The position numbers and the translations under genes were made by a program. From Wenyingzhuangia heitensis (GTDB taxonomy: Bacteria > Bacteroidota > Bacteroidia > Flavobacteriales > Flavobacteriaceae): a stretch of 64,000 bases of DNA. Shown here piece after piece: positions 1 through 64,000 of this stretch. How positions within the stretch are numbered: position 1 is the first letter of the stretch; every line of letters begins with the position of its first letter. The DNA is taken from assembly GCF_011762155.1 (NCBI RefSeq), contig NZ_JAASQL010000003.1, forward strand, positions 1 to 64,000, given 5' to 3'. The notes beneath the pieces were generated by a model, which was given only the letters and a program-made list of their open reading frames with translations, was not told the origin of the DNA and did no database searches.

Positions 1-611
1 ATTAATGTTAAAAATGACGTACCCGAACTAATTTGATCATATTTTTTAGCAGTTAAATTGGCTACTTTACCATTAAAAGGAGCTTTTAAACTACTCAAGG
101 ATAACTGATATTTAGCTTCTTCTACTTGTTGTAGTGCACTTCGATATCCCGACTTAATACTTAACATTTCATATACTTCATTAGGAATGCTCTCTTTTTG
201 AGATAACGTATAACCACGTCCTAGTAAATTATCTTCCAAATCAAAAGTTGATTTTTTTAGATTAAGCTCCGCTTTCTCTAGTTTTTCTAAAAAATTTCGT
301 TGTGACAAACGTGCTAGCGTATGCCCCTTCTTCACTCTTTCTCCATTACAAACATACAGTCCTTCCAATTCATCTCCTATCTCAAACTTTAAAATGTTTT
401 TTTGAATCGCAATTAGTTTTCCGTTACTAATCAATTCCTTTTGAAAAGATCTAGTTTTTAGAACTTCGGCAGTAACCTCATTATCACGAAGCAGATAAGT
501 TCTTTTTTTTAAATTTTCTTTTTCTTCTGCAACATCTGAACAGTTTATTAAAAACATTGACAACAGCAAAAGACAGATCATTTTATGACCATTTAAAGAA
601 TTGTTTTTCAT
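1..611 (-). CDS. RND/HlyD-type efflux adaptor lipoprotein, C-terminal part missing
   Basis: The gene starts with ATG at 611 and runs off the left edge, so only about 203 residues are seen. The N-terminus is a lipoprotein signal: a basic start, a run of Leu/Ile/Met, then L-I-N-C with Cys about residue 23. The rest reads like a periplasmic adaptor (membrane fusion protein): a first half of a biotinyl-lipoyl domain, a helical hairpin rich in Glu, Lys and Leu, and a return stretch with SLKAPFNGKVANL, the usual second lipoyl half-motif. Such adaptors link an inner-membrane RND or ABC pump to a TolC-like channel. The pump partner must lie to the left of the window. The Asn before Cys is unusual for a lipobox. 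Confidence 0.8.
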   Translation of the reverse strand, partial: MKNNSLNGHKMICLLLLSMFLINCSDVAEEKENLKKRTYLLRDNEVTAEVLKTRSFQKELISNGKLIAIQKNILKFEIGDELEGLYVCNGERVKKGHTLARLSQRNFLEKLEKAELNLKKSTFDLEDNLLGRGYTLSQKESIPNEVYEMLSIKSGYRSALQQVEEAKYQLSLSSLKAPFNGKVANLTAKKYDQISSGTSFLTL

Positions 612-944
612 AATAAATATAATTCTGCATTTTTATCAGAATCTAAAAAAAATATTAGCTTTTTTTTTTCAAAAAAAACTTTTTAAATTCAAACACACAA
701 ACAATCTTTAATGTTTTTCTCAAAAACTGAGATTATACACAGTTTATAGAACAACAACCATTTTGCTAATGATAGAAAATAATTATCTATGTTTCTTTGA
801 GAGTAAATAAACCTAACTATAATAATCTGTATTTGTGTAACTACAATCCTTAATAAATTTACTATAACTTAATAATGACAAATAATATAACATATAAAGC
901 ATAGAAGAGGCATTAATTATAGTAAGTGTTAGCATCCTTAATTC
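612..944. other. AT-rich intergenic stretch without a gene
   Basis: Between the adaptor gene and the ABC ATPase gene I see no convincing reading frame, RNA gene or strong terminator. The part next to the adaptor start has long runs of T and A, as expected for the promoter of that leftward gene. Confidence 0.5.
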
Positions 945-1604
945 CTATAAACCTCTAATGTATCCTAATTTTTGTAAATCTTTAATACTGTTTGTTAAAT
1001 GTGTTTTCCCATTTTTTATAACATATAAACTATCACTAATTTCAGTTATATGCTCATACATATGATCTGTTATAATAATTCCTTTATTTTGTTTTTCTCT
1101 AATTATTAATTTTTTAATTGTTTCAATATGTACAGGCATTATTTGAGAAAACGGTTCATCTAGCATGCAAAATTTAGTTTTAGAAACAAGTATTAAATAA
1201 ATTTCAATAATTCTTCTTTCTCCTCCAGATAAATTTTCCAGTTTTGATTTGTAATGCTTTTGAAATTCAGGAAAAAATGATGTTAAATCTAAAAAATCTA
1301 GATTAAAATCTTTCAATAACCTTTGCACTGTTAAATACATAGGAATAAATTTATTTTGTGGAAGATACCTAATATCTTTTGGAGAACGGGAAGATTTAAA
1401 TAAAGTTGAATTATTGATTCTTATAGATTTATCATTAGGAATAATTTCTCCATATATAATTTTCATAAGAGAAGATTTTCCTGTTCCATTTCTTCCTAAC
1501 AGTCCTGTTATTATTCCAGTTTCACTTTTTAAATAAACATTACTTAGAATAACTGTAGATTTAAATTTAAGAAGAACACTATCTATTTCAAGAATATTTT
1601 TCAT
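945..1604 (-). CDS. ABC transporter ATP-binding protein
   Basis: A 219-residue stand-alone nucleotide-binding domain. Walker A is GRNGTGKS (residues 37-44), the Q-loop is YLPQ, the signature is LSGGE (about 125-129), Walker B ends FCMLDEP and the switch His is in ITDH. All parts needed for ATP hydrolysis are present. The ATG overlaps the stop of the upstream small membrane protein gene (ATGA), so the two are translationally coupled. The substrate is unknown. The size resembles ATPases of ABC-2 or LolD/MacB-type exporters, but the only membrane partner visible is 99 residues long. Confidence 0.85.
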   Translation of the reverse strand: MKNILEIDSVLLKFKSTVILSNVYLKSETGIITGLLGRNGTGKSSLMKIIYGEIIPNDKSIRINNSTLFKSSRSPKDIRYLPQNKFIPMYLTVQRLLKDFNLDFLDLTSFFPEFQKHYKSKLENLSGGERRIIEIYLILVSKTKFCMLDEPFSQIMPVHIETIKKLIIREKQNKGIIITDHMYEHITEISDSLYVIKNGKTHLTNSIKDLQKLGYIRGL

Positions 1605-1900
1605 GTAAATTTAAGTGTTAGAATTATTATTGTTATGAATAAAGATAAATCAATTATAAAAGTTGAAATCCATAAGTTTTTTCTAGAAAGTCCAAGATTT
1701 TTATAATAAAAAAACTCTTCTTTTTTATTGTTATTTATATAGTAATAAATAAAGCCCGATATGAATATTTTAAACCAAAATACTGCTGTGATTCCTCTAA
1801 TTCCCCATGTGCTAATAATTGATACGCAAGCAAGATTAACTATAAAACTTAGAAAAGCATATAATCTATAAAAAATCAATATCAATCTGATGATTTTCAT
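1601..1900 (-). CDS. Small membrane protein coupled to an ABC ATPase
   Basis: A 99-residue protein that I do not recognise. It has about three hydrophobic segments (residues 1-30, 38-54 and 76-97). Between the last two is a charged stretch, NNNKKEEFFYYKNLGLSRKNLW, that resembles the cytoplasmic coupling helices ABC permeases use to touch their ATPase. The 4 bp overlap with the ATPase gene supports a joint function. It is far shorter than known ABC permeases (usually 200 residues or more), so it would have to work as an oligomer, with another permease elsewhere, or be a remnant. No truncation is obvious: it has its own ATG, and the upstream IS ends about 107 bp away. Confidence 0.6.
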   Translation of the reverse strand: MKIIRLILIFYRLYAFLSFIVNLACVSIISTWGIRGITAVFWFKIFISGFIYYYINNNKKEEFFYYKNLGLSRKNLWISTFIIDLSLFITIIILTLKFT

Positions 1901-2007
1901 TATGGTAACTAACGGATTTAGAATATTTATATTTTTTTTAAAATAGTTTTTTTATGTTTCTGATAAATTTTATATTTCATTTAAAACGATAAAATCGCTA
2001 TTTGTTT

Positions 2008-2043
2008 TGACCCCTATAAAGCAAGAGTAATCTTTTAAATTTC
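2008..2043. repeat. IS3 element inverted repeat, left
   Basis: Thirty-six bases that match the reverse complement of 3247-3283 with one gap. The conserved parts are the CCCC block near the tip, TAA, GAGT and TCTTTTAAATTTC. Confidence 0.8.
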
Positions 2044-2052
2044 GATTATTAG

Positions 2053-2949
2053 TTACGCTGTTAATTTTTCCATTAAAATCAAGTGTTTATCAGAGTTCCA
2101 TTTTTCCATAGGAGTAATACGTCCTAAGAGTCCATGGAGTCTTTCGTTATTATAAAACTTTACATATCGTTTTAATATTTGTTCTATCTCTCCAAAATGA
2201 CGATAATCAAACCTGGTAAACACTTCCTTTTTTAGGATTCCATGATAGGCTTCTATATGTGCATTCTCTTCTGGTGTAGCTACATGAGTAAACTCTTGTT
2301 GAATTCCTATAAGGCTTAAGTATTCTCGTACTTTTTTAGCTAAAAACTGACTGCCATTATCACTTCTAATAACTATGTTTTCAGGATAATTATAATCTTC
2401 AAATAAAGAGGATAGAAGTGCTATTACATGGTTCTGTTTTATGGTAAATGAAAAATAATCCTTTAATATTCTACGTGAATGGATATCTATAACAGAGAGT
2501 AGATAAGCATTCTTTCCTACATGAGGAATCCAGACCATTTTAATATCCATTTCTAAGCACTCCAAAGGTCTAGTGGTATGCACTACTCTATATTTTACAA
2601 ATTTACGTCCAGAACCACTTCTATCTATTCTGTTTTCAAGCTTCAATAAGCCTGCTTCTTTCATAATTCGGTATAACTTCTTATGATTAATATTGTAACC
2701 TTCTTTCTTTAAATAGCTAGTCATTAATCGGTAACCACAATCTATAAATTCATGGTTTAAAATCTCTTTTACCGCATTTACTACATCTTCTTGAGACACG
2801 AAGCCTTTTGATTGATGATAGGTGTACTTAGAGGGGTTATTACCCTTTCTACCTAGACTTGGTTCTCTATAATAACTGCTAGGAACTATACCTACCATTT
2901 TTATAATCTTAGACTTACTACACTTATATTTTTCATAAATAATATTCAC
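2053..2949 (-). CDS. IS3-family transposase OrfB (DDE integrase domain)
   Basis: 298 residues. A short N-terminal helical part with an HTH_21-like region (YRLMTSYLKKEGYNINHKKLYRIMKE) is followed by an rve integrase core. The DDE residues are visible: Asp in LECLEMDIKMVW, Asp in IVIRSDNGSQF, Glu in TPEENAHIEAYHG. The C-terminus has the usual RYVKFYNNERLHGLLG motif. It starts with GTG at 2949, which overlaps the OrfA stop by one base (TAGTG). This suggests coupled translation, or frameshifting to an OrfAB fusion as in other IS3 elements. It looks intact. Confidence 0.9.
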   Translation of the reverse strand: MNIIYEKYKCSKSKIIKMVGIVPSSYYREPSLGRKGNNPSKYTYHQSKGFVSQEDVVNAVKEILNHEFIDCGYRLMTSYLKKEGYNINHKKLYRIMKEAGLLKLENRIDRSGSGRKFVKYRVVHTTRPLECLEMDIKMVWIPHVGKNAYLLSVIDIHSRRILKDYFSFTIKQNHVIALLSSLFEDYNYPENIVIRSDNGSQFLAKKVREYLSLIGIQQEFTHVATPEENAHIEAYHGILKKEVFTRFDYRHFGEIEQILKRYVKFYNNERLHGLLGRITPMEKWNSDKHLILMEKLTA

Positions 2950-3227
2950 TAAATCTTTCTTGGATCGGACGTTCCAAACTTTTTTTTTAGAAGTTCACGT
3001 TGTACCTCTAGTTCAATCTCTCTATCGCTAAGCAACTTACGTAAAACTCGATTCTCCTCTTCGGCTGCTTTAAGTTCTTTGCTTTTTTTAGTATCATAAG
3101 TTACTTTTAAACCTGATTCTCCTTGATGTTCAAACTTCTTCTTCCAACTATAAAAGGTTCCTGTGCTTACTCCGTGTTTACGACAGGTTTCTAGCTTTTG
3201 GGATAACTCCCATTTCTTGTATTTCAT
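2949..3227 (-). CDS. IS3-family transposase OrfA (HTH protein)
   Basis: 92 residues. The N-terminal helix-turn-helix has the typical HGVSTGTFYSWKKKF motif, followed by a Leu/Glu-rich coiled coil (EENRVLRKLLSDREIE) that acts as the leucine zipper in IS3 OrfA proteins. It binds the terminal repeats. The ATG at 3227 lies about 20 bp inside the right repeat. Confidence 0.9.
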   Translation of the reverse strand: MKYKKWELSQKLETCRKHGVSTGTFYSWKKKFEHQGESGLKVTYDTKKSKELKAAEEENRVLRKLLSDREIELEVQRELLKKKFGTSDPRKI

Positions 3228-3246
3228 ATCTCAAATTTATTAATTT

Positions 3247-3283
3247 GAAATTTAAAAGAACACTCCGAACTTATTGGGGGCTA
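3247..3283. repeat. IS3 element inverted repeat, right
   Basis: Partner of the left repeat. It lies about 20 bp upstream of the OrfA start and probably carries the transposase promoter. Confidence 0.8.
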
Positions 3284-3348
3284 AAATACTATTATTTTAC
3301 ACATTATTAGCATATTTATCGACACATTCAGTTAGAATACAAAATTAA

Positions 3349-4542
3349 TTAGTCATCAGTTTGAATATCTTCCAAAGTTTCTATGTTACTTATATTAACT
3401 CCTATTTTATAAATAATTGAATCTTTATTTAAAATAGGTTTTCTTTCAACTTGTAATTTCACAAAACTTGTTTTTTCCATTTTTCTTAATGTGTCAAGAA
3501 AAGTATTTACTTGAGGTGCTAATAATCTATTTTTTCCGTCCGTTGTATAATAAATAGTTTTTGTAGAATCTAATTTAATATATTTCACTGTTCTGAAATT
3601 TTCAATTGTAAACTTCTTAACAGCCTTTCGTTGCATTCCATTTATAAAATTATCAAGTTTAGTCGAATCGGATAATAGATAGTATACTTGGTCAATACTT
3701 CTCTTTTTTATAAACTCTCCTTTCGAATTAACTACTAAATGTGCAGGAATCCCAGATAATTCAAACAAATTTCTTGTTTTCGCGTAATCTTTTGAAATAA
3801 GCTGAATTCCTGAAGGTTTATTTGATTCAATATACTCTTTCCATTTCTCTTTATTTCCATCAACAGAAATATCTATAAATACTATATTTAGATTGTTCTT
3901 AAAATAAGATTTTAATTTTTCAAGTTGTGGTTTTTCTGCACGACAAGGACCACACCAAGTAGCCCAAAATGAGATGTATAATGTTTTATTTTTTATAGAT
4001 TTTAAATCAAATGGTACAAATTTAGAATCTAAAAAAATTGATTCGGGTAACAATTTTCTCTTCTTTTCTGTAAAATCCCAAACTATCTTTCCATTTATTA
4101 ATTTACCATATTGGTCCAATTTTATTGATTCTCCTTGTCTGATAATTAATGGTTGTGAAAAAAGGAAATATACAAATAGTCCGCCCATTACAGTTAATAA
4201 AGCTAACTTCATTGTTTTATTAACCTCTTTTCTTGTTACTAATAAACTTATTGTTGCAAATAAGACAAGAAAATAAATTAGAGGAAAATAAAAACATCTC
4301 ATAGGAATAAATAGGAGAAGTGATATATAAAGTAAAGGAATAAGCTTTAAAGGTGTTTTTTTATTTATTAAACCAGAAATGTAAAATCCTAATGTACAAA
4401 TTAACAGTGCAAACCACTTTAATTGATCATATTGATGAATTTGTAAAATTCTATCTACTGGATAAACAAGTGCTATAAAAATAATAATTATAGATAAAAT
4501 ACCTAAAATAATTTTAGATATAGTGATTAAAAAAAAATTCAT
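3349..4542 (-). CDS. TlpA-like thioredoxin with N-terminal membrane domain
   Basis: 397 residues. The first about 125 residues hold four to five hydrophobic helices. A TlpA/AhpC-type thioredoxin domain follows with the active site WCGPC about residue 196-200 and a conserved cis-Pro in SGIPAHLVV. The domain should face the periplasm and act as a thiol-disulfide reductase, for example in cytochrome c maturation or redox homeostasis. The last about 90 residues (after NGMQRKAVK) are an extension I cannot assign. The gene stands alone between two insertion sequences, so it may be acquired or stranded. Confidence 0.75.
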   Translation of the reverse strand: MNFFLITISKIILGILSIIIIFIALVYPVDRILQIHQYDQLKWFALLICTLGFYISGLINKKTPLKLIPLLYISLLLFIPMRCFYFPLIYFLVLFATISLLVTRKEVNKTMKLALLTVMGGLFVYFLFSQPLIIRQGESIKLDQYGKLINGKIVWDFTEKKRKLLPESIFLDSKFVPFDLKSIKNKTLYISFWATWCGPCRAEKPQLEKLKSYFKNNLNIVFIDISVDGNKEKWKEYIESNKPSGIQLISKDYAKTRNLFELSGIPAHLVVNSKGEFIKKRSIDQVYYLLSDSTKLDNFINGMQRKAVKKFTIENFRTVKYIKLDSTKTIYYTTDGKNRLLAPQVNTFLDTLRKMEKTSFVKLQVERKPILNKDSIIYKIGVNISNIETLEDIQTDD

Positions 4543-4560
4543 TTTTTTTCTTATTTAAAT

Positions 4561-5200
4561 TCAGCTTTTGACATTTTGTATCGTCCTGAAATAGGTTAAC
4601 AATTCCAGTTTGTTATTATTTCTTCGGTACGATTTGTAGTTTCTATTTTGATTTAAATGGATATGTTTCGTAGTGCATAAATCAAAGCTACAATGTGGAC
4701 CAAAATTGTTGTAAATATCGACCGCCTTTTTGGTCATCGTTTTGGCTAATTTAAGATTTTTTATGACATGTTTTAGTCCATATTCATATTTTAAAGTTTT
4801 GTTAATTCTTTCTGCAATTACATTTTCGTAGGGATCATATTTTTCGGTCACACCCATTGTTACGCCATTCTCTACCGCAAACTTTGTGTAAGTAGGATTA
4901 CTATATTGTATCCCTCTATCTAAGTGATGAATGATTTTTTGACTAGGAAACTTTCTGTTTTTGATAGCCATTTTAATTGCTTTTAAACAGAGTTCAGTTT
5001 TCATTTTACATCTATCTTATATCCCATAATTTGCTTAGAATACGCATCTGTTACGAGTGCTAGGTATGCATGTCCTTTGTCCGTTTTAATATAGGTGATA
5101 TCCGTTATCCAAACTTGTTCGACTCTGGTAGGTACTACTTTGTCTTCTTGGATTCAATGTTCTAACGCAACAGCAGTTGTGTTTTTTAGCTCCTAAAAAC
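4561..5200 (-). pseudogene. Decayed IS3-family transposase (OrfB remnant)
   Basis: The longest open part (4561-5004) has the second and third DDE regions: HHLDRGIQYSN and DPYENVIAERINKTLKYEYG. The piece just upstream, in another frame, encodes VEQVWITDITYIKTDKGHAYLALVTDAYSKQ-type sequence with the first Asp, so there is a frameshift about 5003. In that upstream piece an in-frame TGA at 5154-5156 replaces what is probably a Trp codon. The 5' part of the transposase and any OrfA are missing, and an ISL3-type element begins just to the right. This is a dead element, distinct from the intact IS at 2008-3283. Confidence 0.85.
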
Positions 5201-5266
5201 CGATCAATCACAAAAGTTGTCTATGAATTAGGGTAGTTTTAGTTTTGAAGTTTAAATTTATTCGTA

Positions 5267-5620
5267 TTGGAACTTACTTTAGACCTTTTAAAACTTATAC
5301 TTCCTGAATTCTTAATCGATAACTTCGATTTAACAAAACATTCTAAAGCGAAAGAAACACTTCATCTATATTTTGAAGAGAAAATAACAGCTCCTAAAGA
5401 GTTTACTCAGCAAATAATTATTGCCCATGGATTCCACAAACAAATAACCATACAAGATTTCCCTATTAGAGGAAATACAGTTTACCTACATATCAAACGT
5501 AGAAGATGGTTAGATAAAAACAATGGACAAATTTTACAAAGAGACTGGAATCTAGTAGCTAAGGGAACTCGTATGACAAACGAATTCGCAACTTTTTTAA
5601 AAGAAATTAGTCGATACTAA
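5267..5620 (+). CDS. ISAon1-type (ISL3 family) transposase, N-terminal ORF
   Basis: 117 residues, resembling the separate N-terminal region found in ISAon1-group transposases of Bacteroidota. Features are the FPIRGNTVYLHIKRRRW stretch and a short C-terminus ending LKEISRY. It is not an independent gene. The catalytic part follows in the +1 frame, open from 5601, so the two frames overlap by about 17 bases. The join may be made by programmed frameshifting near the T/A run at 5593-5604, or the second part may be translated separately. Confidence 0.75.
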   Translation: MELTLDLLKLILPEFLIDNFDLTKHSKAKETLHLYFEEKITAPKEFTQQIIIAHGFHKQITIQDFPIRGNTVYLHIKRRRWLDKNNGQILQRDWNLVAKGTRMTNEFATFLKEISRY

Positions 5621-6593
5621 AGCTAATGATTGTCATACCATAGCTAGTTTCTATAATCTTAATGGTAAAAAACTACAAAGACAATATAGAGACTATATAA
5701 GTGAGTTTAAGCAATGGAAACATAAAACACATGCTAAACAATACCTAATCTACCCCGAGAACATAGATAAACACCTCTCTATTGATGAAACTGCTTTATC
5801 TAAAGGGGAACTCTACACCATTATCACTAACAAAAAAGCAAAAGGTAAAAAAGGGAGTATTGTAGCTATATGCGCTGGAACTAAAGTAGAACCTATCATT
5901 GAACAACTGCTTAAAATTCCTTCTAAAATCAGAAACAAAGTCAAAGAAATCACATTAGACATGGCTAATTCTATGAAAACAATAGCCAGAGTTTGTTTTC
6001 CAAAAGCCACACAAGTAACAGACAGATTTCATGTACAAAAACTAGCATTAGAAGCTTTACAAGATATCAGAATCAAACATAGATGGGAAGCTATTGATAG
6101 GGAAAACAACTCTATAAAATTAGCAAAACAGAAAAAGATACTCTTTATTCCTGAAACTCTTGATAATGGAGATACTAGAAAACAACTACTCGCTAGAAGT
6201 AGATATTTACTCTACAAAGCTCCTTCCAATTGGACACAAAATCAAGACTTCAGAAGTAAAATTCTATTCCAACAATACCCAGACATCAAAAAAGCATTCG
6301 ACTTAGTGCAAAACCTCCGAAATATATTCAACCAAGCTAAATCAATAAAAATTGCATACACAAGGTTAGCACAGTGGTATCATCAAGTAGAAATATCAGG
6401 ATTTAAAGCTTTTAATACAGTCGCAAACACCATCTATAATAACTATAGATCCATATTGAATTACTTTAATAATAGAAGTACAAACGCTGCTGCTGAATCT
6501 TTCAATGCCAAAATCAAAGCTTTTAGAGCTCAGTTCAGAGGTGTTAAAAACGTTGAATTCTTCCTCTTTAGATTGACTAATATTTTTGCCTAA
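5601..6593 (+). CDS. ISAon1-type (ISL3 family) transposase, catalytic ORF
   Basis: The frame is open from 5601 to the stop at 6593, about 330 codons. An internal ATG at 5961 would miss half of the domain. A DDE triad is visible: Asp in LSIDETALSKG, Asp in EITLDMANSM and Glu in NAAAESFNAKIKAF. The motif TDRFHVQKLALEALQD between the second and third residues is typical of the ISL3/DDE_Tnp_ISL3 family. No stop or frameshift breaks the core, so the element may be active if the 5' part is joined. The true start is not clear: there is no ATG early in the frame, which favours frameshifting from the upstream ORF. Confidence 0.75.
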   Translation, partial: KKLVDTKANDCHTIASFYNLNGKKLQRQYRDYISEFKQWKHKTHAKQYLIYPENIDKHLSIDETALSKGELYTIITNKKAKGKKGSIVAICAGTKVEPIIEQLLKIPSKIRNKVKEITLDMANSMKTIARVCFPKATQVTDRFHVQKLALEALQDIRIKHRWEAIDRENNSIKLAKQKKILFIPETLDNGDTRKQLLARSRYLLYKAPSNWTQNQDFRSKILFQQYPDIKKAFDLVQNLRNIFNQAKSIKIAYTRLAQWYHQVEISGFKAFNTVANTIYNNYRSILNYFNNRSTNAAAESFNAKIKAFRAQFRGVKNVEFFLFRLTNIFA

Positions 6594-6656
6594 AACACAA
6601 CTTTTAGGTATGATCCTCCATGATCCCTCTTTCTTTTTACGAAAATAGTTAAAATA

Positions 6657-6690
6657 AAAACACCCGCTTTTAATAAAAAGCGGGTGTTAA
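6657..6690 (-). terminator. Intrinsic terminator after tRNA-Ser
   Basis: Perfect stem ACACCCGCTTTT / AAAAGCGGGTGT with an A/T-rich loop. A run of A on the plus strand to its left gives a U tract for leftward transcription, as expected for the leftward tRNA gene. Confidence 0.85.
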
Positions 6691-6734
6691 AAGGTGTGTT
6701 TTTAATTCAAAGACCTGATTAACAGCTGAATTTG

Positions 6735-6819
6735 CGGAGAAAGAGGGATTCGAACCCCCGGACCTGTTACAGTCAACAGTTTTCAAGACTGCCGCATTCG
6801 ACCACTCTGCCATTTCTCC
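6735..6819 (-). tRNA. tRNA-Ser (anticodon UGA)
   Basis: On the minus strand the acceptor arm GGAGAAA (6819-6813) pairs with TTTCTCC (6742-6736), with G as discriminator. The anticodon loop is CT-TGA-AA flanked by CAGT/ACTG. There is a long variable arm (TTGACTGTAACAGG region), as in class II tRNAs, and a T-loop GGTTCGAATCC. The CCA end is not encoded. It reads UCA/UCG/UCU codons. The next gene to the right is divergent. Confidence 0.97.
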
Positions 6820-7058
6820 TGAGCGTCTCACGATTTCTCGTTTGCGAGTGCAAATATAACAACAATGTTTTGTTTTCCAACAAAACATTTAAAAAAATTA
6901 CAAATAACTGCTAAAAAGCAAACCTTATTTATAATAATTCGTATAAATAACTAAACAATAAAGTATTAACTTGTTCAATAAAAGAAATACGGATACACCA
7001 ACTAACAAATGACAATATTTTGTTACTTTTATTGCACCTTAAAAAAAGATAATCTATC

Positions 7059-7424
7059 ATGAAAATACTAGTAGCAGAAGATGATAACCTAATCCGAAGT
7101 GCACTTGAATTTAGACTTAAGAAAGACAATCATGATGTAACACTTGCTATTGACGGTAAGGATGCTTTAAAAAAAATAGACGAACAAATTCCTGATTTAG
7201 TAATTACAGATATCATGATGCCTCATATTTCAGGTTTAGAACTTGTGGGACTGATTAAGGAAAAATATCAGAATCAAATAAAAATTATAGTGCTAACTAC
7301 TATGGGACAAGAAGATGTGGTTTTAGAAGCTTTTGGATTAGGAGCTGATGATTTTATACCAAAACCATTTAGCCCTAATGAATTGTCTGTTAGAATTAAA
7401 AGATTCGCAATTAAAAAGATTTAA
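7059..7424 (+). CDS. Receiver-only response regulator
   Basis: 121 residues, a single REC domain and no output domain. All key residues are present: the acidic pair in VAEDDN (8-9), the phosphorylation site Asp in VITDIMMP (about residue 53), Thr in VLTT (about 85) and Lys in PKPF (about 107). Such proteins work as CheY/Spo0F-like phosphate carriers or bind a protein partner. The stop overlaps the start of the next gene (TAATG), so it is made together with the HEAT-like membrane protein. The hybrid kinase downstream is the likely phosphate donor (inference). Confidence 0.88.
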   Translation: MKILVAEDDNLIRSALEFRLKKDNHDVTLAIDGKDALKKIDEQIPDLVITDIMMPHISGLELVGLIKEKYQNQIKIIVLTTMGQEDVVLEAFGLGADDFIPKPFSPNELSVRIKRFAIKKI

Positions 7425-8476
7425 TGTTACAGCTCTTATTTTATATTACTGTATACACTAGCATTGTCCTTTTATTGATGATGTTTTTTTTTTCGTACCT
7501 AAATAAAGTTAAAAAACAAAAATATAGTGTTTGGGAAAAAGAGAGTAATGAACTTATTAATACCTTTATTTTTATAGATAATAATACTGTTTTAGAACTA
7601 CCAGATGACATACATACTCTTAAAAAAAATCCTTTTTTCAGAACATTTATTTCTCAAAAAATAATTACAGCTGTTAAAAATTTTTCGGGAGAAACTACAC
7701 GTAATTTAAAACAACTATACCTTCTTTTAGAGCTGGATAAAGACACATTACACGATACAAAGCATGTTTTAGGACATTTAAAAACTAGAGCTATTAGAAA
7801 TGTTGGTGTTATGAATTTAAAAAACTTTGAAGAAATTGTTTTTGAAAACACCAATCACAAAAACGACTTAATTAGAATAGAAGCTCAAGTAGCATTAATA
7901 AGACTTACTGGTTTTAAAGGATTAAAATTTTTAAATATAATTACCTATCCTATTTCAGAATGGTATCAAATTGTTTTACTAAGAGAGTTAAAAACACTAG
8001 ATCCAGAGAAGTTTAAGGGAATTAAAATATGGTTAAAATCTTTTAACAAAAGTGTTATTGTTTTTACATTAAAACTAATTGCAAATTATCACTTATTTGA
8101 GTTTTACCCAGACACTGTAAAACTTTTACATCATAAAAATCATAAAATAAGATTGCAAGCCATACGTACCCTTGCTAAAATTTTCAATAAAAATACACCT
8201 AAAGAATTACTTTCAATTTTTGAAAATGAAACTACAGAAAATAAAATTGCAATTTTAAAAGAACTCTCTAGTTTTAAAGAACAAAGCACAATTCCGTACC
8301 TTATAGAATTACTAAAACAAGAAACTCCTACTTTACAAATAGTAATTATTAAAACAATTGCTAAAATTGATACTGAAGGAATATTGCTTTTAGAAAAAAT
8401 ACCCAATGCACACACCCCACCATTAAATAATATTATTTTACAACTAAAAGAGGAACAAGCTTATGAATTGGATTAA
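7424..8476 (+). CDS. Membrane-anchored HEAT-repeat-like protein
   Basis: 350 residues. One N-terminal membrane helix (about residues 4-26) is followed by a charged cytoplasmic region. From about residue 130 on there are repeated two-helix units of the type NDLIRIEAQVALIRL, HKIRLQAIRTLAKIF and STIPYLIELLK, typical of HEAT or PBS-lyase-like repeats. These are protein-binding scaffolds. Position between a receiver domain and a glycosyltransferase, with overlaps on both sides (1 bp and 14 bp), suggests that it passes the regulator signal to the membrane glycosyltransferase. No enzyme motif is seen. Confidence 0.75.
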   Translation: MLQLLFYITVYTSIVLLLMMFFFSYLNKVKKQKYSVWEKESNELINTFIFIDNNTVLELPDDIHTLKKNPFFRTFISQKIITAVKNFSGETTRNLKQLYLLLELDKDTLHDTKHVLGHLKTRAIRNVGVMNLKNFEEIVFENTNHKNDLIRIEAQVALIRLTGFKGLKFLNIITYPISEWYQIVLLRELKTLDPEKFKGIKIWLKSFNKSVIVFTLKLIANYHLFEFYPDTVKLLHHKNHKIRLQAIRTLAKIFNKNTPKELLSIFENETTENKIAILKELSSFKEQSTIPYLIELLKQETPTLQIVIIKTIAKIDTEGILLLEKIPNAHTPPLNNIILQLKEEQAYELD

Positions 8477-9806
8477 TAACACTCCTTTCTTTATACTACA
8501 ATTGATAGGTTTTTATATTGTGTTGTCTGTAATCATTCATGTGTGCATTGCTATAACATCTATTCTAAAAAATCAAATCTATTTAAATAGAAAAGAATTT
8601 ACAGATTACAATACATTAGCTTCATCATCCAATGCCCCTAATATTTCTGTTATTAAAGTTATTTACAATCAAGAAAACACAATACTTCAAAGTGTAAAAT
8701 TATTGCTTTTGTCACATTATAATAACTTAGAAATTATAATTATCAACAATGGTAGTACAGACAATTCGTTGCAAAACTTAATAAAAACTTATAACTTAAA
8801 ACCTATAAATGTTTATATTAATAAAGAAATTGATTCTGGACCTGTAAAAACTATTTACAAAAGTACTAACCCTATTTACAAAAAATTAATTATTGTAGAC
8901 AAACCTATAAGTAATAATGCCGATTCTTTAAACACGGGAATTAATATTGCCAGCGGAAAATACATAACACATATTAACACTAATTACGTTATAAAACAAG
9001 ATGCTATTTTAAAACTGTCAAAACCTTTTTTAAAAGAAACCACCCAAAAAGTAATAGCCTCTGGTAGTGTTATTAAATATGCAGAGAACAAAAAATCTGC
9101 AACTATATTATCTAGAATAATTAGTTTAAAACATACTAGAATACTTTTATTAGAGTATATGGCTTGGACAAAGGTAAATGAACTATTATTTACTCCTGGA
9201 TTATTTATGATTTTTGATAGAGAAATAGCTATTAAATGTAAAGGCTACACCCCAAACACCTCTAGTTTAGACATGGAACTAACCATGCGTATGAGACAGT
9301 ATATGGAGGAACATAAAACAGCATATACCATATCTTTTATACCTGATATTTTATGTTGGAAAAAAGAAGAAATCAATTTTAAGAATATTCTAACAAAAAA
9401 AAGCAATTGGACGTTAAAAAAATTAGAAAGCTTAAAATCAAATAAAAAAATAATATTCAACAGAAAATACGGAACTTTAGGCTTAGTTAGTTACCCTTAC
9501 TGGTTTTTATTTAAATTTCTCACACCCATAGTAAAGGTCATTACTTTTATTTATTTGCTAGTTTTAGGTAGCACAAAACAAATTTCTTGGTTATCAATTA
9601 TTTCTTTAGGGGTGTTATTGTATAGTCTAAAAATAACATATTCTTTTATTGCTATTTTAACAAAAATCATCACACAACATAAAAATAACCAAAACAATTC
9701 TGTAGTAAAACAAATAGTAGCCGCTATTTTAGAACCTATTATATTTACACCTATTGTTATTTTCTCTTTTTTTAAAGGTAGTTTACAGTATTTTACAAAA
9801 AAATAA
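8463..9806 (+). CDS. Membrane family-2 glycosyltransferase-like protein with degenerate active site
   Basis: 447 residues with the layout of processive GT2 synthases: an N-terminal helix (about 5-35), a GT-A domain, and C-terminal helices (about 335-365, 375-400, 415-440). The fold signature is clear (ISVIKVIYNQENTI, SADSLNTGINIASGKYI-like region, GLFMIFDREIAIKCKGY, SLDMELTMRMRQY), but the usual catalytic residues are changed. The VDDGS motif reads IINNGS, the DxD motif reads NTN (THINTNYV), and the QxxRW motif is replaced by KSNWTLKK. Only the Asp of the ED-like motif (LDMEL) remains. It may be a pseudoenzyme with a regulatory or scaffold role, or it may have unusual chemistry. Translationally coupled to the HEAT-like gene. 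Confidence 0.75.
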   Translation: MNWINNTPFFILQLIGFYIVLSVIIHVCIAITSILKNQIYLNRKEFTDYNTLASSSNAPNISVIKVIYNQENTILQSVKLLLLSHYNNLEIIIINNGSTDNSLQNLIKTYNLKPINVYINKEIDSGPVKTIYKSTNPIYKKLIIVDKPISNNADSLNTGINIASGKYITHINTNYVIKQDAILKLSKPFLKETTQKVIASGSVIKYAENKKSATILSRIISLKHTRILLLEYMAWTKVNELLFTPGLFMIFDREIAIKCKGYTPNTSSLDMELTMRMRQYMEEHKTAYTISFIPDILCWKKEEINFKNILTKKSNWTLKKLESLKSNKKIIFNRKYGTLGLVSYPYWFLFKFLTPIVKVITFIYLLVLGSTKQISWLSIISLGVLLYSLKITYSFIAILTKIITQHKNNQNNSVVKQIVAAILEPIIFTPIVIFSFFKGSLQYFTKK

Positions 9807-9973
9807 TTTTTGTTTTCATAAAATACTGCAAATCTTATCATCAGCTAAGAGCTTCTAAAAAGAAAAAAAGAAAAAATTTTAAAAACCCAATTAATATTGT
9901 TATTTTTCTTACTAAAGAAATCCCCCTTACTATTTACATCCTTATCTAGTAGTTCTAAAAGAAAAAAAAAACA

Positions 9974-12900
9974 ATGTCTGCAAAAGAAAAACAAAGAATA
10001 AAAGCTTTAATGTCTTATGATTTATTAGACACTAAAGAAGAAAAAGAATTTGATAGAATTACAAAATTAGCTTCTTTAATTTGTGAAACCCCCATTTCAT
10101 TAATTTCATTAATTGACGAAGACAGACAATGGTTTAAAGCTAAAATAGGAGTTACAGTAGAAGAAACTCAAAGAGATATTGCTTTTTGTCATCATGCCAT
10201 TCAGCAAAAAGAAATTTATGAAGTTTTTGATGCCAGTGTTGACGATCGTTTTAAAGAAAATCCTCTTGTTACCAACGATCCAAATATTAAATTTTACTCC
10301 GGACAACCCCTAATAGATCCAAACGGATATACACTTGGAACACTGTGTGTAATAGACCAAAAACCAAAAAAATTAAACAAAAGTCAAAAAGAAGCATTAA
10401 GATTATTGGCTGATGAAGTAATAGACCTTATTGTTGATCGAAAAGCAAAAGAAGACTATAAACACTTTGGAAAACTATTTGTATTATCTAATGACTTAAT
10501 TTGTATAGCAGGTACCGATGGATATTTTAAAAAAGTGAACCCTGCGTTTGAAGAAGCTTTAGGTTGGGATACTAAAACATTATTAGAAAACTCTTTTTTT
10601 GACTTTATTCACCTTGATGATATTGAAGTAAGTGCCAAAGAAATTATGAAGTTAGGCGAAGGACACGATACCGTAAACTTTACTCATAGATTTAGAGATA
10701 AAAAAGGAACTTATAGAGTATTACAATGGGTGGCTTCACCAGAACCTGAAACTGGAAATATTTTTGCCATTGCAAGAGACATTACAGATGAGGTTGAAAG
10801 AGCCAAACAAATAGAAAGTAACGAAAAACGTTTTAAAACTTTTTTTGAAAGTTCACAAGGATTAATGTGTACTCATAATTTAGAAGGTAAACTTTTAACT
10901 GTTAACAATTCTGGGGCAAAAGCGTTAGGTTATACCAAAGAAGAAATTAAAGATTTTTCTTTGTTTGATATTGTACCAGAGCACAGACACAATGATTTAA
11001 AAAACTACTTTGAATACATTAAGAAAACAGGAAAGTATAAAGGAGAAATGCTTACTGTTGGTAAAGATGGCTCTAAAAGAATTTGGATTTTTAACAATAC
11101 ATTAGAAGCTACAAATACAGACAACCCATATGTAATTGGAAATGCTGCAGATATTACAGAACAATATCATCTAGAAAAAAACCTGCAACGGGTTAAACAG
11201 TTATTAGAGCAAACCAACAAAGTAGCCAGAGTTGGTGGTTGGGAATTAGATTTGGTAAAACAAAAAATTTATTGGACTTCTATGACCAAACAAATCCATG
11301 ATGTTCCCGAAAATTTCCAACCTGATTTAGAAAAAGGAATTAATTTTTACAAAGAAGGAATTCATAGAGATAGAATAACAAAAGCAGTAAACAATGCCAT
11401 TCAAAATGAGGAGCCTTTTGATTTAGAATTACAAATTATCACCCTTAAAAAGAAAGAAATATGGGTTAGAGCTATCGGTAATCCTGAATTTGAAAACGGA
11501 CAATGTATAAAGGTTTTTGGTACTTTTCAAGACATTAACAAACGTAAAATTGCAGAAATTAAATTTAACGAATCTAAAAAATTCTTAGATGATGTATTAA
11601 ATGCATCTTCAGAAGTAAGTATTATTGCAACAGACAGAAAAGGAATTATTACCGTATACAACAAAGGAGCAGAAAGATTATATGGCTACAGCCCCAAAGA
11701 GGTTATTGGTAAAAAAACTCCTGCTTTTATTCACATTCCAGAAGAATTAGAACAGAGGAGTAAAGAACTAACTGAACAATTTGGAATTAAAATAGAACAA
11801 GAAAGAATTTTCACAGAAATTCCCGTTAGAGAGGGTTCTGAGCACAAAGAATGGACTGCCGTAAAAAAAGACGGGACAAAACTTACCATATCTTTAGTGG
11901 TTACCCCCATTAAAAATGACGACCAACAAATGATTGGTTTCTTAGCCATTGCCACAAATATTACCAAACGTAAAAATATAGAAAACGTTTTAAGAGATGA
12001 AAGAGCTAGATTAGCTGCCTTTGTAGAACACGCTCCTGCAGCAGTTGCCATGGTAGACAAAGACTTAAACTATATTAATGTAAGTTATAAATGGAGAGAG
12101 AAATACCATTTAAAAAACATCGATATTGTAGGAATGTCACATTCCAAAATTTTTCCAGATATTAACGGAGATAGAAAAGAACGTTATAAAACCGTGTTAA
12201 ATGGTGGTATTCTAAAAAAAGATGAAGAAGTGTACATTTCTCAAAAAACAGGAAATCAAAAAACCATTAGTTGGGAAATGAGACCCTGGTACAATTATTT
12301 AGGTGAAATTGGTGGAATTATGATCTCTACCCAAAATATTACTCCTATTATAAAACAGAGAGAAGAACTTAAAAAAGCTAAACAACTGGCAGAACAAGCT
12401 AGTGTTGCTAAATCAGAGTTTTTAGCCAATATGAGCCACGAAATTAGAACCCCTCTTAATGGAGTTATTGGTTTTACAGACTTAGTACTTAAAACAGAAT
12501 TATCAGAAACACAAGAACAATATTTAAACATTGTAAATCAATCTGCTAACGGACTTTTAAATATTATCAACGATATTTTAGACTTTTCTAAAATTGAAGC
12601 GGGTAAACTAGAACTAGACATCGATAAATGTGATGTTTTTGAAATTGGATGTTATGCCTCAGATATAGTAAATTATCAAATACAAAAGAAAAACTTAGAA
12701 CTACTACTTAACTTACCTCCCGATTTGCCTAGATTTATTTGGGCAGATTCTATTAGGTTAAAACAAATATTAATCAACTTGCTAGGTAATGCTGCTAAGT
12801 TTACAGAACACGGAGAAATAGAATTAAAAATTGAAGTCATTAAACTTAACAAAAACACCAATACATTCCGCTTTAGCGTTAGAGATACAGGTGTTGGAAT

Positions 12901-14308
12901 AAAAAAAGAAAAGCAGGATAAAATTTTTGATGCCTTTTCTCAAGAAGACACCTCTACCACTAAAAAATATGGAGGAACAGGACTAGGACTAACCATTTCT
13001 AATAAACTTTTAAAAATGATGGACAGTCAGCTTCAAGTTGAAAGTAAACTAGGTGTAGGTAGCACCTTTTATTTTGATGTTGAATTTAAAAGCGAACACG
13101 GAGAACAAAATCAATGGGATAATTTAGATAAAATTAACAATGTTTTAATTGTTGATGACAATCAAAACAACAGAAACATTATAAGTCAAATATTAAGATT
13201 AAAAGACATCAATACAGATCAAGCAAAAAGCGGATTTGAAGCCCTACAATTACTTTCAGAAAACAAACAATACGATGTAATTATAATGGATTATCATATG
13301 CCTTATATGGATGGGGTTGAAACCATTAAAAAAATAAGAGAAAACTTTTTTGGATTACATGATGAGATACAACCTGCCATACTTTTATATAGCTCTTCTA
13401 GTGATGCAAGCTTAATATCCGAGGTAAAAGAATTAGGAATTACACAAAGGTTAACAAAACCTGCTAAAATGAAAGAAATTTATGCCTGTCTTTCTATGTT
13501 AAACTCAGAAGAAGAAAACAAAGCTGTTGTTTTAGAAGAAAAAAAAGCTGAAAATTTAAAATTGGCAGAAAGCTTAATCCTATTAGTAGAAGACAATAGC
13601 GTAAACAGACTACTTGCCAAAACTATTATCAAAAGAAAGTTTCCTAACGCTACAACTATAGAAGCTGTAAACGGTAAAGAAGCCGTAGATCTATACAAAA
13701 AACAAGCCTTTAATATTATTTTAATGGACATTCAAATGCCTATTATGAATGGTTATGAAGCTACACAAATGATTCGAGAATTAGAAAATAACAAAGCTAA
13801 CATTCCCATTGTAGCAATTACAGCAGGTAACGTAAAAGGTGAAAGAGAAAAATGTTTAAATATTGGGATGACAGATTTTGTTGTAAAACCAATTGTAGAA
13901 GAAGATTTGGTAGACGTTATAAACAAATGGTTACCAAAACCAGACAAAACTCTAAACAAGACAACGATAGAGTTTAACAAAACTGATCACTTTAATATAG
14001 AACAGTTAAAAACCTATTATGGTGATGATTTAGAAGCCATCAATCAAATGAAACTTCTTATTATAGAACAAATAGAAGAAGTAACAATCCATATGACAAC
14101 AGCAATAGATCATAAAAAAATTGAAGAAATAAAAGCTATTGGACATAAATTATATGGTACCAGTAGTACTGCTGGCTTACCTATACTTGCTAAAATTGGT
14201 ATGGAGTTTGAACTTTTAGACCAATATGATGAAACTTTAATTTCTGACTTATGGAATCAATTAAAAAAAGAGATTAAAATTGTTTTAGATATTTTAAAAA
14301 ACGAATAA
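9974..14308 (+). CDS. Large cytosolic hybrid histidine kinase (GAF-PAS5-HK-REC-REC-HPt)
   Basis: 1444 residues with no membrane segment. Order by sequence: GAF (about 20-155), five PAS domains (about 165-285, 286-405, 410-525, 535-665, 675-800), HisKA with MSHEIRTPLNG (phospho-His about 822), HATPase with NLLGNAAKF, DTGVGI and GGTGLGL, a first receiver with VDDN and IIMDYHMP (about 1055-1180), a second receiver with VEDN and ILMDIQMP (about 1203-1320), and a C-terminal HPt domain with GHKLYGTSS (about 1390). This is a complete phosphorelay in one chain. No DNA-binding output exists, so its HPt probably passes phosphate to the receiver-only protein encoded upstream. The 167 bp gap to the glycosyltransferase gene may hold its own promoter. 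Confidence 0.92.
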   Translation: MSAKEKQRIKALMSYDLLDTKEEKEFDRITKLASLICETPISLISLIDEDRQWFKAKIGVTVEETQRDIAFCHHAIQQKEIYEVFDASVDDRFKENPLVTNDPNIKFYSGQPLIDPNGYTLGTLCVIDQKPKKLNKSQKEALRLLADEVIDLIVDRKAKEDYKHFGKLFVLSNDLICIAGTDGYFKKVNPAFEEALGWDTKTLLENSFFDFIHLDDIEVSAKEIMKLGEGHDTVNFTHRFRDKKGTYRVLQWVASPEPETGNIFAIARDITDEVERAKQIESNEKRFKTFFESSQGLMCTHNLEGKLLTVNNSGAKALGYTKEEIKDFSLFDIVPEHRHNDLKNYFEYIKKTGKYKGEMLTVGKDGSKRIWIFNNTLEATNTDNPYVIGNAADITEQYHLEKNLQRVKQLLEQTNKVARVGGWELDLVKQKIYWTSMTKQIHDVPENFQPDLEKGINFYKEGIHRDRITKAVNNAIQNEEPFDLELQIITLKKKEIWVRAIGNPEFENGQCIKVFGTFQDINKRKIAEIKFNESKKFLDDVLNASSEVSIIATDRKGIITVYNKGAERLYGYSPKEVIGKKTPAFIHIPEELEQRSKELTEQFGIKIEQERIFTEIPVREGSEHKEWTAVKKDGTKLTISLVVTPIKNDDQQMIGFLAIATNITKRKNIENVLRDERARLAAFVEHAPAAVAMVDKDLNYINVSYKWREKYHLKNIDIVGMSHSKIFPDINGDRKERYKTVLNGGILKKDEEVYISQKTGNQKTISWEMRPWYNYLGEIGGIMISTQNITPIIKQREELKKAKQLAEQASVAKSEFLANMSHEIRTPLNGVIGFTDLVLKTELSETQEQYLNIVNQSANGLLNIINDILDFSKIEAGKLELDIDKCDVFEIGCYASDIVNYQIQKKNLELLLNLPPDLPRFIWADSIRLKQILINLLGNAAKFTEHGEIELKIEVIKLNKNTNTFRFSVRDTGVGIKKEKQDKIFDAFSQEDTSTTKKYGGTGLGLTISNKLLKMMDSQLQVESKLGVGSTFYFDVEFKSEHGEQNQWDNLDKINNVLIVDDNQNNRNIISQILRLKDINTDQAKSGFEALQLLSENKQYDVIIMDYHMPYMDGVETIKKIRENFFGLHDEIQPAILLYSSSSDASLISEVKELGITQRLTKPAKMKEIYACLSMLNSEEENKAVVLEEKKAENLKLAESLILLVEDNSVNRLLAKTIIKRKFPNATTIEAVNGKEAVDLYKKQAFNIILMDIQMPIMNGYEATQMIRELENNKANIPIVAITAGNVKGEREKCLNIGMTDFVVKPIVEEDLVDVINKWLPKPDKTLNKTTIEFNKTDHFNIEQLKTYYGDDLEAINQMKLLIIEQIEEVTIHMTTAIDHKKIEEIKAIGHKLYGTSSTAGLPILAKIGMEFELLDQYDETLISDLWNQLKKEIKIVLDILKNE

Positions 14309-14326
14309 AATTAAGTCACTAAATTA

Positions 14327-14362
14327 ACCACACACACTGCAAAAACAGTGTGTGTGGTTTTT
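14327..14362 (+). terminator. Intrinsic terminator after the hybrid kinase gene
   Basis: A 13 bp perfect stem (ACCACACACACTG / CAGTGTGTGTGGT) with a CAAAAA loop, followed by T residues, 19 bp after the kinase stop codon. Confidence 0.9.
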
Positions 14363-14422
14363 GATCAATATTTAATTTATCAAAAAAAGACTTATTATTC
14401 TTCATAAAACGTTTACGCACAC

Positions 14423-14430
14423 TATATTTG
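14423..14430 (+). promoter_or_regulatory. Promoter -7 box for the DUF1080 gene
   Basis: TATATTTG matches the Bacteroidota -7 consensus TAnnTTTG, 26 bp before the ATG. No good TTG is seen at the -33 position. Confidence 0.45.
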
Positions 14431-14456
14431 AGATATCTAAAAAAACATCGTTAATT

Positions 14457-15824
14457 ATGAAAAAAACTGTTTTAAGTTTATTTACATTTTTTGCGTTTAT
14501 CTGTTTGATAAATGCCCAAAACACTTCTACAAAATTATTTAATGGTAAAAACCTAGAAGGATGGAAAGCTCTTAACGGATTTGCTAAATATTATGTAGAA
14601 AACAATGCTATTGTTGGGATTACCACCAAAGGATCTCCCAGTACGTATTTAGCCACAGAAAAAGAGTACACTAATTTTATTTTAGAATATGAAATAAACA
14701 TTGATACTCCTTTAAATGGTGGCGTACAAATTAGAAGTCATCACAATGCAGCTAGGGGAAAAGACTCTGTATTTGGTTTGCAAGTAGAGGCAGATACCTC
14801 TCCAAGAGGTTGGAGCGGTGGTTTGTTTGACCAAAGTAGATACGGTTGGAGATATACTATTGAATACAATCCTGAAGTAAAAAAAGCCTATAAAAATGGA
14901 GAATGGAATGCAGTTAAAGTCATTGCTAGCGGACAAAGAATTGCCACTTGGGTAAACGGAGTAAATGTTTCTAATTTGTACGAAGAACACATCGATACTG
15001 GATTTATTGCTTTGCAAGTACATGCAGGTGGTGGTTCTAAAGTTGGTAAAAAAACACGTTGGAAAAATATTAAAATCACTAACATACCTGATAATTATAA
15101 ATTTAAAACAACTGCTCCTCTTATTAGTTATCTAAACAATAAACTAACCAAAGAAGAAATTGATAAAGATTGGAAACTTTTATGGGATGGTAAAACAACT
15201 AAAGGCTGGAGAGGTGCTAAAATTGATCAATTTCCTAAAAAAGGATGGAAAATAGAAAACGGTGTTTTAACTGTTTTATCCTCTGGAGGAGGAGAGTCGG
15301 AACACGGTGGAGACATTGTTACTACCAGACCTTATGAAAATTTTATACTAGAGGTAGACTTTAAATACACTCCTGGTGCTAATAGTGGTATTAAATATTT
15401 TGTTGATACAGAATTAAACAAAGACAAAGGATCTGCTATTGGTTGTGAATTTCAAATTTTAGATGACCAAAAACACCCCGATGCTAAAAAAGGAAATGAT
15501 GGAAACAGAACTATTTCTTCTTTATATGATTTAATTAGAGCAGATGCTCAAGAATACATTCCGTCTTTATACACCAAAAAATACATTAACAAAACAGGAT
15601 GGAATAGAGCACGTATTGTTGTAAATGGACAAAAAGTACAGCATTTTTTAAATGGCTGTAAAATGGTAGAATACACAAGAGGAACACAACAATGGAGAGC
15701 ATTGGTTAAATATAGTAAATACAAAAACTGGCCTAACTTTGGTGAAGCAAAAAAAGGATTAATTCTTTTACAAGATCACGGTAATGAGGTTCATTTTAAA
15801 AATATAAAAATTAAAGAACTATAG
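14457..15824 (+). CDS. Secreted protein with two DUF1080 (3-keto-disaccharide hydrolase-like) domains
   Basis: 455 residues. The signal peptide is residues 1-20 (ends INAQ). Two copies of the DUF1080/LamG-like beta-sandwich follow: one begins FNGKNLEGWKALNG (about 28-215), the second LWDGKTTKGWRGAK (about 242-453). Both contain the family's GGVQIRSH- or SGIKYFVD-type strand and a C-terminal HFKNIKIKEL or RWKNIKI strand. Related proteins hydrolyse 3-keto-glycosides or bind carbohydrate, in the periplasm or outside the cell. Here it stands as a single gene with its own promoter box and terminator. The substrate cannot be told from the sequence. Confidence 0.8.
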   Translation: MKKTVLSLFTFFAFICLINAQNTSTKLFNGKNLEGWKALNGFAKYYVENNAIVGITTKGSPSTYLATEKEYTNFILEYEINIDTPLNGGVQIRSHHNAARGKDSVFGLQVEADTSPRGWSGGLFDQSRYGWRYTIEYNPEVKKAYKNGEWNAVKVIASGQRIATWVNGVNVSNLYEEHIDTGFIALQVHAGGGSKVGKKTRWKNIKITNIPDNYKFKTTAPLISYLNNKLTKEEIDKDWKLLWDGKTTKGWRGAKIDQFPKKGWKIENGVLTVLSSGGGESEHGGDIVTTRPYENFILEVDFKYTPGANSGIKYFVDTELNKDKGSAIGCEFQILDDQKHPDAKKGNDGNRTISSLYDLIRADAQEYIPSLYTKKYINKTGWNRARIVVNGQKVQHFLNGCKMVEYTRGTQQWRALVKYSKYKNWPNFGEAKKGLILLQDHGNEVHFKNIKIKEL

Positions 15825-15848
15825 ATTTAACTTCTTTTCTTAAAATCT

Positions 15849-15886
15849 AAAAAAGGATTATTAACATTGTTAATAATCCTTTTTTA
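15849..15886. terminator. Bidirectional terminator between the DUF1080 gene and guaC
   Basis: The hairpin AAAAAGGATTATTAAC / GTTAATAATCCTTTTT with a short ATT loop has T runs on both strands, so it can end both convergent genes. Confidence 0.9.
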
Positions 15887-15904
15887 GATCAATTTGTATT
15901 TATT

Positions 15905-16945
15905 TTATTTGGTATACACCCTGTTTTCTTGTTCTGCAACTCTAATAAAAGTAGTTCTTTTAGTCAGTTCTTTTAATCTTTCTGCCCCCACATACGTACA
16001 AGTACTTCTAATGCCTCCTAAAATATCTTTAACAGTTATTGCCACTTCTCCTCTGTAAGCAACCTCAACGGTTTTTCCCTCACTAGCTCTATACTCTGCT
16101 ACTCCACCTACATGTTTTTCCATAGCTGTCGCAGAACTCATTCCGTAAAACTGTTTAAATTTTTCTCCGTTCTTTTCAATCAGTTCTCCTCCACTTTCAT
16201 CATGACCTGCTAGCATACCTCCTAACATTACAAAGTCTGCTCCTGCTCCAAACGCTTTGGCAACATCTCCTGGAATAGAACAACCTCCATCACTAATTAT
16301 TTGTCCTCCTAAACCATGTGCAGCATCTGCACATTCTATAATAGCCGATAATTGTGGATACCCTACACCTGTTTTAACTCTAGTAGTACAAACAGAACCA
16401 GGTCCAATCCCAACTTTTACAATATCGGCACCAGACAATAACAACTCCTCTACCATTTCTCCTGTAACTACATTCCCGGCAATAATTACCTTATCAGGAT
16501 ATAAATTTCTTGTATTTTGAACATAGTTTACAAAATGTTCTGAGTATCCGTTAGCTACATCAATACAAATAAATTTTAGTTTTGGATTTTGATGAATAAC
16601 CTCTGCTAATTTATCAGCATCTTTTTCTCCTGTTCCTGTACTAATGGCAATATACTCTTCTATGTCATTAGGAGCTAATGCTAAAAAAGAATTCCATTCT
16701 GCCACTGTATAGTGTTTATGTATCGCGGTAAAAACATGATGCTGAGACAAAGCCAAAGCCATCTCAAAAGTCCCTACTGTATCCATATTAGCCGCCATTA
16801 TAGGCACTCCTTTCCAAGTAGCTTTGCTATTCAAAAAAGTAAACTCTCTGTCTAAATCTACCTGAGATCTACTTTTAAGAGTAGATCTTTTGGGTCTAAT
16901 CATTACATCTTTAAATCCTAGTTTAATATCGTATTCTATTCTCAT
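15905..16945 (-). CDS. guaC: GMP reductase
   Basis: 346 residues, the length of the E. coli-type enzyme. It converts GMP to IMP with NADPH, in purine salvage. The IMPDH/GMPR barrel is clear: the start [21 protein letters not shown], the catalytic loop [15 protein letters not shown] with the active-site Cys about residue 186, and the phosphate-binding stretch [26 protein letters not shown]. No CBS domains are present, which separates it from IMP dehydrogenase. Monocistronic, convergent with the upstream DUF1080 gene. Confidence 0.96.
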
Positions 16946-17061
16946 AATGACATTTTAAAGCTTCTTATTTAAATTTACGGATTGTTTTTATAGCGAATAT
17001 GAACTAAAAGTCATTTCTATTCATTACTTATTAACAATAAATTTTTATAGTTTTAAGGTAT

Positions 17062-17649
17062 ATGAAACTTCTTTTACAAGAAATAGAACAATGCAAGCTG
17101 TGTTTGCCTCATTTAACCAACGGAGTCAATCCTGTTTTGTCTGCACATCCTAAAAGTAAAATTGCCATTATAGGACAAGCTCCCGGCATTATTGTTCACA
17201 ATACTAGTATCCCATGGAATGATAAAAGTGGAGAACGTTTAAGAAGTTGGCTACATATTGATAAAGATACTTTTTACAACCAAGAGCTAATTGCTATTAT
17301 TCCTATGGGTTTTTGTTATCCTGGTAAAGGAAAAACTGGCGATTTACCTCCTAGAAAAGAATGTGCTCCTAAATGGCATCCTCCTTTGTTTGATGCTTTA
17401 AAAGAGCTTGATTTGATTATTTTAATAGGGAGTTATGCTCAGAATTATTATTTAGAAAATGCTAAAAAAACGCTGACTGAAACTGTTAAAAATTATCATG
17501 AATATTTACCTACGTTTTTGGTATTACCACATCCATCTCCCAGAAATAATATTTGGTTAAAGAAAAATGAATGGTTTGAAAAAGAAACATTGCCTTTTTT
17601 GCAAAATCATGTTCAAAAAATCCTAAAAGGAATAAATGTTGATAAGTAA
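17062..17649 (+). CDS. Uracil-DNA glycosylase family protein, probably 4Fe-4S type
   Basis: 195 residues of the UDG superfamily. Motif 1 is IGQAPG (about 36-41), motif 2 is LPHPSPRN (about 156-163). Four Cys follow the spacing of family 4 enzymes: a CxxC at the N-terminus (CKLC) and C-x15-C further on (GFCYPG to KECAP), so an iron-sulfur cluster is likely. The enzyme would remove uracil from DNA in base excision repair. The stretch TSIPWNDKSGERLRSWL after motif 1 matches the SGxRLRxWL found in family 4/5 members. The next gene, 20 bp downstream, is a DoxX-type membrane protein. Confidence 0.85.
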   Translation: MKLLLQEIEQCKLCLPHLTNGVNPVLSAHPKSKIAIIGQAPGIIVHNTSIPWNDKSGERLRSWLHIDKDTFYNQELIAIIPMGFCYPGKGKTGDLPPRKECAPKWHPPLFDALKELDLIILIGSYAQNYYLENAKKTLTETVKNYHEYLPTFLVLPHPSPRNNIWLKKNEWFEKETLPFLQNHVQKILKGINVDK

Positions 17650-17669
17650 TTAATACTCAAAAACTAAAA

Positions 17670-18080
17670 ATGAAAACTAGTACACCTAAACAAACAGCCT
17701 ACGCATTGTTAAGAATTACAATGGGTGTTAATTTTTTTGCACACGGATTGGTTAGAATTCCTAAGTTAAATGGCTTTAGAAATTGGATGGTTAATACATT
17801 TGAAAATAGCCTATTGCCCAATTGGTCTGTTTATGCCTGGGGAAGCATACTTCCCTTTGTTGAATTAGCCATTGGAATTTTGTTAATTGTAGGCTACAAA
17901 ACCTATCAAACTACCATTGCAGGTGCTTTGGTTATTATCACTTTAATTTTAGGGTCTTGCTTAATTGAAAACTGGGATTGGGCAGCTACACAAATGCTCT
18001 ACTCCATTTTCTTTTACTTTTTAATAAGTAATATAGAACAAAATTATTTTGCTTTAGACCACATAAAAATCCGAGTATAA
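17670..18080 (+). CDS. DoxX-family membrane protein
   Basis: 136 residues with four hydrophobic helices. The first has the family's RITMGVNFFAHGLVRI pattern, followed by GSILPFVELAIGILLIVGY. DoxX-like proteins are small inner-membrane proteins with loosely known redox roles. It follows the UDG gene by 20 bp and ends at a strong terminator, so the two are probably one transcript. Confidence 0.8.
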   Translation: MKTSTPKQTAYALLRITMGVNFFAHGLVRIPKLNGFRNWMVNTFENSLLPNWSVYAWGSILPFVELAIGILLIVGYKTYQTTIAGALVIITLILGSCLIENWDWAATQMLYSIFFYFLISNIEQNYFALDHIKIRV

Positions 18081-18098
18081 ACTCGGATTTTTATTATT
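18065..18098. terminator. Terminator between the DoxX gene and accA
   Basis: Stem AAATCCGAGT / ACTCGGATTT with an ATAA loop and T-rich tail. It starts inside the last codons of the DoxX gene and also has a run of A on its left side, so it may serve the convergent accA as well. Confidence 0.85.
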
Positions 18099-18115
18099 TT
18101 ATAAAAGAAAAATTT

Positions 18116-19075
18116 CTAGTTTTCTTCGTAAACTCCCATGTTAGCGTATTTATTAATACGTTCATTTACCATAGTTGCTACCTCTTTAGCTTGTAAATCT
18201 TTTAACAATTTCTCTATCGTCTCTTTTACGGTTGCAAAAGTAGTTTCTCTATCAGAATGCGCTCCTCCTAAAGGTTCTGGAATTACTCCATCTACCAATT
18301 TTAAAGCACTCATATCTTTAGATGTTAATTTTAAAGCAGCTGCTGCTTTTTCTTTAAACTCCCAAGATCTCCATAAAATAGAAGAACAGTTTTCTGGTGA
18401 AATTACAGAGTACCATGAGTTTTCCATCATTAACACTCTATCTCCAACACCTATTCCTAAAGCTCCTCCAGAGGCTCCTTCTCCAATAATAATTGTAATA
18501 ATGGGTGTTTTTAACACACACATTTCAAAAATATTACGAGCAATAGCTTCTCCTTGTCCACGTTCTTCCGCTTCCAAACCTGGATATGCTCCTGGTGTAT
18601 CTACAAAAGTAACAACAGGAATTCCAAATTTTTCTGCCATACGCATTAAACGTAAAGCTTTACGGTATCCTTCTGGATTGGCCATCCCAAAGTTTCTGTA
18701 TTGTCGCATTTTGGTATTGATTCCTTTTTGCTGTCCAATAAACATAAAACTCTGATCCCCTATTTTTCCAAGTCCTCCAACAATCGCTTTATCATCTTTT
18801 ACCGTTCTATCTCCATGCAATTCCATGAAAGTATCTCCAGCCAAAGCTTTAATATAATCTAATGTATAAGGTCTATTTGGGTGTCTTGACAATTGTACTC
18901 TTTGCCAAGGCGTTAAATTTTCGTAAATGTCTTTTTTAAGATGAATGATTTTTTCCTCAATCTCTTTACAGGTGTTGGTTACATCAACTTCGCTTTCTTC
19001 TCCAATAATAGCGCATTTTTGTAATTGCTCTTCTAATTCCTTAATAGGTAATTCAAAGTCTAAATATTCCATCAT
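18116..19075 (-). CDS. accA: Acetyl-CoA carboxylase carboxyltransferase subunit alpha
   Basis: 319 residues, the usual length. It forms the carboxyltransferase of ACC with AccD and makes malonyl-CoA for fatty acid synthesis. The crotonase-like core is evident in [50 protein letters not shown] and [32 protein letters not shown]. The start is Met-Met, and either ATG fits. Single gene, with the start facing a divergent PHP phosphatase gene. Confidence 0.97.
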
Positions 19076-19168
19076 TATAAATTTTGGCTAGGGACAAATA
19101 TACTAAGTTCAAACAATTATGCTTCTCTTTTATTTAATTTTTAATTAACATTAACATAGGTCAACACA

Positions 19169-19197
19169 TTGCTTATCTTAAAAAACAATTACTTTTG
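19169..19197 (+). promoter_or_regulatory. Promoter of the CpsB-like phosphatase gene
   Basis: TTG (19169-19171), 18 bp, then TACTTTTG (19190-19197), matching the Bacteroidota TTG / TAnnTTTG pattern. The ATG follows 25 bp later. Confidence 0.6.
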
Positions 19198-19221
19198 TAA
19201 TTCAATGAAATTAAAGTAAAA

Positions 19222-19962
19222 ATGGGCTTATTTAATAAAAAAATTAACATCAACGAATTATACCCTGTAAACTATGTAGATATTCACTCGCATTTGTTAC
19301 CAGGTATTGATGATGGGGCTAAAGACATAGAAGATTCTATTGCTTTAATAGAGAAACTGTACGCTTTTGGAATCAAGCAATTTAGAACTACTCCACATGT
19401 TTTGGGTGATGTTTGGGAAAATAGTTCTGCCACAATTAAAGAAAAAGAAGCTTTATTACAAGCTGAATTAAAAGAAAGAGGCTATCACGACATTCAAATT
19501 AGTGCTTCTGCAGAGTACATGATGGATAATAATTTTAGTAAATTACTTACTAATGATGATATTTTAACCTTAAAAGGAAAATATGTTTTGGTAGAAATGT
19601 CTTTTTTTAATGCTCCTTTTAACTTAGATGATATTTTATTTCAAATTCAGATCAAAGGATATACTCCTGTTTTAGCACACCCGGAACGTTATGCTTTTTA
19701 TCATAAAGACTTTTCTGAATATCAAAAATTAATAGATGCAGGTTGTTTGTTTCAGTTAAACATACTGTCTTTAACTCCTCAATATGGTAAAGAAATTACC
19801 AAAACAGCACAAAGGCTTTTAAAAGAAGGAATGTACACGTTTGTTGGCTCAGACACACATCATAAAAGACACGTAAAATTAATGGAAACGTTGGCCAATC
19901 AAAAAACAAAAAAATTATTAACTCCGTTGTTTGAGAACAACATAAAAGAGTTCTCTTTTTAA
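19222..19962 (+). CDS. CpsB/CapC-type tyrosine-protein phosphatase (PHP domain)
   Basis: 246 residues. The PHP metal-binding signature VDIHSHLLPGIDDGAKD lies at residues 19-35. Further metal ligands are TPHVLG, LAHPERY and GSDTHHKRH. Proteins of this type dephosphorylate bacterial tyrosine kinases that control capsule and exopolysaccharide export. No Wzc-like kinase or polysaccharide gene is next to it, so its partner is elsewhere. Single gene with its own promoter and terminator. Confidence 0.88.
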   Translation: MGLFNKKININELYPVNYVDIHSHLLPGIDDGAKDIEDSIALIEKLYAFGIKQFRTTPHVLGDVWENSSATIKEKEALLQAELKERGYHDIQISASAEYMMDNNFSKLLTNDDILTLKGKYVLVEMSFFNAPFNLDDILFQIQIKGYTPVLAHPERYAFYHKDFSEYQKLIDAGCLFQLNILSLTPQYGKEITKTAQRLLKEGMYTFVGSDTHHKRHVKLMETLANQKTKKLLTPLFENNIKEFSF

Positions 19963-19967
19963 ATATA

Positions 19968-19998
19968 AAAAACCCCAACTAAATTAGTTGGGGTTTTA
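19968..19998. terminator. Bidirectional terminator between the phosphatase and rluB-like genes
   Basis: Stem AAAACCCCAACTAA / TTAGTTGGGGTTTT, symmetric, with A and T runs on both sides, between two convergent genes. Confidence 0.9.
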
Positions 19999-20001
19999 TT
20001 T

Positions 20002-20952
20002 TTACAATCCGTTTTTAAGATTAATCACCTCTTGTGGTGTTAAATGTCTGTAATGACCTCTTGGTAAATCCTTTTTGGTCAATCCCGCAAAAATAACTCT
20101 ATCTAGTTTTACAACGGTATACCCAAAATGAGCAAATATTTTACGTACAATACGATTACGTCCTGAGTGAATTTCTATTCCTACTTCATTTTTAGATTGT
20201 CCTTGCACATAAGCAACATCATCTACCCATACTTTTTTCTCGTCAATTACAGGTCCATCTGCTATGGATTGTAAATGCTTTAAAGACACTTTATGATCTA
20301 ACGTTGCATGGTATAATTTACGTTTGTTGTGTTTAGGATGTGTTAAGGTTTTTGCTAGTTCACCATCGTTGGTAAATAACAATAATCCTGTAGTATCTCT
20401 ATCCAGTCTTCCTACCGGATAAATACGTTCTTTACAAGCTTTATCAACAATTTCCATCACTGTTTTTCTACCACGCTCATCTTCCATAGTGGTAATATAG
20501 TTCTTAGGTTTGTTTAATAAAACGTATCTTTTTGTTTCTGGGCTAATTAATACATTGTCAAAACGAACCTCATCTGTAGGTTGAACTCTGTATCCCATTT
20601 CCGTAATTACTTTACCATTTACGGTAGCACTTCCGGTTTCTATATATAAATCTGCATCTCTACGAGAACAAATTCCCGCATTAGAAATGTATTTATTTAA
20701 TCGAATTCCTGTTTGATTAGAAGGAACAGTTACTACTCTTTTTTTAGGAGCATCTGTTGCTGAAGTTTTCTTAAAAGGCTTACTTTTAGAAAATGGCTTG
20801 GCACCTTTTTTTACCTCTTCATCACTTTCTGTAGTAGCTGTTGCAGGTCTTTTTGTAAAACGCTTACTGTTGGCTTTAAAATTTCCAGAAGGCTTTCCTT
20901 TTCCTCCTTGACCTTGTTGTCGTCTTCCCGACGAGTTTTTATTTGTATTCAT
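20002..20952 (-). CDS. RluB/RsuA-family pseudouridine synthase
   Basis: 316 residues from the ATG at 20952. A longer frame exists but begins with TTG at 20973. A basic, low-complexity tail of about 90 residues (Lys, Ser, Gly, Phe rich) precedes the S4 RNA-binding domain (IRLNKYISNAGICSRRDADLYI). The catalytic domain has PVGRLDRDTTGLLLFTNDG with the nucleophile Asp, and RNRIVRKIF. It most likely modifies 23S rRNA (RluB type). The long basic tail is common in Bacteroidota homologues. Confidence 0.9.
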   Translation of the reverse strand: MNTNKNSSGRRQQGQGGKGKPSGNFKANSKRFTKRPATATTESDEEVKKGAKPFSKSKPFKKTSATDAPKKRVVTVPSNQTGIRLNKYISNAGICSRRDADLYIETGSATVNGKVITEMGYRVQPTDEVRFDNVLISPETKRYVLLNKPKNYITTMEDERGRKTVMEIVDKACKERIYPVGRLDRDTTGLLLFTNDGELAKTLTHPKHNKRKLYHATLDHKVSLKHLQSIADGPVIDEKKVWVDDVAYVQGQSKNEVGIEIHSGRNRIVRKIFAHFGYTVVKLDRVIFAGLTKKDLPRGHYRHLTPQEVINLKNGL

Positions 20953-21000
20953 TATATATATTTTGGACGACAAAAATACGAAAGAATCTACAATATATAA

Positions 21001-21915
21001 CTATATTTTTACTTGATTTAATATCCTGATTAACAAGACCGAAGTATCTATTAAAGCTAAACTAAAAACTCCTATCACCAATACTACTTTTAGCATATTG
21101 TGTAACATTAAATAATGTTTAAAGGTTTTTGCTTTTATCAACAAAAATAAAAAGAAAGGAATCCATAAAACCACTCCGTAAAAATAATATTGCATTAGCC
21201 CAATTTCTGGAAAACTAAGAATGTAATAAGCAGGAAAAGCAACTCCTATTAACACTAAATACACATATCTTTTTACACTACGTTTTCCATATTTAGTTAT
21301 TAAAGTTGCTCTGTTTATGAGCAAAGCTCCTTTGGTTCTTTCAAAATCTTTGATAATTTCTTTCACCAATATCAAACCATACAAAAAAGCACCGTGCATC
21401 AAAATAATTTCGGAAACGTAGTTAAAATAAACAAACATCACAAAAAATGGAAGTATGTCTAATATAGATACCGACAACACTCTAACTACAGGAAATTTTT
21501 GAAGTTTATGAGAATATAGCCATATTAAAAAAATATAAATGGCAAAAAAAGTAGCTGCTTTCCAAGAAATTATAAACCCTAATACAAAAGCGATAAAATT
21601 AAAGAGAAAATAAACTTGGAGTTTGGTGTTTTTACTCACCCAATTCCCTATATGTGTTTTTATGGGTTTGTTAATTGCATCTAATTTGGCATCGTAAAAA
21701 TCGTTGATAATATACCCTGCGGAAACCACAAAAAAAGTTGCTATTACTACAATATGTAAATGAATATCTAACAAAATTTCTTTTAACGTTTTGTCTACCG
21801 CAAACACAAAAATAGCGGCTAAATATTGTGCCAACATCAACATAGCTACATTGTAACCACGTATTGCCGAAAACAACCCTAAAAATTTATGTTTTTTTGT
21901 TGTCGCACTTTCCAT
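21001..21915 (-). CDS. UbiA-family prenyltransferase, possibly geranylgeranylglycerol-phosphate type
   Basis: About 304 residues from the ATG at 21915. About eight membrane helices. The first Asp-rich motif is NDFYDAKLDAINKP; the second is in KEIIKDFERTKGA. Such enzymes join a polyprenyl diphosphate to an aromatic ring or a glycerol phosphate. The gene follows the mevalonate kinase-like gene by 14 bp, in line with use of isoprenoid products. Flavobacterial homologues are often annotated as geranylgeranylglycerol-phosphate synthases, but the acceptor is not shown by the sequence. Confidence 0.8.
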   Translation of the reverse strand: MESATTKKHKFLGLFSAIRGYNVAMLMLAQYLAAIFVFAVDKTLKEILLDIHLHIVVIATFFVVSAGYIINDFYDAKLDAINKPIKTHIGNWVSKNTKLQVYFLFNFIAFVLGFIISWKAATFFAIYIFLIWLYSHKLQKFPVVRVLSVSILDILPFFVMFVYFNYVSEIILMHGAFLYGLILVKEIIKDFERTKGALLINRATLITKYGKRSVKRYVYLVLIGVAFPAYYILSFPEIGLMQYYFYGVVLWIPFFLFLLIKAKTFKHYLMLHNMLKVVLVIGVFSLALIDTSVLLIRILNQVKI

Positions 21916-21929
21916 GACCAAAGTTGTTT

Positions 21930-22856
21930 TTAGAATCTATATACCAATTCTAAGTCATGACCTGTTAAAGATGCTTTCGCTTTTTCAAAATCTGGAGCAA
22001 ACCCTAAAATGTAACCACCACCACCAGAACCACAAAGTTTTAGATAATAGTCGTTAGAATCAATTCCTTTTTTCCACAAAGCGTGAAATTTACTAGGAAT
22101 CATTGGTTTAAAATTGTCTAATACAACTTTAGATAATTTTTTAACATTTCCAAATAAAGACTTTGCATCACCTCGTAAAAAATTATCTACACATGCATCT
22201 GTATGTGCTACAAACTCATCACTTAACATTTTACGGAAACCTTCGTTCTTCATTTTTTCCATAAAAATATTTACCATCGGTTCTGTTTCTCCAATCATTT
22301 TAGAGTCTAGTAAAAACACTGCTCCTTTTCCATTTTGCTGGTAAGGAATCCCTACAGATTCTACATTGTCTTTTGATTGAATTAATATAGGCAAACTTAA
22401 ATAACTATTTAAAGGATCTAAACCAGAACTGGTTCCATGAAAATAAGATTCCATCAACCCAAAAATAGCTTTTAACCTTAACAGTTTGTCTTTTGTTAAA
22501 TTTTCTAAAACAGTTATTTTGTCTTCTGCATATTTTTCATAAATAGCAGCTACAATAGCTCCAGAACTTCCCACTCCGTATCCTTGCGGAATACTAGAGT
22601 CAAAATACATTCCGTTCGTAATGTCTTGTTCTAACTGAGCCAAATCAAACTGAACAAGATCTGTTTTTAAAGATTTTAAGTAGTTGTAATATGCTAATAA
22701 GTATCCATTAGACTTTAATGCTTTTCCTTCTAAAACGTCTGCTTTTTTAAAAGCTCCATTGTAGGAATTATAAGGAATTGCAAGACCTTTAGAGTCTTTA
22801 ATAATTCCGTATTCTCCAAACAATAATATTTTTGCGTAAAACAAAGGTCCTTTCAT
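21930..22856 (-). CDS. GHMP kinase, mevalonate kinase-like
   Basis: 308 residues. The GHMP ATP-binding motif is IPQGYGVGSSGAIVAA (about 89-104), the N-terminus has AKILLFGEYGIIKDSKGLAIP as in mevalonate kinases, and motif 3 is KLCGSGGGGYILGF. It would phosphorylate mevalonate, an early step of the mevalonate pathway. Its neighbour upstream is the decarboxylase mvaD, 41 bp away. The pathway's other enzymes are not in the window. Phosphomevalonate kinase remains a possible alternative. Confidence 0.82.
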   Translation of the reverse strand: MKGPLFYAKILLFGEYGIIKDSKGLAIPYNSYNGAFKKADVLEGKALKSNGYLLAYYNYLKSLKTDLVQFDLAQLEQDITNGMYFDSSIPQGYGVGSSGAIVAAIYEKYAEDKITVLENLTKDKLLRLKAIFGLMESYFHGTSSGLDPLNSYLSLPILIQSKDNVESVGIPYQQNGKGAVFLLDSKMIGETEPMVNIFMEKMKNEGFRKMLSDEFVAHTDACVDNFLRGDAKSLFGNVKKLSKVVLDNFKPMIPSKFHALWKKGIDSNDYYLKLCGSGGGGYILGFAPDFEKAKASLTGHDLELVYRF

Positions 22857-22897
22857 AACTACCTAATTATAGGGCAAATATAGACATTAAAATTGTT

Positions 22898-23983
22898 CTA
22901 TGTTAATTTATTTGCTCCCATTCCCACCTGATCGTGTATATACTCACCATTTTTACAAAAAACAGCCAAATCTTGTTTTATAAACTGTTGAACGGTTGCT
23001 TTTTCACTTTCTGGATACAATACATGAACATTGGCACCTGCATCTAACGTAAAACACAACTTGCTTCCTGTTTCTTTTCTATACGCCCATATTTTGTTAA
23101 TAACTTCTAACGTATTTGGTTTCATCAAAATAAAATACGGGCTACTTGTCATCATCATCGCATGCAAGGTTAAGGCCTCACTTTCTACCAATGCAATAAA
23201 ATCATCTACAGCTCCTTTGGCAAAAATGGTTTTTATTTTACTGATGTTTTCTTGTGCTTGTGCAAAACGTTGTTCTGCAAACGGATGTCCGTGCATTAAA
23301 TCGTGCCCAACGGTACTACTTACTTGTTTTTCTCCTTTGTCTACCAACAAAATAGTGTCTTGATAGTTTTTAAAAACAGGAGCTATCGTATCTTTAAACT
23401 CAACTCCATACAAATCTGAACTTCCTTTAACCTCCGGGTGCTCTCCCCACACCACAATTTCTCCTTTTACACTTCTACAAGCACTTCCAGATCCTAAACG
23501 CGCTAAAAAAGAAGCTTTATGATAAAATTCCTCTTCTGTTAAATTGGGATTGATTTCTTTTTCAATACTCATTAAACACAAAGCAATCGCACTCATTCCA
23601 CTCGCCGAGGAAGCAATTCCGCTACTGTGCGGAAAAGAATTTTTAGACTCTATTACAAAACTGTATTCTTTTAAAAAGGGAACGTAAGCCTCTACTCTTT
23701 TAAAAAATGTTTCGATTTTTGGTTTAAAAGCTTTGTTGTTCTTTCCTTCAAAAATCACATCAAAATCAAACTGATTGTCTACCTCTTGTTTTTTAGTATA
23801 GCTAAGCGTTGTTTTAGTATGACAGTTAGATAGCGTAAAACTGATAGAAGTATTTTCTGGCAACTGCGGATTTCTTTTTCCCCAATATTTAACCAAGGCA
23901 ATGTTACTAGGTGTTTGCCAAGTTACGGTTCCAGATTCTTTTAAAGTTCCTGCTGTTTTTGGAATAAAAATTTGACCCATCAT
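22898..23983 (-). CDS. mvaD: Diphosphomevalonate decarboxylase
   Basis: About 361 residues from the ATG at 23983; a TTG at 24004 would add seven. The family signature is WQTPSNIALVKYWGKRNPQLPENTSISFTLS near the N-terminus, then the GHMP motif SSGIASSASGMSAIALCL and SGSACRSVKGEIVVWG. The C-terminal DAGANVHVLYP carries residues of the substrate site. It makes isopentenyl diphosphate from mevalonate diphosphate. With the kinase-like gene and the UbiA gene it forms a leftward isoprenoid operon. Confidence 0.95.
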   Translation of the reverse strand: MMGQIFIPKTAGTLKESGTVTWQTPSNIALVKYWGKRNPQLPENTSISFTLSNCHTKTTLSYTKKQEVDNQFDFDVIFEGKNNKAFKPKIETFFKRVEAYVPFLKEYSFVIESKNSFPHSSGIASSASGMSAIALCLMSIEKEINPNLTEEEFYHKASFLARLGSGSACRSVKGEIVVWGEHPEVKGSSDLYGVEFKDTIAPVFKNYQDTILLVDKGEKQVSSTVGHDLMHGHPFAEQRFAQAQENISKIKTIFAKGAVDDFIALVESEALTLHAMMMTSSPYFILMKPNTLEVINKIWAYRKETGSKLCFTLDAGANVHVLYPESEKATVQQFIKQDLAVFCKNGEYIHDQVGMGANKLT

Positions 23984-24072
23984 ACTCTTCTCAATTTTGA
24001 GCAAATATAGTTTTAAGTTGATTAGTTTTAAAATTTAAACTAGCCCTATTCCTATTTTAAATGATGATAAAC

Positions 24073-24080
24073 TATATTTG
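24073..24080 (+). promoter_or_regulatory. -7 box directly before a small gene
   Basis: TATATTTG ends only five bases before the ATG at 24086. If used, transcription would start at or next to the start codon and the mRNA would be leaderless. Confidence 0.45.
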
Positions 24081-24085
24081 TAAGC

Positions 24086-24322
24086 ATGAGAAAATTAAAA
24101 TTGATTTGGGATTTTAAAGGTCCTTCTGGATTAGGAACCGCTAAACACCATTGCATCCATTTAAAAGAATTTGCCGAAGCAGAAAAACTACATTATTACT
24201 TGGTAGATCATGCCGAAGTGAATGAAATGTGGGCTACTGCTTTTATTGTAGTTGATGAAGCCGATATGAAAACGTACAGAGATGCCTTAAAACCACATAG
24301 AGGTGAGGTTTTTAATCAATAA
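24086..24322 (+). CDS. Small conserved-looking protein of unknown function
   Basis: 78 residues, soluble, with mixed charge, no signal and no membrane segment. It begins MRKLKLIWDFKGPSGL and contains two His pairs (KHHCIHLKEF, LVDHAEVNEMW). I do not recognise the family. The compact size with alternating predicted strands and helices resembles small ferredoxin-like folds, but this is only an impression. The gene overlaps the end of the convergent pentapeptide-repeat gene by 11 bp. Confidence 0.65.
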   Translation: MRKLKLIWDFKGPSGLGTAKHHCIHLKEFAEAEKLHYYLVDHAEVNEMWATAFIVVDEADMKTYRDALKPHRGEVFNQ

Positions 24323-24881
24323 CAATCTTATAAGTATCTAACAAACCTGTTACAGAACTTAAAGAAAACTTAGCTCCTTTTATGCGATTGTTTTCTGGGT
24401 GAATTTTATAATGAACAGAAGTTCTAAAGTCTGCTTTTTCTAAAATTGTATTTTCAAAACTAGCATTTAACAAATCACACTCTTTAATTGTTGCGTTTGT
24501 TAGGTCTGTTTCTGTAAAATCTACATTTAACAACTTGGATGCTATTATTTGACTTCCTTTTAATTTTACCTGATAAAAGGAAGAGTCGTTTAACTGGCAA
24601 TTTTTAAAGTTCACAGAAAAACCAAAGGAATTACATTGGTTAAAAAGCAACCCTAACATTTTACAATTGCAAAACGTTATATTTTGAAAAGAGGTATTTC
24701 TAATTTTTGCATTGCTTAAATTACAATCTATAAACTCGCAATCAGAAAACACAATATTGGACAAATCCGTATTCGCAAAATTCACATTTTTAAAAGTGCA
24801 TTGTTCGTACTCTCCTTTAGGGAATTTTGTCTCCGAAAAATCTTTATTGGCAAAAACTACCTCATCAAAATAATCTTCCAT
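24312..24881 (-). CDS. Pentapeptide repeat protein
   Basis: 189 residues made almost wholly of A(N/D)LxX-type repeats: FANTDLSNIVFSDCEF, CNLSNAKIRNTSF, LLNVDFTETDLTNATI, LLNASFENTILEKADF. These form a right-handed quadrilateral beta helix. Some members mimic DNA and shield gyrase (Qnr type); most have no known role. The gene ends four bases before the start side of the flavoprotein gene, so the two probably share one transcript. Length is near that of Qnr-like proteins (about 215), but no Qnr-specific feature can be claimed. Confidence 0.85.
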   Translation of the reverse strand: MEDYFDEVVFANKDFSETKFPKGEYEQCTFKNVNFANTDLSNIVFSDCEFIDCNLSNAKIRNTSFQNITFCNCKMLGLLFNQCNSFGFSVNFKNCQLNDSSFYQVKLKGSQIIASKLLNVDFTETDLTNATIKECDLLNASFENTILEKADFRTSVHYKIHPENNRIKGAKFSLSSVTGLLDTYKIVID

Positions 24882-24884
24882 ATT

Positions 24885-26114
24885 CTATAGATTAGAAGTA
24901 ATTGCTTCTGAAACTACCCATCCGCCTGTCCAAGCATTTTGAAAATTAAAACCACCTGTAACGGCATCAATATTTAAAATTTCACCTGCAAAAAACAAAT
25001 TGGGATGCAATTTACTTTCAAATTTTTTAAAGTTGACTTCTTTTAGTTTTACGCCACCCGCAGTTACAAATTCATCTTTAAAGGTACTTTTCCCTTGTGC
25101 ATGAAACACGGTATCGGTAAGACGATTTGCCAATGCTTCTAATTTTTTATTAGAAATATCCGCCCATTTGGTTTGTCCATCAATCTCGCACACCTCTAAG
25201 AATCTGCTCCATAAACGTTTGCTAATGGTTTCAAACGGACTGCGTTTCTCTAACATCGATTTTACGTCTGTTTTTTTAGCTTTAAACAATACATCTAAAG
25301 CCTGTTGTTTATTACAGCTCAACCAATTTACTTTTACTTGGTATTGATAGTCTTTTTCTGCCAACAAAATAGCTCCAAAAGCCGATAATTTTAAAACTGC
25401 TGGTCCGCTAGTTCCCCAATGCGTAATTAACAAAGGACCTGTGCTTGTTAGTTTGGTATCTTTTATAGAAACTTCTACATTTTGAACTGCCACACCTGGT
25501 AAATCTGTTAACAGAGGATCTTTAATATTAAACGTAAATAAAGATGGAACCGGTTCTACAACAGAGTGTCCTTTATCCGTTAATAGTTTCCAGACAGGTT
25601 TGCTACTTCCTGCTGTAATTACCAAATAATCACAAGTATATTCTGCATTATTAGTTACTACTTTCCATTGATGAGTTTCTTCTATCTTATCAATTTCTTT
25701 AACCCCTTCTGATTTTTTGATTTCGATATCCAAATCATGGGTAGCTGTTAAAAAACAATCAATAATAGATTGAGAAGAGTTTGATTCTGGAAAAATTCTA
25801 TTATCACTTTCAATTTTTAAAGGTACTCCATGATTCTCGAACCACTCCATGGTATCACCTGTCATAAATTGATGAAAAGGCCCTAACAATTCACGTTTTC
25901 CTCTAGGATAAAATTCTGTTAATTCTTTAGGATCAAAACAAGCATGTGTTACATTGCAACGTCCTCCTCCAGAAATCTTTACTTTTTGTAAAACTTCTTT
26001 TCCTTTTTCTAAAATACAAACAGATAGATTTCTGTTTTTCTCCTTGGTGTTTATGGCCGTAAAAAAACCTGCTGCTCCACCTCCTACAATAAGTACGTTG
26101 TAATGTTTTTGCAT
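24885..26114 (-). CDS. HI0933/YhiN-family FAD-dependent oxidoreductase
   Basis: 409 residues. The dinucleotide-binding motif VGGGAAGFFTAI is at residues 8-19, GGGRCNVTHA about 50-59, and the C-terminal FAD motif ends AVTGGFNFQNAWTGGWVVSEAI. This matches the HI0933-like flavoprotein family (BaiN/YhiN), whose reactions are mostly unknown. It sits between the HAD phosphatase gene (3 bp gap) and the pentapeptide gene (3 bp gap), a tight leftward operon. Confidence 0.9.
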   Translation of the reverse strand: MQKHYNVLIVGGGAAGFFTAINTKEKNRNLSVCILEKGKEVLQKVKISGGGRCNVTHACFDPKELTEFYPRGKRELLGPFHQFMTGDTMEWFENHGVPLKIESDNRIFPESNSSQSIIDCFLTATHDLDIEIKKSEGVKEIDKIEETHQWKVVTNNAEYTCDYLVITAGSSKPVWKLLTDKGHSVVEPVPSLFTFNIKDPLLTDLPGVAVQNVEVSIKDTKLTSTGPLLITHWGTSGPAVLKLSAFGAILLAEKDYQYQVKVNWLSCNKQQALDVLFKAKKTDVKSMLEKRSPFETISKRLWSRFLEVCEIDGQTKWADISNKKLEALANRLTDTVFHAQGKSTFKDEFVTAGGVKLKEVNFKKFESKLHPNLFFAGEILNIDAVTGGFNFQNAWTGGWVVSEAITSNL

Positions 26115-26117
26115 AGG

Positions 26118-26783
26118 TTACAAAGATACAATCTCTTGGTAAGCTTCTAACAAAGTTGGAAACACTTTTACCGCTCCATTTGCCAACAATTCTTCTTTAG
26201 AATATTGAGTTAACACACCTACTGCCACCATTCCTGTAGCTGCTGCTGCTCTCATACCCGTTAAACTATCTTCAAAAATAATAGTATGTGCGTAGTCTTC
26301 TTTTTTAACGCCTAACCTTTCTGCTAAAGTTAAATAAGGAACTGGACTGGGTTTAGGTTCTGAAAACTGATCTACTCCCATGCATATTTTAAAACCAATA
26401 CCTGTTTGATTGACTGAATTTTGCACAAAACCACTATACGCATTACTTGCGATTCCGTGAGGGATTTTGTTTTCTTCTAAAAATTGTTGAATTTCTACAG
26501 CTCCTGGCAATAATTTGGGTGGAACTGTAGTTTTTAAAATATGTTCTTGCTTTAATTTGTTTAACTCAGCTCCTCTACTTACATCTCCTCCAAATTCCGC
26601 AAAATAATCTGCAATTAAATAAGGAGCCTTTCCCGCATGAGATTCTCTAGGAAACGGACAAATTTCTTTGTTAAAAATTTCTCTAAAAGCTGAAGCCCAG
26701 GCATCATCGTGACAATTGGCACTGTCTACAACAACTCCATCAAAATCAAACAATACGGCTTTGGGAAAAGGAAGTTTACTCAT
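26118..26783 (-). CDS. HAD-family phosphatase, beta-phosphoglucomutase-like
   Basis: About 221 residues from the ATG at 26783; the longer frame starts with TTG. Motif I is LFDFDGVVVDSA with both catalytic Asp, motif II is GIASNAYS, the Lys is in SEPKPSP, and motif IV is IIFEDSLTGMRAA. A four-helix cap lies between motifs I and II. The group covers sugar phosphatases and phosphoglucomutases; the substrate is not known. Confidence 0.88.
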   Translation of the reverse strand: MSKLPFPKAVLFDFDGVVVDSANCHDDAWASAFREIFNKEICPFPRESHAGKAPYLIADYFAEFGGDVSRGAELNKLKQEHILKTTVPPKLLPGAVEIQQFLEENKIPHGIASNAYSGFVQNSVNQTGIGFKICMGVDQFSEPKPSPVPYLTLAERLGVKKEDYAHTIIFEDSLTGMRAAAATGMVAVGVLTQYSKEELLANGAVKVFPTLLEAYQEIVSL

Positions 26784-26806
26784 TGTGATATTTTTATACA
26801 AAAATA

Positions 26807-26830
26807 CCCTGAAACAAATTCAGGGCATCT
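26807..26830 (-). terminator. Terminator after the FAD-linked sugar oxidoreductase gene
   Basis: Stem CCCTGAA / TTCAGGG with a five-base loop and a T-rich tail in the leftward direction, right after the stop at 26832. The stem is short. Confidence 0.6.
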
Positions 26831-26831
26831 A

Positions 26832-28142
26832 TTATTTGGTGAAAATTTTTGTTAAATATGGATTTAGAAATTTATTCGTCGGATCCATTTTTTCTCTTAA
26901 AGCTTTAAAATCCTTCCATTTTGGATATAATTTCAAAAAGCCATCGTGTTGTACTTTAAAACGTTTTGCCCAATGGGGTTTTCCGCCATATTTTAAAAAT
27001 AGCTCTTCAATAGTATCAAAAGCTTCATAATCATCTGCAACAGGAGAGTTTCTACAAACACAGCCCATGGTTACAACATTAGTATCACATGCATTGCTTA
27101 ACCAAACATTGTCTTTTTTTAAAAAGCGAATATCCATAGGAACGTGTACATATGCTTTGTTTGTTTTATCATCTAAAACTTGCTTTAACTCTACAAACAA
27201 ATCTTTAAATTTAGAGTAATCTACACTCCACTCTGCCAATTCCATAGTAGCACCTCTTGATTTAGTTACTGTAGCATCATACAAACTACCTGCATGTTCT
27301 TTTTTTGGAGTGAAAAATAATTTATATAAAATTTTATTAGCAGTAGCCGTAAATTTTGGATACTTATGTGTGTACTGATATAAAAATTTAGAAGTTTTTC
27401 TTCTATGTTTTATGTATGCTGGAGTATCTTTTCTATCAAATTGAAAGTCTTTATTTACTTTGGTTCCTAAAATTACGTATCCGTGATCTGTGTGTGGCAA
27501 CCAAAGTATTCTCACAAAATCATATGTAGCTAAATAATCATCTAATTGGCCTAACCACGCAGAATCTCGCATAGGTTCTTCTTTTAAATGTAGAATATAA
27601 TTGTCTTCACACGCAAAGGTGATTTCTGAGAACACACCTAGTAAGCCTAGAGAAACACGAACGGCATCGGTTTCTAAATCATCATTTGTAAATTCTTTAA
27701 TACTTCCGTCTGCTAATACCATACGAAATTTTGATACATATTTAGACAATATGTATCCGTTGGTACCGTGCGTTCCTGTTGCCAATGCTCCTCCTATGGT
27801 TACTTTATCGATGTCTGGTAAACATGGAATACACCAACCACAGGCCTGAATTACATTAATTACGTTTTCTAGACTTGCTCCTGCCTGTACGGTTACCTCT
27901 TTAGTATTTCTATTTATACTTACAATTTTATTGTAAGCACTTATTTCTACTAAAGTTTGAGTTCCAGCACTAATGTCTGCAGAAGAAAAACGATTTCCAA
28001 AAACTCTTATTGATGAATTTTCTTTAATTGCTATTTGTAAGTCTTGTTCGTTTGCAACTTTGATCATGTTAGAATACGAATGTTTTACATTTTCATTCCA
28101 GCTGATCCATTGATTGTTTTTGTTTTGAGTATTTTGTTCCAA
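26832..28142 (-). CDS. FAD-linked oxidoreductase of the sugar-1,4-lactone oxidase family
   Basis: 436 residues. The N-terminal FAD-binding (PCMH/VAO) domain shows SIRVFGNRFSSADIS, ATGTHGTNGYILSKYVSKFRMVLADG and GASLENVINVIQACGWCIPC. The C-terminal D-arabinono-1,4-lactone oxidase-type domain includes the HWAKRF-like GGKPHWAKRFKVQ. Such enzymes oxidise sugar lactones or alditols. There is no ATG before the FAD domain: the reading begins with TTG at 28142, and the first internal ATG would remove residues the fold needs. A TTG start is therefore likely. Confidence 0.85.
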   Translation of the reverse strand: MEQNTQNKNNQWISWNENVKHSYSNMIKVANEQDLQIAIKENSSIRVFGNRFSSADISAGTQTLVEISAYNKIVSINRNTKEVTVQAGASLENVINVIQACGWCIPCLPDIDKVTIGGALATGTHGTNGYILSKYVSKFRMVLADGSIKEFTNDDLETDAVRVSLGLLGVFSEITFACEDNYILHLKEEPMRDSAWLGQLDDYLATYDFVRILWLPHTDHGYVILGTKVNKDFQFDRKDTPAYIKHRRKTSKFLYQYTHKYPKFTATANKILYKLFFTPKKEHAGSLYDATVTKSRGATMELAEWSVDYSKFKDLFVELKQVLDDKTNKAYVHVPMDIRFLKKDNVWLSNACDTNVVTMGCVCRNSPVADDYEAFDTIEELFLKYGGKPHWAKRFKVQHDGFLKLYPKWKDFKALREKMDPTNKFLNPYLTKIFTK

Positions 28143-28182
28143 AATAATATTCTTGGTTTGGTTTTGGTTTGATTTTGGAATC

Positions 28183-28569
28183 TTAACTCTTTAATATTTT
28201 TTCAATATTTGGTTTAAAATAGTTAGGTCCTTTTAATACTTTTCCGTCTTCTCTGTAAATAGGTTCTCCATCTTCTCCTAGTTTACTCATGTTACTACGC
28301 TGAATTTCATTAAAAACTTCTTCTATTTTATGTTGCATTCCGTGTTCTATAATAGTTCCACATAAAATATAAAGCATATCTCCTAAAGCATCTGCTACCT
28401 CAACCAAATCTCCTTCCTCGGCTGCTTCTAAATATTCTTTATTTTCTTCGTCCATTAAATTAAACCTTAATTTAATTTTATCTTCTCCAATAGCAGCAAT
28501 TGGTTCGTTTTTATAACCTAATTTGTATGCTGTGTGAAATTCTTGAACGGCTTTGATTTTATTCTTCAT
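28183..28569 (-). CDS. MazG-like / PRA-PH-like nucleotide pyrophosphohydrolase
   Basis: 128 residues, all-alpha NTP-PPase fold. The metal-binding pattern is MDEENKEYLEAAEEGDLVEVADALGDMLYI (EExxE then ExxD). The C-terminus GEPIYREDGKVLKGPNYFKPNIEKIL is shared by phage-like and bacterial HisE/MazG relatives. It probably cleaves nucleoside triphosphates or a modified nucleotide to the monophosphate. It lies 40 bp upstream of the sugar oxidoreductase gene on the same strand. Confidence 0.85.
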   Translation of the reverse strand: MKNKIKAVQEFHTAYKLGYKNEPIAAIGEDKIKLRFNLMDEENKEYLEAAEEGDLVEVADALGDMLYILCGTIIEHGMQHKIEEVFNEIQRSNMSKLGEDGEPIYREDGKVLKGPNYFKPNIEKILKS

Positions 28570-28601
28570 TAGTTTGTTAATTTTGCTAAAAATTATTTTT
28601 T

Positions 28602-28790
28602 ATGTTTTCTACAGGACAAATTTACTTTGCTATCTTTTTTGTAACTGCTTTTACCGCTGCCATGATATGGAGCTATAGAAAAGATTTACAACGTCATAAA
28701 ATTCATTATAAAAATACAGCAATCAAAGTATTTTTAGGTGGTATTTTAATTACTATTGCTTTTATCCTAATTAGGATTGTTTTAAAATAA
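28602..28790 (+). CDS. Small membrane protein of unknown function
   Basis: 62 residues with two hydrophobic helices (about 5-23 and 42-60) and a basic loop between them (YRKDLQRHKIHYKN). I do not recognise it. It is divergent from the MazG-like gene and ends next to the KirBac pseudogene. Confidence 0.6.
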   Translation: MFSTGQIYFAIFFVTAFTAAMIWSYRKDLQRHKIHYKNTAIKVFLGGILITIAFILIRIVLK

Positions 28791-29705
28791 TTAAAGTTTA
28801 ATCAGATTGTTTAATTCATCGTGGTTTATAACAGTATATCCATCTTCATCAAAAGTATAAGAAGGACCAAACTTATAGCCTATTTTAAGTTGACCAAAAT
28901 CGTAAGAATGTAATTGATACAATTGTTGATTAAAAGCTTCTTCGTGATATTTAAACACTATATAAATTTCTACCTCCAGCTCTTTTAATTGTTGATTAGA
29001 GTATTTATACAAAGGACTTTATTTATTTATTTTATGCACCAATGTCCACATAGTAGGTAAGTACATAATTTTATTGGTTTCTAAAATTAATTGATAAAAT
29101 TGCCTACTAAACTCCCCACCATTGTCTTTTTCTGTAATATTAATTACAGCATTTAGTGTAGGCTCTATCATTAAATTAGTTCGCTTACTCATGACCCTAA
29201 ACATCAGTGTTCTTTCTCCTTCAAACTCTCTAATAATAAGATTTTTTGAGAACAAAATTTTTGCTTTTGGTTTAGAAAAACGACCGTATAGCAAACCTGT
29301 AATAAAAGAAAAAGACAGCAAACCGATTAAAGCTTCAAAAGAAGACAGTACTCCTGCCAAAATTCCTTCGGGAGCTATAGCTCCATAGCCAACAGTTGTA
29401 ATTGTTTGTGCACTAAAGAAAAAGAGTGTGCTAAAATCTTCCCATATATTTCCTGATGAATTTCTAAATTCATCAATACCTATAGAAAAATAAAAAAGGG
29501 CAAATATTAAATTGATAAGTAGATAACCACACAATACATAGCCAAAAAACAAAGGCCAGGAAATGGTGATTAAATAGGTGTATAAATCATCTATTGTTTT
29601 AGACCTATTAATGTGCTTTACATTAGATTGACCGTTAACAATTACTCTTTGTGCATTTCTGTTTGATTTGTAACCAACACCTGGATCTTTTAAAACTTTT
29701 GCCAT
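28791..29705 (-). pseudogene. KirBac-type inward rectifier potassium channel broken by an in-frame stop
   Basis: Residues 1-228 (29705-29022) cover the slide helix region, M1 (about 50-73), the pore helix with selectivity filter TTVGYGAIAP, M2 (about 115-140) and the first strands of the cytoplasmic immunoglobulin-like domain (MWTLVHKINK). A TAA at 29019-29021 follows. Reading on in the same frame gives S-P-L-Y-K-Y-S and 73 further residues with the normal Kir C-terminal strands (GQLKIGYKFGPSYTFDEDGYTVI), ending at 28791. The total is 305 codons, the usual length. No frameshift is needed; one codon became a stop. The second half, from a TTG at 29012, is not a gene of its own. Confidence 0.88.
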
Positions 29706-29715
29706 AAAAACGTTA

Positions 29716-29753
29716 TAAAAAAACAGCCTTGATTAAAAATCAAGGCTGTTTAC
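29716..29753 (-). terminator. Terminator of the surA-like operon
   Basis: Stem AAACAGCCTTGATT / AATCAAGGCTGTTT with an AAA loop. The T run follows on the minus strand, six bases after the stop at 29760 and before the KirBac start. Confidence 0.9.
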
Positions 29754-29759
29754 TACTTT

Positions 29760-31112
29760 TTAATGTAACCACTTGTACTTAAAATCACATGTTTCTTGAT
29801 CTGCACTTAACTTTACATAAGTGTCTTTAATTCTAGAAGTATACCATTTGTCTAAAGTTTCTTGCTCTTTTTTTTGTAATGCTAATTGCTGAATTTTCAC
29901 ATAATCTTTTGCAAAATCAGCTTCATGAGCATCAACTCTATTGGTTACTTTAATAATTTTATACATTTTTTCACCCTCTCTAGTTTCTTCGTAAAAAGGA
30001 GCTGTAATATCGTTTTGACTTAACTTGTCTACTTGTGCAAACAATTTAGGATCCATTTTGTTTAGTTCAAACTTTGCATCATTTGTATAAGGATTTACCA
30101 ATTTACCTTTGTTTAAACGAGTAGCTTTATCGTCAGAATATTTAACAACAGCTTCTTCAAATGTAATGTCTCCAGCTAAAATTTCTGCTCGTACCTTTTC
30201 TAATTTATCTTTTGCTGCTGTTAACTTTTCTTCTTCAATTTTAGGTTGAATCAACAAATGTCTTACATCTCTTTGTTGTCCTTTAATTTTTTCTACTTGT
30301 AAAATATGGTATCCAAACTGAGATTTAAAAGGTTCTGAAACCTCTCCTTCTTCCATACTAAAGGCTGCCTCTTTAAACTCTTTTACAAACTGACTTTGTC
30401 TTGTTATAGTATACAAACCTCCATTTTGAGCTACTCCTGGATCTTCTGAATACAAAATGGCTTTTAAACGCATACTATATCCGTTTTCTATATCTGTTCT
30501 TATTTGGCTTAGCTTGTCTATTACCTCTTTAACAGCTTCTTCTGTAGGTTGCGCATCAATGGTTATTTGTGATAATTCTACCTCTATTCCAAAACTTGGT
30601 AAATCTCCTTTTGATTTTAAATCGTTGTAAAAAAAACGAATTTCGTCTGGAGTTACTACAACCTCGCTCACCACACTTTGTCTTTCTCTCTGAATTAGTA
30701 AGTTTTCTTTTTCAATTCTTGTCAATTCACTTGTTAAATCTTCTAAGTCATCAAAACCATATAAAGAAACTACTTTATTCATATCTCCCATTTGAGACTT
30801 AAAGTGTTCTAAAGTTCTTTGTACTCCTGCATTTACTTCTGCATCAGACACCAAAATACTGTCTATAACTGCTTGATGCGCTAGTAATTTTTGAGTCATA
30901 ATGTCTTCCATTACTTCGCAATTATTAAAATTCACATCACCTTCTGCTCTAGCTTCTATTTCTTGTTTGTATTTAACAATATCAGAATCTAAAATTATTT
31001 TATCCCCCACCACAGCAGCAACACCATCTACTTTTATTTTTTGTTGGGCATTTACAAATCCAACACTTAAAAGTAGCATCATCAGCACATGGCTTTTTTT
31101 AATAAACTTCAT
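29760..31112 (-). CDS. SurA-like periplasmic peptidyl-prolyl isomerase/chaperone
   Basis: 450 residues. Signal peptide 1-22 (ends VNAQ). A SurA N-terminal domain (VDGVAAVVGDKIILDSDIVKYKQEIEARA, residues 28-56) is followed by a long helical part and two parvulin domains; the first has LSQITI and GYHILQVEKI, the second RHLLIQPKI and YSDDKATRLNKGKLVNP. It would help outer-membrane proteins fold in the periplasm, including SusC-type receptors. It overlaps the next upstream gene by 14 bp and is the last of three related genes. Confidence 0.9.
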   Translation of the reverse strand: MKFIKKSHVLMMLLLSVGFVNAQQKIKVDGVAAVVGDKIILDSDIVKYKQEIEARAEGDVNFNNCEVMEDIMTQKLLAHQAVIDSILVSDAEVNAGVQRTLEHFKSQMGDMNKVVSLYGFDDLEDLTSELTRIEKENLLIQRERQSVVSEVVVTPDEIRFFYNDLKSKGDLPSFGIEVELSQITIDAQPTEEAVKEVIDKLSQIRTDIENGYSMRLKAILYSEDPGVAQNGGLYTITRQSQFVKEFKEAAFSMEEGEVSEPFKSQFGYHILQVEKIKGQQRDVRHLLIQPKIEEEKLTAAKDKLEKVRAEILAGDITFEEAVVKYSDDKATRLNKGKLVNPYTNDAKFELNKMDPKLFAQVDKLSQNDITAPFYEETREGEKMYKIIKVTNRVDAHEADFAKDYVKIQQLALQKKEQETLDKWYTSRIKDTYVKLSADQETCDFKYKWLH

Positions 31113-31941
31113 ATTTTTTTTGTTTTACAGCATCATCAATCAAAATTTGTTCCATTTGATTAAAGAACTTAATCTTATTTTTATGTAATAATATATTCTT
31201 AATTGTAGGCTTTACATATGCCAATGGAGCAATATCTCCTTTATTCACTATTTCTTTGATGTAAATATAATACAAACTTTTATCTACACCGGTTTTCTCT
31301 ATTAACCTGTTGGTTCTTGCCAGATCAAAAGAGCTTAACAATGGAAAATCTGGTTTTCTACTGTATACATCTCTTAAGGAAACCCAAGTAGAATCGTTAA
31401 AATAAAAATCGTTATACCCCTTATAATCTGTTAAAATCTCTTGTTTGTCATCTACATCATTTGTTTCAAATAACTTTCTTATGTTGTATTTCTTTCTGTT
31501 ACTCGGATCTATGTGTATATATTTAAATTTAATTAAATTTTCATTTAATTTAAAATTGGTGAAATTTTTAACATAAAAACTGTCTATCTCTTTTTCAAAA
31601 ACTAAGGTATCTAGCTTTTTATTTACCAATGCATTTTTATAGTAAGATACATATAGTTCTTCTTTGTATTTTCTAACTAAATCATCTAACTCTTTGGTGT
31701 TGTCTAAATTTATTAAGGCATTTCTGTACAATAATTTTTGTCTAGACCAGCTTTGTATATAATCTTGCGTTGCTTTTAAACTATCTACAATGCTATTGGT
31801 TTTTATAACATTTGCTTTTAACTCTTCTTTAGTTAGCACATAGTTATAGACTTTAGCCACTACATTTGTTGGTGTGCTTTTTTGTTGATTACAACTAGTA
31901 ACCAATAGTAACAAAGAAAAAATTGCGATGAGTTTATTCAT
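31099..31941 (-). CDS. Lipoprotein with SurA-N-like region and no clear parvulin domain
   Basis: 280 residues. The lipobox is LVTSC (Cys about residue 17). The region VVAKVYNYVLTKEELKANV resembles the SurA N-terminal motif, followed by helices such as IQSWSRQKLLYRNALINL. The usual PpiC signature is not visible, so it is probably a chaperone without isomerase activity. It overlaps the genes on both sides (14 bp and 8 bp). Assignment rests on context and weak similarity. Confidence 0.7.
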   Translation of the reverse strand: MNKLIAIFSLLLLVTSCNQQKSTPTNVVAKVYNYVLTKEELKANVIKTNSIVDSLKATQDYIQSWSRQKLLYRNALINLDNTKELDDLVRKYKEELYVSYYKNALVNKKLDTLVFEKEIDSFYVKNFTNFKLNENLIKFKYIHIDPSNRKKYNIRKLFETNDVDDKQEILTDYKGYNDFYFNDSTWVSLRDVYSRKPDFPLLSSFDLARTNRLIEKTGVDKSLYYIYIKEIVNKGDIAPLAYVKPTIKNILLHKNKIKFFNQMEQILIDDAVKQKKYEVY

Positions 31942-33532
31942 TTTGATAAGCTTTCTTTAGCTTTTTAACTTGTCTTCTAGAAAATTTAATTTTGCTATTG
32001 GCTCTTAATTCCGCCAACCATTCTTTTTGTATTTTGTCTTGATAATCACTTTCTACATATCCTTTTACTTCTTCAAATTTATCTCCTTTTTCTTTATAGT
32101 TTTCAAAATTTTCTTGGTAAAAGTCTTCTACTTTTTCAGGTTGTTTTACAGGCACATCCCAAACATGTGTTTTCATCAGTTCAAAAATAACCAATCCATT
32201 TCTGTATGTACTTATGGTTTCTTTAAACTTATCATTTTCTTCTTCTAAATGGTCAACAACATACTCCTTTGTTTTTTCTGTTTTAAATTTGTCAAAATAA
32301 ACAGAAGGATTACTAGCTCTTCTAGATTTAATGTAGTTAGCAAAGTCACTTTGTTTTATTTCTTCATCTTTAAAACGAATCAATACTTTTTGTAAACTAT
32401 CTGCAGATATTTGATAGACTTTATCGTTTTCAAAAACTTTTAACGCTTGTTTATCAATTGTTATATGGTGTTTTTCTTTTAATTTATTAAATGCTACTTC
32501 TTTAGGTTTTGTTCCTCTATCGTCGTTTAAAATTTTCTTTTTTAAACCTTCTTTAGCTTCTTCAAAGCTAGGCATTGGTTCGTTTCCAATGTACTTTACA
32601 ATGTGCCAGCCGTAAGGAGTTGCAAATGGTTCTGAATAAGAGTTTGGGATCGTTAAAGAAAATGCGACCTCTTCAAAAGAAGGTGGTAAACTTCCTTTGG
32701 TAAACGGTTTTAACTCCCCCCCATTATTCGCAGATCTTTTATCGTCTGAATATTTTTTAGTCAATATTTCAAACTTTTCTCCAGCTTTTAATTGCTTATA
32801 GATACTGTCTATTTTTTGTTTTTTATCCTCCTCTAAACCCGCAACCATTACATGAGCTACTTTTAGTTTTCCATCTATTTTAGATTTGTCGTAAATTTTT
32901 AACAAATGGTATCCAAAACGAGTTTTTATAATTTTTGACACTTGCCCTACAGGTGTAGAATAAGCAGCATTTTCAAACGGATATACCATTCTAAAAACGC
33001 TAAAGTATCCTAAATCTCCTTTGTTTTTTTCAACGCTTTTATCTTCAGAATATTGTACTGCTAGTTTTTCAAAATCAGCTCCTTTGTCTAACTCTTTTTT
33101 TATTTTATTTATTTTGTTAAAAGCTTCAATAGTATCATTATCTTTTGTCATAATTAAAATATGACTTGCTTTTACCTGATGTAAACTTCTGCTATATGCT
33201 TCGTTTAACAAATCTTTTAACGTTTCATCATCTGTAAAAAAAGGAGAAGCTAAATCGGCTTTGTACTTTTTTAATTCTTTTTGCAAAGACGTTAATGTAT
33301 CTATCCCTTCTAGTTTTGCTTGTCTTAATTTTAGCTTGTAATCTACCATTAATTGTAAATTTTGCTCAAAATCACTAGCTCCTATGGTTGCATTGTTTCT
33401 GCTAAACAATTTTTCAAATTCAGATACATAAGTGGGTACCTTGTCTATTTTAAATAGGGTTTTTTCTTTTTTTTGAGCAATGGTAACAAGTTGACTTCCT
33501 AAAATTAAAATTCCTAAAATGTACTTTTTCAT
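31934..33532 (-). CDS. Periplasmic peptidyl-prolyl isomerase with two parvulin domains
   Basis: 532 residues. Signal peptide 1-19 (ends TIAQ). Two PpiC domains are seen: the first with ASHILIM, YSEDKSVEKNKGDLGYF and FGYHLLKI (about 120-215), the second with AHVMVAG, YSDDKRSANNGGELKPF and YGWHIVKY (about 225-315). A helical C-terminal region of about 200 residues follows. It belongs to the envelope protein folding machinery with the two downstream genes. Confidence 0.9.
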   Translation of the reverse strand: MKKYILGILILGSQLVTIAQKKEKTLFKIDKVPTYVSEFEKLFSRNNATIGASDFEQNLQLMVDYKLKLRQAKLEGIDTLTSLQKELKKYKADLASPFFTDDETLKDLLNEAYSRSLHQVKASHILIMTKDNDTIEAFNKINKIKKELDKGADFEKLAVQYSEDKSVEKNKGDLGYFSVFRMVYPFENAAYSTPVGQVSKIIKTRFGYHLLKIYDKSKIDGKLKVAHVMVAGLEEDKKQKIDSIYKQLKAGEKFEILTKKYSDDKRSANNGGELKPFTKGSLPPSFEEVAFSLTIPNSYSEPFATPYGWHIVKYIGNEPMPSFEEAKEGLKKKILNDDRGTKPKEVAFNKLKEKHHITIDKQALKVFENDKVYQISADSLQKVLIRFKDEEIKQSDFANYIKSRRASNPSVYFDKFKTEKTKEYVVDHLEEENDKFKETISTYRNGLVIFELMKTHVWDVPVKQPEKVEDFYQENFENYKEKGDKFEEVKGYVESDYQDKIQKEWLAELRANSKIKFSRRQVKKLKKAYQNE

Positions 33533-33545
33533 ATTTTTAAAAATA

Positions 33546-33827
33546 TTATAACGATATTAACCCTTCTACCCCTTCTACCAAATGATAATTTGCAATAACC
33601 TCATCAGCACTTTTTACTTTTATTAAAATAGAAACACTAACAAACTTACCTGTTTTAGAGGCTCTTGTTGATATTTTTGCTTTTTTACCCTTAAAAAAAC
33701 CTTCAATTTCTTTTACCTGATTTTTTGTGGTGGGCACAATAAATTTATACAGATAATCTGAGGGAAATTTAGTGTTATCTTCTAATTTCTCCTTTAAATC
33801 TTTATAAAATTTTTCTTTTTTATCCAT
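33546..33827 (-). CDS. DUF493/YbeD-like protein
   Basis: 93 residues with the ferredoxin-like alpha-beta pattern of this family: FPSDYLYKFIVPTTKNQVKEIEGFF, then TGKFVSVSILIKVKSADEVIANYHLV. The E. coli homologue YbeD is linked to lipoate metabolism, but the Bacteroidota role is unproven. It lies 13 bp upstream of the parvulin gene, so it is probably the first gene of that operon. Confidence 0.8.
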   Translation of the reverse strand: MDKKEKFYKDLKEKLEDNTKFPSDYLYKFIVPTTKNQVKEIEGFFKGKKAKISTRASKTGKFVSVSILIKVKSADEVIANYHLVEGVEGLISL

Positions 33828-33912
33828 ATTATCATTCTACTTTGTATATCAGGCTACAAAACTATAATTATTTCTTATTTTTACTTCTTCGTACGAATAT
33901 TTATTTTTATAT

Positions 33913-34449
33913 ATGCCACAAAAAATAGTACTTACAGGAGCTCCTGGTACTGGAAAATCTACCGTAATTAATTTACTTCGCAGCAAAGGCTACTTTTGTC
34001 AAGAAGAAATATCTAGAGAGATTATTAAAGAAGCAGAGCGAATGGGGTCTAAAAAACTATTCTTATCTCAGCCTATTTTATTTAGTAAAGTTGTTTTAGG
34101 AAAACGAATTATTCAATACCAACAAGCAAGTAACAGCAATCAGTCTCATTGTTTTTTTGACAGAGGAGTACCTGATATAACTGCCTATTTAAACAAAAAT
34201 AGAATTGCTTATGAGGAAACCTTTAAACAATCTAATAAAAAATACACTTACGATACTATTTTTATATTTCCACCTTGGGAGCAAATTTACACAACAGATA
34301 GCGAACGTTTTGAGACTTTTGAAGAAGCCAAGGAACTGCACTTTGCTATTGTAGACGAATACAAAAAGACCCACGAAAATATTATTGTAGTGCCTTTTGG
34401 AACTCCACAAGAAAGAGTAAATTTTATTTTAAAAAAATGCCATGCCTAA
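33913..34449 (+). CDS. AAA-type NTPase (AAA_28-like)
   Basis: 178 residues. Walker A is GAPGTGKST (residues 8-16), and a Walker B-like stretch is SHCFFDRGVPDI. The fold resembles P-loop nucleotide kinases and the AAA_28 ATPases often seen in Bacteroidota. The substrate is unknown. Its end overlaps the start of the recQ gene by 8 bp, and recQ overlaps fmt by 4 bp, so the three are one operon. Confidence 0.78.
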   Translation: MPQKIVLTGAPGTGKSTVINLLRSKGYFCQEEISREIIKEAERMGSKKLFLSQPILFSKVVLGKRIIQYQQASNSNQSHCFFDRGVPDITAYLNKNRIAYEETFKQSNKKYTYDTIFIFPPWEQIYTTDSERFETFEEAKELHFAIVDEYKKTHENIIVVPFGTPQERVNFILKKCHA

Positions 34450-36334
34450 TTCTGTAAAACTTAAGGAAATTCTCCAAAAACATTGGAATCATACCTCCTT
34501 TAGACCTTTACAAGAATCTATTATTACAGACATTATTAGCGGAAATGACACTTTAGCCATTTTACCTACAGGAGGAGGAAAGTCTATCTGTTATCAAATT
34601 CCGGCTCTATATATGGAGGGAACCTGTGTGGTTATTTCTCCATTAACAGCATTAATCAAAGATCAAATTTACCAACTAAAACAAAAAGGAATAGAAGCTA
34701 TTTCTATCCCTAGTAACAGTTCTATTGATGATATTGTTAGACTGTTTGACAATATTAAAATCAAAAAAATAAAACTTTTATATCTATCTCCCGAAAGATT
34801 ATCGCAACCTATTTTACAAGAAAAACTACAGCAACTAAATATTTCTTTTATTGCCGTAGATGAAGCTCATTGTATTTCTCAATGGGGACACGATTTTAGA
34901 CCTTCGTATATTAAGGTAGGATTGATTAGAAACATGCTATCCAAAATTCCTTTTTTAGCTGTAACAGCAACTGCTACAAAAAAAACACAAGAGCAAATTA
35001 TTAGTTTGCTTCAATTAAAAAAACCAAAGTTTCATATTGGTTCTTTTTCTAGAGAAAACTTAGCGTATCAGTTATTTGAAACTCCTCAAAAATTTGATTT
35101 ACTAACTAAAATATTAAGTAAAAGAAAAGTTACTGCCATTGTTTATTTACAAAATAGACTGGCGGTTAAGGAACTCTCAGATAGATTAAACAGTATAGGT
35201 TTACCAACAACTTATTATCACGCAGGTTTATCTACTGCCGAAAAAGACAAAAGTTTTAATGCTTGGAATAGTGAAGAAAAGCACATTATGATTGCTACCA
35301 ATGCCTTTGGAATGGGAATAGACAAGAGCAATGTGCGTTTGGTAATTCATTTAGAAATTCCATCTACCTTAGAAAATTATTTACAAGAAGCAGGTAGAGC
35401 AGGTAGAGATGGACAAAAATCTTTTTCATGTGTTATTTTATCAGAAAACGATTTTAAAAAATTCGACCACCAAATACAATCAAATATTACGTTTCAACAT
35501 GTATACGATGTGTATTTAAAACTAAATCAACATTTTCAAATTGCCTATGGAGACCATAACGAAGAAGAATTAGACTTTGATTTACAAGGATTTTGCCAAC
35601 GATATCAACTAAATATTAACAATACCGAAAAAGCTTTAAGACGTTTAGATAATTATCAAATTCTTAACTACAAAGAGCAACACAAAAGTGATACTCATAT
35701 TAAAATTACATGCAGCCATTATCAATTAATGCATTTTTGTAACGAACATACTAGTTACAAAGAGCTAATTGATACTGTTTTAAGAAACTATTCTGGTTTG
35801 TTTGAAGTTTCTAAAAAACTAAACATCCCTAGACTGGCATCTAAAACAGGATTGTCAATACATTTAATTCACAAAAAATTATCTTATTTACAACAGCTAA
35901 ATTTTATAGACCTTAAGCTAAAACAAAACAATCATACGCTTACTTTTTTAGTTCCAAGAGAAGACAAAAACACCTTAAATCCTGTAGAAAAAGACATTAC
36001 TGCATTGCATACTATTGAATTGATCAAACACAAAAGCAGTATTTCTTATTTTAAAAATCAGGAGGAATGTAGAAATAATATTATTTTAAATTACTTTAAT
36101 CAACCCTACGTTAAAGACTGTGGTATTTGCGATATTTGTATTCAGAAAAACAATCCTGTTTCTACTTCAGTACTCAACAATCAAATAGCAACTCTCTTAA
36201 AGACTAAACCCTGTACGTTTAACGAACTATTAACCAACATAAAAGTTAATTCTCAGGTTTTAAAATACCTTTTAACAGAGTTAATTAACGAAAATAAAAT
36301 TATACAAAACCAACAATTTTATCAACTAACATGA
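34442..36334 (+). CDS. recQ: RecQ-family ATP-dependent DNA helicase
   Basis: 630 residues. Helicase motifs in order: I LPTGGGKS (about 41-48), II VDEAHC (about 139-144), III AVTATATKK, V TNAFGMGIDKSNVRLVIH, VI YLQEAGRAGRDG. A RecQ zinc-binding domain follows with Cys in QEECRNNII and DCGICDICIQ. The C-terminus is short, with a winged-helix-like region and no clear HRDC domain. It unwinds DNA 3'-5' in recombination and fork repair. Confidence 0.93.
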   Translation: MPNSVKLKEILQKHWNHTSFRPLQESIITDIISGNDTLAILPTGGGKSICYQIPALYMEGTCVVISPLTALIKDQIYQLKQKGIEAISIPSNSSIDDIVRLFDNIKIKKIKLLYLSPERLSQPILQEKLQQLNISFIAVDEAHCISQWGHDFRPSYIKVGLIRNMLSKIPFLAVTATATKKTQEQIISLLQLKKPKFHIGSFSRENLAYQLFETPQKFDLLTKILSKRKVTAIVYLQNRLAVKELSDRLNSIGLPTTYYHAGLSTAEKDKSFNAWNSEEKHIMIATNAFGMGIDKSNVRLVIHLEIPSTLENYLQEAGRAGRDGQKSFSCVILSENDFKKFDHQIQSNITFQHVYDVYLKLNQHFQIAYGDHNEEELDFDLQGFCQRYQLNINNTEKALRRLDNYQILNYKEQHKSDTHIKITCSHYQLMHFCNEHTSYKELIDTVLRNYSGLFEVSKKLNIPRLASKTGLSIHLIHKKLSYLQQLNFIDLKLKQNNHTLTFLVPREDKNTLNPVEKDITALHTIELIKHKSSISYFKNQEECRNNIILNYFNQPYVKDCGICDICIQKNNPVSTSVLNNQIATLLKTKPCTFNELLTNIKVNSQVLKYLLTELINENKIIQNQQFYQLT

Positions 36335-37275
36335 GCAAATTAAGAATTGTATTTATGGGAACCCCAGATTTTGCGGTAACCATTTTAGATAAAGTATTAC
36401 AACACAACTATAATGTGGTAGGAGTTATTACTGCTCCAGACAAACAAGCTGGTAGAGGTAGAAAAATACAACAATCTGCTGTAAAAAAATATGCGGTAGA
36501 AAATAACCTAACCGTTTTACAACCTTCCAATTTAAAATCACCAGAATTTCAAGCAGAATTAGAAGCTTTACAACCCAATTTACAAATTGTGGTTGCCTTT
36601 AGAATGTTACCAGCTACTGTGTGGAGTTTACCAGAATATGGTACGTTTAATTTACACGCATCTTTATTGCCAGACTATAGAGGAGCTGCCCCTATTAACT
36701 GGGCTATTATTAATGGTGAAACCGAAACAGGAACTTCTACCTTTTTTTTAGATGATAAAATAGATACAGGAGAAATTATTCTGCAAAACAAAACAGCCAT
36801 TGGGGCAACAGAAACCGTAGGAGAGTTACACGATAAATTAATGCATTTAGGGAGTGATTTGGTTATAGAAACGTTGCAGTTAATAGAAACTAACAAAGTT
36901 ACAACACAAAAGCAAGCAGCCCACAGCAACAAACTAGCCTATAAAATTCACACAGATACTTGTAAAATTAACTGGAATCAATCTAGCCAAACTATATACA
37001 ACCTTATTCGTGGATTAAATCCATACCCAGCTGCTTGGACAACCTTAATAAATGATGGTGAAGAAATAAATGCAAAAATATATGATGCTGAAATTATAAA
37101 CGAAGCACACAATTACAAACCTGGAACTGTAATTACCGATAAAAAAACGATTAAAACCGCTACTCAAGATGGATTTATTCAAATCCATAAAATAAAACTA
37201 GCAGGAAAAAAATCAATGGACAGTACAAGTCTATTAAATGGTTATCAAATTGCAAACAACTCAAACATGCAGTAA
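36331..37275 (+). CDS. fmt: Methionyl-tRNA formyltransferase
   Basis: 314 residues, normal length. The N-terminal MGTPDFAVTILDKVL and the catalytic stretch FNLHASLLPDYRGAAPINWAIINGE with FFLDDKIDTGEI are family hallmarks. The C-terminal tRNA-binding domain shows YNLIRGLNPYPAAWT. It formylates initiator Met-tRNA. The ATG overlaps the recQ stop (ATGA). Confidence 0.96.
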   Translation: MSKLRIVFMGTPDFAVTILDKVLQHNYNVVGVITAPDKQAGRGRKIQQSAVKKYAVENNLTVLQPSNLKSPEFQAELEALQPNLQIVVAFRMLPATVWSLPEYGTFNLHASLLPDYRGAAPINWAIINGETETGTSTFFLDDKIDTGEIILQNKTAIGATETVGELHDKLMHLGSDLVIETLQLIETNKVTTQKQAAHSNKLAYKIHTDTCKINWNQSSQTIYNLIRGLNPYPAAWTTLINDGEEINAKIYDAEIINEAHNYKPGTVITDKKTIKTATQDGFIQIHKIKLAGKKSMDSTSLLNGYQIANNSNMQ

Positions 37276-37369
37276 ATACTAGGAGTCTTAAAAAACAACC
37301 TTTTACAGTTTCGTTTGTTAACAAATTGTAAAAGTTATTAACAATTCAATGTTTTTAAGGGTTCCTGAC

Positions 37370-37399
37370 TTGCATACCCCAAGATTCCTTATATATTTG
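37370..37399 (+). promoter_or_regulatory. Promoter of the HU gene
   Basis: TTG at 37370-37372, a 19 bp spacer and TATATTTG at 37392-37399: a near-perfect Bacteroidota sigma-A promoter. The start codon at 37440 leaves a leader of about 35 nt. Confidence 0.8.
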
Positions 37400-37439
37400 T
37401 TTTCAAATAAACTTATTTAATTTAATAAAATAACCGTTA

Positions 37440-37711
37440 TGAACAAATCAGATTTAATCGATGCAATTGCTGCTGATGCAGGTATTTCTAAAACAGCTGC
37501 TAAAGCTGCATTAGAATCAGTTACAAACAATGTAACTTCTACATTACAAAGCGGAGGAAAAGTTTCTTTAATTGGATGGGGAACTTGGTCAGTATCTAAA
37601 AGACCAGCTAGAGAAGGTAGAAACCCTCAAACTGGAGCTACTATCCAAATTGCAGAGAAAAATATTGTAAAGTTTAAGCCAGGTGCTGGTTTATCTGATG
37701 CAGTAAACTAA
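37440..37711 (+). CDS. HU-family DNA-binding protein
   Basis: 90 residues, MNKSDLIDAIAADAGISKTAAKAALE at the start and the DNA-binding beta arm with GRNPQTGATIQIAEKNIVKFKPGAGL. It bends and packs DNA as a homodimer or heterodimer. Single gene with a strong promoter and a strong terminator, as expected for an abundant protein. Confidence 0.95.
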
Positions 37712-37731
37712 TAACAAAATTTATTTTGTTT

Positions 37732-37764
37732 AAAAACCCCTTTATTTTAAAGGGGTTTTTTTTG
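37732..37764 (+). terminator. Terminator after the HU gene
   Basis: Stem AAAACCCCTTTA / TAAAGGGGTTTT followed by eight T, 20 bp after the stop. Confidence 0.92.
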
Positions 37765-37792
37765 TGCTTTTTTTTTCTTAGATTTATTAAAA

Positions 37793-38362
37793 ATGCTAAT
37801 TAACATGAACTGCTTAAAACCATCTAAAGGAAGATTATTGATTGCAGAACCATCTATACTTGGTGATGTATCTTTTAATCGGTCTATTATTTTACTTACA
37901 GAGCACACTCATGATAGCTCGATTGGATTTATAATGAATAAGCCCTTAGGCTACAGTTTAAAAGATTTAATTCCAGAAGTAAATTGCGACTTTAAAGTTT
38001 TTCAGGGAGGACCTGTAGAACAAGACAACTTATATTTTATACATAAAATCCCTAACCTACTACCCAATAGTATAGAAGTAACAGATGGAATTTATTGGGG
38101 AGGAGACTTTTCACAACTCTCTAATTTATTAAACCAGGGATTGGTAAAAAGTGATGATATTAGATTCTTTTTAGGATATTCTGGCTGGGGAGAAGGACAA
38201 CTAAATTACGAATGGGAAAGCGAATCTTGGTTGGTATCAGAAAATAAACACAAAAACATATTTAACACCGCTCATACAAATTTATGGAAGGACCATATTA
38301 TGAAATTAGGTGGAAAATATAAAATTTGGGCAAATGCACCAGGAAACCCTAGCTTAAATTAG
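37793..38362 (+). CDS. YqgE/AlgH family protein
   Basis: 189 residues; a second ATG at 37805 is an equally possible start. Family features: KGRLLIAEPSILGDVSFNRSIILLTEH, GFIMNKPLGYSLKDL, GGPVEQDNLYFIH and FFLGYSGWGEGQLNYEW. The function of YqgE/AlgH proteins is not settled; the name AlgH came from alginate regulation in Pseudomonas and does not link this gene to the alginate locus here. Its end overlaps the convergent aminotransferase gene by 14 bp. Confidence 0.92.
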   Translation: MLINMNCLKPSKGRLLIAEPSILGDVSFNRSIILLTEHTHDSSIGFIMNKPLGYSLKDLIPEVNCDFKVFQGGPVEQDNLYFIHKIPNLLPNSIEVTDGIYWGGDFSQLSNLLNQGLVKSDDIRFFLGYSGWGEGQLNYEWESESWLVSENKHKNIFNTAHTNLWKDHIMKLGGKYKIWANAPGNPSLN

Positions 38363-39167
38363 TTAATAAATCTTTAAGTTTACCCGCAGTTTCTGTTTTA
38401 AATGTTTTCTTCCTATATTGTGTAATTGGCTGAATTCCAACTATTACATTGGTTAAAAAAACCTCATCTGCTTTTTGAATGGCAAATGGAGATATAGACG
38501 ACTCTTCTAAAACATATTCTGTATTCTTTTCCAACACATCTAATATATTTTTACGCATTACTCCTTTTACACAACCATCAGACAAAGGTGGAGTTGTAAT
38601 TGTCTTTCCTTTCACTAGAAAAATATTTCCGTTGGTAAATTCCACAACATTTTTATTAGAGTTTAGCAAAACACAATTATCTAACTCGTTTTCTTTGGCA
38701 TATATACTTGCCAATACATTGGTTATTTTGTTATTTGTTTTTACCGTTGATAACAAATTAGGGTTGATCATAAAATCCTTGTACAAATCTACCTGATAAC
38801 TTTCTTTAACCTGTATATCTACCTTTTTAACCTCAACAACATAGGCTATTTTATTTTGATTAGGTGCATACAAACCATCAGCATCTCTAAACACCGTAAA
38901 TTTCACTCTATTCTCGGTCCCTAAATTTGCATTAATTGTTTTTAAAATTTCTGCTTCAAAAAACTCTAATGTTAGTTCCATAGGAATTTCCATACGCAAC
39001 ATACGCATAGAGGCCATTAATCTAAAATAATGATCCTCACAAAAAACAACAGCTTCATCTTCTACCTTTATAGTTTCAAAAAGAGCATCTCCATACTTAA
39101 AACCTCTATTGTTATAATTAATTTGATTGCTGTTTTCCGAAATGATTTGTCCGTTGTAATTGATCAT
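38349..39167 (-). CDS. Class IV aminotransferase (PabC/IlvE-like)
   Basis: 272 residues of fold type IV PLP enzymes: NNRGFKYGDALFETIKVEDE at the N-terminus, VKTNNKITNVLASIYAKENELDNCVLLNSNKNVVEFTNGNIF in the core with the candidate Schiff-base Lys, and CVKGVMRKNI. The group holds aminodeoxychorismate lyase, D-amino acid and branched-chain transaminases. The short length and NGNIF motif favour a PabC-like lyase, but this is not certain. Confidence 0.82.
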   Translation of the reverse strand: MINYNGQIISENSNQINYNNRGFKYGDALFETIKVEDEAVVFCEDHYFRLMASMRMLRMEIPMELTLEFFEAEILKTINANLGTENRVKFTVFRDADGLYAPNQNKIAYVVEVKKVDIQVKESYQVDLYKDFMINPNLLSTVKTNNKITNVLASIYAKENELDNCVLLNSNKNVVEFTNGNIFLVKGKTITTPPLSDGCVKGVMRKNILDVLEKNTEYVLEESSISPFAIQKADEVFLTNVIVGIQPITQYRKKTFKTETAGKLKDLLTNLS

Positions 39168-39199
39168 CTTTTTTAAAAATTTGTGGCAAATTTACAATA

Positions 39200-39230
39200 A
39201 AAAAAGCCTTGATTTTCATCAAAGCTTTGT
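39200..39230 (-). terminator. Probable terminator after the START-like gene
   Basis: An imperfect stem AAAGCcTTGAT / ATCAAaGCTTT with a run of A on the left, giving U in leftward RNA, 24 bp after the stop at 39254. Confidence 0.6.
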
Positions 39231-39253
39231 AAAGTATTTTAGAGTCTTAAAAA

Positions 39254-39634
39254 TTAAGCTCCAATTATATGTTTTAATTCTGCTATTTGATTTTCCCAAA
39301 GCATTTTTGATTCATCAATTTCATCTTCTTCTGCAAAATCTGTAATGATTAAAGAAACATCTTTTGTTAAGGCATCTACCTGAATCTTAAATTCAAAATA
39401 AGCATCATCATCTTCATCTTCTACCCAATGAAATTTAGCACGATCATCTGTTTTAGAAGCTAATAATTTTGCTTGCTCTTCACTATCATCCCAAATAAAA
39501 GTAAACATTTCTCCTCTAGAGTTAACATTATCAGCAAACCACTCTCCTAAACCAGAAGGTGTGGCAAAATATTGATACAACATTGATGGTGATGCGTGTA
39601 TAGGAAACTCTAACTGAAATTTTTCTTTAGTCAT
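39254..39634 (-). CDS. START-like (AHSA1/SRPBCC) domain protein
   Basis: About 127 residues from the ATG at 39634 (MTKEKFQLEF), the start that matches relatives; the open frame extends 12 codons further. The core is SPSMLYQYFATPSGLGEWFADNVNSRGE. Many Bacteroidota carry this single-domain protein next to an aminotransferase-like gene; its ligand is unknown. The C-terminus is strongly acidic (EEDEIDESK). Confidence 0.82.
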   Translation of the reverse strand: MTKEKFQLEFPIHASPSMLYQYFATPSGLGEWFADNVNSRGEMFTFIWDDSEEQAKLLASKTDDRAKFHWVEDEDDDAYFEFKIQVDALTKDVSLIITDFAEEDEIDESKMLWENQIAELKHIIGA

Positions 39635-39705
39635 GATCGTCTTCATTTTTGATGGATGGCAAAGTAGCATTTTTTTAGTTATTAAAAAAAAAATGAGGTT
39701 TAAAG

Positions 39706-40392
39706 TTATTTCTTTTTTTCTATCTCAATTACCCTACTCGGATAGACCATATTAGCAGTTTCTAAAACAGATGGTTCTTCCCTTAAATCTCCTTTTGTAA
39801 ACGCTTGTTGCAAAATAGATTCTATCATATAATCTTCCATTAATTCTTCTGGATGATACTCTGCATCTAAATCAATTTTAAAAAAACTTGCCGAAAATCG
39901 ATACCAAAAAGCTTTAAAATCTCCGCGTTTGTCTTGCACATGTTCATTTACGGTTAATCCGGTAAGCCTATGTATTAATTTAATCAGTATTCTACCTTCT
40001 GTTCTAGTTAATTTTTTAATGTTTTCTGTAAATTGTTTTTCAAAAATTTTTTGCTGATCTTTTATGTATCTTTTTTGTTTTCTTTTCGATTTTATTTTTT
40101 GAACAGAGTCGTTTAAAATCGTCATTTTTTCTTTAGCCAAAATGGCATACGGATACGCTCTATAGGTTTTCTTTTTAAACCACAAATAATATCTTTTATC
40201 GTAATATGATTTAAATTTAGGAGGAGGAAACAAAACCAATGTATCCAACTCAATTTCTTGATTGGGATCAGTAATTAAATAATAATCATCGTACTGTTCT
40301 TTTAATTTTTCCCAATCTTTTTGCTGAGCGTTTCCCAGAAAAAAAACAAAGAATAAAACCACAAATACATTTTTCTTTTTCCTAAAATCCAT
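39706..40392 (-). CDS. DUF4294 exported protein
   Basis: 228 residues. A basic start and hydrophobic stretch with NAQQ at about residue 22-25 form a signal peptide. The body is rich in Lys and Tyr, with FPPPKFKSYYDKRYYLWFKKKTYRAYPYA and TGLTVNEHVQDKRGDFKAFWYRFSASFFKI, as in the Bacteroidota-specific DUF4294 family. The role is unknown. Divergent from the M42 peptidase gene. Confidence 0.78.
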   Translation of the reverse strand: MDFRKKKNVFVVLFFVFFLGNAQQKDWEKLKEQYDDYYLITDPNQEIELDTLVLFPPPKFKSYYDKRYYLWFKKKTYRAYPYAILAKEKMTILNDSVQKIKSKRKQKRYIKDQQKIFEKQFTENIKKLTRTEGRILIKLIHRLTGLTVNEHVQDKRGDFKAFWYRFSASFFKIDLDAEYHPEELMEDYMIESILQQAFTKGDLREEPSVLETANMVYPSRVIEIEKKK

Positions 40393-40491
40393 GAATTCAA
40401 AAATACATAAATAACTTACTTAAAAACAACAATTCACATGCATTCCATCTAAAATCAAAATAGTACTTTTGAGTTTATTATAAAATGAAAA

Positions 40492-41604
40492 ATGATGAGT
40501 GAACATACAATTTTAAACCAAAAGTCTTTAGACTTTTTAGAAGAATACTTAAACAATGCTTCGCCAACAGGATACGAAAGCAAAGGTCAAGAAATATGGA
40601 TGGATTATTTAAAACCATATGTTGATGAATTTATTACCGATGCTTACGGAACTGCCGTGGGTGTTATCAATCCTAAGGCTGAGTACAAAGTAGTTATAGA
40701 AGGGCATTCTGATGAAATTTCTTGGTATGTAAACTACATTACAGATAATGGATTAATCCACGTAATTAGAAACGGAGGAAGTGACCATATTATTGCTCCA
40801 TCAAAACGTGTAAATATTCACACTAAAAAAGGAATTGTAAAAGGTGTTTTTGGATGGCCAGCAATACACACACGTTTAAAAGGAAAAGAGGAAGACACTC
40901 CTAAAATAGAAAATATTACGATTGATGTTGGTTGCGATACCAAACAAGAAGTGTTAGACTTGGGAGTACATGTAGGTTGTGTAATTACTTACCCAGATAC
41001 ATTTGAAGTATTAAACGGAAATAAATTTGTTTGTAGAGCACTAGACAACAGAATGGGTGGTTTTATGATTGCCGAAGTTGCTCGTTTATTAAAAGAAAAC
41101 AACATAGAATTACCTTTTGGATTGTACGTAACCAACTCTGTACAAGAGGAAATAGGATTGCGTGGTGCAGAAATGATTACACAAACTATTAAGCCTAACG
41201 TAGCAATTGTTACCGATGTTTGTCATGACACCACAACTCCTATGATTAAAAAATCTGAAGAAGGAGATAGTAAAATTGGTAATGGACCTGTAATTTCTTA
41301 CGCTCCTGCCATTCAACACAACGTACGTGAGTTGATTATTGGTACTGCTGAGAAAAATGATATCCCATTCCAAAGACATGCATCTTCTAGAGCAACAGGT
41401 ACAGATACTGATGCTTTTGCTTATAGCAACGGAGGAGTTCCTTCTGCCTTAATTTCTTTGCCTTTAAGATACATGCACACTACTGTAGAAATGGTACATA
41501 GAAATGATGTAGAAAACGTGATCAAATTAATTTTTGAAACCGTGAAACAAATTAAAGCCGGAGATAAGTTTAGCTATTTTGACAAAAAAAGTTATACTAT
41601 TTAA
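40492..41604 (+). CDS. M42-family (glutamyl) aminopeptidase-like metallopeptidase
   Basis: 370 residues. The dinuclear metal site is visible in VIEGHSDEISWYV, CRALDNRMGGFMIAEV, VQEEIGLRGAEM and VTDVCHDTT, and the last His in MHTTVEMVH. M42 enzymes are cytosolic dodecameric aminopeptidases or cellulase-like peptidases that trim peptides. ATG at 40492 or 40495 fits equally. A -7-like TACTTTTG (40464-40471) lies 20 bp upstream. Confidence 0.92.
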   Translation: MMSEHTILNQKSLDFLEEYLNNASPTGYESKGQEIWMDYLKPYVDEFITDAYGTAVGVINPKAEYKVVIEGHSDEISWYVNYITDNGLIHVIRNGGSDHIIAPSKRVNIHTKKGIVKGVFGWPAIHTRLKGKEEDTPKIENITIDVGCDTKQEVLDLGVHVGCVITYPDTFEVLNGNKFVCRALDNRMGGFMIAEVARLLKENNIELPFGLYVTNSVQEEIGLRGAEMITQTIKPNVAIVTDVCHDTTTPMIKKSEEGDSKIGNGPVISYAPAIQHNVRELIIGTAEKNDIPFQRHASSRATGTDTDAFAYSNGGVPSALISLPLRYMHTTVEMVHRNDVENVIKLIFETVKQIKAGDKFSYFDKKSYTI

Positions 41605-41626
41605 GTTTAAAAACACTTAATTTTAT

Positions 41627-41662
41627 CAAAGGCCTGAAAATTATTTTTCAGGCCTTTTTTTG
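41627..41662 (+). terminator. Terminator after the M42 peptidase gene
   Basis: Stem AAAGGCCTGAAAA / TTTTCAGGCCTTT and a run of seven T. Confidence 0.92.
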
Positions 41663-41773
41663 TTTTTTGTTAAATTCTTATAAATAGCACTAAAAACAAG
41701 GAAAAAACAGTTACGAAATCGTTGTAGTAAATTAAAATTTACCGATATTTATAAAATCTAACTAATCTTAACA

Positions 41774-42784
41774 ATGTCAAATAAAAATCAAACATTAGGA
41801 GAATTTATTATTGAAAACCAACATTCATTTAAATACTCAAGCGGGGAATTATCAAATTTATTAAACTCTATCCGATTAGCAGCAAAAGTTGTAAACCACG
41901 AAGTTAACAAAGCAGGTCTTGTAGACATTATTGGAGCTGCAGGGGACACAAACATTCAAGGAGAAGACCAACAAAAACTAGATGTTTATGCCAACGATGT
42001 TTTTATTCAAGCTTTAATTAACCGAAATATTGTTTGTGGTATTGCTAGTGAAGAAGAAGATGATTTTGTTGCAATCAATAGCATTAACAACGATCATCAA
42101 AATAAATACATTGTACTAATAGATCCTTTAGACGGATCTTCTAATATTGATGTAAATGTATCCGTTGGAACCATTTTTTCTATTTACAGAAGAGTAACTC
42201 CTATTGGAACTCCAGTTACAATAGAGGATTTTCTTCAAGAAGGAAAACACCAAGTTGCAGCAGGATATGTAATTTATGGAACCTCAACCATGTTGGTGTA
42301 TTCTACCGGTCACGGTGTTAATGGTTTTACTTTAAACCCTGCTATTGGTTCATTTTATTTATCTCATTCAGATATGGAATTTCCTGTAGATGGAAACATT
42401 TATTCTGTAAACGAAGGAAACTATTTAGAGTTCCCTGATGGAATTAAAAAATACATTAAATACTGTCAACAAATAGAAGATGACAGACCCTATACAAGTA
42501 GATACATTGGTTCTTTAGCTTCTGATTTTCATAGAAACATGATTAAAGGCGGAATTTATATGTATCCTAAAAGCACCAAAAACCCTAAAGGTAAATTACG
42601 TTTGTTATATGAATGTAATCCAATGGCCTTTTTAGCAGAACAAGCAAACGGAAAAGCCAGTGATGGTTTTACTAGAATTTTAGACATAAAACCCACCGAA
42701 CTACACCAAAGAGTTCCCTTTATTTGTGGTAGTACAAATATGGTAAACAAAGCTGAGGAGTTTATGAAAGAATACTCTTCTTAA
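41774..42784 (+). CDS. fbp: Class I fructose-1,6-bisphosphatase
   Basis: 336 residues. The metal and substrate motif [25 protein letters not shown] and [24 protein letters not shown] are clear. It removes the 1-phosphate of fructose-1,6-bisphosphate, the committed step of gluconeogenesis. It ends 90 bp before the alginate locus, convergent with it. Cells growing on alginate get pyruvate and triose phosphate and need gluconeogenesis, so the position may be meaningful, but no shared operator was found. Confidence 0.96.
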
Positions 42785-42806
42785 CAATTCTTATTATACA
42801 AAACAG

Positions 42807-42841
42807 AAATAGCCTAAGAAATCAATCTTAGGCTATTTACT
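42807..42841. terminator. Bidirectional terminator between fbp and the alginate locus
   Basis: Stem AAATAGCCTAAGA / TCTTAGGCTATTT with a six-base loop, A-rich left and T-rich right arm, between two convergent transcripts. Confidence 0.85.
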
Positions 42842-42874
42842 TTTTAAAAACAACTTAACTTACTTAAAATACGA

Positions 42875-43627
42875 TTAACTAAAGGCCAAACCTCCGTTAA
42901 TATCAATATCATTTCCTGTTAAAAAAGAGGCTTGTTCCGACACCAAGTAACTCACCAAATCTGCTACCTCATTAGCACTTCCTTCTCTTTCTAATGGAGT
43001 TGCTGCAGCGACTTTTTTACGAACTTCATTTTTCGTAAAATCATCGTGAAATTTTGTTGCAATCATGCCTGGATTTACAGCGTTTACTCTAATTCCCAAG
43101 CTTCCTAATTCTTTAGCCATAGAGCGTGTAAATGTAGCTACTGCTCCTTTGGATGCTGCATATATAGAAGCTCCGGGACCACCACCATCTCTACCTGCTT
43201 GTGAAGCAAAGTTTACAATAGAAGCACCACTTACTAAATAAGGCTTAAAAGCTTGAGTCATAAAAACACAAGATTTAAAATTTACATCCATTAACAAATG
43301 GTAAAATTCTTCGTCAATTTCATCAATCTTTTTCCTTCCAAAAAAACCTCCAGCTACATTTACCAAAATATCAACTTTATCTCCAAAAGCAGCTATAGTT
43401 TTAACTGCTAAATTGTTAATATCAGTTAATTTGGTAACATCTCCTTGAACAATAATTACCTCTCCATTTAGTTTTTGAATTAGCTTTGCTGTTATTACTG
43501 CATCGTCGTAATTATTACAATAATTCACCACAACTTTAGCTCCTTCTTTGGCTAACTTTAAAGATACAGCTCTACCAATATCTCTTGCTCCTCCAGTTAC
43601 AACAGCTACCTTGCCTTTTAACTTCAT
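42875..43627 (-). CDS. SDR-family oxidoreductase, candidate DEH reductase (second copy)
   Basis: 250 residues of the classical short-chain dehydrogenase fold: cofactor motif TGGARDIGRAV (residues 11-21), NVAGG, catalytic Ser in NFASQAG and YAASKGA with Tyr and Lys. Position at the end of the MFS-SDR-SDR operon suggests reduction of 4-deoxy-L-erythro-5-hexoseulose uronate (DEH) to KDG, or a neighbouring step. It is clearly a different enzyme from the first SDR (different cofactor loop: N-Y-C-N-N versus G-I-D-D). Which cofactor each uses is not certain. Confidence 0.82.
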   Translation of the reverse strand: MKLKGKVAVVTGGARDIGRAVSLKLAKEGAKVVVNYCNNYDDAVITAKLIQKLNGEVIIVQGDVTKLTDINNLAVKTIAAFGDKVDILVNVAGGFFGRKKIDEIDEEFYHLLMDVNFKSCVFMTQAFKPYLVSGASIVNFASQAGRDGGGPGASIYAASKGAVATFTRSMAKELGSLGIRVNAVNPGMIATKFHDDFTKNEVRKKVAAATPLEREGSANEVADLVSYLVSEQASFLTGNDIDINGGLAFS

Positions 43628-43643
43628 TCCTTTTTATTTCTGT

Positions 43644-44405
43644 TTAGATTCCTAAAGCTTGTCCTCCTCCAATTTGAATTGTTTCTGCTGTAATAAAAGC
43701 AGCATCATCACTTGCCAAGAAGGAAACAACAGAAGCGACTTCTTCTGGTTGTCCTAACCTACCCAACATAATATTGTTTTTCCAAGAAGCAAATACTTCT
43801 GGTTTAGTAGATTTAATTTGTGCATGAAAAGGAGTATCAATAGTTCCTGGCGACACTGCATTTACTCTAATTCCGTACTCTGCTAAATCTTTAGCCAATG
43901 CTCTTGTAATGGCATGTACTCCTGCTTTAGAAGTTCCATAAATTCCAGCTCCTGGTCCTCCCGCATTCCAACCTGCATTAGAGGTATAGTTTATAATCGT
44001 TGCATTTTCTCCTTTTTTAAGAAAAGGGATTGCTGCTCTAGATGCAAAAAAAGTTGAATCTAAATTTAAAGCCATTACCGACCTATAAAACTCGGTCGTC
44101 ATTTCTTCAAATCTAGACCTACCACCTAATCCACCAGCATTGTTTACTAGTACATCAATTCTACCATATTTTTCTCCTATTTTATTAATATTTGATGTTA
44201 CCTGCTCTTCATCCGTTACATCAAATCCATAATATTCAGCTGTAACTCCAGCTTCTGTTAAAGTTTGAATTCTTTCTGCTCCTGCTTTGTCATCAATACC
44301 ATTTAAAATTACGGTATACCCGTCTTTACCTAATCTCTTTGCTACTTCAAATCCAATTCCACCGGTAGCTCCGGTAATTACTGCTATTTTCCCTTTTAAT
44401 TCCAT
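43644..44405 (-). CDS. SDR-family oxidoreductase, candidate DEH reductase (first copy)
   Basis: 253 residues. Cofactor motif TGATGGIGFEV (residues 11-21), an Asp-Asp pair at the end of strand 2 (LNGIDDKAG), which usually favours NADH, NNAGG, catalytic YGTSKAG, and a C-terminus QIGGGQALGI. In alginate loci an SDR reduces DEH to 2-keto-3-deoxygluconate. The gene lies 16 bp upstream of the second SDR and 23 bp downstream of the transporter. Confidence 0.85.
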   Translation of the reverse strand: MELKGKIAVITGATGGIGFEVAKRLGKDGYTVILNGIDDKAGAERIQTLTEAGVTAEYYGFDVTDEEQVTSNINKIGEKYGRIDVLVNNAGGLGGRSRFEEMTTEFYRSVMALNLDSTFFASRAAIPFLKKGENATIINYTSNAGWNAGGPGAGIYGTSKAGVHAITRALAKDLAEYGIRVNAVSPGTIDTPFHAQIKSTKPEVFASWKNNIMLGRLGQPEEVASVVSFLASDDAAFITAETIQIGGGQALGI

Positions 44406-44428
44406 TTTGTTTAAATTTTGTGCATTTA

Positions 44429-45703
44429 TTAATTAATTCTTACTGGTTCTATTTTTTTGATTAACACATAGATGGATCCTACTGCAAGTGGTGCTAATAT
44501 TGCTATTACAATAAAAGCAGGTGTGTAAGATACCGATGCTATTAACGGTATTAATGTATTCATTATTATTACGGATATTGCTGCCACAGTTCCTGCTAAG
44601 CCTGCTAAGGTTCCTACGGATTTACCACTAAACAAATCACTTGATATAGTTTGTATATTACCTATCGCGAATTGGAATCCAAATAAGACTACCGCAACTA
44701 TGTATATAAATGTCATTGGATTGTTCTCGTTTACCAAAAATATAATCCCTAACAATCCTAAAAAGATCAAAGCTCCTCCAATGGTAATGGTTGTTTTTCT
44801 AGCAACATCTACAGATTTTGTTTCCATTAGTTTTCCAGAGTACCATCCTCCAACAATACTACCCGCCATACCTCCTAGGTAAGAAATCCAAATAGTGGCT
44901 CCAATTTCCTCAATACTAAATCCAAATTCTGAATTTAAATACAACGGCATCCAACCTACAAACAACCACCAAATAGGTTCTATAAACAATCTTGCCGTTA
45001 AAACTCCCCAAGACTCCTTATGACTTAATATTTGAAGGACCGACAATCCTTTTTGTTTTTTTCCTGGTTCTTCTACAGGTACAATTCTATCTTTTAGAAT
45101 TAAAGCTCGTTCCTCATCCGTAATCCAAGGGTGTACCTCTGGGTTTGATTTGTTTACAAACAACCACGGAATTACCCATAACAATCCTATTGCTCCAATA
45201 ATAATAAAAGTAGTTCTCCACCCAAAGTGACTGTACAAATAGGCAATTAAAACGGGAGCTATAACACTTCCTAAAGAAGCTCCTGCATTAAAAATACCTT
45301 GAGCAATAGCACGTTGTTTTACAGGAAACCACTCTCCATTACTTTTTACAGCTCCTGGCCAATTCCCTGCTTCACCCAATCCTAAAAAGGCTCTAAAAGC
45401 AGTTAAACTTACCAATCCTCCTGCAAAGGCATGTAACACAGATGATAATGACCATACTACAATAGAAACAACAAACCCTAAACGAGTTCCAATCTCATCA
45501 TACAACTTTCCTGATAAGAATTTACCCAACGCATATGTCGCCATAAAAATGTTTAACATGACTGCATAATCAGATTCATCTAACCCTAAATCTTTTCCCA
45601 TTTCTGGCCACATGACCCCAAATGCTGTTCTGTCTATATAATTGATAACGGTTGCCAAACATATTAGCATTATTACCCACCATCTTAATCCTTTAACTTT
45701 CAT
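44429..45703 (-). CDS. MFS transporter, hexuronate-type (ExuT-like)
   Basis: 424 residues from the ATG at 45703 (MKVKGLRWWVIML); the open frame extends to a TTG at 45757. Twelve hydrophobic helices. The signature VINYIDRTAFGVMWPEMGKDLGLDESDYA and GLGEAGNWPGAVKSNGEWFPVKQRAIAQGIFNAGASLGS are typical of the anion:cation symporter family that includes ExuT and GudP. It probably imports unsaturated uronate or DEH across the inner membrane. No operator of the kind found at the other promoters was seen in its 209 bp upstream gap. Confidence 0.88.
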   Translation of the reverse strand: MKVKGLRWWVIMLICLATVINYIDRTAFGVMWPEMGKDLGLDESDYAVMLNIFMATYALGKFLSGKLYDEIGTRLGFVVSIVVWSLSSVLHAFAGGLVSLTAFRAFLGLGEAGNWPGAVKSNGEWFPVKQRAIAQGIFNAGASLGSVIAPVLIAYLYSHFGWRTTFIIIGAIGLLWVIPWLFVNKSNPEVHPWITDEERALILKDRIVPVEEPGKKQKGLSVLQILSHKESWGVLTARLFIEPIWWLFVGWMPLYLNSEFGFSIEEIGATIWISYLGGMAGSIVGGWYSGKLMETKSVDVARKTTITIGGALIFLGLLGIIFLVNENNPMTFIYIVAVVLFGFQFAIGNIQTISSDLFSGKSVGTLAGLAGTVAAISVIIMNTLIPLIASVSYTPAFIVIAILAPLAVGSIYVLIKKIEPVRIN

Positions 45704-45912
45704 AACTACATGATTATTAGTGAAATATTTATTTTGATTCTTTTTATTTTTTGGCAAGAAAATCCTATTCAGAAAAAATGACTTGATTTTTTACTGTTCT
45801 AATAACTGATTAAAAAGTGACAACGCTATGGGTGTACTACAGCCTTAAAAATGATGTTCTTATTTAATTTCCCTTTTATTTATATCTAAACACGACCGTG
45901 CAATCGTATCGT

Positions 45913-46620
45913 TTATTCTTTTGTGTTGTAACAATATTGATACAAGGCTCCAAAATGAATTTTCATTTTTTCTTTAGCCAGCTGTGTATCTTGTTTTTGG
46001 ATGGCTTCAAAAATTTCCTGATGTTCTGTAATTCCTTTTTGAGCCTGCCCCTTATCACATACGTGATACTTTTCAAAATCTGTAATGATTTTTGGAGTAA
46101 TCATTAACATAAATGTGTTCATGGTACTGTTACCGCTAGCTTTAGCAATTGCTAAATGAAACAACAAATCTTCTTGTACTGCATTTTCACAATTCAGCAC
46201 CTTTTCTTTATAAGCTTCTAAAGCATTTTTAATACTCTCTAAATCTGCTTCAGATCTTCTTTGAGCAGCCAATCTCACTGTTTTTAGTTCAAATAAAATT
46301 CTGGTTTCTACCAAAGCTCTAAAGTCTGGATCTCCCAAAGCTAAAATATCGTCAATCATTCCATTCATAGCTACTTGGCCAATGTCTGCAACAAAAGTTC
46401 CACTTTGTGGTTTAGATTTTAACAAACCATAAAATTCTAACAACTGTATAGCTTCTCTTATATTACTTCTGCTCACTTCAAACTTTTCAGACAACATTCT
46501 TTCTGAAGGCAATTTGTCTCCTGGTTCTAAGTTTTTAAGATTTATTAAATCTCTTAACTTGGCTATAATCTGATTTTGAGTAGTTTGGTGATCTCCTTTT
46601 AACAATACTTCTAACTTCAT
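45913..46620 (-). CDS. FadR-subfamily GntR regulator of the alginate locus
   Basis: 235 residues. The N-terminal winged helix has LEPGDKLPSERMLSEKFEVSRSNIREAIQLLEFYGLL (residues 32-68). The C-terminal FCD domain is all-helical with likely metal or ligand residues in DLLFHLAIAKASGN and GITEHQEIFEAI. Regulators of this kind sense uronate breakdown products and release DNA. It has a TTGGTTAACCAA palindrome 20 bp before its start codon, so self-control is likely, and the same motif lies before susC and the PL6 gene. Confidence 0.9.
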   Translation of the reverse strand: MKLEVLLKGDHQTTQNQIIAKLRDLINLKNLEPGDKLPSERMLSEKFEVSRSNIREAIQLLEFYGLLKSKPQSGTFVADIGQVAMNGMIDDILALGDPDFRALVETRILFELKTVRLAAQRRSEADLESIKNALEAYKEKVLNCENAVQEDLLFHLAIAKASGNSTMNTFMLMITPKIITDFEKYHVCDKGQAQKGITEHQEIFEAIQKQDTQLAKEKMKIHFGALYQYCYNTKE

Positions 46621-46639
46621 AGATTCACATTTTAAAAAA

Positions 46640-46664
46640 TTGGTTAACCAATCTGGTCAGTATA
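46640..46664 (-). promoter_or_regulatory. Candidate operator upstream of the FadR-type regulator
   Basis: TTGGTTAACCAA (46640-46651) is a perfect palindrome. A weaker second unit, cTGGTcagtata (46653-46664), follows at the same 13 bp period as in the other two sites. A -7-like TATATTTA lies on the minus strand just upstream (46663-46670), so a bound repressor would block the start of transcription. Confidence 0.65.
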
Positions 46665-46695
46665 AATATATGAAATATTTATAGTTAAAACCTAA

Positions 46696-47604
46696 TTAAT
46701 GTTCAACAATTAATTGATAATATTCCACTTTTGCACCTGCCCAATTATCTAGTGTAGTTAAGTAGTTACCTGCTTTAAAATAGTTTTCAAAAACTCCCCA
46801 TCTTTGCATGTGAATATCTTTGTAAACTTTAGATTTCCCGTTCATAATTACTTCCATTTTTCCTTCTGATACTTTTACCTCTAAAGTAAACTTATCAAAA
46901 CCTACATATTCCGGAAAGTTGTAACCCTCATCATCTCCCCAGGCATCAGTTTCTAAAATTTCTGTATCTGATGCATTTACATCTTTTAAAATTTTTGTTT
47001 TTATTCTTACATACCCTTTGTGCCAATAAATTTTTAACACAGGAGGTGCATTGTTGTCTTTTTGACCAATTAAATCACGCTGCTCATTGGTTAATCTTCC
47101 GTGAATTTGCATGATGATTGTTCTATGATAATCACCCTCATCATCTTTACTAATATCCGTAACTGCTAATTTTCCTTTTAAATATCCACCTTGTTTAAAT
47201 GTCCAATTGGTACTATTACTACCAGAAACCATTTGCTCTCTTAATTCTGTTCTAGAGTAAGATGTATTTGCTGTGGTACTCCCAGGATAGGTGTAAAAAA
47301 CCAAACTTCCGTTAATAGAATCGTTATACATAAACGGTTTTAAGGTTTGATTTGTTCCGTATTCTAAAATTTCTGGTGGACTTACTTCTGTTGGTTTTCC
47401 TATAGGCAAAGTAACTTTCCAATGACTTAAATCTATGTTGGGTATTTTGTATTCTGCTGGAGTTTCTTCTTCATCATTCTCTTTCTCCTCTATATTTGGT
47501 TCTTCTTTTACGATAGGTAAGTCTACTTCTGATTCTGAATTACAATTTGTAAAACTGAATAGAAAACTTATAAAAATCCATTTGTAAAGAATTTTAATGT
47601 TCAT
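46696..47604 (-). CDS. PL7-family alginate lyase, lipoprotein, acidic linker
   Basis: 302 residues. Lipoprotein-like N-terminus (FSFTNC, Cys about residue 21), then a linker rich in Glu and Pro (about 22-52) and an alginate lyase 2 jelly roll. Catalytic motifs: SRTELREQ (RxELR), QIH, and YFKAGNY (YxKxGxY). PL7 enzymes cut alginate by beta-elimination and usually act outside the cell. Strong similarity over the whole domain to the next upstream gene shows a tandem duplication. Last gene of the susC operon, 11 bp after its paralogue. Confidence 0.93.
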   Translation of the reverse strand: MNIKILYKWIFISFLFSFTNCNSESEVDLPIVKEEPNIEEKENDEEETPAEYKIPNIDLSHWKVTLPIGKPTEVSPPEILEYGTNQTLKPFMYNDSINGSLVFYTYPGSTTANTSYSRTELREQMVSGSNSTNWTFKQGGYLKGKLAVTDISKDDEGDYHRTIIMQIHGRLTNEQRDLIGQKDNNAPPVLKIYWHKGYVRIKTKILKDVNASDTEILETDAWGDDEGYNFPEYVGFDKFTLEVKVSEGKMEVIMNGKSKVYKDIHMQRWGVFENYFKAGNYLTTLDNWAGAKVEYYQLIVEH

Positions 47605-47615
47605 TGTTGATTGTT

Positions 47616-48530
47616 TTAGTGACTTACTTCTAATTTGTAATACTTAACTTTTGCATAAGCTCCTTCGTCTCTTGATTGAAAGTAGTTTCCTGCTTTAAAA
47701 TAGTTTTCAAAAACTCCCCACTTTTCCATATGAATATCTTCGTAGACCTTGTAATCATAACCATTTAATACGATTACCATTTTTCCTTCAGACACTTTTA
47801 CTTCTAATGTAAATTTTTTATGCCCTACTTTTTGATCAAATGTATACCCGTCATCATCTCCCCAAGCATCTTCGTGCAATAGTTCTGTTCCTGTTGCTTC
47901 TAAATTTTTAAGCACTTTGGTTTTTACTCTAATTTTTCCTTTGTGCCAATATATTTTTAAAATTGGTGGAGCATTATTGTCTTTTTGCCCAATTAAATCT
48001 CTTTGCTCGTTGGTTAAACGACCGTGAATTTGCATAATAATTACCTTGTGATATTTCCCTTCACTGTCTTTGGATATTTTATCAACTTTAAGAACTCCTT
48101 TCATAGTTCCTCCTTGCTTAAAAGTCCAGTTGGTATTGTTATCTCCTGGAACCATCTGCTCTCTAAGTTCCGACCTAGAGTATTTGGTGTTTGCCGTAGT
48201 AGCATTACTTGGATACGCATAAAAAACCAAACCTCCTTTAATAGAATCGTTATACATGTACGGAATTAACCTTTTGTCTGTAGCATACTCTAAAATTTCT
48301 GGTGGTTCTATATTGGTTGCTTTTCCTTTGTGATTTAATTCTGGTGTGGTTACACTCCAATGGCTTAAATCAATTTTTGACAACTTGTATTTTTTACGTT
48401 TCTTTTTCTTCTTTTTCACCTCAACACTTGTTTCGGTTTCTGTAACACTACTTGCCTTTGTTTGGCAAGTAGCATTTACAGAAAAGAACATACATACTAA
48501 AACTGTACTAATTTCTTTTAAATACCTCAT
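47616..48530 (-). CDS. PL7-family alginate lyase, basic linker
   Basis: 304 residues. Signal sequence about 1-22 (MRYLKEISTVLVCMFFSVNATC); a Cys follows, but the lipobox is poor, so it may be secreted or lipidated. A strikingly basic run (KKKKKKRKKYKL, about residues 39-50) comes before the PL7 domain. Catalytic motifs: SRSELREQ, QIH, YFKAGNYFQS. Overall pairing with the downstream paralogue is close, including VFENYFKAGNY and GRLTNEQRDLIGQKDNNAPP. The basic run could hold the polyanionic alginate chain (inference). Confidence 0.93.
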   Translation of the reverse strand: MRYLKEISTVLVCMFFSVNATCQTKASSVTETETSVEVKKKKKKRKKYKLSKIDLSHWSVTTPELNHKGKATNIEPPEILEYATDKRLIPYMYNDSIKGGLVFYAYPSNATTANTKYSRSELREQMVPGDNNTNWTFKQGGTMKGVLKVDKISKDSEGKYHKVIIMQIHGRLTNEQRDLIGQKDNNAPPILKIYWHKGKIRVKTKVLKNLEATGTELLHEDAWGDDDGYTFDQKVGHKKFTLEVKVSEGKMVIVLNGYDYKVYEDIHMEKWGVFENYFKAGNYFQSRDEGAYAKVKYYKLEVSH

Positions 48531-48552
48531 CTCTTTTAGAATTCTCTTTTAT

Positions 48553-49485
48553 TTATTCTACGGGATAAACTTTTACATTGTCTAAATAAGCATCTTGTTG
48601 TGTTTCTCCCCAGAAAAGGATCATAACATTACCGGTAGCGTTGGCTGTAAAGTTTTGAGTTACTTTGGTAAAGTTTCCTTTACCCTCTAGTTTAGTTCCC
48701 TCATTAGTAATAATTCTTGGAGCTGTGTCTACAGCATCTTTACCGTCTTCAAAATGACCATCTAATATTTCTACCACTATTTTAGCTCCTGTATTAAGAT
48801 CGTCATCATTTTTAATAGCATACTCATATTCTAACACGTACTCACGGTTGGCAGAAACTGTAATTGCTTGTCCACCATATCTACTCTTAGTACTTCTGTA
48901 TATTCCACCAGAAGTTCCTTTGGTAAATTTAGCTCCACCAGTATTCCCATCAGCATTTTCTTCTCCAGAATACAGTAAAGTAGACCCATCACCTGTACTA
49001 CCAAATGGATAAGTATCTCCGTCTGTAAAAGTAGTCCATCCCCATCCTGTTCTAGGAGAACTTTCATCCATATCACCATTAACAACATCTGGAGTTATTG
49101 CTGCAGGAGTTTCTGGTTCTACAACTTCAACCACAACAGAAGTTGTGCTTGTTGCTCCCAATTTATCTGATGCCGTTAAAGTTACTGTATACGTTCCTTC
49201 ATCAGGGAATGTATTTTCTCCATCCACTCCTGCAGATGTGTTTCCATCTCCATAATCCCAAGTGTATTCTGTTGCACTGGTAGACGAATTGGCAAATGTA
49301 TACGTTAAATAATCTTCTGTTACTGATGCAGAAAAACCTGCAGAGGGAGGAGTTGTATCCTCTTTTGAATTTGCTTCTGGTAAATCGTATTCTGTATCAC
49401 AGGATATAACAGACAACACTGTTAACACCATTAGTCCCAATAGAGAAACTGAAATACGACTTTTAAATTTATTTATTTTGTTCAT
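48553..49485 (-). CDS. PKD-domain surface lipoprotein, probable alginate-binding protein
   Basis: 310 residues. Lipobox VISC with Cys about residue 29. A PKD domain (about 45-125) has the hallmark TYTVTLTASDKLGATSTTSVVVEV and WDYGDGN. A C-terminal beta-sandwich of about 170 residues ends AYLDNVKVYP, as in carbohydrate-binding modules. It takes the SusE/SusF position after SusD and probably captures alginate at the cell surface. No catalytic motif was seen. Confidence 0.85.
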   Translation of the reverse strand: MNKINKFKSRISVSLLGLMVLTVLSVISCDTEYDLPEANSKEDTTPPSAGFSASVTEDYLTYTFANSSTSATEYTWDYGDGNTSAGVDGENTFPDEGTYTVTLTASDKLGATSTTSVVVEVVEPETPAAITPDVVNGDMDESSPRTGWGWTTFTDGDTYPFGSTGDGSTLLYSGEENADGNTGGAKFTKGTSGGIYRSTKSRYGGQAITVSANREYVLEYEYAIKNDDDLNTGAKIVVEILDGHFEDGKDAVDTAPRIITNEGTKLEGKGNFTKVTQNFTANATGNVMILFWGETQQDAYLDNVKVYPVE

Positions 49486-49517
49486 GATTTCTTTTTTTAA
49501 TTGGTTAAACCTTTTCC

Positions 49518-50948
49518 TTAGTTAATTGGATTTTGTTTCATAAGCCCATTACTTAAGTTAATTTCTCTTTGAGGAATTGGTAGTAATAAATCTGATGATG
49601 AATATCCTAAACCATTGGTTGCTGAAAATGCTGAAAACACTGCCTCTGCTCTTTCTAATCTTACCAAATCAAAAAATCTATGATTTTCAAAAGCCAACTC
49701 TACTCTTCTTTCTAATAACAATTCATCTTTTGTAATCGTACCATCAGCATCATCTGCCAATCCTGCACGATTTCTAACTTCGTTAAAAGAATCTAAAGCA
49801 TTTGCATTAGAAGTATCCGTTCCTCCAGCCATAATAGCTTCTGCATGTAGTAACAATACATCTGCATAACGTAAAACAACCCAATCGTTTCCTGCTAAAG
49901 TGGCATCTAATACAAAGGTTTTTCCATCTGCTGCTCCATCTTCACCATTAGGCAAATATTTAATTACCTGGTTTTGTGTCGTCTGACTTGGATCAATTCT
50001 GTAAGAATATTGAGTTCTATCTCCTCCTGAAGCATCTAAAACAGCAACCGCATCTGCAGTTACATAGTTAACTCCAGAAGTTCTACCTACACCATTCATC
50101 CATTCTGCAGAAAAGTTTTGACTGTCATCACTTGTAGTGTTGTAACCGATTGCAAAAATAATTTCAGCGTTTTGCTCTTGGTAAAAAACATCATTAAAGT
50201 TTGGCATTAAAGAATATCCACTAGTCATTACATCTTCTAATAACAATTGTGCTTCTGTATACTTTTTTTCTTCTTGTGTTAAATATACTTTTGCCAACAA
50301 TGTTTGAGCTGCAGCTTTAGATGCTCTTGTTTTATAACTGTTATCTAATCCTTCTACTGCCGTTGTTAAATCACTTACAATTAATTCATAAACAGTACCT
50401 GAAGCAACCCTTGTGTATTGCATTTCTGTTTCTAACGGAGTAATTACTCTATCAATTAATGGAATGTCTCCAAATAATCTTACCAAATTAAAATATGCAT
50501 AGGCTCTTAAAAACTTCGCTTCGGCTTCATAGGCAGTCTTAGTTGTTTCATCTGCTACTACCTCTAAGTTTTCTAAAACAATGTTAGCTCTATAAATTAC
50601 GTTGTAAAAACTAGCGTAATAATCTTTAACAATACCATTGGTAGCTTCTACTGTATAAAATTCAAACTGAGATGCTTCTCCTTCTTGACTTTTAGTTCTG
50701 GTATTATCACTACGCATTTCTGTTAAATAGTACTCATACATAATTCCGTGATTGTCATCTGGATCTGTACTATTGTTTCCCTGAATTGCATCATATATAC
50801 CAATTAGTCCTGTTTCTACCTCGCTAGCATTGTTAAAGTATGCATCTGCAGTAATTCCTGCCGTAGGTTTTAGTTCTAAGTAATCACTACTACAAGAAGC
50901 CAATGCACCTCCTATAATAAGCGATAATATTAATTTTATTTTTTTCAT
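49518..50948 (-). CDS. SusD/RagB-family outer-membrane lipoprotein
   Basis: 476 residues. Lipobox ALASC (Cys about residue 19). The helical TPR scaffold typical of SusD is present (AEAKFLRAYAYFNLVRLFGDIPLI, ASKAAAQTLLAKVYL) and the C-terminal part ends with RRVELAFENHRFFDLVRL and LLPIPQREINLSNGLMKQNP. It forms the lid of the SusC transporter and binds the oligosaccharide. It starts 19 bp after susC. Confidence 0.95.
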   Translation of the reverse strand: MKKIKLILSLIIGGALASCSSDYLELKPTAGITADAYFNNASEVETGLIGIYDAIQGNNSTDPDDNHGIMYEYYLTEMRSDNTRTKSQEGEASQFEFYTVEATNGIVKDYYASFYNVIYRANIVLENLEVVADETTKTAYEAEAKFLRAYAYFNLVRLFGDIPLIDRVITPLETEMQYTRVASGTVYELIVSDLTTAVEGLDNSYKTRASKAAAQTLLAKVYLTQEEKKYTEAQLLLEDVMTSGYSLMPNFNDVFYQEQNAEIIFAIGYNTTSDDSQNFSAEWMNGVGRTSGVNYVTADAVAVLDASGGDRTQYSYRIDPSQTTQNQVIKYLPNGEDGAADGKTFVLDATLAGNDWVVLRYADVLLLHAEAIMAGGTDTSNANALDSFNEVRNRAGLADDADGTITKDELLLERRVELAFENHRFFDLVRLERAEAVFSAFSATNGLGYSSSDLLLPIPQREINLSNGLMKQNPIN

Positions 50949-50967
50949 GATATAAGTTTTTTAAGTT

Positions 50968-53900
50968 TTAGAAATCTAGATTTAAACCGAAAGAAATTGT
51001 TCTGTAAATTGGAGAACCTGCTCTTTGGTAACCATAGTTTGTTGGACTTGTTCTATCAATAGATTCTGGATTGAATCCTGTATAATTATCAGCAGTTAGA
51101 TATACTAAGTTTTGACCTGTTGCATATACTCTTAACCCTTCAATTTTATACTTTGATAAGAAATCTTTTGGAAAATTATATCCAATATTTACGTTACGTA
51201 ATGCTAAGTAAGAAGCATCTTGAATAATATCATCTGTAAATATTTTTTGTTTGATGAACTCTTGATCTGGAGTGCTTGCTATAAAATCTTGTGCACTGTT
51301 AAACTGGTTAAAAATATATTGATCTCCCATGTTTCTGATTTCTGCACCATGTGATCCTTGAATCATAAAACTTAAATCTACTTGTCCTACTTTAAACTCG
51401 TTGGTAATACTCCAAACCAATTCTGGATATGGATCTCCTAATGCAGCTTTATCTTCATCATCAATAATACCATCACCATTTAAATCTTTTACATATACAT
51501 CTTGAGCTTCTCCTCCAATAGGATGGAATGGATTTGCTAAATATTCTTGCGGAATATCTTTATCTACTACCCATCCGTAAAAAGTTGAAATAGGTTGTCC
51601 TTCTAAGTTGATCCATTCAGCAGCTCTTTTAGAATCTACACTAGATATTTGACCATCTGAATCAGCAAAGTCTACTAAAGTGTTTTTGTTTGTTGTTGCA
51701 ATTAATGTTGAATTCCAACTAAACTTTTCTGTAGAAACATTTTTAGTTCTTAATTCAAATTCCCAACCTTCGTTTTTAACCTCTCCTAAGTTTACCAAAG
51801 CACTTTCAAAACCAGTGGTATAAGATACTGGGTTGTTTAATAATAATTGGTCACTTGTTCTTTGGTACCAGTCAATAGATCCTGTAATTCTGTTGTTTAA
51901 CAATCCAAAATCAATTCCTGGGTTAATTTCTACCAAACGCTCCCACTTTAATTCAGGGTTTGCAATGTTTAATGGAGCAAAACCTGTAGTAATAGCACCA
52001 TCTACAACCGCAGTGTTTGCTTGTAACAACGCTAAAGAAGGATAGTAATCTACCAACACATTACCTGTACTTAAACTACTTGTACTACTACTTACATCTG
52101 GATCTACACTACCTGTATTTAAACGGTCGTTACCTGTAACCCCATAACTAGTTCTTACTTTTAATCTGTTGATGATGTTGTTATCCTCCATAAAATCTTC
52201 ATTAGAGATATTCCATCCTACAGAAGCCGCTGGAAAGTTACCAAACTTGTATTCTGATCCAAAGATTGAACTACCATCACGTCTAAAGCTAAAAGAAGCT
52301 AAGTACTTATCATCATATGCATAATTGAATCTAGACACGTAAGAGATTCCTCTTTTTTGCCATTCAAAAGCATCTGCTCCACTAATAATAGAAGCGTTCG
52401 TAATTTCTTTTACCAAATCATTGGTATATCCTGTTCCTGAAATAGAAGAGAAAGAAAAGTTTCTAGATTCTACCACCACACCGGCAGTTGCTCCAATTTC
52501 GTGAGCCTCATCAATTGTTGTATTGTAGTTAAAAAAGTTATCAGAAATAAGGTACAATTCTCTCTGAGAAATCTCATTCATTTGAGCTGCAGAAGCCCCG
52601 TTTCTGTTAGACTCTGTTCCTTGCCATCTGGCACGTTTTGTATCTTGATAAGAACCTGATAACGTAGTCTTAAAGTTCAATCCTTTTAAAATATTATAGC
52701 TTCCGTAAACGCTACCAAACATTTTAAATTTATCATCTGTACGTTCACGCTCTAAAATTTTAGCAGCAGGGTTGGCATTAGATGTATTACTAATATCTAC
52801 CAACGTGCTTCCGTCTCCATACAAATCATAATTGTCAAAATGACGTTGGAATGCATAATCTCCAATTTGCACATCAGGATATACTCCTCTGTCTACATAC
52901 TGAATTGTGTTATCATCATGATACACTGGCAACCAATTGGTTTGTCTTAAAATATCGTGTGTAGAACCATCAAAACGTCTTCTTTTTGTAAATGATGGAC
53001 TTAAATTTACCCCCACAGAAAACTGATCGTTTAATTTACTATCTACTTTTAATCTTAAACCATATCTTTTAAAGTTGTCTGTTAACAAGACTCCTTCATC
53101 ATCAGAATAGTTGATACTGGTTGCATATTTTGTTTTTTTGTTACCACCTCTAACAGATAAAGAGTGACTTTTAATGGTTCCTCCATCAAAAATAACATCT
53201 TGCCAAGAACGGTCAACCCCCACTAACTGCTTGTACTTTGTTCTGTCAGAAAGATAAACTCCTCCATTTTCTGCTCTGTGTCCTAATGCTGCAAAGGCTG
53301 CAGGATCATTAGCTTCTAAAGCTTGGTAATATGCAGTTTCTGCTGCTGCAGTTTCTGCTATAGAAAATTCGTATTTATCACTCTTTCTAGCTTCTTTGAA
53401 ACCAATGTATGAGTTGTAACTAATTTTTGTTTTCCCCACAACACCATCTTTCATGGTAATCATAATTACACCGTTAGAACCTTTAGAACCATAAATAGAA
53501 GAAGAAGCTGCATCTTTTAAAATTTCAAAAGAAGCCACATCGTTCATGTTTAAAGATCCTAAAAAGTCTGAATCTACGATTACACCATCTACCACTACTA
53601 AAGGAGTAGAGTCTCCAGACATAGAACCTACACCACGAATATTAATGGTTGGAGCTGCTCCTGCTTCTCCATCTGTAGCTTGAATGTTTACCCCGGATAC
53701 TTGACCGATTAAAGCATCATCTACCCTAGACACTGCTATTTGATCTAATTTTTCGTTAGATACTTTTGAAATTGCCCCTGTTAAGTGTGATTTTTTTTGA
53801 GTACCATAACCCACAATTACAATCTCATCTAATTGAGCTGAACTCTCATCTAATTGTGTTGTTATTTTTATATCATCTCCTACCGAAATCGTTTTCGTTT

Positions 53901-54138
53901 CGTAACCAATAAAAGAAATCTCTAAAACATCTCCCTTTTTAACGTTTAATTGATAATTACCGTCAAAATCTGAAATAGTTCCTTTAGAAGATCCTTTTAT
54001 AACCACCGTAGCTCCAGGTATTGGCACACCGTCTGTACTAGACAAAACAATTCCTGTCAGATTAAACTGCTCTTGAGCAAAAACAGCAATATTAAAAACC
54101 AATAGGGCTGTTAGTGTTAAAATTTTCTTTAGTTCCAT
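50968..54138 (-). CDS. SusC/RagA-family TonB-dependent receptor
   Basis: 1056 residues. Signal peptide 1-21 (ends VFAQ), a carboxypeptidase-regulatory-like domain (about 25-100, TGIVLSSTDGVPIPGATVVIKGS), a TonB-dependent plug (about 112-225, VGYGTQKKSHLTGAISKV, then PLVVVDGVIVD), and a large beta barrel that ends YRTISFGLNLDF with a terminal Phe. It imports alginate oligosaccharides with TonB energy. It is the first gene of the outer-membrane operon. Its leader is about 310 nt. Confidence 0.96.
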   Translation of the reverse strand: MELKKILTLTALLVFNIAVFAQEQFNLTGIVLSSTDGVPIPGATVVIKGSSKGTISDFDGNYQLNVKKGDVLEISFIGYETKTISVGDDIKITTQLDESSAQLDEIVIVGYGTQKKSHLTGAISKVSNEKLDQIAVSRVDDALIGQVSGVNIQATDGEAGAAPTINIRGVGSMSGDSTPLVVVDGVIVDSDFLGSLNMNDVASFEILKDAASSSIYGSKGSNGVIMITMKDGVVGKTKISYNSYIGFKEARKSDKYEFSIAETAAAETAYYQALEANDPAAFAALGHRAENGGVYLSDRTKYKQLVGVDRSWQDVIFDGGTIKSHSLSVRGGNKKTKYATSINYSDDEGVLLTDNFKRYGLRLKVDSKLNDQFSVGVNLSPSFTKRRRFDGSTHDILRQTNWLPVYHDDNTIQYVDRGVYPDVQIGDYAFQRHFDNYDLYGDGSTLVDISNTSNANPAAKILERERTDDKFKMFGSVYGSYNILKGLNFKTTLSGSYQDTKRARWQGTESNRNGASAAQMNEISQRELYLISDNFFNYNTTIDEAHEIGATAGVVVESRNFSFSSISGTGYTNDLVKEITNASIISGADAFEWQKRGISYVSRFNYAYDDKYLASFSFRRDGSSIFGSEYKFGNFPAASVGWNISNEDFMEDNNIINRLKVRTSYGVTGNDRLNTGSVDPDVSSSTSSLSTGNVLVDYYPSLALLQANTAVVDGAITTGFAPLNIANPELKWERLVEINPGIDFGLLNNRITGSIDWYQRTSDQLLLNNPVSYTTGFESALVNLGEVKNEGWEFELRTKNVSTEKFSWNSTLIATTNKNTLVDFADSDGQISSVDSKRAAEWINLEGQPISTFYGWVVDKDIPQEYLANPFHPIGGEAQDVYVKDLNGDGIIDDEDKAALGDPYPELVWSITNEFKVGQVDLSFMIQGSHGAEIRNMGDQYIFNQFNSAQDFIASTPDQEFIKQKIFTDDIIQDASYLALRNVNIGYNFPKDFLSKYKIEGLRVYATGQNLVYLTADNYTGFNPESIDRTSPTNYGYQRAGSPIYRTISFGLNLDF

Positions 54139-54272
54139 TTGTGTTAGTATTAAGTTAATTAATCATAATTTTTGGGGCTTTGCTTGAGATGATACCTTCA
54201 ATTTTTAATTGCTATTTCTTCTCTCCCCATTTAACACACCACACATTAATAAAAATGATTACTTTTGTAAAA

Positions 54273-54370
54273 GTGTGTTAAACTACTGTTTGCATACTTT
54301 AGATCTTACTTCCCTTGAGAATGAAGTAATTTCCCTTTTAAAGGATGGGCGTGCACCCATCCTTTTTTTT
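54273..54370 (+). ncRNA. Candidate antisense small RNA to the susC leader
   Basis: On the plus strand, opposite the leader of the leftward susC transcript, there is a -7-like TACTTTTG (54260-54267), then a hairpin TTACTTC / GAAGTAA (54306-54329), then a strong intrinsic terminator (54340-54370). The RNA would be about 98 nt. Layout, strand and length are those of the DonS-type antisense RNAs described for Bacteroides PULs. No good TTG is seen at -33, so the promoter is the weak point. No expression evidence exists here. Confidence 0.5.
54340..54370 (+). terminator. Intrinsic terminator in the susC leader, plus strand
   Basis: Stem AAAGGATGGG / CCCATCCTTT with the loop CGTGCA, followed by T to 54370. 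The T run is on the plus strand only; on the minus strand the hairpin is followed by TAAAAGGG. It therefore ends a rightward RNA, although no rightward gene is upstream. Confidence 0.85.
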
Positions 54371-54435
54371 ATTCCAAAAATTTATTTCATATATAATTCA
54401 TTAATTTTTAAGATTAGAAATAGGCTTAGCTTCAA

Positions 54436-54488
54436 TTGGTTTACCAGTTTGGTTTACCAAATATATAGAATTAAAACATTATTAACAA
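54436..54488 (-). promoter_or_regulatory. susC promoter with tandem candidate operators
   Basis: On the minus strand, TTG (54488-54486), a 20 bp spacer and TATATTTG (54465-54458) form a full Bacteroidota promoter. Two units, TTGGTTTACCAG (54436-54447) and TTGGTTTACCAA (54449-54460), overlap the -7 box and the expected start about 54451. A FadR-type protein bound there would stop initiation. The distance to the susC ATG is about 310 bp, most of which is non-coding. Confidence 0.75.
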
Positions 54489-54593
54489 CTAATAATGTGA
54501 TTTATTACGAAAAAACCAAAAAAAAACACATACCGGTAGGTATGTGCTATTTTACATTGTCTTTTTTTAATAAAAAAGTATAACTACATTGAT

Positions 54594-54944
54594 TTAAGAT
54601 TTCATAAAATCTTCTCTAATAGGACTAAAAACATCTATTAACAAACCTGCTTCTTTGCATATAGCTCCGTGCATTACGTGTGGTGGAATGTAAAAAGAAT
54701 CTCCTCCTTTTACCATTTTAGTAGTCTCTCCAATGGTCAACTCAAAAGCTCCATCTACCACATAGGTTACCTGTGAATGGTGGTGCTCATGCATTTGACC
54801 AATTCCTCCTGTTTCAAATTTTGCTTTTACCAACATAATACGATCATCGTATCCCATAATTTGACGTTGAACTCCGTTTCCTACAGATTCCCACGCTGTT
54901 TCGCTATCGAATAAAAACTCTTTACTTGCTCCAAATGATTCCAT
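54594..54944 (-). CDS. kdgF: KdgF-like cupin, unsaturated uronate linearising protein
   Basis: 116 residues, a single cupin. The metal-binding motif is GQMHEHHHSQVTYVVDGAFELTIG, with the second His in IPPHVMHG. KdgF proteins speed the conversion of unsaturated uronate monomers, released by alginate and pectin lyases, to DEH. It is nine bases downstream of the PL17 gene, the last gene of the PL6-PL17-kdgF operon. Confidence 0.9.
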   Translation of the reverse strand: MESFGASKEFLFDSETAWESVGNGVQRQIMGYDDRIMLVKAKFETGGIGQMHEHHHSQVTYVVDGAFELTIGETTKMVKGGDSFYIPPHVMHGAICKEAGLLIDVFSPIREDFMKS

Positions 54945-54953
54945 GATTATTTT

Positions 54954-57209
54954 TTATTTAGTTTGTGTTTGTTTGTAATGATAAGCTCCTTGCCAATGGT
55001 AAGTCTTATCCTTAATTTTTAATGTGTGTTCTGTTTCTTTACTTGTTTTTTGGTTGGCAATAATCAACAAATTAGTAGCTTCATTTTTCACCTTAAAACT
55101 TATAGCTGTATAAGCTTCTGAATCTGCAATCACTTCTAAATCTGACACATGACTTTTAGAATCTACCGAAAATTCTGACACATAACTATAGCTTCCGTGC
55201 GGTTCTATAATAGAAGCAAAAGTAGTTGATGCTGTATTTTTTCTTCTGATCATAAACCCAGCATCTCTTCTTAAATTAAATTCAGAATCATTAGCTCCAA
55301 TTCTTGTAAACAATAATTCATCATTGTTGTTTGTAGTAGCCGTAATAGTATAAAACTTACTTTGGTTTAAAAAAGATACTTTACTGTTATAAGAGCTTGG
55401 TTTTCCTGTTCCTTCTAACCAAAGATGTTGATATCCATTTTTAGCTCCTAAAGGTTTTAATACTTGGGGTAGGTTGTATTTAAAATTGGTACTGATGATT
55501 TGTCCTTTAAAATAAACAGGTAAATCATATTGATTTTTTTCTTTAGAAACCACCTTCATCACATCAATCACCAAAGGTTTTGCTATACCAAGTACTTTAA
55601 CAATAGCCATGGTTCTTTGTAATAACGTGTTTGAATATGCGTTAGATTCCTTGGCACTTATTATTTGCAAATTAGGATTTGTATCTTCATAAAAAACTAA
55701 ATCTGAATGATGCTTGCTTCCTATTTCATATTTACCGTTAAAGTGAGATGTTTCGTTTTGGGTAATGGTATTGTGTGCAATACTTTGTTTTGCCCAAGTC
55801 TTGTTTTCTTTTAAATAATTTCCTCCTCCTTTTTGTTCAATATTTACAAATCTTGCCAATCCATAATCTTGAATAATCTCAGTTCCTTTTTCGTATAATG
55901 AATAAGAAAGCTTATCATAATGTCCGTGACTAGAACCTTGAGCAGAGTACTTAAACACCAATGTTAGATCTTCATTTCCGGATCGTAACACTCCAACCCC
56001 ACCTTGTTGTCCATCAGGTCCATCTGATAAATTGATAGATTTTTTTTTAAAATGAACTGCCTTATGATCTCTAATAGCCATTGCGGTTTCTAAACCTGCA
56101 TCACTTAAGACAACTTTGTTTTGTTTTTGGGCAATACTTAATAATTGTGGGTTTAATCCTCCGTAATAATAAGCAACATCTACTGCTGTAACCAACTCTC
56201 TAGAATAATAAGACATTCCTTTTTGTCCATCATTCAAAGGAAAGAATTCTCCTTTGGCATTGGTTAAATTTAAAAGTGCATTTACAGAATTAAGCAACAC
56301 TTTATTTTTGTACTCAAATATTTTTAAATCTGGCTTTACATTGGCCAAGGCTTCTGCAAAAACCAAAAACGGATACATGGCATAACGTTGGTAATAGGGA
56401 CCTTCTGTGTAATAGCCATCAGGAGAAAAAGGTTCGTCTATATTGGCTAAAAAACCTGCTTTTTGTCCTACCGTTTTTATAAAACCACCATCATTATCTT
56501 TGGCTCCTATAGCCAATCCATCGTCTTTAATTCCGTACAAAGCTCGGCTGATTAATTCTTTGTCATTCATAACCAAACCTAACATTCCTACAGCTGCATT
56601 TCCCCAAGTACTATGGTTGTGCACTCTATTAAAAAACTGTGGATTTTCTACAGAAATATAATCCGCAAAAGGTCTTAATAAATTCTTTTCTAATTTTTTG
56701 CGTTCTTTTTTAGACAACCAATCGTATACACAATCATATGCTTGACTCACATATACCAACCAATTAGAATCATTTAAACATTGCCAAAATAATTTTCCTC
56801 TAGCATAAGATCTTGTTTGCGGATGCGGTGGTAAGTCTTTGTACATTTTTTCATACTGAAACAACATATCTCTTACATAAATGGCATATTTTTCATCTTG
56901 CAAAACCTGAAACAAAACTCCTGCTTTTTGCAACATTAAAAAGTTTCTTTTGTGTTTTTCATGTGTGTATCCTCCAGAGTAATCTTTAGGAATAGGTGTA
57001 TCTATTCCCAGCTCAATTTCCGCATCCACCTCCGCTTTTACCAAAGCTACCGTTTTATCAAAAAGAGGTACATTCCCTAGTTCTTTTCTAATTTTTTGAA
57101 CTCCAGATTTTGTTAAAATTAAACTAGGATGTTCTTGAGCTTTTAGGTTTTGTACTCCTAAAAAGCTGATAAAAACTAGCATTAAAATTATGTTGTACTT
57201 CAATTTCAT
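54954..57209 (-). CDS. PL17-family oligoalginate lyase (heparinase II/III-like)
   Basis: 751 residues. Signal peptide 1-24 (ends LKAQ). An alpha/alpha toroid domain (about 40-400) with FNRVHNHSTWGNAAVGMLGLV and the hallmark SPDGYYTEGPYYQRYAMYPFLVFAEAL is followed by a beta-sheet heparinase II/III domain with SSHGHYDKLSYSLYEKG and SIAHNTITQNETSHFNGKY. PL17 enzymes release unsaturated monomers from the ends of alginate oligomers. It sits 22 bp after the PL6 gene. Confidence 0.94.
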   Translation of the reverse strand: MKLKYNIILMLVFISFLGVQNLKAQEHPSLILTKSGVQKIRKELGNVPLFDKTVALVKAEVDAEIELGIDTPIPKDYSGGYTHEKHKRNFLMLQKAGVLFQVLQDEKYAIYVRDMLFQYEKMYKDLPPHPQTRSYARGKLFWQCLNDSNWLVYVSQAYDCVYDWLSKKERKKLEKNLLRPFADYISVENPQFFNRVHNHSTWGNAAVGMLGLVMNDKELISRALYGIKDDGLAIGAKDNDGGFIKTVGQKAGFLANIDEPFSPDGYYTEGPYYQRYAMYPFLVFAEALANVKPDLKIFEYKNKVLLNSVNALLNLTNAKGEFFPLNDGQKGMSYYSRELVTAVDVAYYYGGLNPQLLSIAQKQNKVVLSDAGLETAMAIRDHKAVHFKKKSINLSDGPDGQQGGVGVLRSGNEDLTLVFKYSAQGSSHGHYDKLSYSLYEKGTEIIQDYGLARFVNIEQKGGGNYLKENKTWAKQSIAHNTITQNETSHFNGKYEIGSKHHSDLVFYEDTNPNLQIISAKESNAYSNTLLQRTMAIVKVLGIAKPLVIDVMKVVSKEKNQYDLPVYFKGQIISTNFKYNLPQVLKPLGAKNGYQHLWLEGTGKPSSYNSKVSFLNQSKFYTITATTNNNDELLFTRIGANDSEFNLRRDAGFMIRRKNTASTTFASIIEPHGSYSYVSEFSVDSKSHVSDLEVIADSEAYTAISFKVKNEATNLLIIANQKTSKETEHTLKIKDKTYHWQGAYHYKQTQTK

Positions 57210-57231
57210 ACTTATTGATTTTATCTATTAA

Positions 57232-59556
57232 TTACTTAGTAATTCCTAAATCTTTATGATCTGTTCCCTTATTTTTTAATGCTGATGTTGATGACAAGGC
57301 ATAATCTTCTGTAAATTTAGGATCTAATTTCCATATGTTTTTCACCTTGTATTTTTGATCCCCCGTAATGGTTAAGTCCCCAGATTTGTAAAAGTTATTG
57401 TTATAAACTTCTACCACAGGCTCTCCTACCACCAAGTACATATCTATTCCTTTACTATTCTTAAATATATTGTTTTTTAGCTGTGCTTTTTGTACTCCAT
57501 ATAAAGTTATCGCAGATTTAGCTTTGTTTCTTTTGTTGTTTCCTACATTGTCAAAAACTGAATTTTCTAACTCTAAAAAAGGACCGTACGTACTTTCATC
57601 TGTTCCTCCTCTGTAAAGATTTAAAACTGTACAACCTACATTTTTGTATAAGTTGTTTTTTAGAATTACATATTCTGCATTGTAAATTCCAATGTCATCA
57701 ATCTCTTTATCTAAAGCCATTACAGAACCCGTTACATTGTTAAATTTAGAGTTGGTAATACTAATGGTATCTGCAAAGGTGTTTTTGTAAACTTTAATCG
57801 CATCAAAAGCATAATTAATGTCTAGATTTACAAAATCACAAGCATCAACCAACAATTTGTAATTGGTATTCATAGAATATTTACTGGTAGAAATAACAGC
57901 ATTACCGGTATCGTCTGGAGATTTTTTTCCATCAATTTTTAACCCTTGTAACTTTAAAGCTCCGTTATTTTCTATTTGGAATAAATTCTTTTTTTCAAAT
58001 AAAAGCAAAGGTTTTTTAGCTCCAGAAGACGTTACCGTAATAGGATGTTTTATAGACACAACCTTACTAACAACATACGTTTCGTTTTCATCCAATTCTA
58101 GCACATCACCAGCCTTACTATTTATAGTAGCTTCTATTAATGTGTTTAACCCTCCTTTTACCTTAATTGTTTTTCCTGATGAAAAAGCAACCTCTTTGTC
58201 CTTTTTAGGATACCAAGAAACTCCTGTTTCTGCTTTAGAAACCATTTCTTTAATAGTTGCTCCTACATTTAATGTAGTGTCTGTTGGAACCAAAAGACCT
58301 AATTTATTTTTAGTTAATGCTAATTTTTCTTTTCTAAAACCGCTTTTGCTTACAGGTTTAATATTTGGACTAAGGATGTTGTTTGTGAATGAAATTCCAC
58401 TAATATCATCATAAGCTGTAAATACATCGTCTTTATGTTCGTTGTAAAAAATATTGTTTAAAACCACCGAATTTTTTGGAACGGCACTTCTTTCTGCATC
58501 GCTACCTGCACACAATTGTACATTGTCACAATTGATAAACGTGTTGTTTGCCACTCTAGCATCTTTTACTTGGTGGTAACGATTTATTTTAGAGTTAGGC
58601 ACTCCGTTCATAATCACAAACGCTCCTCTAAATCTATTTCCTGTTAAACCAACAGCATAATTATTCACAACAGTTTGTTGTCCGTTAATTACTCTAATTC
58701 CACCTGTACAAGCTTTTCCATTACCAACAAACACATTTCCTTCTACCCAAGTTTCGTTACCATGTCTCATGGTTAAGGTACCTCTACACTCATAAAAAAC
58801 ATTGTTTCTGTATATATTCTGACAAGATTTGTTAGAAATATTTTCATGCTCTCCATTACATCTATCAAAATAATTATTTTCTACTACTGTTTTGGAGTTG
58901 GTTAACGAGTAATGACTTGTCCCAATACGTAAGGTTTCTCCTCCGTTAGCTCCTAAAACCGCTCTAGGCCCAAAATAATTATGATCTATTTTATGGTTGT
59001 TTTCTTGACTCTCTTTGCTATTTAAACGCACAATCATGGTTACACCTTTTGTGTTTTTCCCTTGTAAATGATTGTGATCTACTCTGTTATTTTTCCCGTA
59101 CAAAGCCAGCCAAGTTTCGGTATCGTGTCTTTCAGGATTGTTATAACTATCAATTACACATTCTGTTAATCTACAATTGTTAGCCAATGTTTTGCTGTCT
59201 TTTCTAAAAGATATTACCTCTGTTGTAGGTGTAAATCCGTTTTTAAAAACCAATCCTTTTACCACTAAATAACTTCCTGCAATTCTTAAATTAGAATTCC
59301 CCTCTAAGGTTACTTTTCCGTTTTCTTCTGCTTTTAAAACAATTGGATTTTCTGCTGTACCGTTCGCCTCAAACAACAATTCTGCATTGTTCCAAACTCC
59401 ATTAGCCAATACAATTTCATCACCAGGTTTAGCATTTGCAACTTTTTGATGAAATGCCTCTACAGTGCTTACGGCATTTATAGAATTTGATTTTTCTGAC
59501 TTACATGCTAGCAACAATAAACTAACTGATACTAAAAAATATTTAATTTTATACAT
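57232..59556 (-). CDS. PL6-family alginate lyase (chondroitinase B-like), lipoprotein
   Basis: About 774 residues from the ATG at 59556 (MYKIKYFLVSVSLLLLACK); the frame is open to a TTG at 59592, but that lies inside the operator. Lipobox LLLAC. A parallel beta helix of the PL6 type (VDHNHLQGKNTKGVTMIVRL, HKIDHNYFGPRAVLGANGGETLRIGTSHYSL, EHENISNKSCQNIYRNNVFYECRGTLTMRHG) holds the catalytic Lys/Arg region. A second beta helix (about 500-770) is fused behind it, which gives the two-domain layout of longer PL6 enzymes. Probably periplasm- or surface-facing. Confidence 0.93.
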   Translation of the reverse strand: MYKIKYFLVSVSLLLLACKSEKSNSINAVSTVEAFHQKVANAKPGDEIVLANGVWNNAELLFEANGTAENPIVLKAEENGKVTLEGNSNLRIAGSYLVVKGLVFKNGFTPTTEVISFRKDSKTLANNCRLTECVIDSYNNPERHDTETWLALYGKNNRVDHNHLQGKNTKGVTMIVRLNSKESQENNHKIDHNYFGPRAVLGANGGETLRIGTSHYSLTNSKTVVENNYFDRCNGEHENISNKSCQNIYRNNVFYECRGTLTMRHGNETWVEGNVFVGNGKACTGGIRVINGQQTVVNNYAVGLTGNRFRGAFVIMNGVPNSKINRYHQVKDARVANNTFINCDNVQLCAGSDAERSAVPKNSVVLNNIFYNEHKDDVFTAYDDISGISFTNNILSPNIKPVSKSGFRKEKLALTKNKLGLLVPTDTTLNVGATIKEMVSKAETGVSWYPKKDKEVAFSSGKTIKVKGGLNTLIEATINSKAGDVLELDENETYVVSKVVSIKHPITVTSSGAKKPLLLFEKKNLFQIENNGALKLQGLKIDGKKSPDDTGNAVISTSKYSMNTNYKLLVDACDFVNLDINYAFDAIKVYKNTFADTISITNSKFNNVTGSVMALDKEIDDIGIYNAEYVILKNNLYKNVGCTVLNLYRGGTDESTYGPFLELENSVFDNVGNNKRNKAKSAITLYGVQKAQLKNNIFKNSKGIDMYLVVGEPVVEVYNNNFYKSGDLTITGDQKYKVKNIWKLDPKFTEDYALSSTSALKNKGTDHKDLGITK

Positions 59557-59567
59557 AACAAGATTAA

Positions 59568-59597
59568 TTGGTTTACCAAATTGGTTTACCAAATATA
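59568..59597 (-). promoter_or_regulatory. Promoter and tandem candidate operators of the PL6-PL17-kdgF operon
   Basis: Two perfect TTGGTTTACCAA units (59568-59579 and 59581-59592), 13 bp apart start to start, with a minus-strand -7 box TATATTTG (59597-59590) overlapping the second. The ATG follows only 12 bp after the first unit, so the leader is about 27 nt. No clear TTG is seen at -33. Confidence 0.72.
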
Positions 59598-59684
59598 TTT
59601 ATTTACTTTGATTAAAAAAAATATTATCCTGTAATTTATGAGAAAATCCTAATAAAACACCAAAAACCTTGAGTTATAAACAAA

Positions 59685-59715
59685 AAAGCCAAAGAAATTT
59701 CTTTGACTTTTTAAA
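59685..59715. terminator. Bidirectional terminator between cca and the alginate locus
   Basis: Palindromic stem CAAAGAAA / TTTCTTTG extended by AAAAAGC/GACTTTTT, with A and T runs on the two sides, 22 bp after the cca stop. Confidence 0.8.
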
Positions 59716-59736
59716 TACTATAAATATATAAGATTA

Positions 59737-61164
59737 CTAGACCTTAATTTGTAAACCTAGCTTTTCGCCTCTTTTGATCATTAGTTGATAAGCTTCTTGG
59801 TAATCATTAGGAATGACACCATCTAAAATAGACTCTTTTATATAGTCTTTAATCTGACCTATTTCTCTACAAGGTTTTAAATCAAAAGTTTTCATAATAA
59901 TTTCCCCTGTAATAGGTGGTTCAAAATTACGAACCTTATCCCTCTCTTCTACTTCTTTAATTTTTTCTCTAACAATTTTAAAGTTGTTATGGTATCTTTT
60001 AAACTTGTTTGGGTTTTTAGTCGTTATATCTGCCTCACACAACGTCATTAGACTTTCTATATCATCACCTGCATCAAATACCAATCTACGAATGGCAGAG
60101 TCCGTAACTTCTGATGCCAAAACAATAGGTCTAGAACTTAACAACACCATTTTTTGAACAAATTTCATTTTGTTATTTAAAGGTAATTTTAATCTCTTAA
60201 ATAATTTATAAACCATTTTAGATCCTACAAATTCGTGATTATGAAACGTCCACCCTACTTTTTTAGAAAAACGTTTTGTAGGTGCTTTACCAATATCGTG
60301 TAACAACGCAGCCCAACGTAACCAAACATCTTCTGTGTTTTCAGAAATATTATCTACCACCTCTAACGTATGGTAAAAATTATCTTTGTGTTTTTGTCCT
60401 TCTACCTCTTGTACTCCCTTTAAATCGGTTAATTCTGGCAATATTTGTTGTAACAAACCTGTTTGTTCTAAATGTAAAAAACCAATGGATGGAACTGGAG
60501 CTTCTAATATCTTATTCACCTCAACCATAACTCTTTCTCGGGTAATGATTTTTAATCGCTCTTGATTTTTTAAAATAGCTTCTAAAGATTCTTTTTCTAT
60601 TTCAAAATTTAACTGAGTCGCAAAACGAATGGCACGCATCATTCTTAAAGGATCATCAGAATAAGTAATGTCTGGATCTAAAGGAGTTCTAATAATTTTA
60701 GCTTGTAAGTCTGCTACTCCATCAAAAGGATCTAACAAAGCTCCTAAACTATTTTCATTTAAAGAAATAGCCAATGCGTTAATGGTAAAATCTCTTCGGT
60801 TCTGGTCGTCTTTTAAAGTCCCTTCTTCTACTTGTGGATTTCTACTATCTTCAGAATATGATTCTTTTCTAGCCCCTACAAATTCAATTTCTATGTCTTG
60901 ATACCTTAACATAGCGGTACCATAGGTTTTAAAAACCTGAACTTTAGGTTTGTTTGGTAACAATTCTGCTACTTTTAAAGCTAAATCAATTCCGCTACCA
61001 ATCGCAACTACATCAATATCTTTTGCTGTACCACGTTCTAAAACAAAATCACGTACAAAACCGCCAATCACATATGCATCTACGCTTAAATTTTTGGCTG
61101 CTTGAGTAATGTATTCAAAAACGGAATGTTGAATGGCTTGGGTATAATTCTCTAAAATTCGCAT
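59737..61164 (-). CDS. CCA tRNA nucleotidyltransferase / poly(A) polymerase family with HD domain
   Basis: 475 residues. Class II nucleotidyltransferase head: VIGGFVRDFVLERGTAKDIDVVAIG with both catalytic Asp, then RRDFTINALAISL, DDPLRMMRAIRFATQL, and an HD domain with LLHDIGKAPT and FHNHEFVG. It adds or repairs the CCA end of tRNA. The tRNA-Ser in this window lacks an encoded CCA, so such an enzyme is needed. The ATG overlaps the upstream gene's stop by one base (TAATG). Confidence 0.93.
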   Translation of the reverse strand: MRILENYTQAIQHSVFEYITQAAKNLSVDAYVIGGFVRDFVLERGTAKDIDVVAIGSGIDLALKVAELLPNKPKVQVFKTYGTAMLRYQDIEIEFVGARKESYSEDSRNPQVEEGTLKDDQNRRDFTINALAISLNENSLGALLDPFDGVADLQAKIIRTPLDPDITYSDDPLRMMRAIRFATQLNFEIEKESLEAILKNQERLKIITRERVMVEVNKILEAPVPSIGFLHLEQTGLLQQILPELTDLKGVQEVEGQKHKDNFYHTLEVVDNISENTEDVWLRWAALLHDIGKAPTKRFSKKVGWTFHNHEFVGSKMVYKLFKRLKLPLNNKMKFVQKMVLLSSRPIVLASEVTDSAIRRLVFDAGDDIESLMTLCEADITTKNPNKFKRYHNNFKIVREKIKEVEERDKVRNFEPPITGEIIMKTFDLKPCREIGQIKDYIKESILDGVIPNDYQEAYQLMIKRGEKLGLQIKV

Positions 61165-61697
61165 TAAGGTCTTATTACGGTTACCTGATTTTGATTTGTG
61201 ACCTTGATAATGGTCGAGGATTTTTCACAAATTTTATCGTGGTGCAAATCTACTACATAATCTACTGCATTCAAAATAGCTGGGTTTATTTCCGAAAACT
61301 GTTTTGGTGTAGCTTCTCCACTAATATTTGCTGAGGTAGAGATAATAGGCTTTCCATAGTTGCGAATCATTTCTTTACAAAATGTATCCGAAGCTATTCT
61401 TATAGCGATAGTATTATCTTTTCCTATGGCATTTTTTGCTAAACCAACGGGATTGTCATAAACGATAGTTGTTGGATTTGTTGCTTTTTTTAATATTTCT
61501 ATAGCTTTTAAAGGAACTTTAGCAACATATTGCTGTAACATTTCTAAAGAATCTACTAATACAACTAAACTCTTAGCTTCTTCTCTATTTTTAATTTTAT
61601 AAATTTTAGTTACTAAAATTTCATTTGTAGCATCACAACCAATTCCCCAAACGGTATCTGTTGGGTATAAAATTGTTTTATTTTTTATAAATCCCAC
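61164..61697 (-). CDS. Sua5/YciO/YrdC-type threonylcarbamoyl-AMP synthase
   Basis: 177 residues, starting with GTG at 61697. The YrdC-type nucleotide-binding fold is marked by LYPTDTVWGIGCDATNE and ISTSANISGEATPKQF. It makes threonylcarbamoyl-AMP for the t6A modification of tRNA. The short length lacks the C-terminal Sua5 domain. It is coupled to the cca gene by a 1 bp overlap. Confidence 0.9.
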   Translation of the reverse strand: MGFIKNKTILYPTDTVWGIGCDATNEILVTKIYKIKNREEAKSLVVLVDSLEMLQQYVAKVPLKAIEILKKATNPTTIVYDNPVGLAKNAIGKDNTIAIRIASDTFCKEMIRNYGKPIISTSANISGEATPKQFSEINPAILNAVDYVVDLHHDKICEKSSTIIKVTNQNQVTVIRP

Positions 61698-61713
61698 AAC
61701 TATATTAATAATC

Positions 61714-63552
61714 TTAATTTAAAATATCTAAAGATTGTAAACTAACTAGTTTAGAATACATTCCTCCCATTGCTATTAAATCTTGGTGGGTTCCTTGTTC
61801 TACAATTCTACCCTTTTTCATGACTACAATTAAGTCTGCATTTTTTACGGTAGACAATCTATGTGCAATAACAATAGATGTTTTATTATTCATCATTTTT
61901 TCTAAAGCATCTTGTACTACTTTTTCAGATTCAGTATCTAAAGCAGAAGTGGCTTCATCTAAAATCATAATAGGAGGGTTTTTTAGAACCGCTCTTGCAA
62001 TGGCAACTCTTTGACGTTGTCCACCTGAAAGTGAATTCCCTCCATCTCCTACATTACTTTGATATCCTTTTTCAAATTCTGTAATAAAGTTGTGAGCATT
62101 TGCAATTTTTGCAGCTCTTACCACATCTTCTTGAGAAGCTTCATCTACACCCAATGATATATTATTTGATATAGTATCGTTAAATAGTATTGAATCTTGT
62201 GCTACAATTCCCATTTGACTTCTTAAAGACTTTGTGGTAACTTCTTTAATATCTAAACCATCAAATGTAATTCTACCTTCATTCACATCATAAAACCTAG
62301 TTACTAAATTTGCCAATGTAGATTTACCACTACCAGACTCTCCTACCAAAGCTATTGTTTTTCCTTTAGGAACGGTTAAATTAAAATCTCTTAGTACATA
62401 TTCATTATCATATTTAAAAGAGACATTTTCAAATCTAATTTCTTTATTAAATCCATCAATCACTTTGGCTCCTTCTTTATCTTTTAATGGGTTTAAAGCA
62501 TCCAGAATAAAACGTACTCTTTCAGAAGCAGCATTTCCTCCTTGAATTGCGTGACTTGCTTTTGCCATAGCTTTTGCTGGCGTTAAAATTTGATAAGCCA
62601 GCCCCATATAAGTAATGAATGCTCCACCAGTCAAACTCTCTTCTACTAACACTAAAGTTCCTCCATAAACAAATAAAATAGAGATTGTAAAAACTCCTAA
62701 AAATTCACTCAGTGGCCCTGCCATAGCCATTCTAGCACCAATTACATTATTCATATAATTAATCTGTTCCGCTTGTTTGCTAAATTTATTTTTAAAAAAA
62801 GTTTCTGCTGTAAAGTTTTTAATAATCTTTATTCCCCCAAGTGTTTCTTCTATTTTAGAAAGTAAATTTCCTTCCATAGCAAAAATATCACCAGAAATAC
62901 TCTTTATCGTTCTACCTAATCTTGATATTAACAAACCAGCTATTGGTAGGAATACTAACACAAAAATGGTTAACTTCCAACTAATCCATAGCATTGCTCC
63001 TAAAGTAAATAACAATGTTAAAGGCTCTCTACCAATCATCATAATTGCATTCATAAATGATGTCTTAATGGTCGTAATATCAGCTGTCATTCTAGATATT
63101 AAGTCCCCTTTTTTCTCTCCTGAAAAGAAAGAAACATTTAAAGAAGTAACTTTATTATAAACATCATTCCTTAAATCTTTTAAAACTCCATTATTTAAAT
63201 AGGTCATATAGACCATAGATAAGTATGCAAATAAATTCTTTAAAAAGAAGGCTATGATCATAAAAATCATCATCCAAATTAAAGTACTAAAAGCTCCTTT
63301 TTCTTGCGTATTTGTTGTTATAAAATAATTAAGAAAATCTTCTAAACTATCTTTATTTAAGCTACTAAAACCAGTAAAAACAGGTTTTTCATACACTTTT
63401 TCTGATTCTTTAAAAAGTACATTCATAACTGGCATTAGAGACAACATAGACAATGCCGAAAAAAAGGAGTATAAAAAGTTAAAGAAAATACTTGAGAAAA
63501 AATTTAGCTTATAAGGAGCCAAGTATTTAAAAAAATGCTTTAGGTTATTCAT
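61714..63552 (-). CDS. MsbA-like ABC transporter, fused permease and ATPase
   Basis: 612 residues. The N-terminal membrane domain has six helices (about 15-320), the C-terminal ATPase has Walker A GESGSGKST (about residue 397), Q-loop MGIVAQDS, signature LSGGQRQRVAIARA and Walker B IMILDEATSALD. Homologues flip lipid A core or other lipids across the inner membrane. Substrate unproven. Single gene, 16 bp upstream of the Sua5-type gene, so it may be the first gene of the Sua5-cca operon. Confidence 0.88.
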   Translation of the reverse strand: MNNLKHFFKYLAPYKLNFFSSIFFNFLYSFFSALSMLSLMPVMNVLFKESEKVYEKPVFTGFSSLNKDSLEDFLNYFITTNTQEKGAFSTLIWMMIFMIIAFFLKNLFAYLSMVYMTYLNNGVLKDLRNDVYNKVTSLNVSFFSGEKKGDLISRMTADITTIKTSFMNAIMMIGREPLTLLFTLGAMLWISWKLTIFVLVFLPIAGLLISRLGRTIKSISGDIFAMEGNLLSKIEETLGGIKIIKNFTAETFFKNKFSKQAEQINYMNNVIGARMAMAGPLSEFLGVFTISILFVYGGTLVLVEESLTGGAFITYMGLAYQILTPAKAMAKASHAIQGGNAASERVRFILDALNPLKDKEGAKVIDGFNKEIRFENVSFKYDNEYVLRDFNLTVPKGKTIALVGESGSGKSTLANLVTRFYDVNEGRITFDGLDIKEVTTKSLRSQMGIVAQDSILFNDTISNNISLGVDEASQEDVVRAAKIANAHNFITEFEKGYQSNVGDGGNSLSGGQRQRVAIARAVLKNPPIMILDEATSALDTESEKVVQDALEKMMNNKTSIVIAHRLSTVKNADLIVVMKKGRIVEQGTHQDLIAMGGMYSKLVSLQSLDILN

Positions 63553-63753
63553 TTAAATTAATTTGTTAATGCAAATTTATATATTTTATAATTGTAACTA
63601 GCCTTAATTTTATCTTAAAACTTTAAAACTATAAAGCAAACCTTCAAAATATATCCGTTATTTTAGCTTTTCTAAATCAACTTTAAATAAAAAAATAATA
63701 TGTTTAGTTTAATAAAACATATATAAATTTATTTTTAGTTTTAAAAAAGTAGT

Positions 63754-64000
63754 ATGAAGATTTTATTTTTAACTGATATTTATAAACATCCTGTAGATCA
63801 TTTGCCTACAAACCACGATTGGTTAGCTAATTTATGGTTTTCGAATAAAAAATATACCATTACTAAAATAAACGATATTCTAAAACCGAACGAGTCTAAT
63901 ATAGGACCAGAACTCCCAAAGAAACCCTATACTTCCGTACTAAAAAACTCTTCTATTACTAAAATAACTAATTATTTAAAAGAAACAATCCCCTCTTTTG
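63754..64000 (+). CDS. Unidentified protein, N-terminal part only
   Basis: It starts at ATG 63754 (MKILFLTDIYKHPVDHLPTN) and runs off the right edge with about 82 codons. No signal peptide. The opening hydrophobic strand MKILFLTDI is common at the start of Rossmann-like enzymes such as glycosyltransferases, but the rest (NHDWLANLWFSNKKYTI, KPNESNIGPELPKKPY) matches nothing I know. It is divergent from the MsbA-like gene. Confidence 0.6.
   Translation, partial: MKILFLTDIYKHPVDHLPTNHDWLANLWFSNKKYTITKINDILKPNESNIGPELPKKPYTSVLKNSSITKITNYLKETIPSF

Follow-up and report, generated by a model that had tools for sequence, protein, structure and literature searches.

A predicted DonS-type antisense small RNA in the susC leader of a flavobacterial alginate-lyase locus

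Cis-antisense RNAs of the CopA/CopT plasmid type carry stem-loops and face a structured leader. In Bacteroides, DonS is described in two reports as belonging to a family of cis-antisense RNAs, 78-128 nt long, that are encoded divergently to susC and lower its expression (PMC7366714, PMC10994844). The same reports mention ten more DonS-type RNAs in B. thetaiotaomicron, and later 32, with negative and positive correlations (PMC7366714, PMC10994844); the positive correlation of some of them with their PUL counts against repression (PMC10994844). A transcriptome paper on Flavobacterium psychrophilum refers to 15 loci of this kind in B. fragilis and calls its own list a starting point for flavobacteria (PMC9723704). 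It also describes Rfp18 of this species, a flavobacterial small RNA that is conserved, has several stem-loops and is linked to proteases (PMC9723704). The FopS small RNAs of B. thetaiotaomicron repress susC translation; they comprise 14 paralogous RNAs, which bind several PULs close to the start codon (PMC11697453). In the literature that we searched, with subscription papers mostly outside its reach, we found no description of such an antisense RNA at a flavobacterial PUL, in line with the first-pass annotation of this DNA, which knew of no such case at a flavobacterial alginate locus.

Here, we analysed a stretch of 64,000 nt from Wenyingzhuangia heitensis (the window), in which a predicted RNA of ~99 nt lies antisense to a susC leader. 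Compared by description, it looks like a DonS-type RNA in place, size and orientation. Like DonS of B. fragilis and B. thetaiotaomicron, it would be short and divergent from a susC homologue, and its predicted length falls within the 78-128 nt described, as proposed earlier. At 27 related loci the predicted lengths are 72-103 nt, 4 of them below 78 nt. A susC homologue leader lies opposite the element in 78 of 80 loci, and a GntR/FCD regulator gene in the other two. An own promoter and an intrinsic terminator, a criterion of our own that the two cited reports do not appear to treat as defining, are recognizable in the sequence. Unlike the DonS set, the window RNA belongs to one homologous covarying family, tied to alginate-lyase loci with tandem operator-like repeats. 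With FopS and GibS it shares being a small RNA connected to susC; a genome with the present element usually has a single strong copy, which faces its own leader. Stem-loops against a structured leader recall CopA/CopT, where loop contacts could likewise start pairing, whereas the window RNA is chromosomal, is tied to a sugar-uptake operon and has a palindromic GUGCAC loop. The likeness to Rfp18, again by description, lies in being a conserved flavobacterial small RNA with multiple stem-loops; Rfp18 differs by its protease link.

The susC gene, of the TonB-dependent receptor type, occupies 50968-54138 on the minus strand. According to Pfam, its neighbours encode SusD, an Alginate_lyase2 protein, a GntR/FCD regulator (45913-46620, minus strand), a cupin, a heparinase/alginate-lyase protein and a chondroitinase-B-type protein; the PL labels used here are our interpretation of Pfam (PL6 for Chondroitinas_B, PL7 for Alginate_lyase2, PL17 for Hepar_II_III_C with Alginate_lyase). 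Because of these lyase genes, alginate is the presumed substrate. Two operator-like repeats, TTGGTTTACCAG and TTGGTTTACCAA, lie at 54436-54447 and 54449-54460, and the susC -7 box, TATATTTG at 54465-54458 on the minus strand, is fused to the second repeat. The susC leader would thus be ~314 nt long, which agrees with the claim of a promoter with operators about 310 bp upstream of the ATG. Judging from the sequence, the GntR/FCD regulator likely binds the repeats and represses the locus. The same two operator-like repeats in tandem, again joined to a -7 box, recur at 59568-59596, just before the PL6-type gene and its operon. Just before the susC promoter there is a leftward intrinsic terminator (54525-54548, minus strand), which probably ends an operon whose last gene encodes the cupin.

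The predicted antisense RNA extends from 54272 to 54370 on the plus strand, its start being placed from a -7 box and its end from a T run. The box, TACTTTTG of the TAnnTTTG type, lies at 54260-54267. Lying at -12 to -5, it corresponds to the flavobacterial consensus given in the F. psychrophilum paper (PMC9723704). With this box, the RNA would start near 54272 and measure ~99 nt, about the 98 nt expected from the first-pass annotation. Three hairpins can be drawn in it. The 5' hairpin H1 (54273-54297, plus strand) is variable in sequence and covaries; its folding energy of -8.1 kcal/mol is equalled by 1 of 200 shuffles. The middle hairpin H2 (54306-54329, plus strand) has a TTACTTC/GAAGTAA stem and a conserved CTTCCC segment running from the stem into the loop; taken by itself its stability is within chance (16 of 200 shuffles equal it). 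Hairpin H3 and its T run form an intrinsic terminator (54340-54370, plus strand), with AAAGGATGGGCGTGCACCCATCCTTT at 54340-54365 forming 10 pairs, the palindromic GUGCAC at the loop and the T run reaching 54370. It folds at -15.1 kcal/mol, which none of 200 shuffles equalled, and the segment 54273-54372 as a whole folds at -29.2 kcal/mol (z -4.95).

The terminator scan gave no opposite-strand terminator at the position of H3, in agreement with the earlier remark that its T run works only rightward. No other rightward gene reads into H3 among the open reading frames around the element: the only rightward frame of at least 90 aa nearby (54209-54583, TTG start, 124 aa) spans the element and seems to be there by chance. 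With Rfam release 15 at gathering thresholds, only a tRNA was found in the window and nothing at this locus. Under relaxed thresholds the best weak match at the locus was STnc390, at 23.6 bits against a gathering threshold of 50, and we rejected membership of this or any other Rfam family as not credible. By position, the whole predicted RNA is a perfect complement of the central part of the ~314-nt susC leader.

Absence of the terminator from related loci had been named beforehand as a refuting result. We surveyed the leaders of the 30 best SusC matches (54-100% identity) from 299 family genomes, and the scan found a rightward terminator in 25 of them; the refuting result thus did not occur. 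Variant forms occur in two more: L037 has, by eye, a hairpin with seven T and a different H2 stem, and L041 has an imperfect hairpin and an unclear -7 box. The complete element is absent from the remaining three leaders (L020, L022 and L028), L020 retaining a partial stretch that resembles H2. In G242, the genome of L028, a copy of the element is retained at a second SusC gene (L114). In L032, L033 and L037 the terminator loop reads CUGCAA instead of CGUGCA, with the UGCA core unchanged. On the promoter side, the TAnnTTTG box was present in 65 of 80 loci, the conservation of the letters inside it following from the pattern chosen. No conserved -33 element was found for the antisense promoter over the 80 loci, all positions from -40 to -13 reaching at most 0.39 bits, in agreement with the missing -33 element noted for the window.

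A covariance model covering H2 and H3 was then built on 25 sequences. In 397 family genomes it gave 79 matches of at least 45 bits in 77 genomes, followed by a tail of weak matches, so that the distribution was split. Searches at the scale of the phylum (395 genomes) and the class (295 genomes), both including the family itself and both under stricter filters that lose weak matches, gave, among the matches listed, none above 36 bits and none at E 1e-5, respectively, outside the family. A pattern scan of named genomes yielded at least 115 matching stretches; the matches listed include 80 named records with more than 30 genus names, among them Zobellia, Maribacter, Kordia, Cellulophaga, Aquimarina, Robiginitalea, Arenibacter and Wenyingzhuangia. 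Two of these 80 records, titled Cytophaga sp. FL35 and Bacteroidia bacterium, speak against a strict family limit, as far as titles tell. A strong copy is present in 4 of the 7 Wenyingzhuangia genomes. The genome of the window has no second one: a single DNA match was found, and the further model matches reach at most 34 bits.

Covarying stems were examined in two alignments. Alignment A1 comprises 27 of the 30 leaders, those without the complete element (L020, L022, L028) being left out; the model alignment A3 further omits L032, L033, L034, L037 and L041 and adds L003, L004 and L005. For the 25 chosen sequences of A3, pairing holds in 98.4% of stem cells, both sides have changed in 7 of 18 pairs, and none of 500 shuffles was as high. 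In all 27 rows of A1, 95.2% of stem cells are paired and 6 of 17 pairs show both-side changes; one of five covariation measures, that of further pair types, was no higher than in shuffles (337 of 500). These shuffles ignore the relatedness of the sequences, and a parsimony count on the SusC tree of 27 sequences served as a tree-aware check: it requires at least 9 changes at pair 91/105 and at least 5 at the neighbouring pair 92/104, every one of them giving a pair that is legal on the plus strand. H1 is too variable to align, so it was tested by permutation. In a first set of 80 loci, the one used below for placement, H1 arms from the same locus scored 12.78 against 10.23 (sd 0.26) for swapped arms (z 9.7). 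The second set consisted of 80 distinct loci drawn from 155, 59 of them from the first set and 21 named; here z was 11.0, and the right-flank control was not clean (z 4.1), probably because the flank contains palindromic repeats.

The mispairs tell the strands apart, since an A-C cell on the plus strand would be G-U on the other. Among 270 terminator cells, G-U on the plus strand outnumbers A-C by 18:1, with 9 other mispairs. For H1 the ratio is 50:1 in both sets, with 35 other mispairs within the picked helices of the second set. From these ratios, the folded product is most likely the antisense RNA rather than the mRNA. The AT-rich region offers many chance hairpins and low-scoring model matches are common, so a chance hairpin or functionless relic might come to mind; this explanation is contradicted by the comparison, in which the element is conserved and covaries across 77 of 397 family genomes, and we give it practically no weight. 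The antisense small RNA in the susC leader claimed by the first-pass annotation is thus strongly supported as a real gene by family-wide conservation and strand-specific covariation; the interpretation as a whole is supported in part.

The placement of the element was compared over 80 loci, a set that consists of the matches of at least 45 bits without that of G186 and with G001 and G005 added. In 78 of them a SusC gene starts on the opposite strand 23-200 nt away. Leader lengths across this set are rough, each being counted from the longest frame at its first start codon. These SusC homologues share 33-100% identity with that of the window, 40 of them at least 50%. At two loci (L055 and L059) and at one weaker match (L146, 41.2 bits), a GntR/FCD regulator gene replaces susC opposite the element, 416-478 nt away. 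Beside 16 weaker matches examined (33-42.5 bits), SusC was found in 7 cases, a regulator in 1 and neither in 8. A susC-type -7 box fused to CCA (CCAAAnnTA) is present in all 80 loci, 31-225 nt past the end of the model match. Homologues of the three alginate-lyase-type genes of the window occur in 60 of the 80 named pieces listed (up to 8 kb each), and other locus genes in the remaining 20. The element suggests antisense control of SusC-type uptake beyond gut Bacteroides, as part of alginate loci of marine Flavobacteriaceae.

CTTCCC is kept in 74 of 80 loci and GUGCAC in 58, counts inflated by the selection of loci with a model built from such sequences, while SusC identity drops to 33% and H1 drifts. 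Their retention beyond what plain cis-pairing needs hints at a protein or a trans partner, and the gene might merely be located in the susC leader, its C-rich H2 or its H3 loop binding other mRNAs or a protein. We consider such a trans-acting RNA rather unlikely. Elsewhere in the fetched pieces of 77 loci, 2 sites of 9 bases complementary to the H2 segment were found, where shuffled probes would predict 9.5, and a free trans-acting RNA would not need to stay in leaders with the fused -7 box, as the element does in 80 of 80. In the window, seven sites complement 8 bases of the H2 segment.

The reading that we consider probable is a small-RNA gene with its own promoter, encoding a three-hairpin RNA of ~99 nt that would repress susC as a cis-antisense RNA. 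Its anatomy, conservation, covarying strand and link to a promoter type are read from the sequence; its expression, its pairing in the cell, the repression itself, the role of the regulator and alginate as substrate are what we infer. The RNA would be transcribed from a housekeeping-type promoter (TAnnTTTG) against the susC leader, and transcription would stop at the terminator, short of the susC promoter and the operator-like repeats. It would probably be made at a steady rate, because no -33 element is conserved and the repeats lie beyond the terminator. Without alginate, it could pair with the few leaky susC leaders and lower their translation or stability; upon release of the GntR/FCD regulator, the susC transcript would exceed the antisense RNA in number. 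The outcome would be a threshold and a tight off state. Pairing may be started by loop contacts through GUGCAC, which is palindromic and present in both RNAs; the CTTCCC and GUGCAC segments may serve this purpose or may bind a protein. Direct blocking of the ribosome is not obvious, because the antisense region in the window lies more than 100 nt from the susC start codon. The covariance model, precise mutations and named strains of Zobellia, Maribacter, Kordia, Cellulophaga, Aquimarina and Wenyingzhuangia allow these proposals to be tested. Since the two promoters are convergent, and the susC -7 box follows the match at a distance of 31-225 nt at every one of the 80 loci, what matters might instead be rightward transcription toward the susC promoter and its stop, and not the RNA product. 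We regard such transcriptional interference as improbable, as the H1 and H2 folds and the kept segments would then be superfluous.

A second fold is predicted on the mRNA strand. In the susC leader, a hairpin at 54230-54282 on the minus strand would join arm A (54230-54239) to arm B (54273-54282) and enclose the antisense promoter; the segment 54225-54290 of this strand folds at -17.8 kcal/mol, equalled by none of 200 shuffles. Arm A precedes the antisense -7 box and complements the initial bases of the RNA (B); the two arms pair better within than between loci (z 10.3 and 11.0 in the two sets). Unlike those of H1, the A-B cells lean to the mRNA strand, with G-U:A-C ratios of 5:11 and 4:10. 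No pairing signal was seen between arm A and the 3' half of H1 (z 0.2 and -0.6). The predicted folds of the second set contain A'-B' in 58 of 80 mRNA segments. H1 appears in 69 of 80 antisense RNAs and, on the mRNA side, in 5 of 80; A-B appears in 29 of 80 plus-strand folds when the upstream arm is included. Because the H1, A-B and A-start helices were each selected for the best Watson-Crick match, the folds are biased towards containing them. Both the A-B statistics and the A'-B' counts would suit a cis-acting, riboswitch-like structure of the susC mRNA leader, with the plus-strand features incidental. This seems very unlikely to us given that changes in H1 (50:1) and the terminator (18:1) suit the plus strand, that H1 is so rare in mRNA folds, and that the T run and the -7 box serve the plus strand. 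A-B could also be a DNA palindrome read by a protein.

Combining these observations with the antisense RNA, we tentatively consider a folding switch on two strands, possible though doubtful, in which evolution would have tuned complementary transcripts to different folds. H1 (B-C) would form in the antisense RNA and A'-B' in the leader, and antisense pairing would strip B', free A' and reset the leader. Selection would then favour one fold in the sense RNA and another in the antisense RNA, an unusual situation. Pairing of arm A with the translation start gave a weak signal (z 2.5 in 59 loci), and we rejected it as a general rule. It is evident in L003, L004 and L005, all from Wenyingzhuangia, and, by eye, in the window; in this genus, the freed A' could pair with bases just upstream of the start codon.
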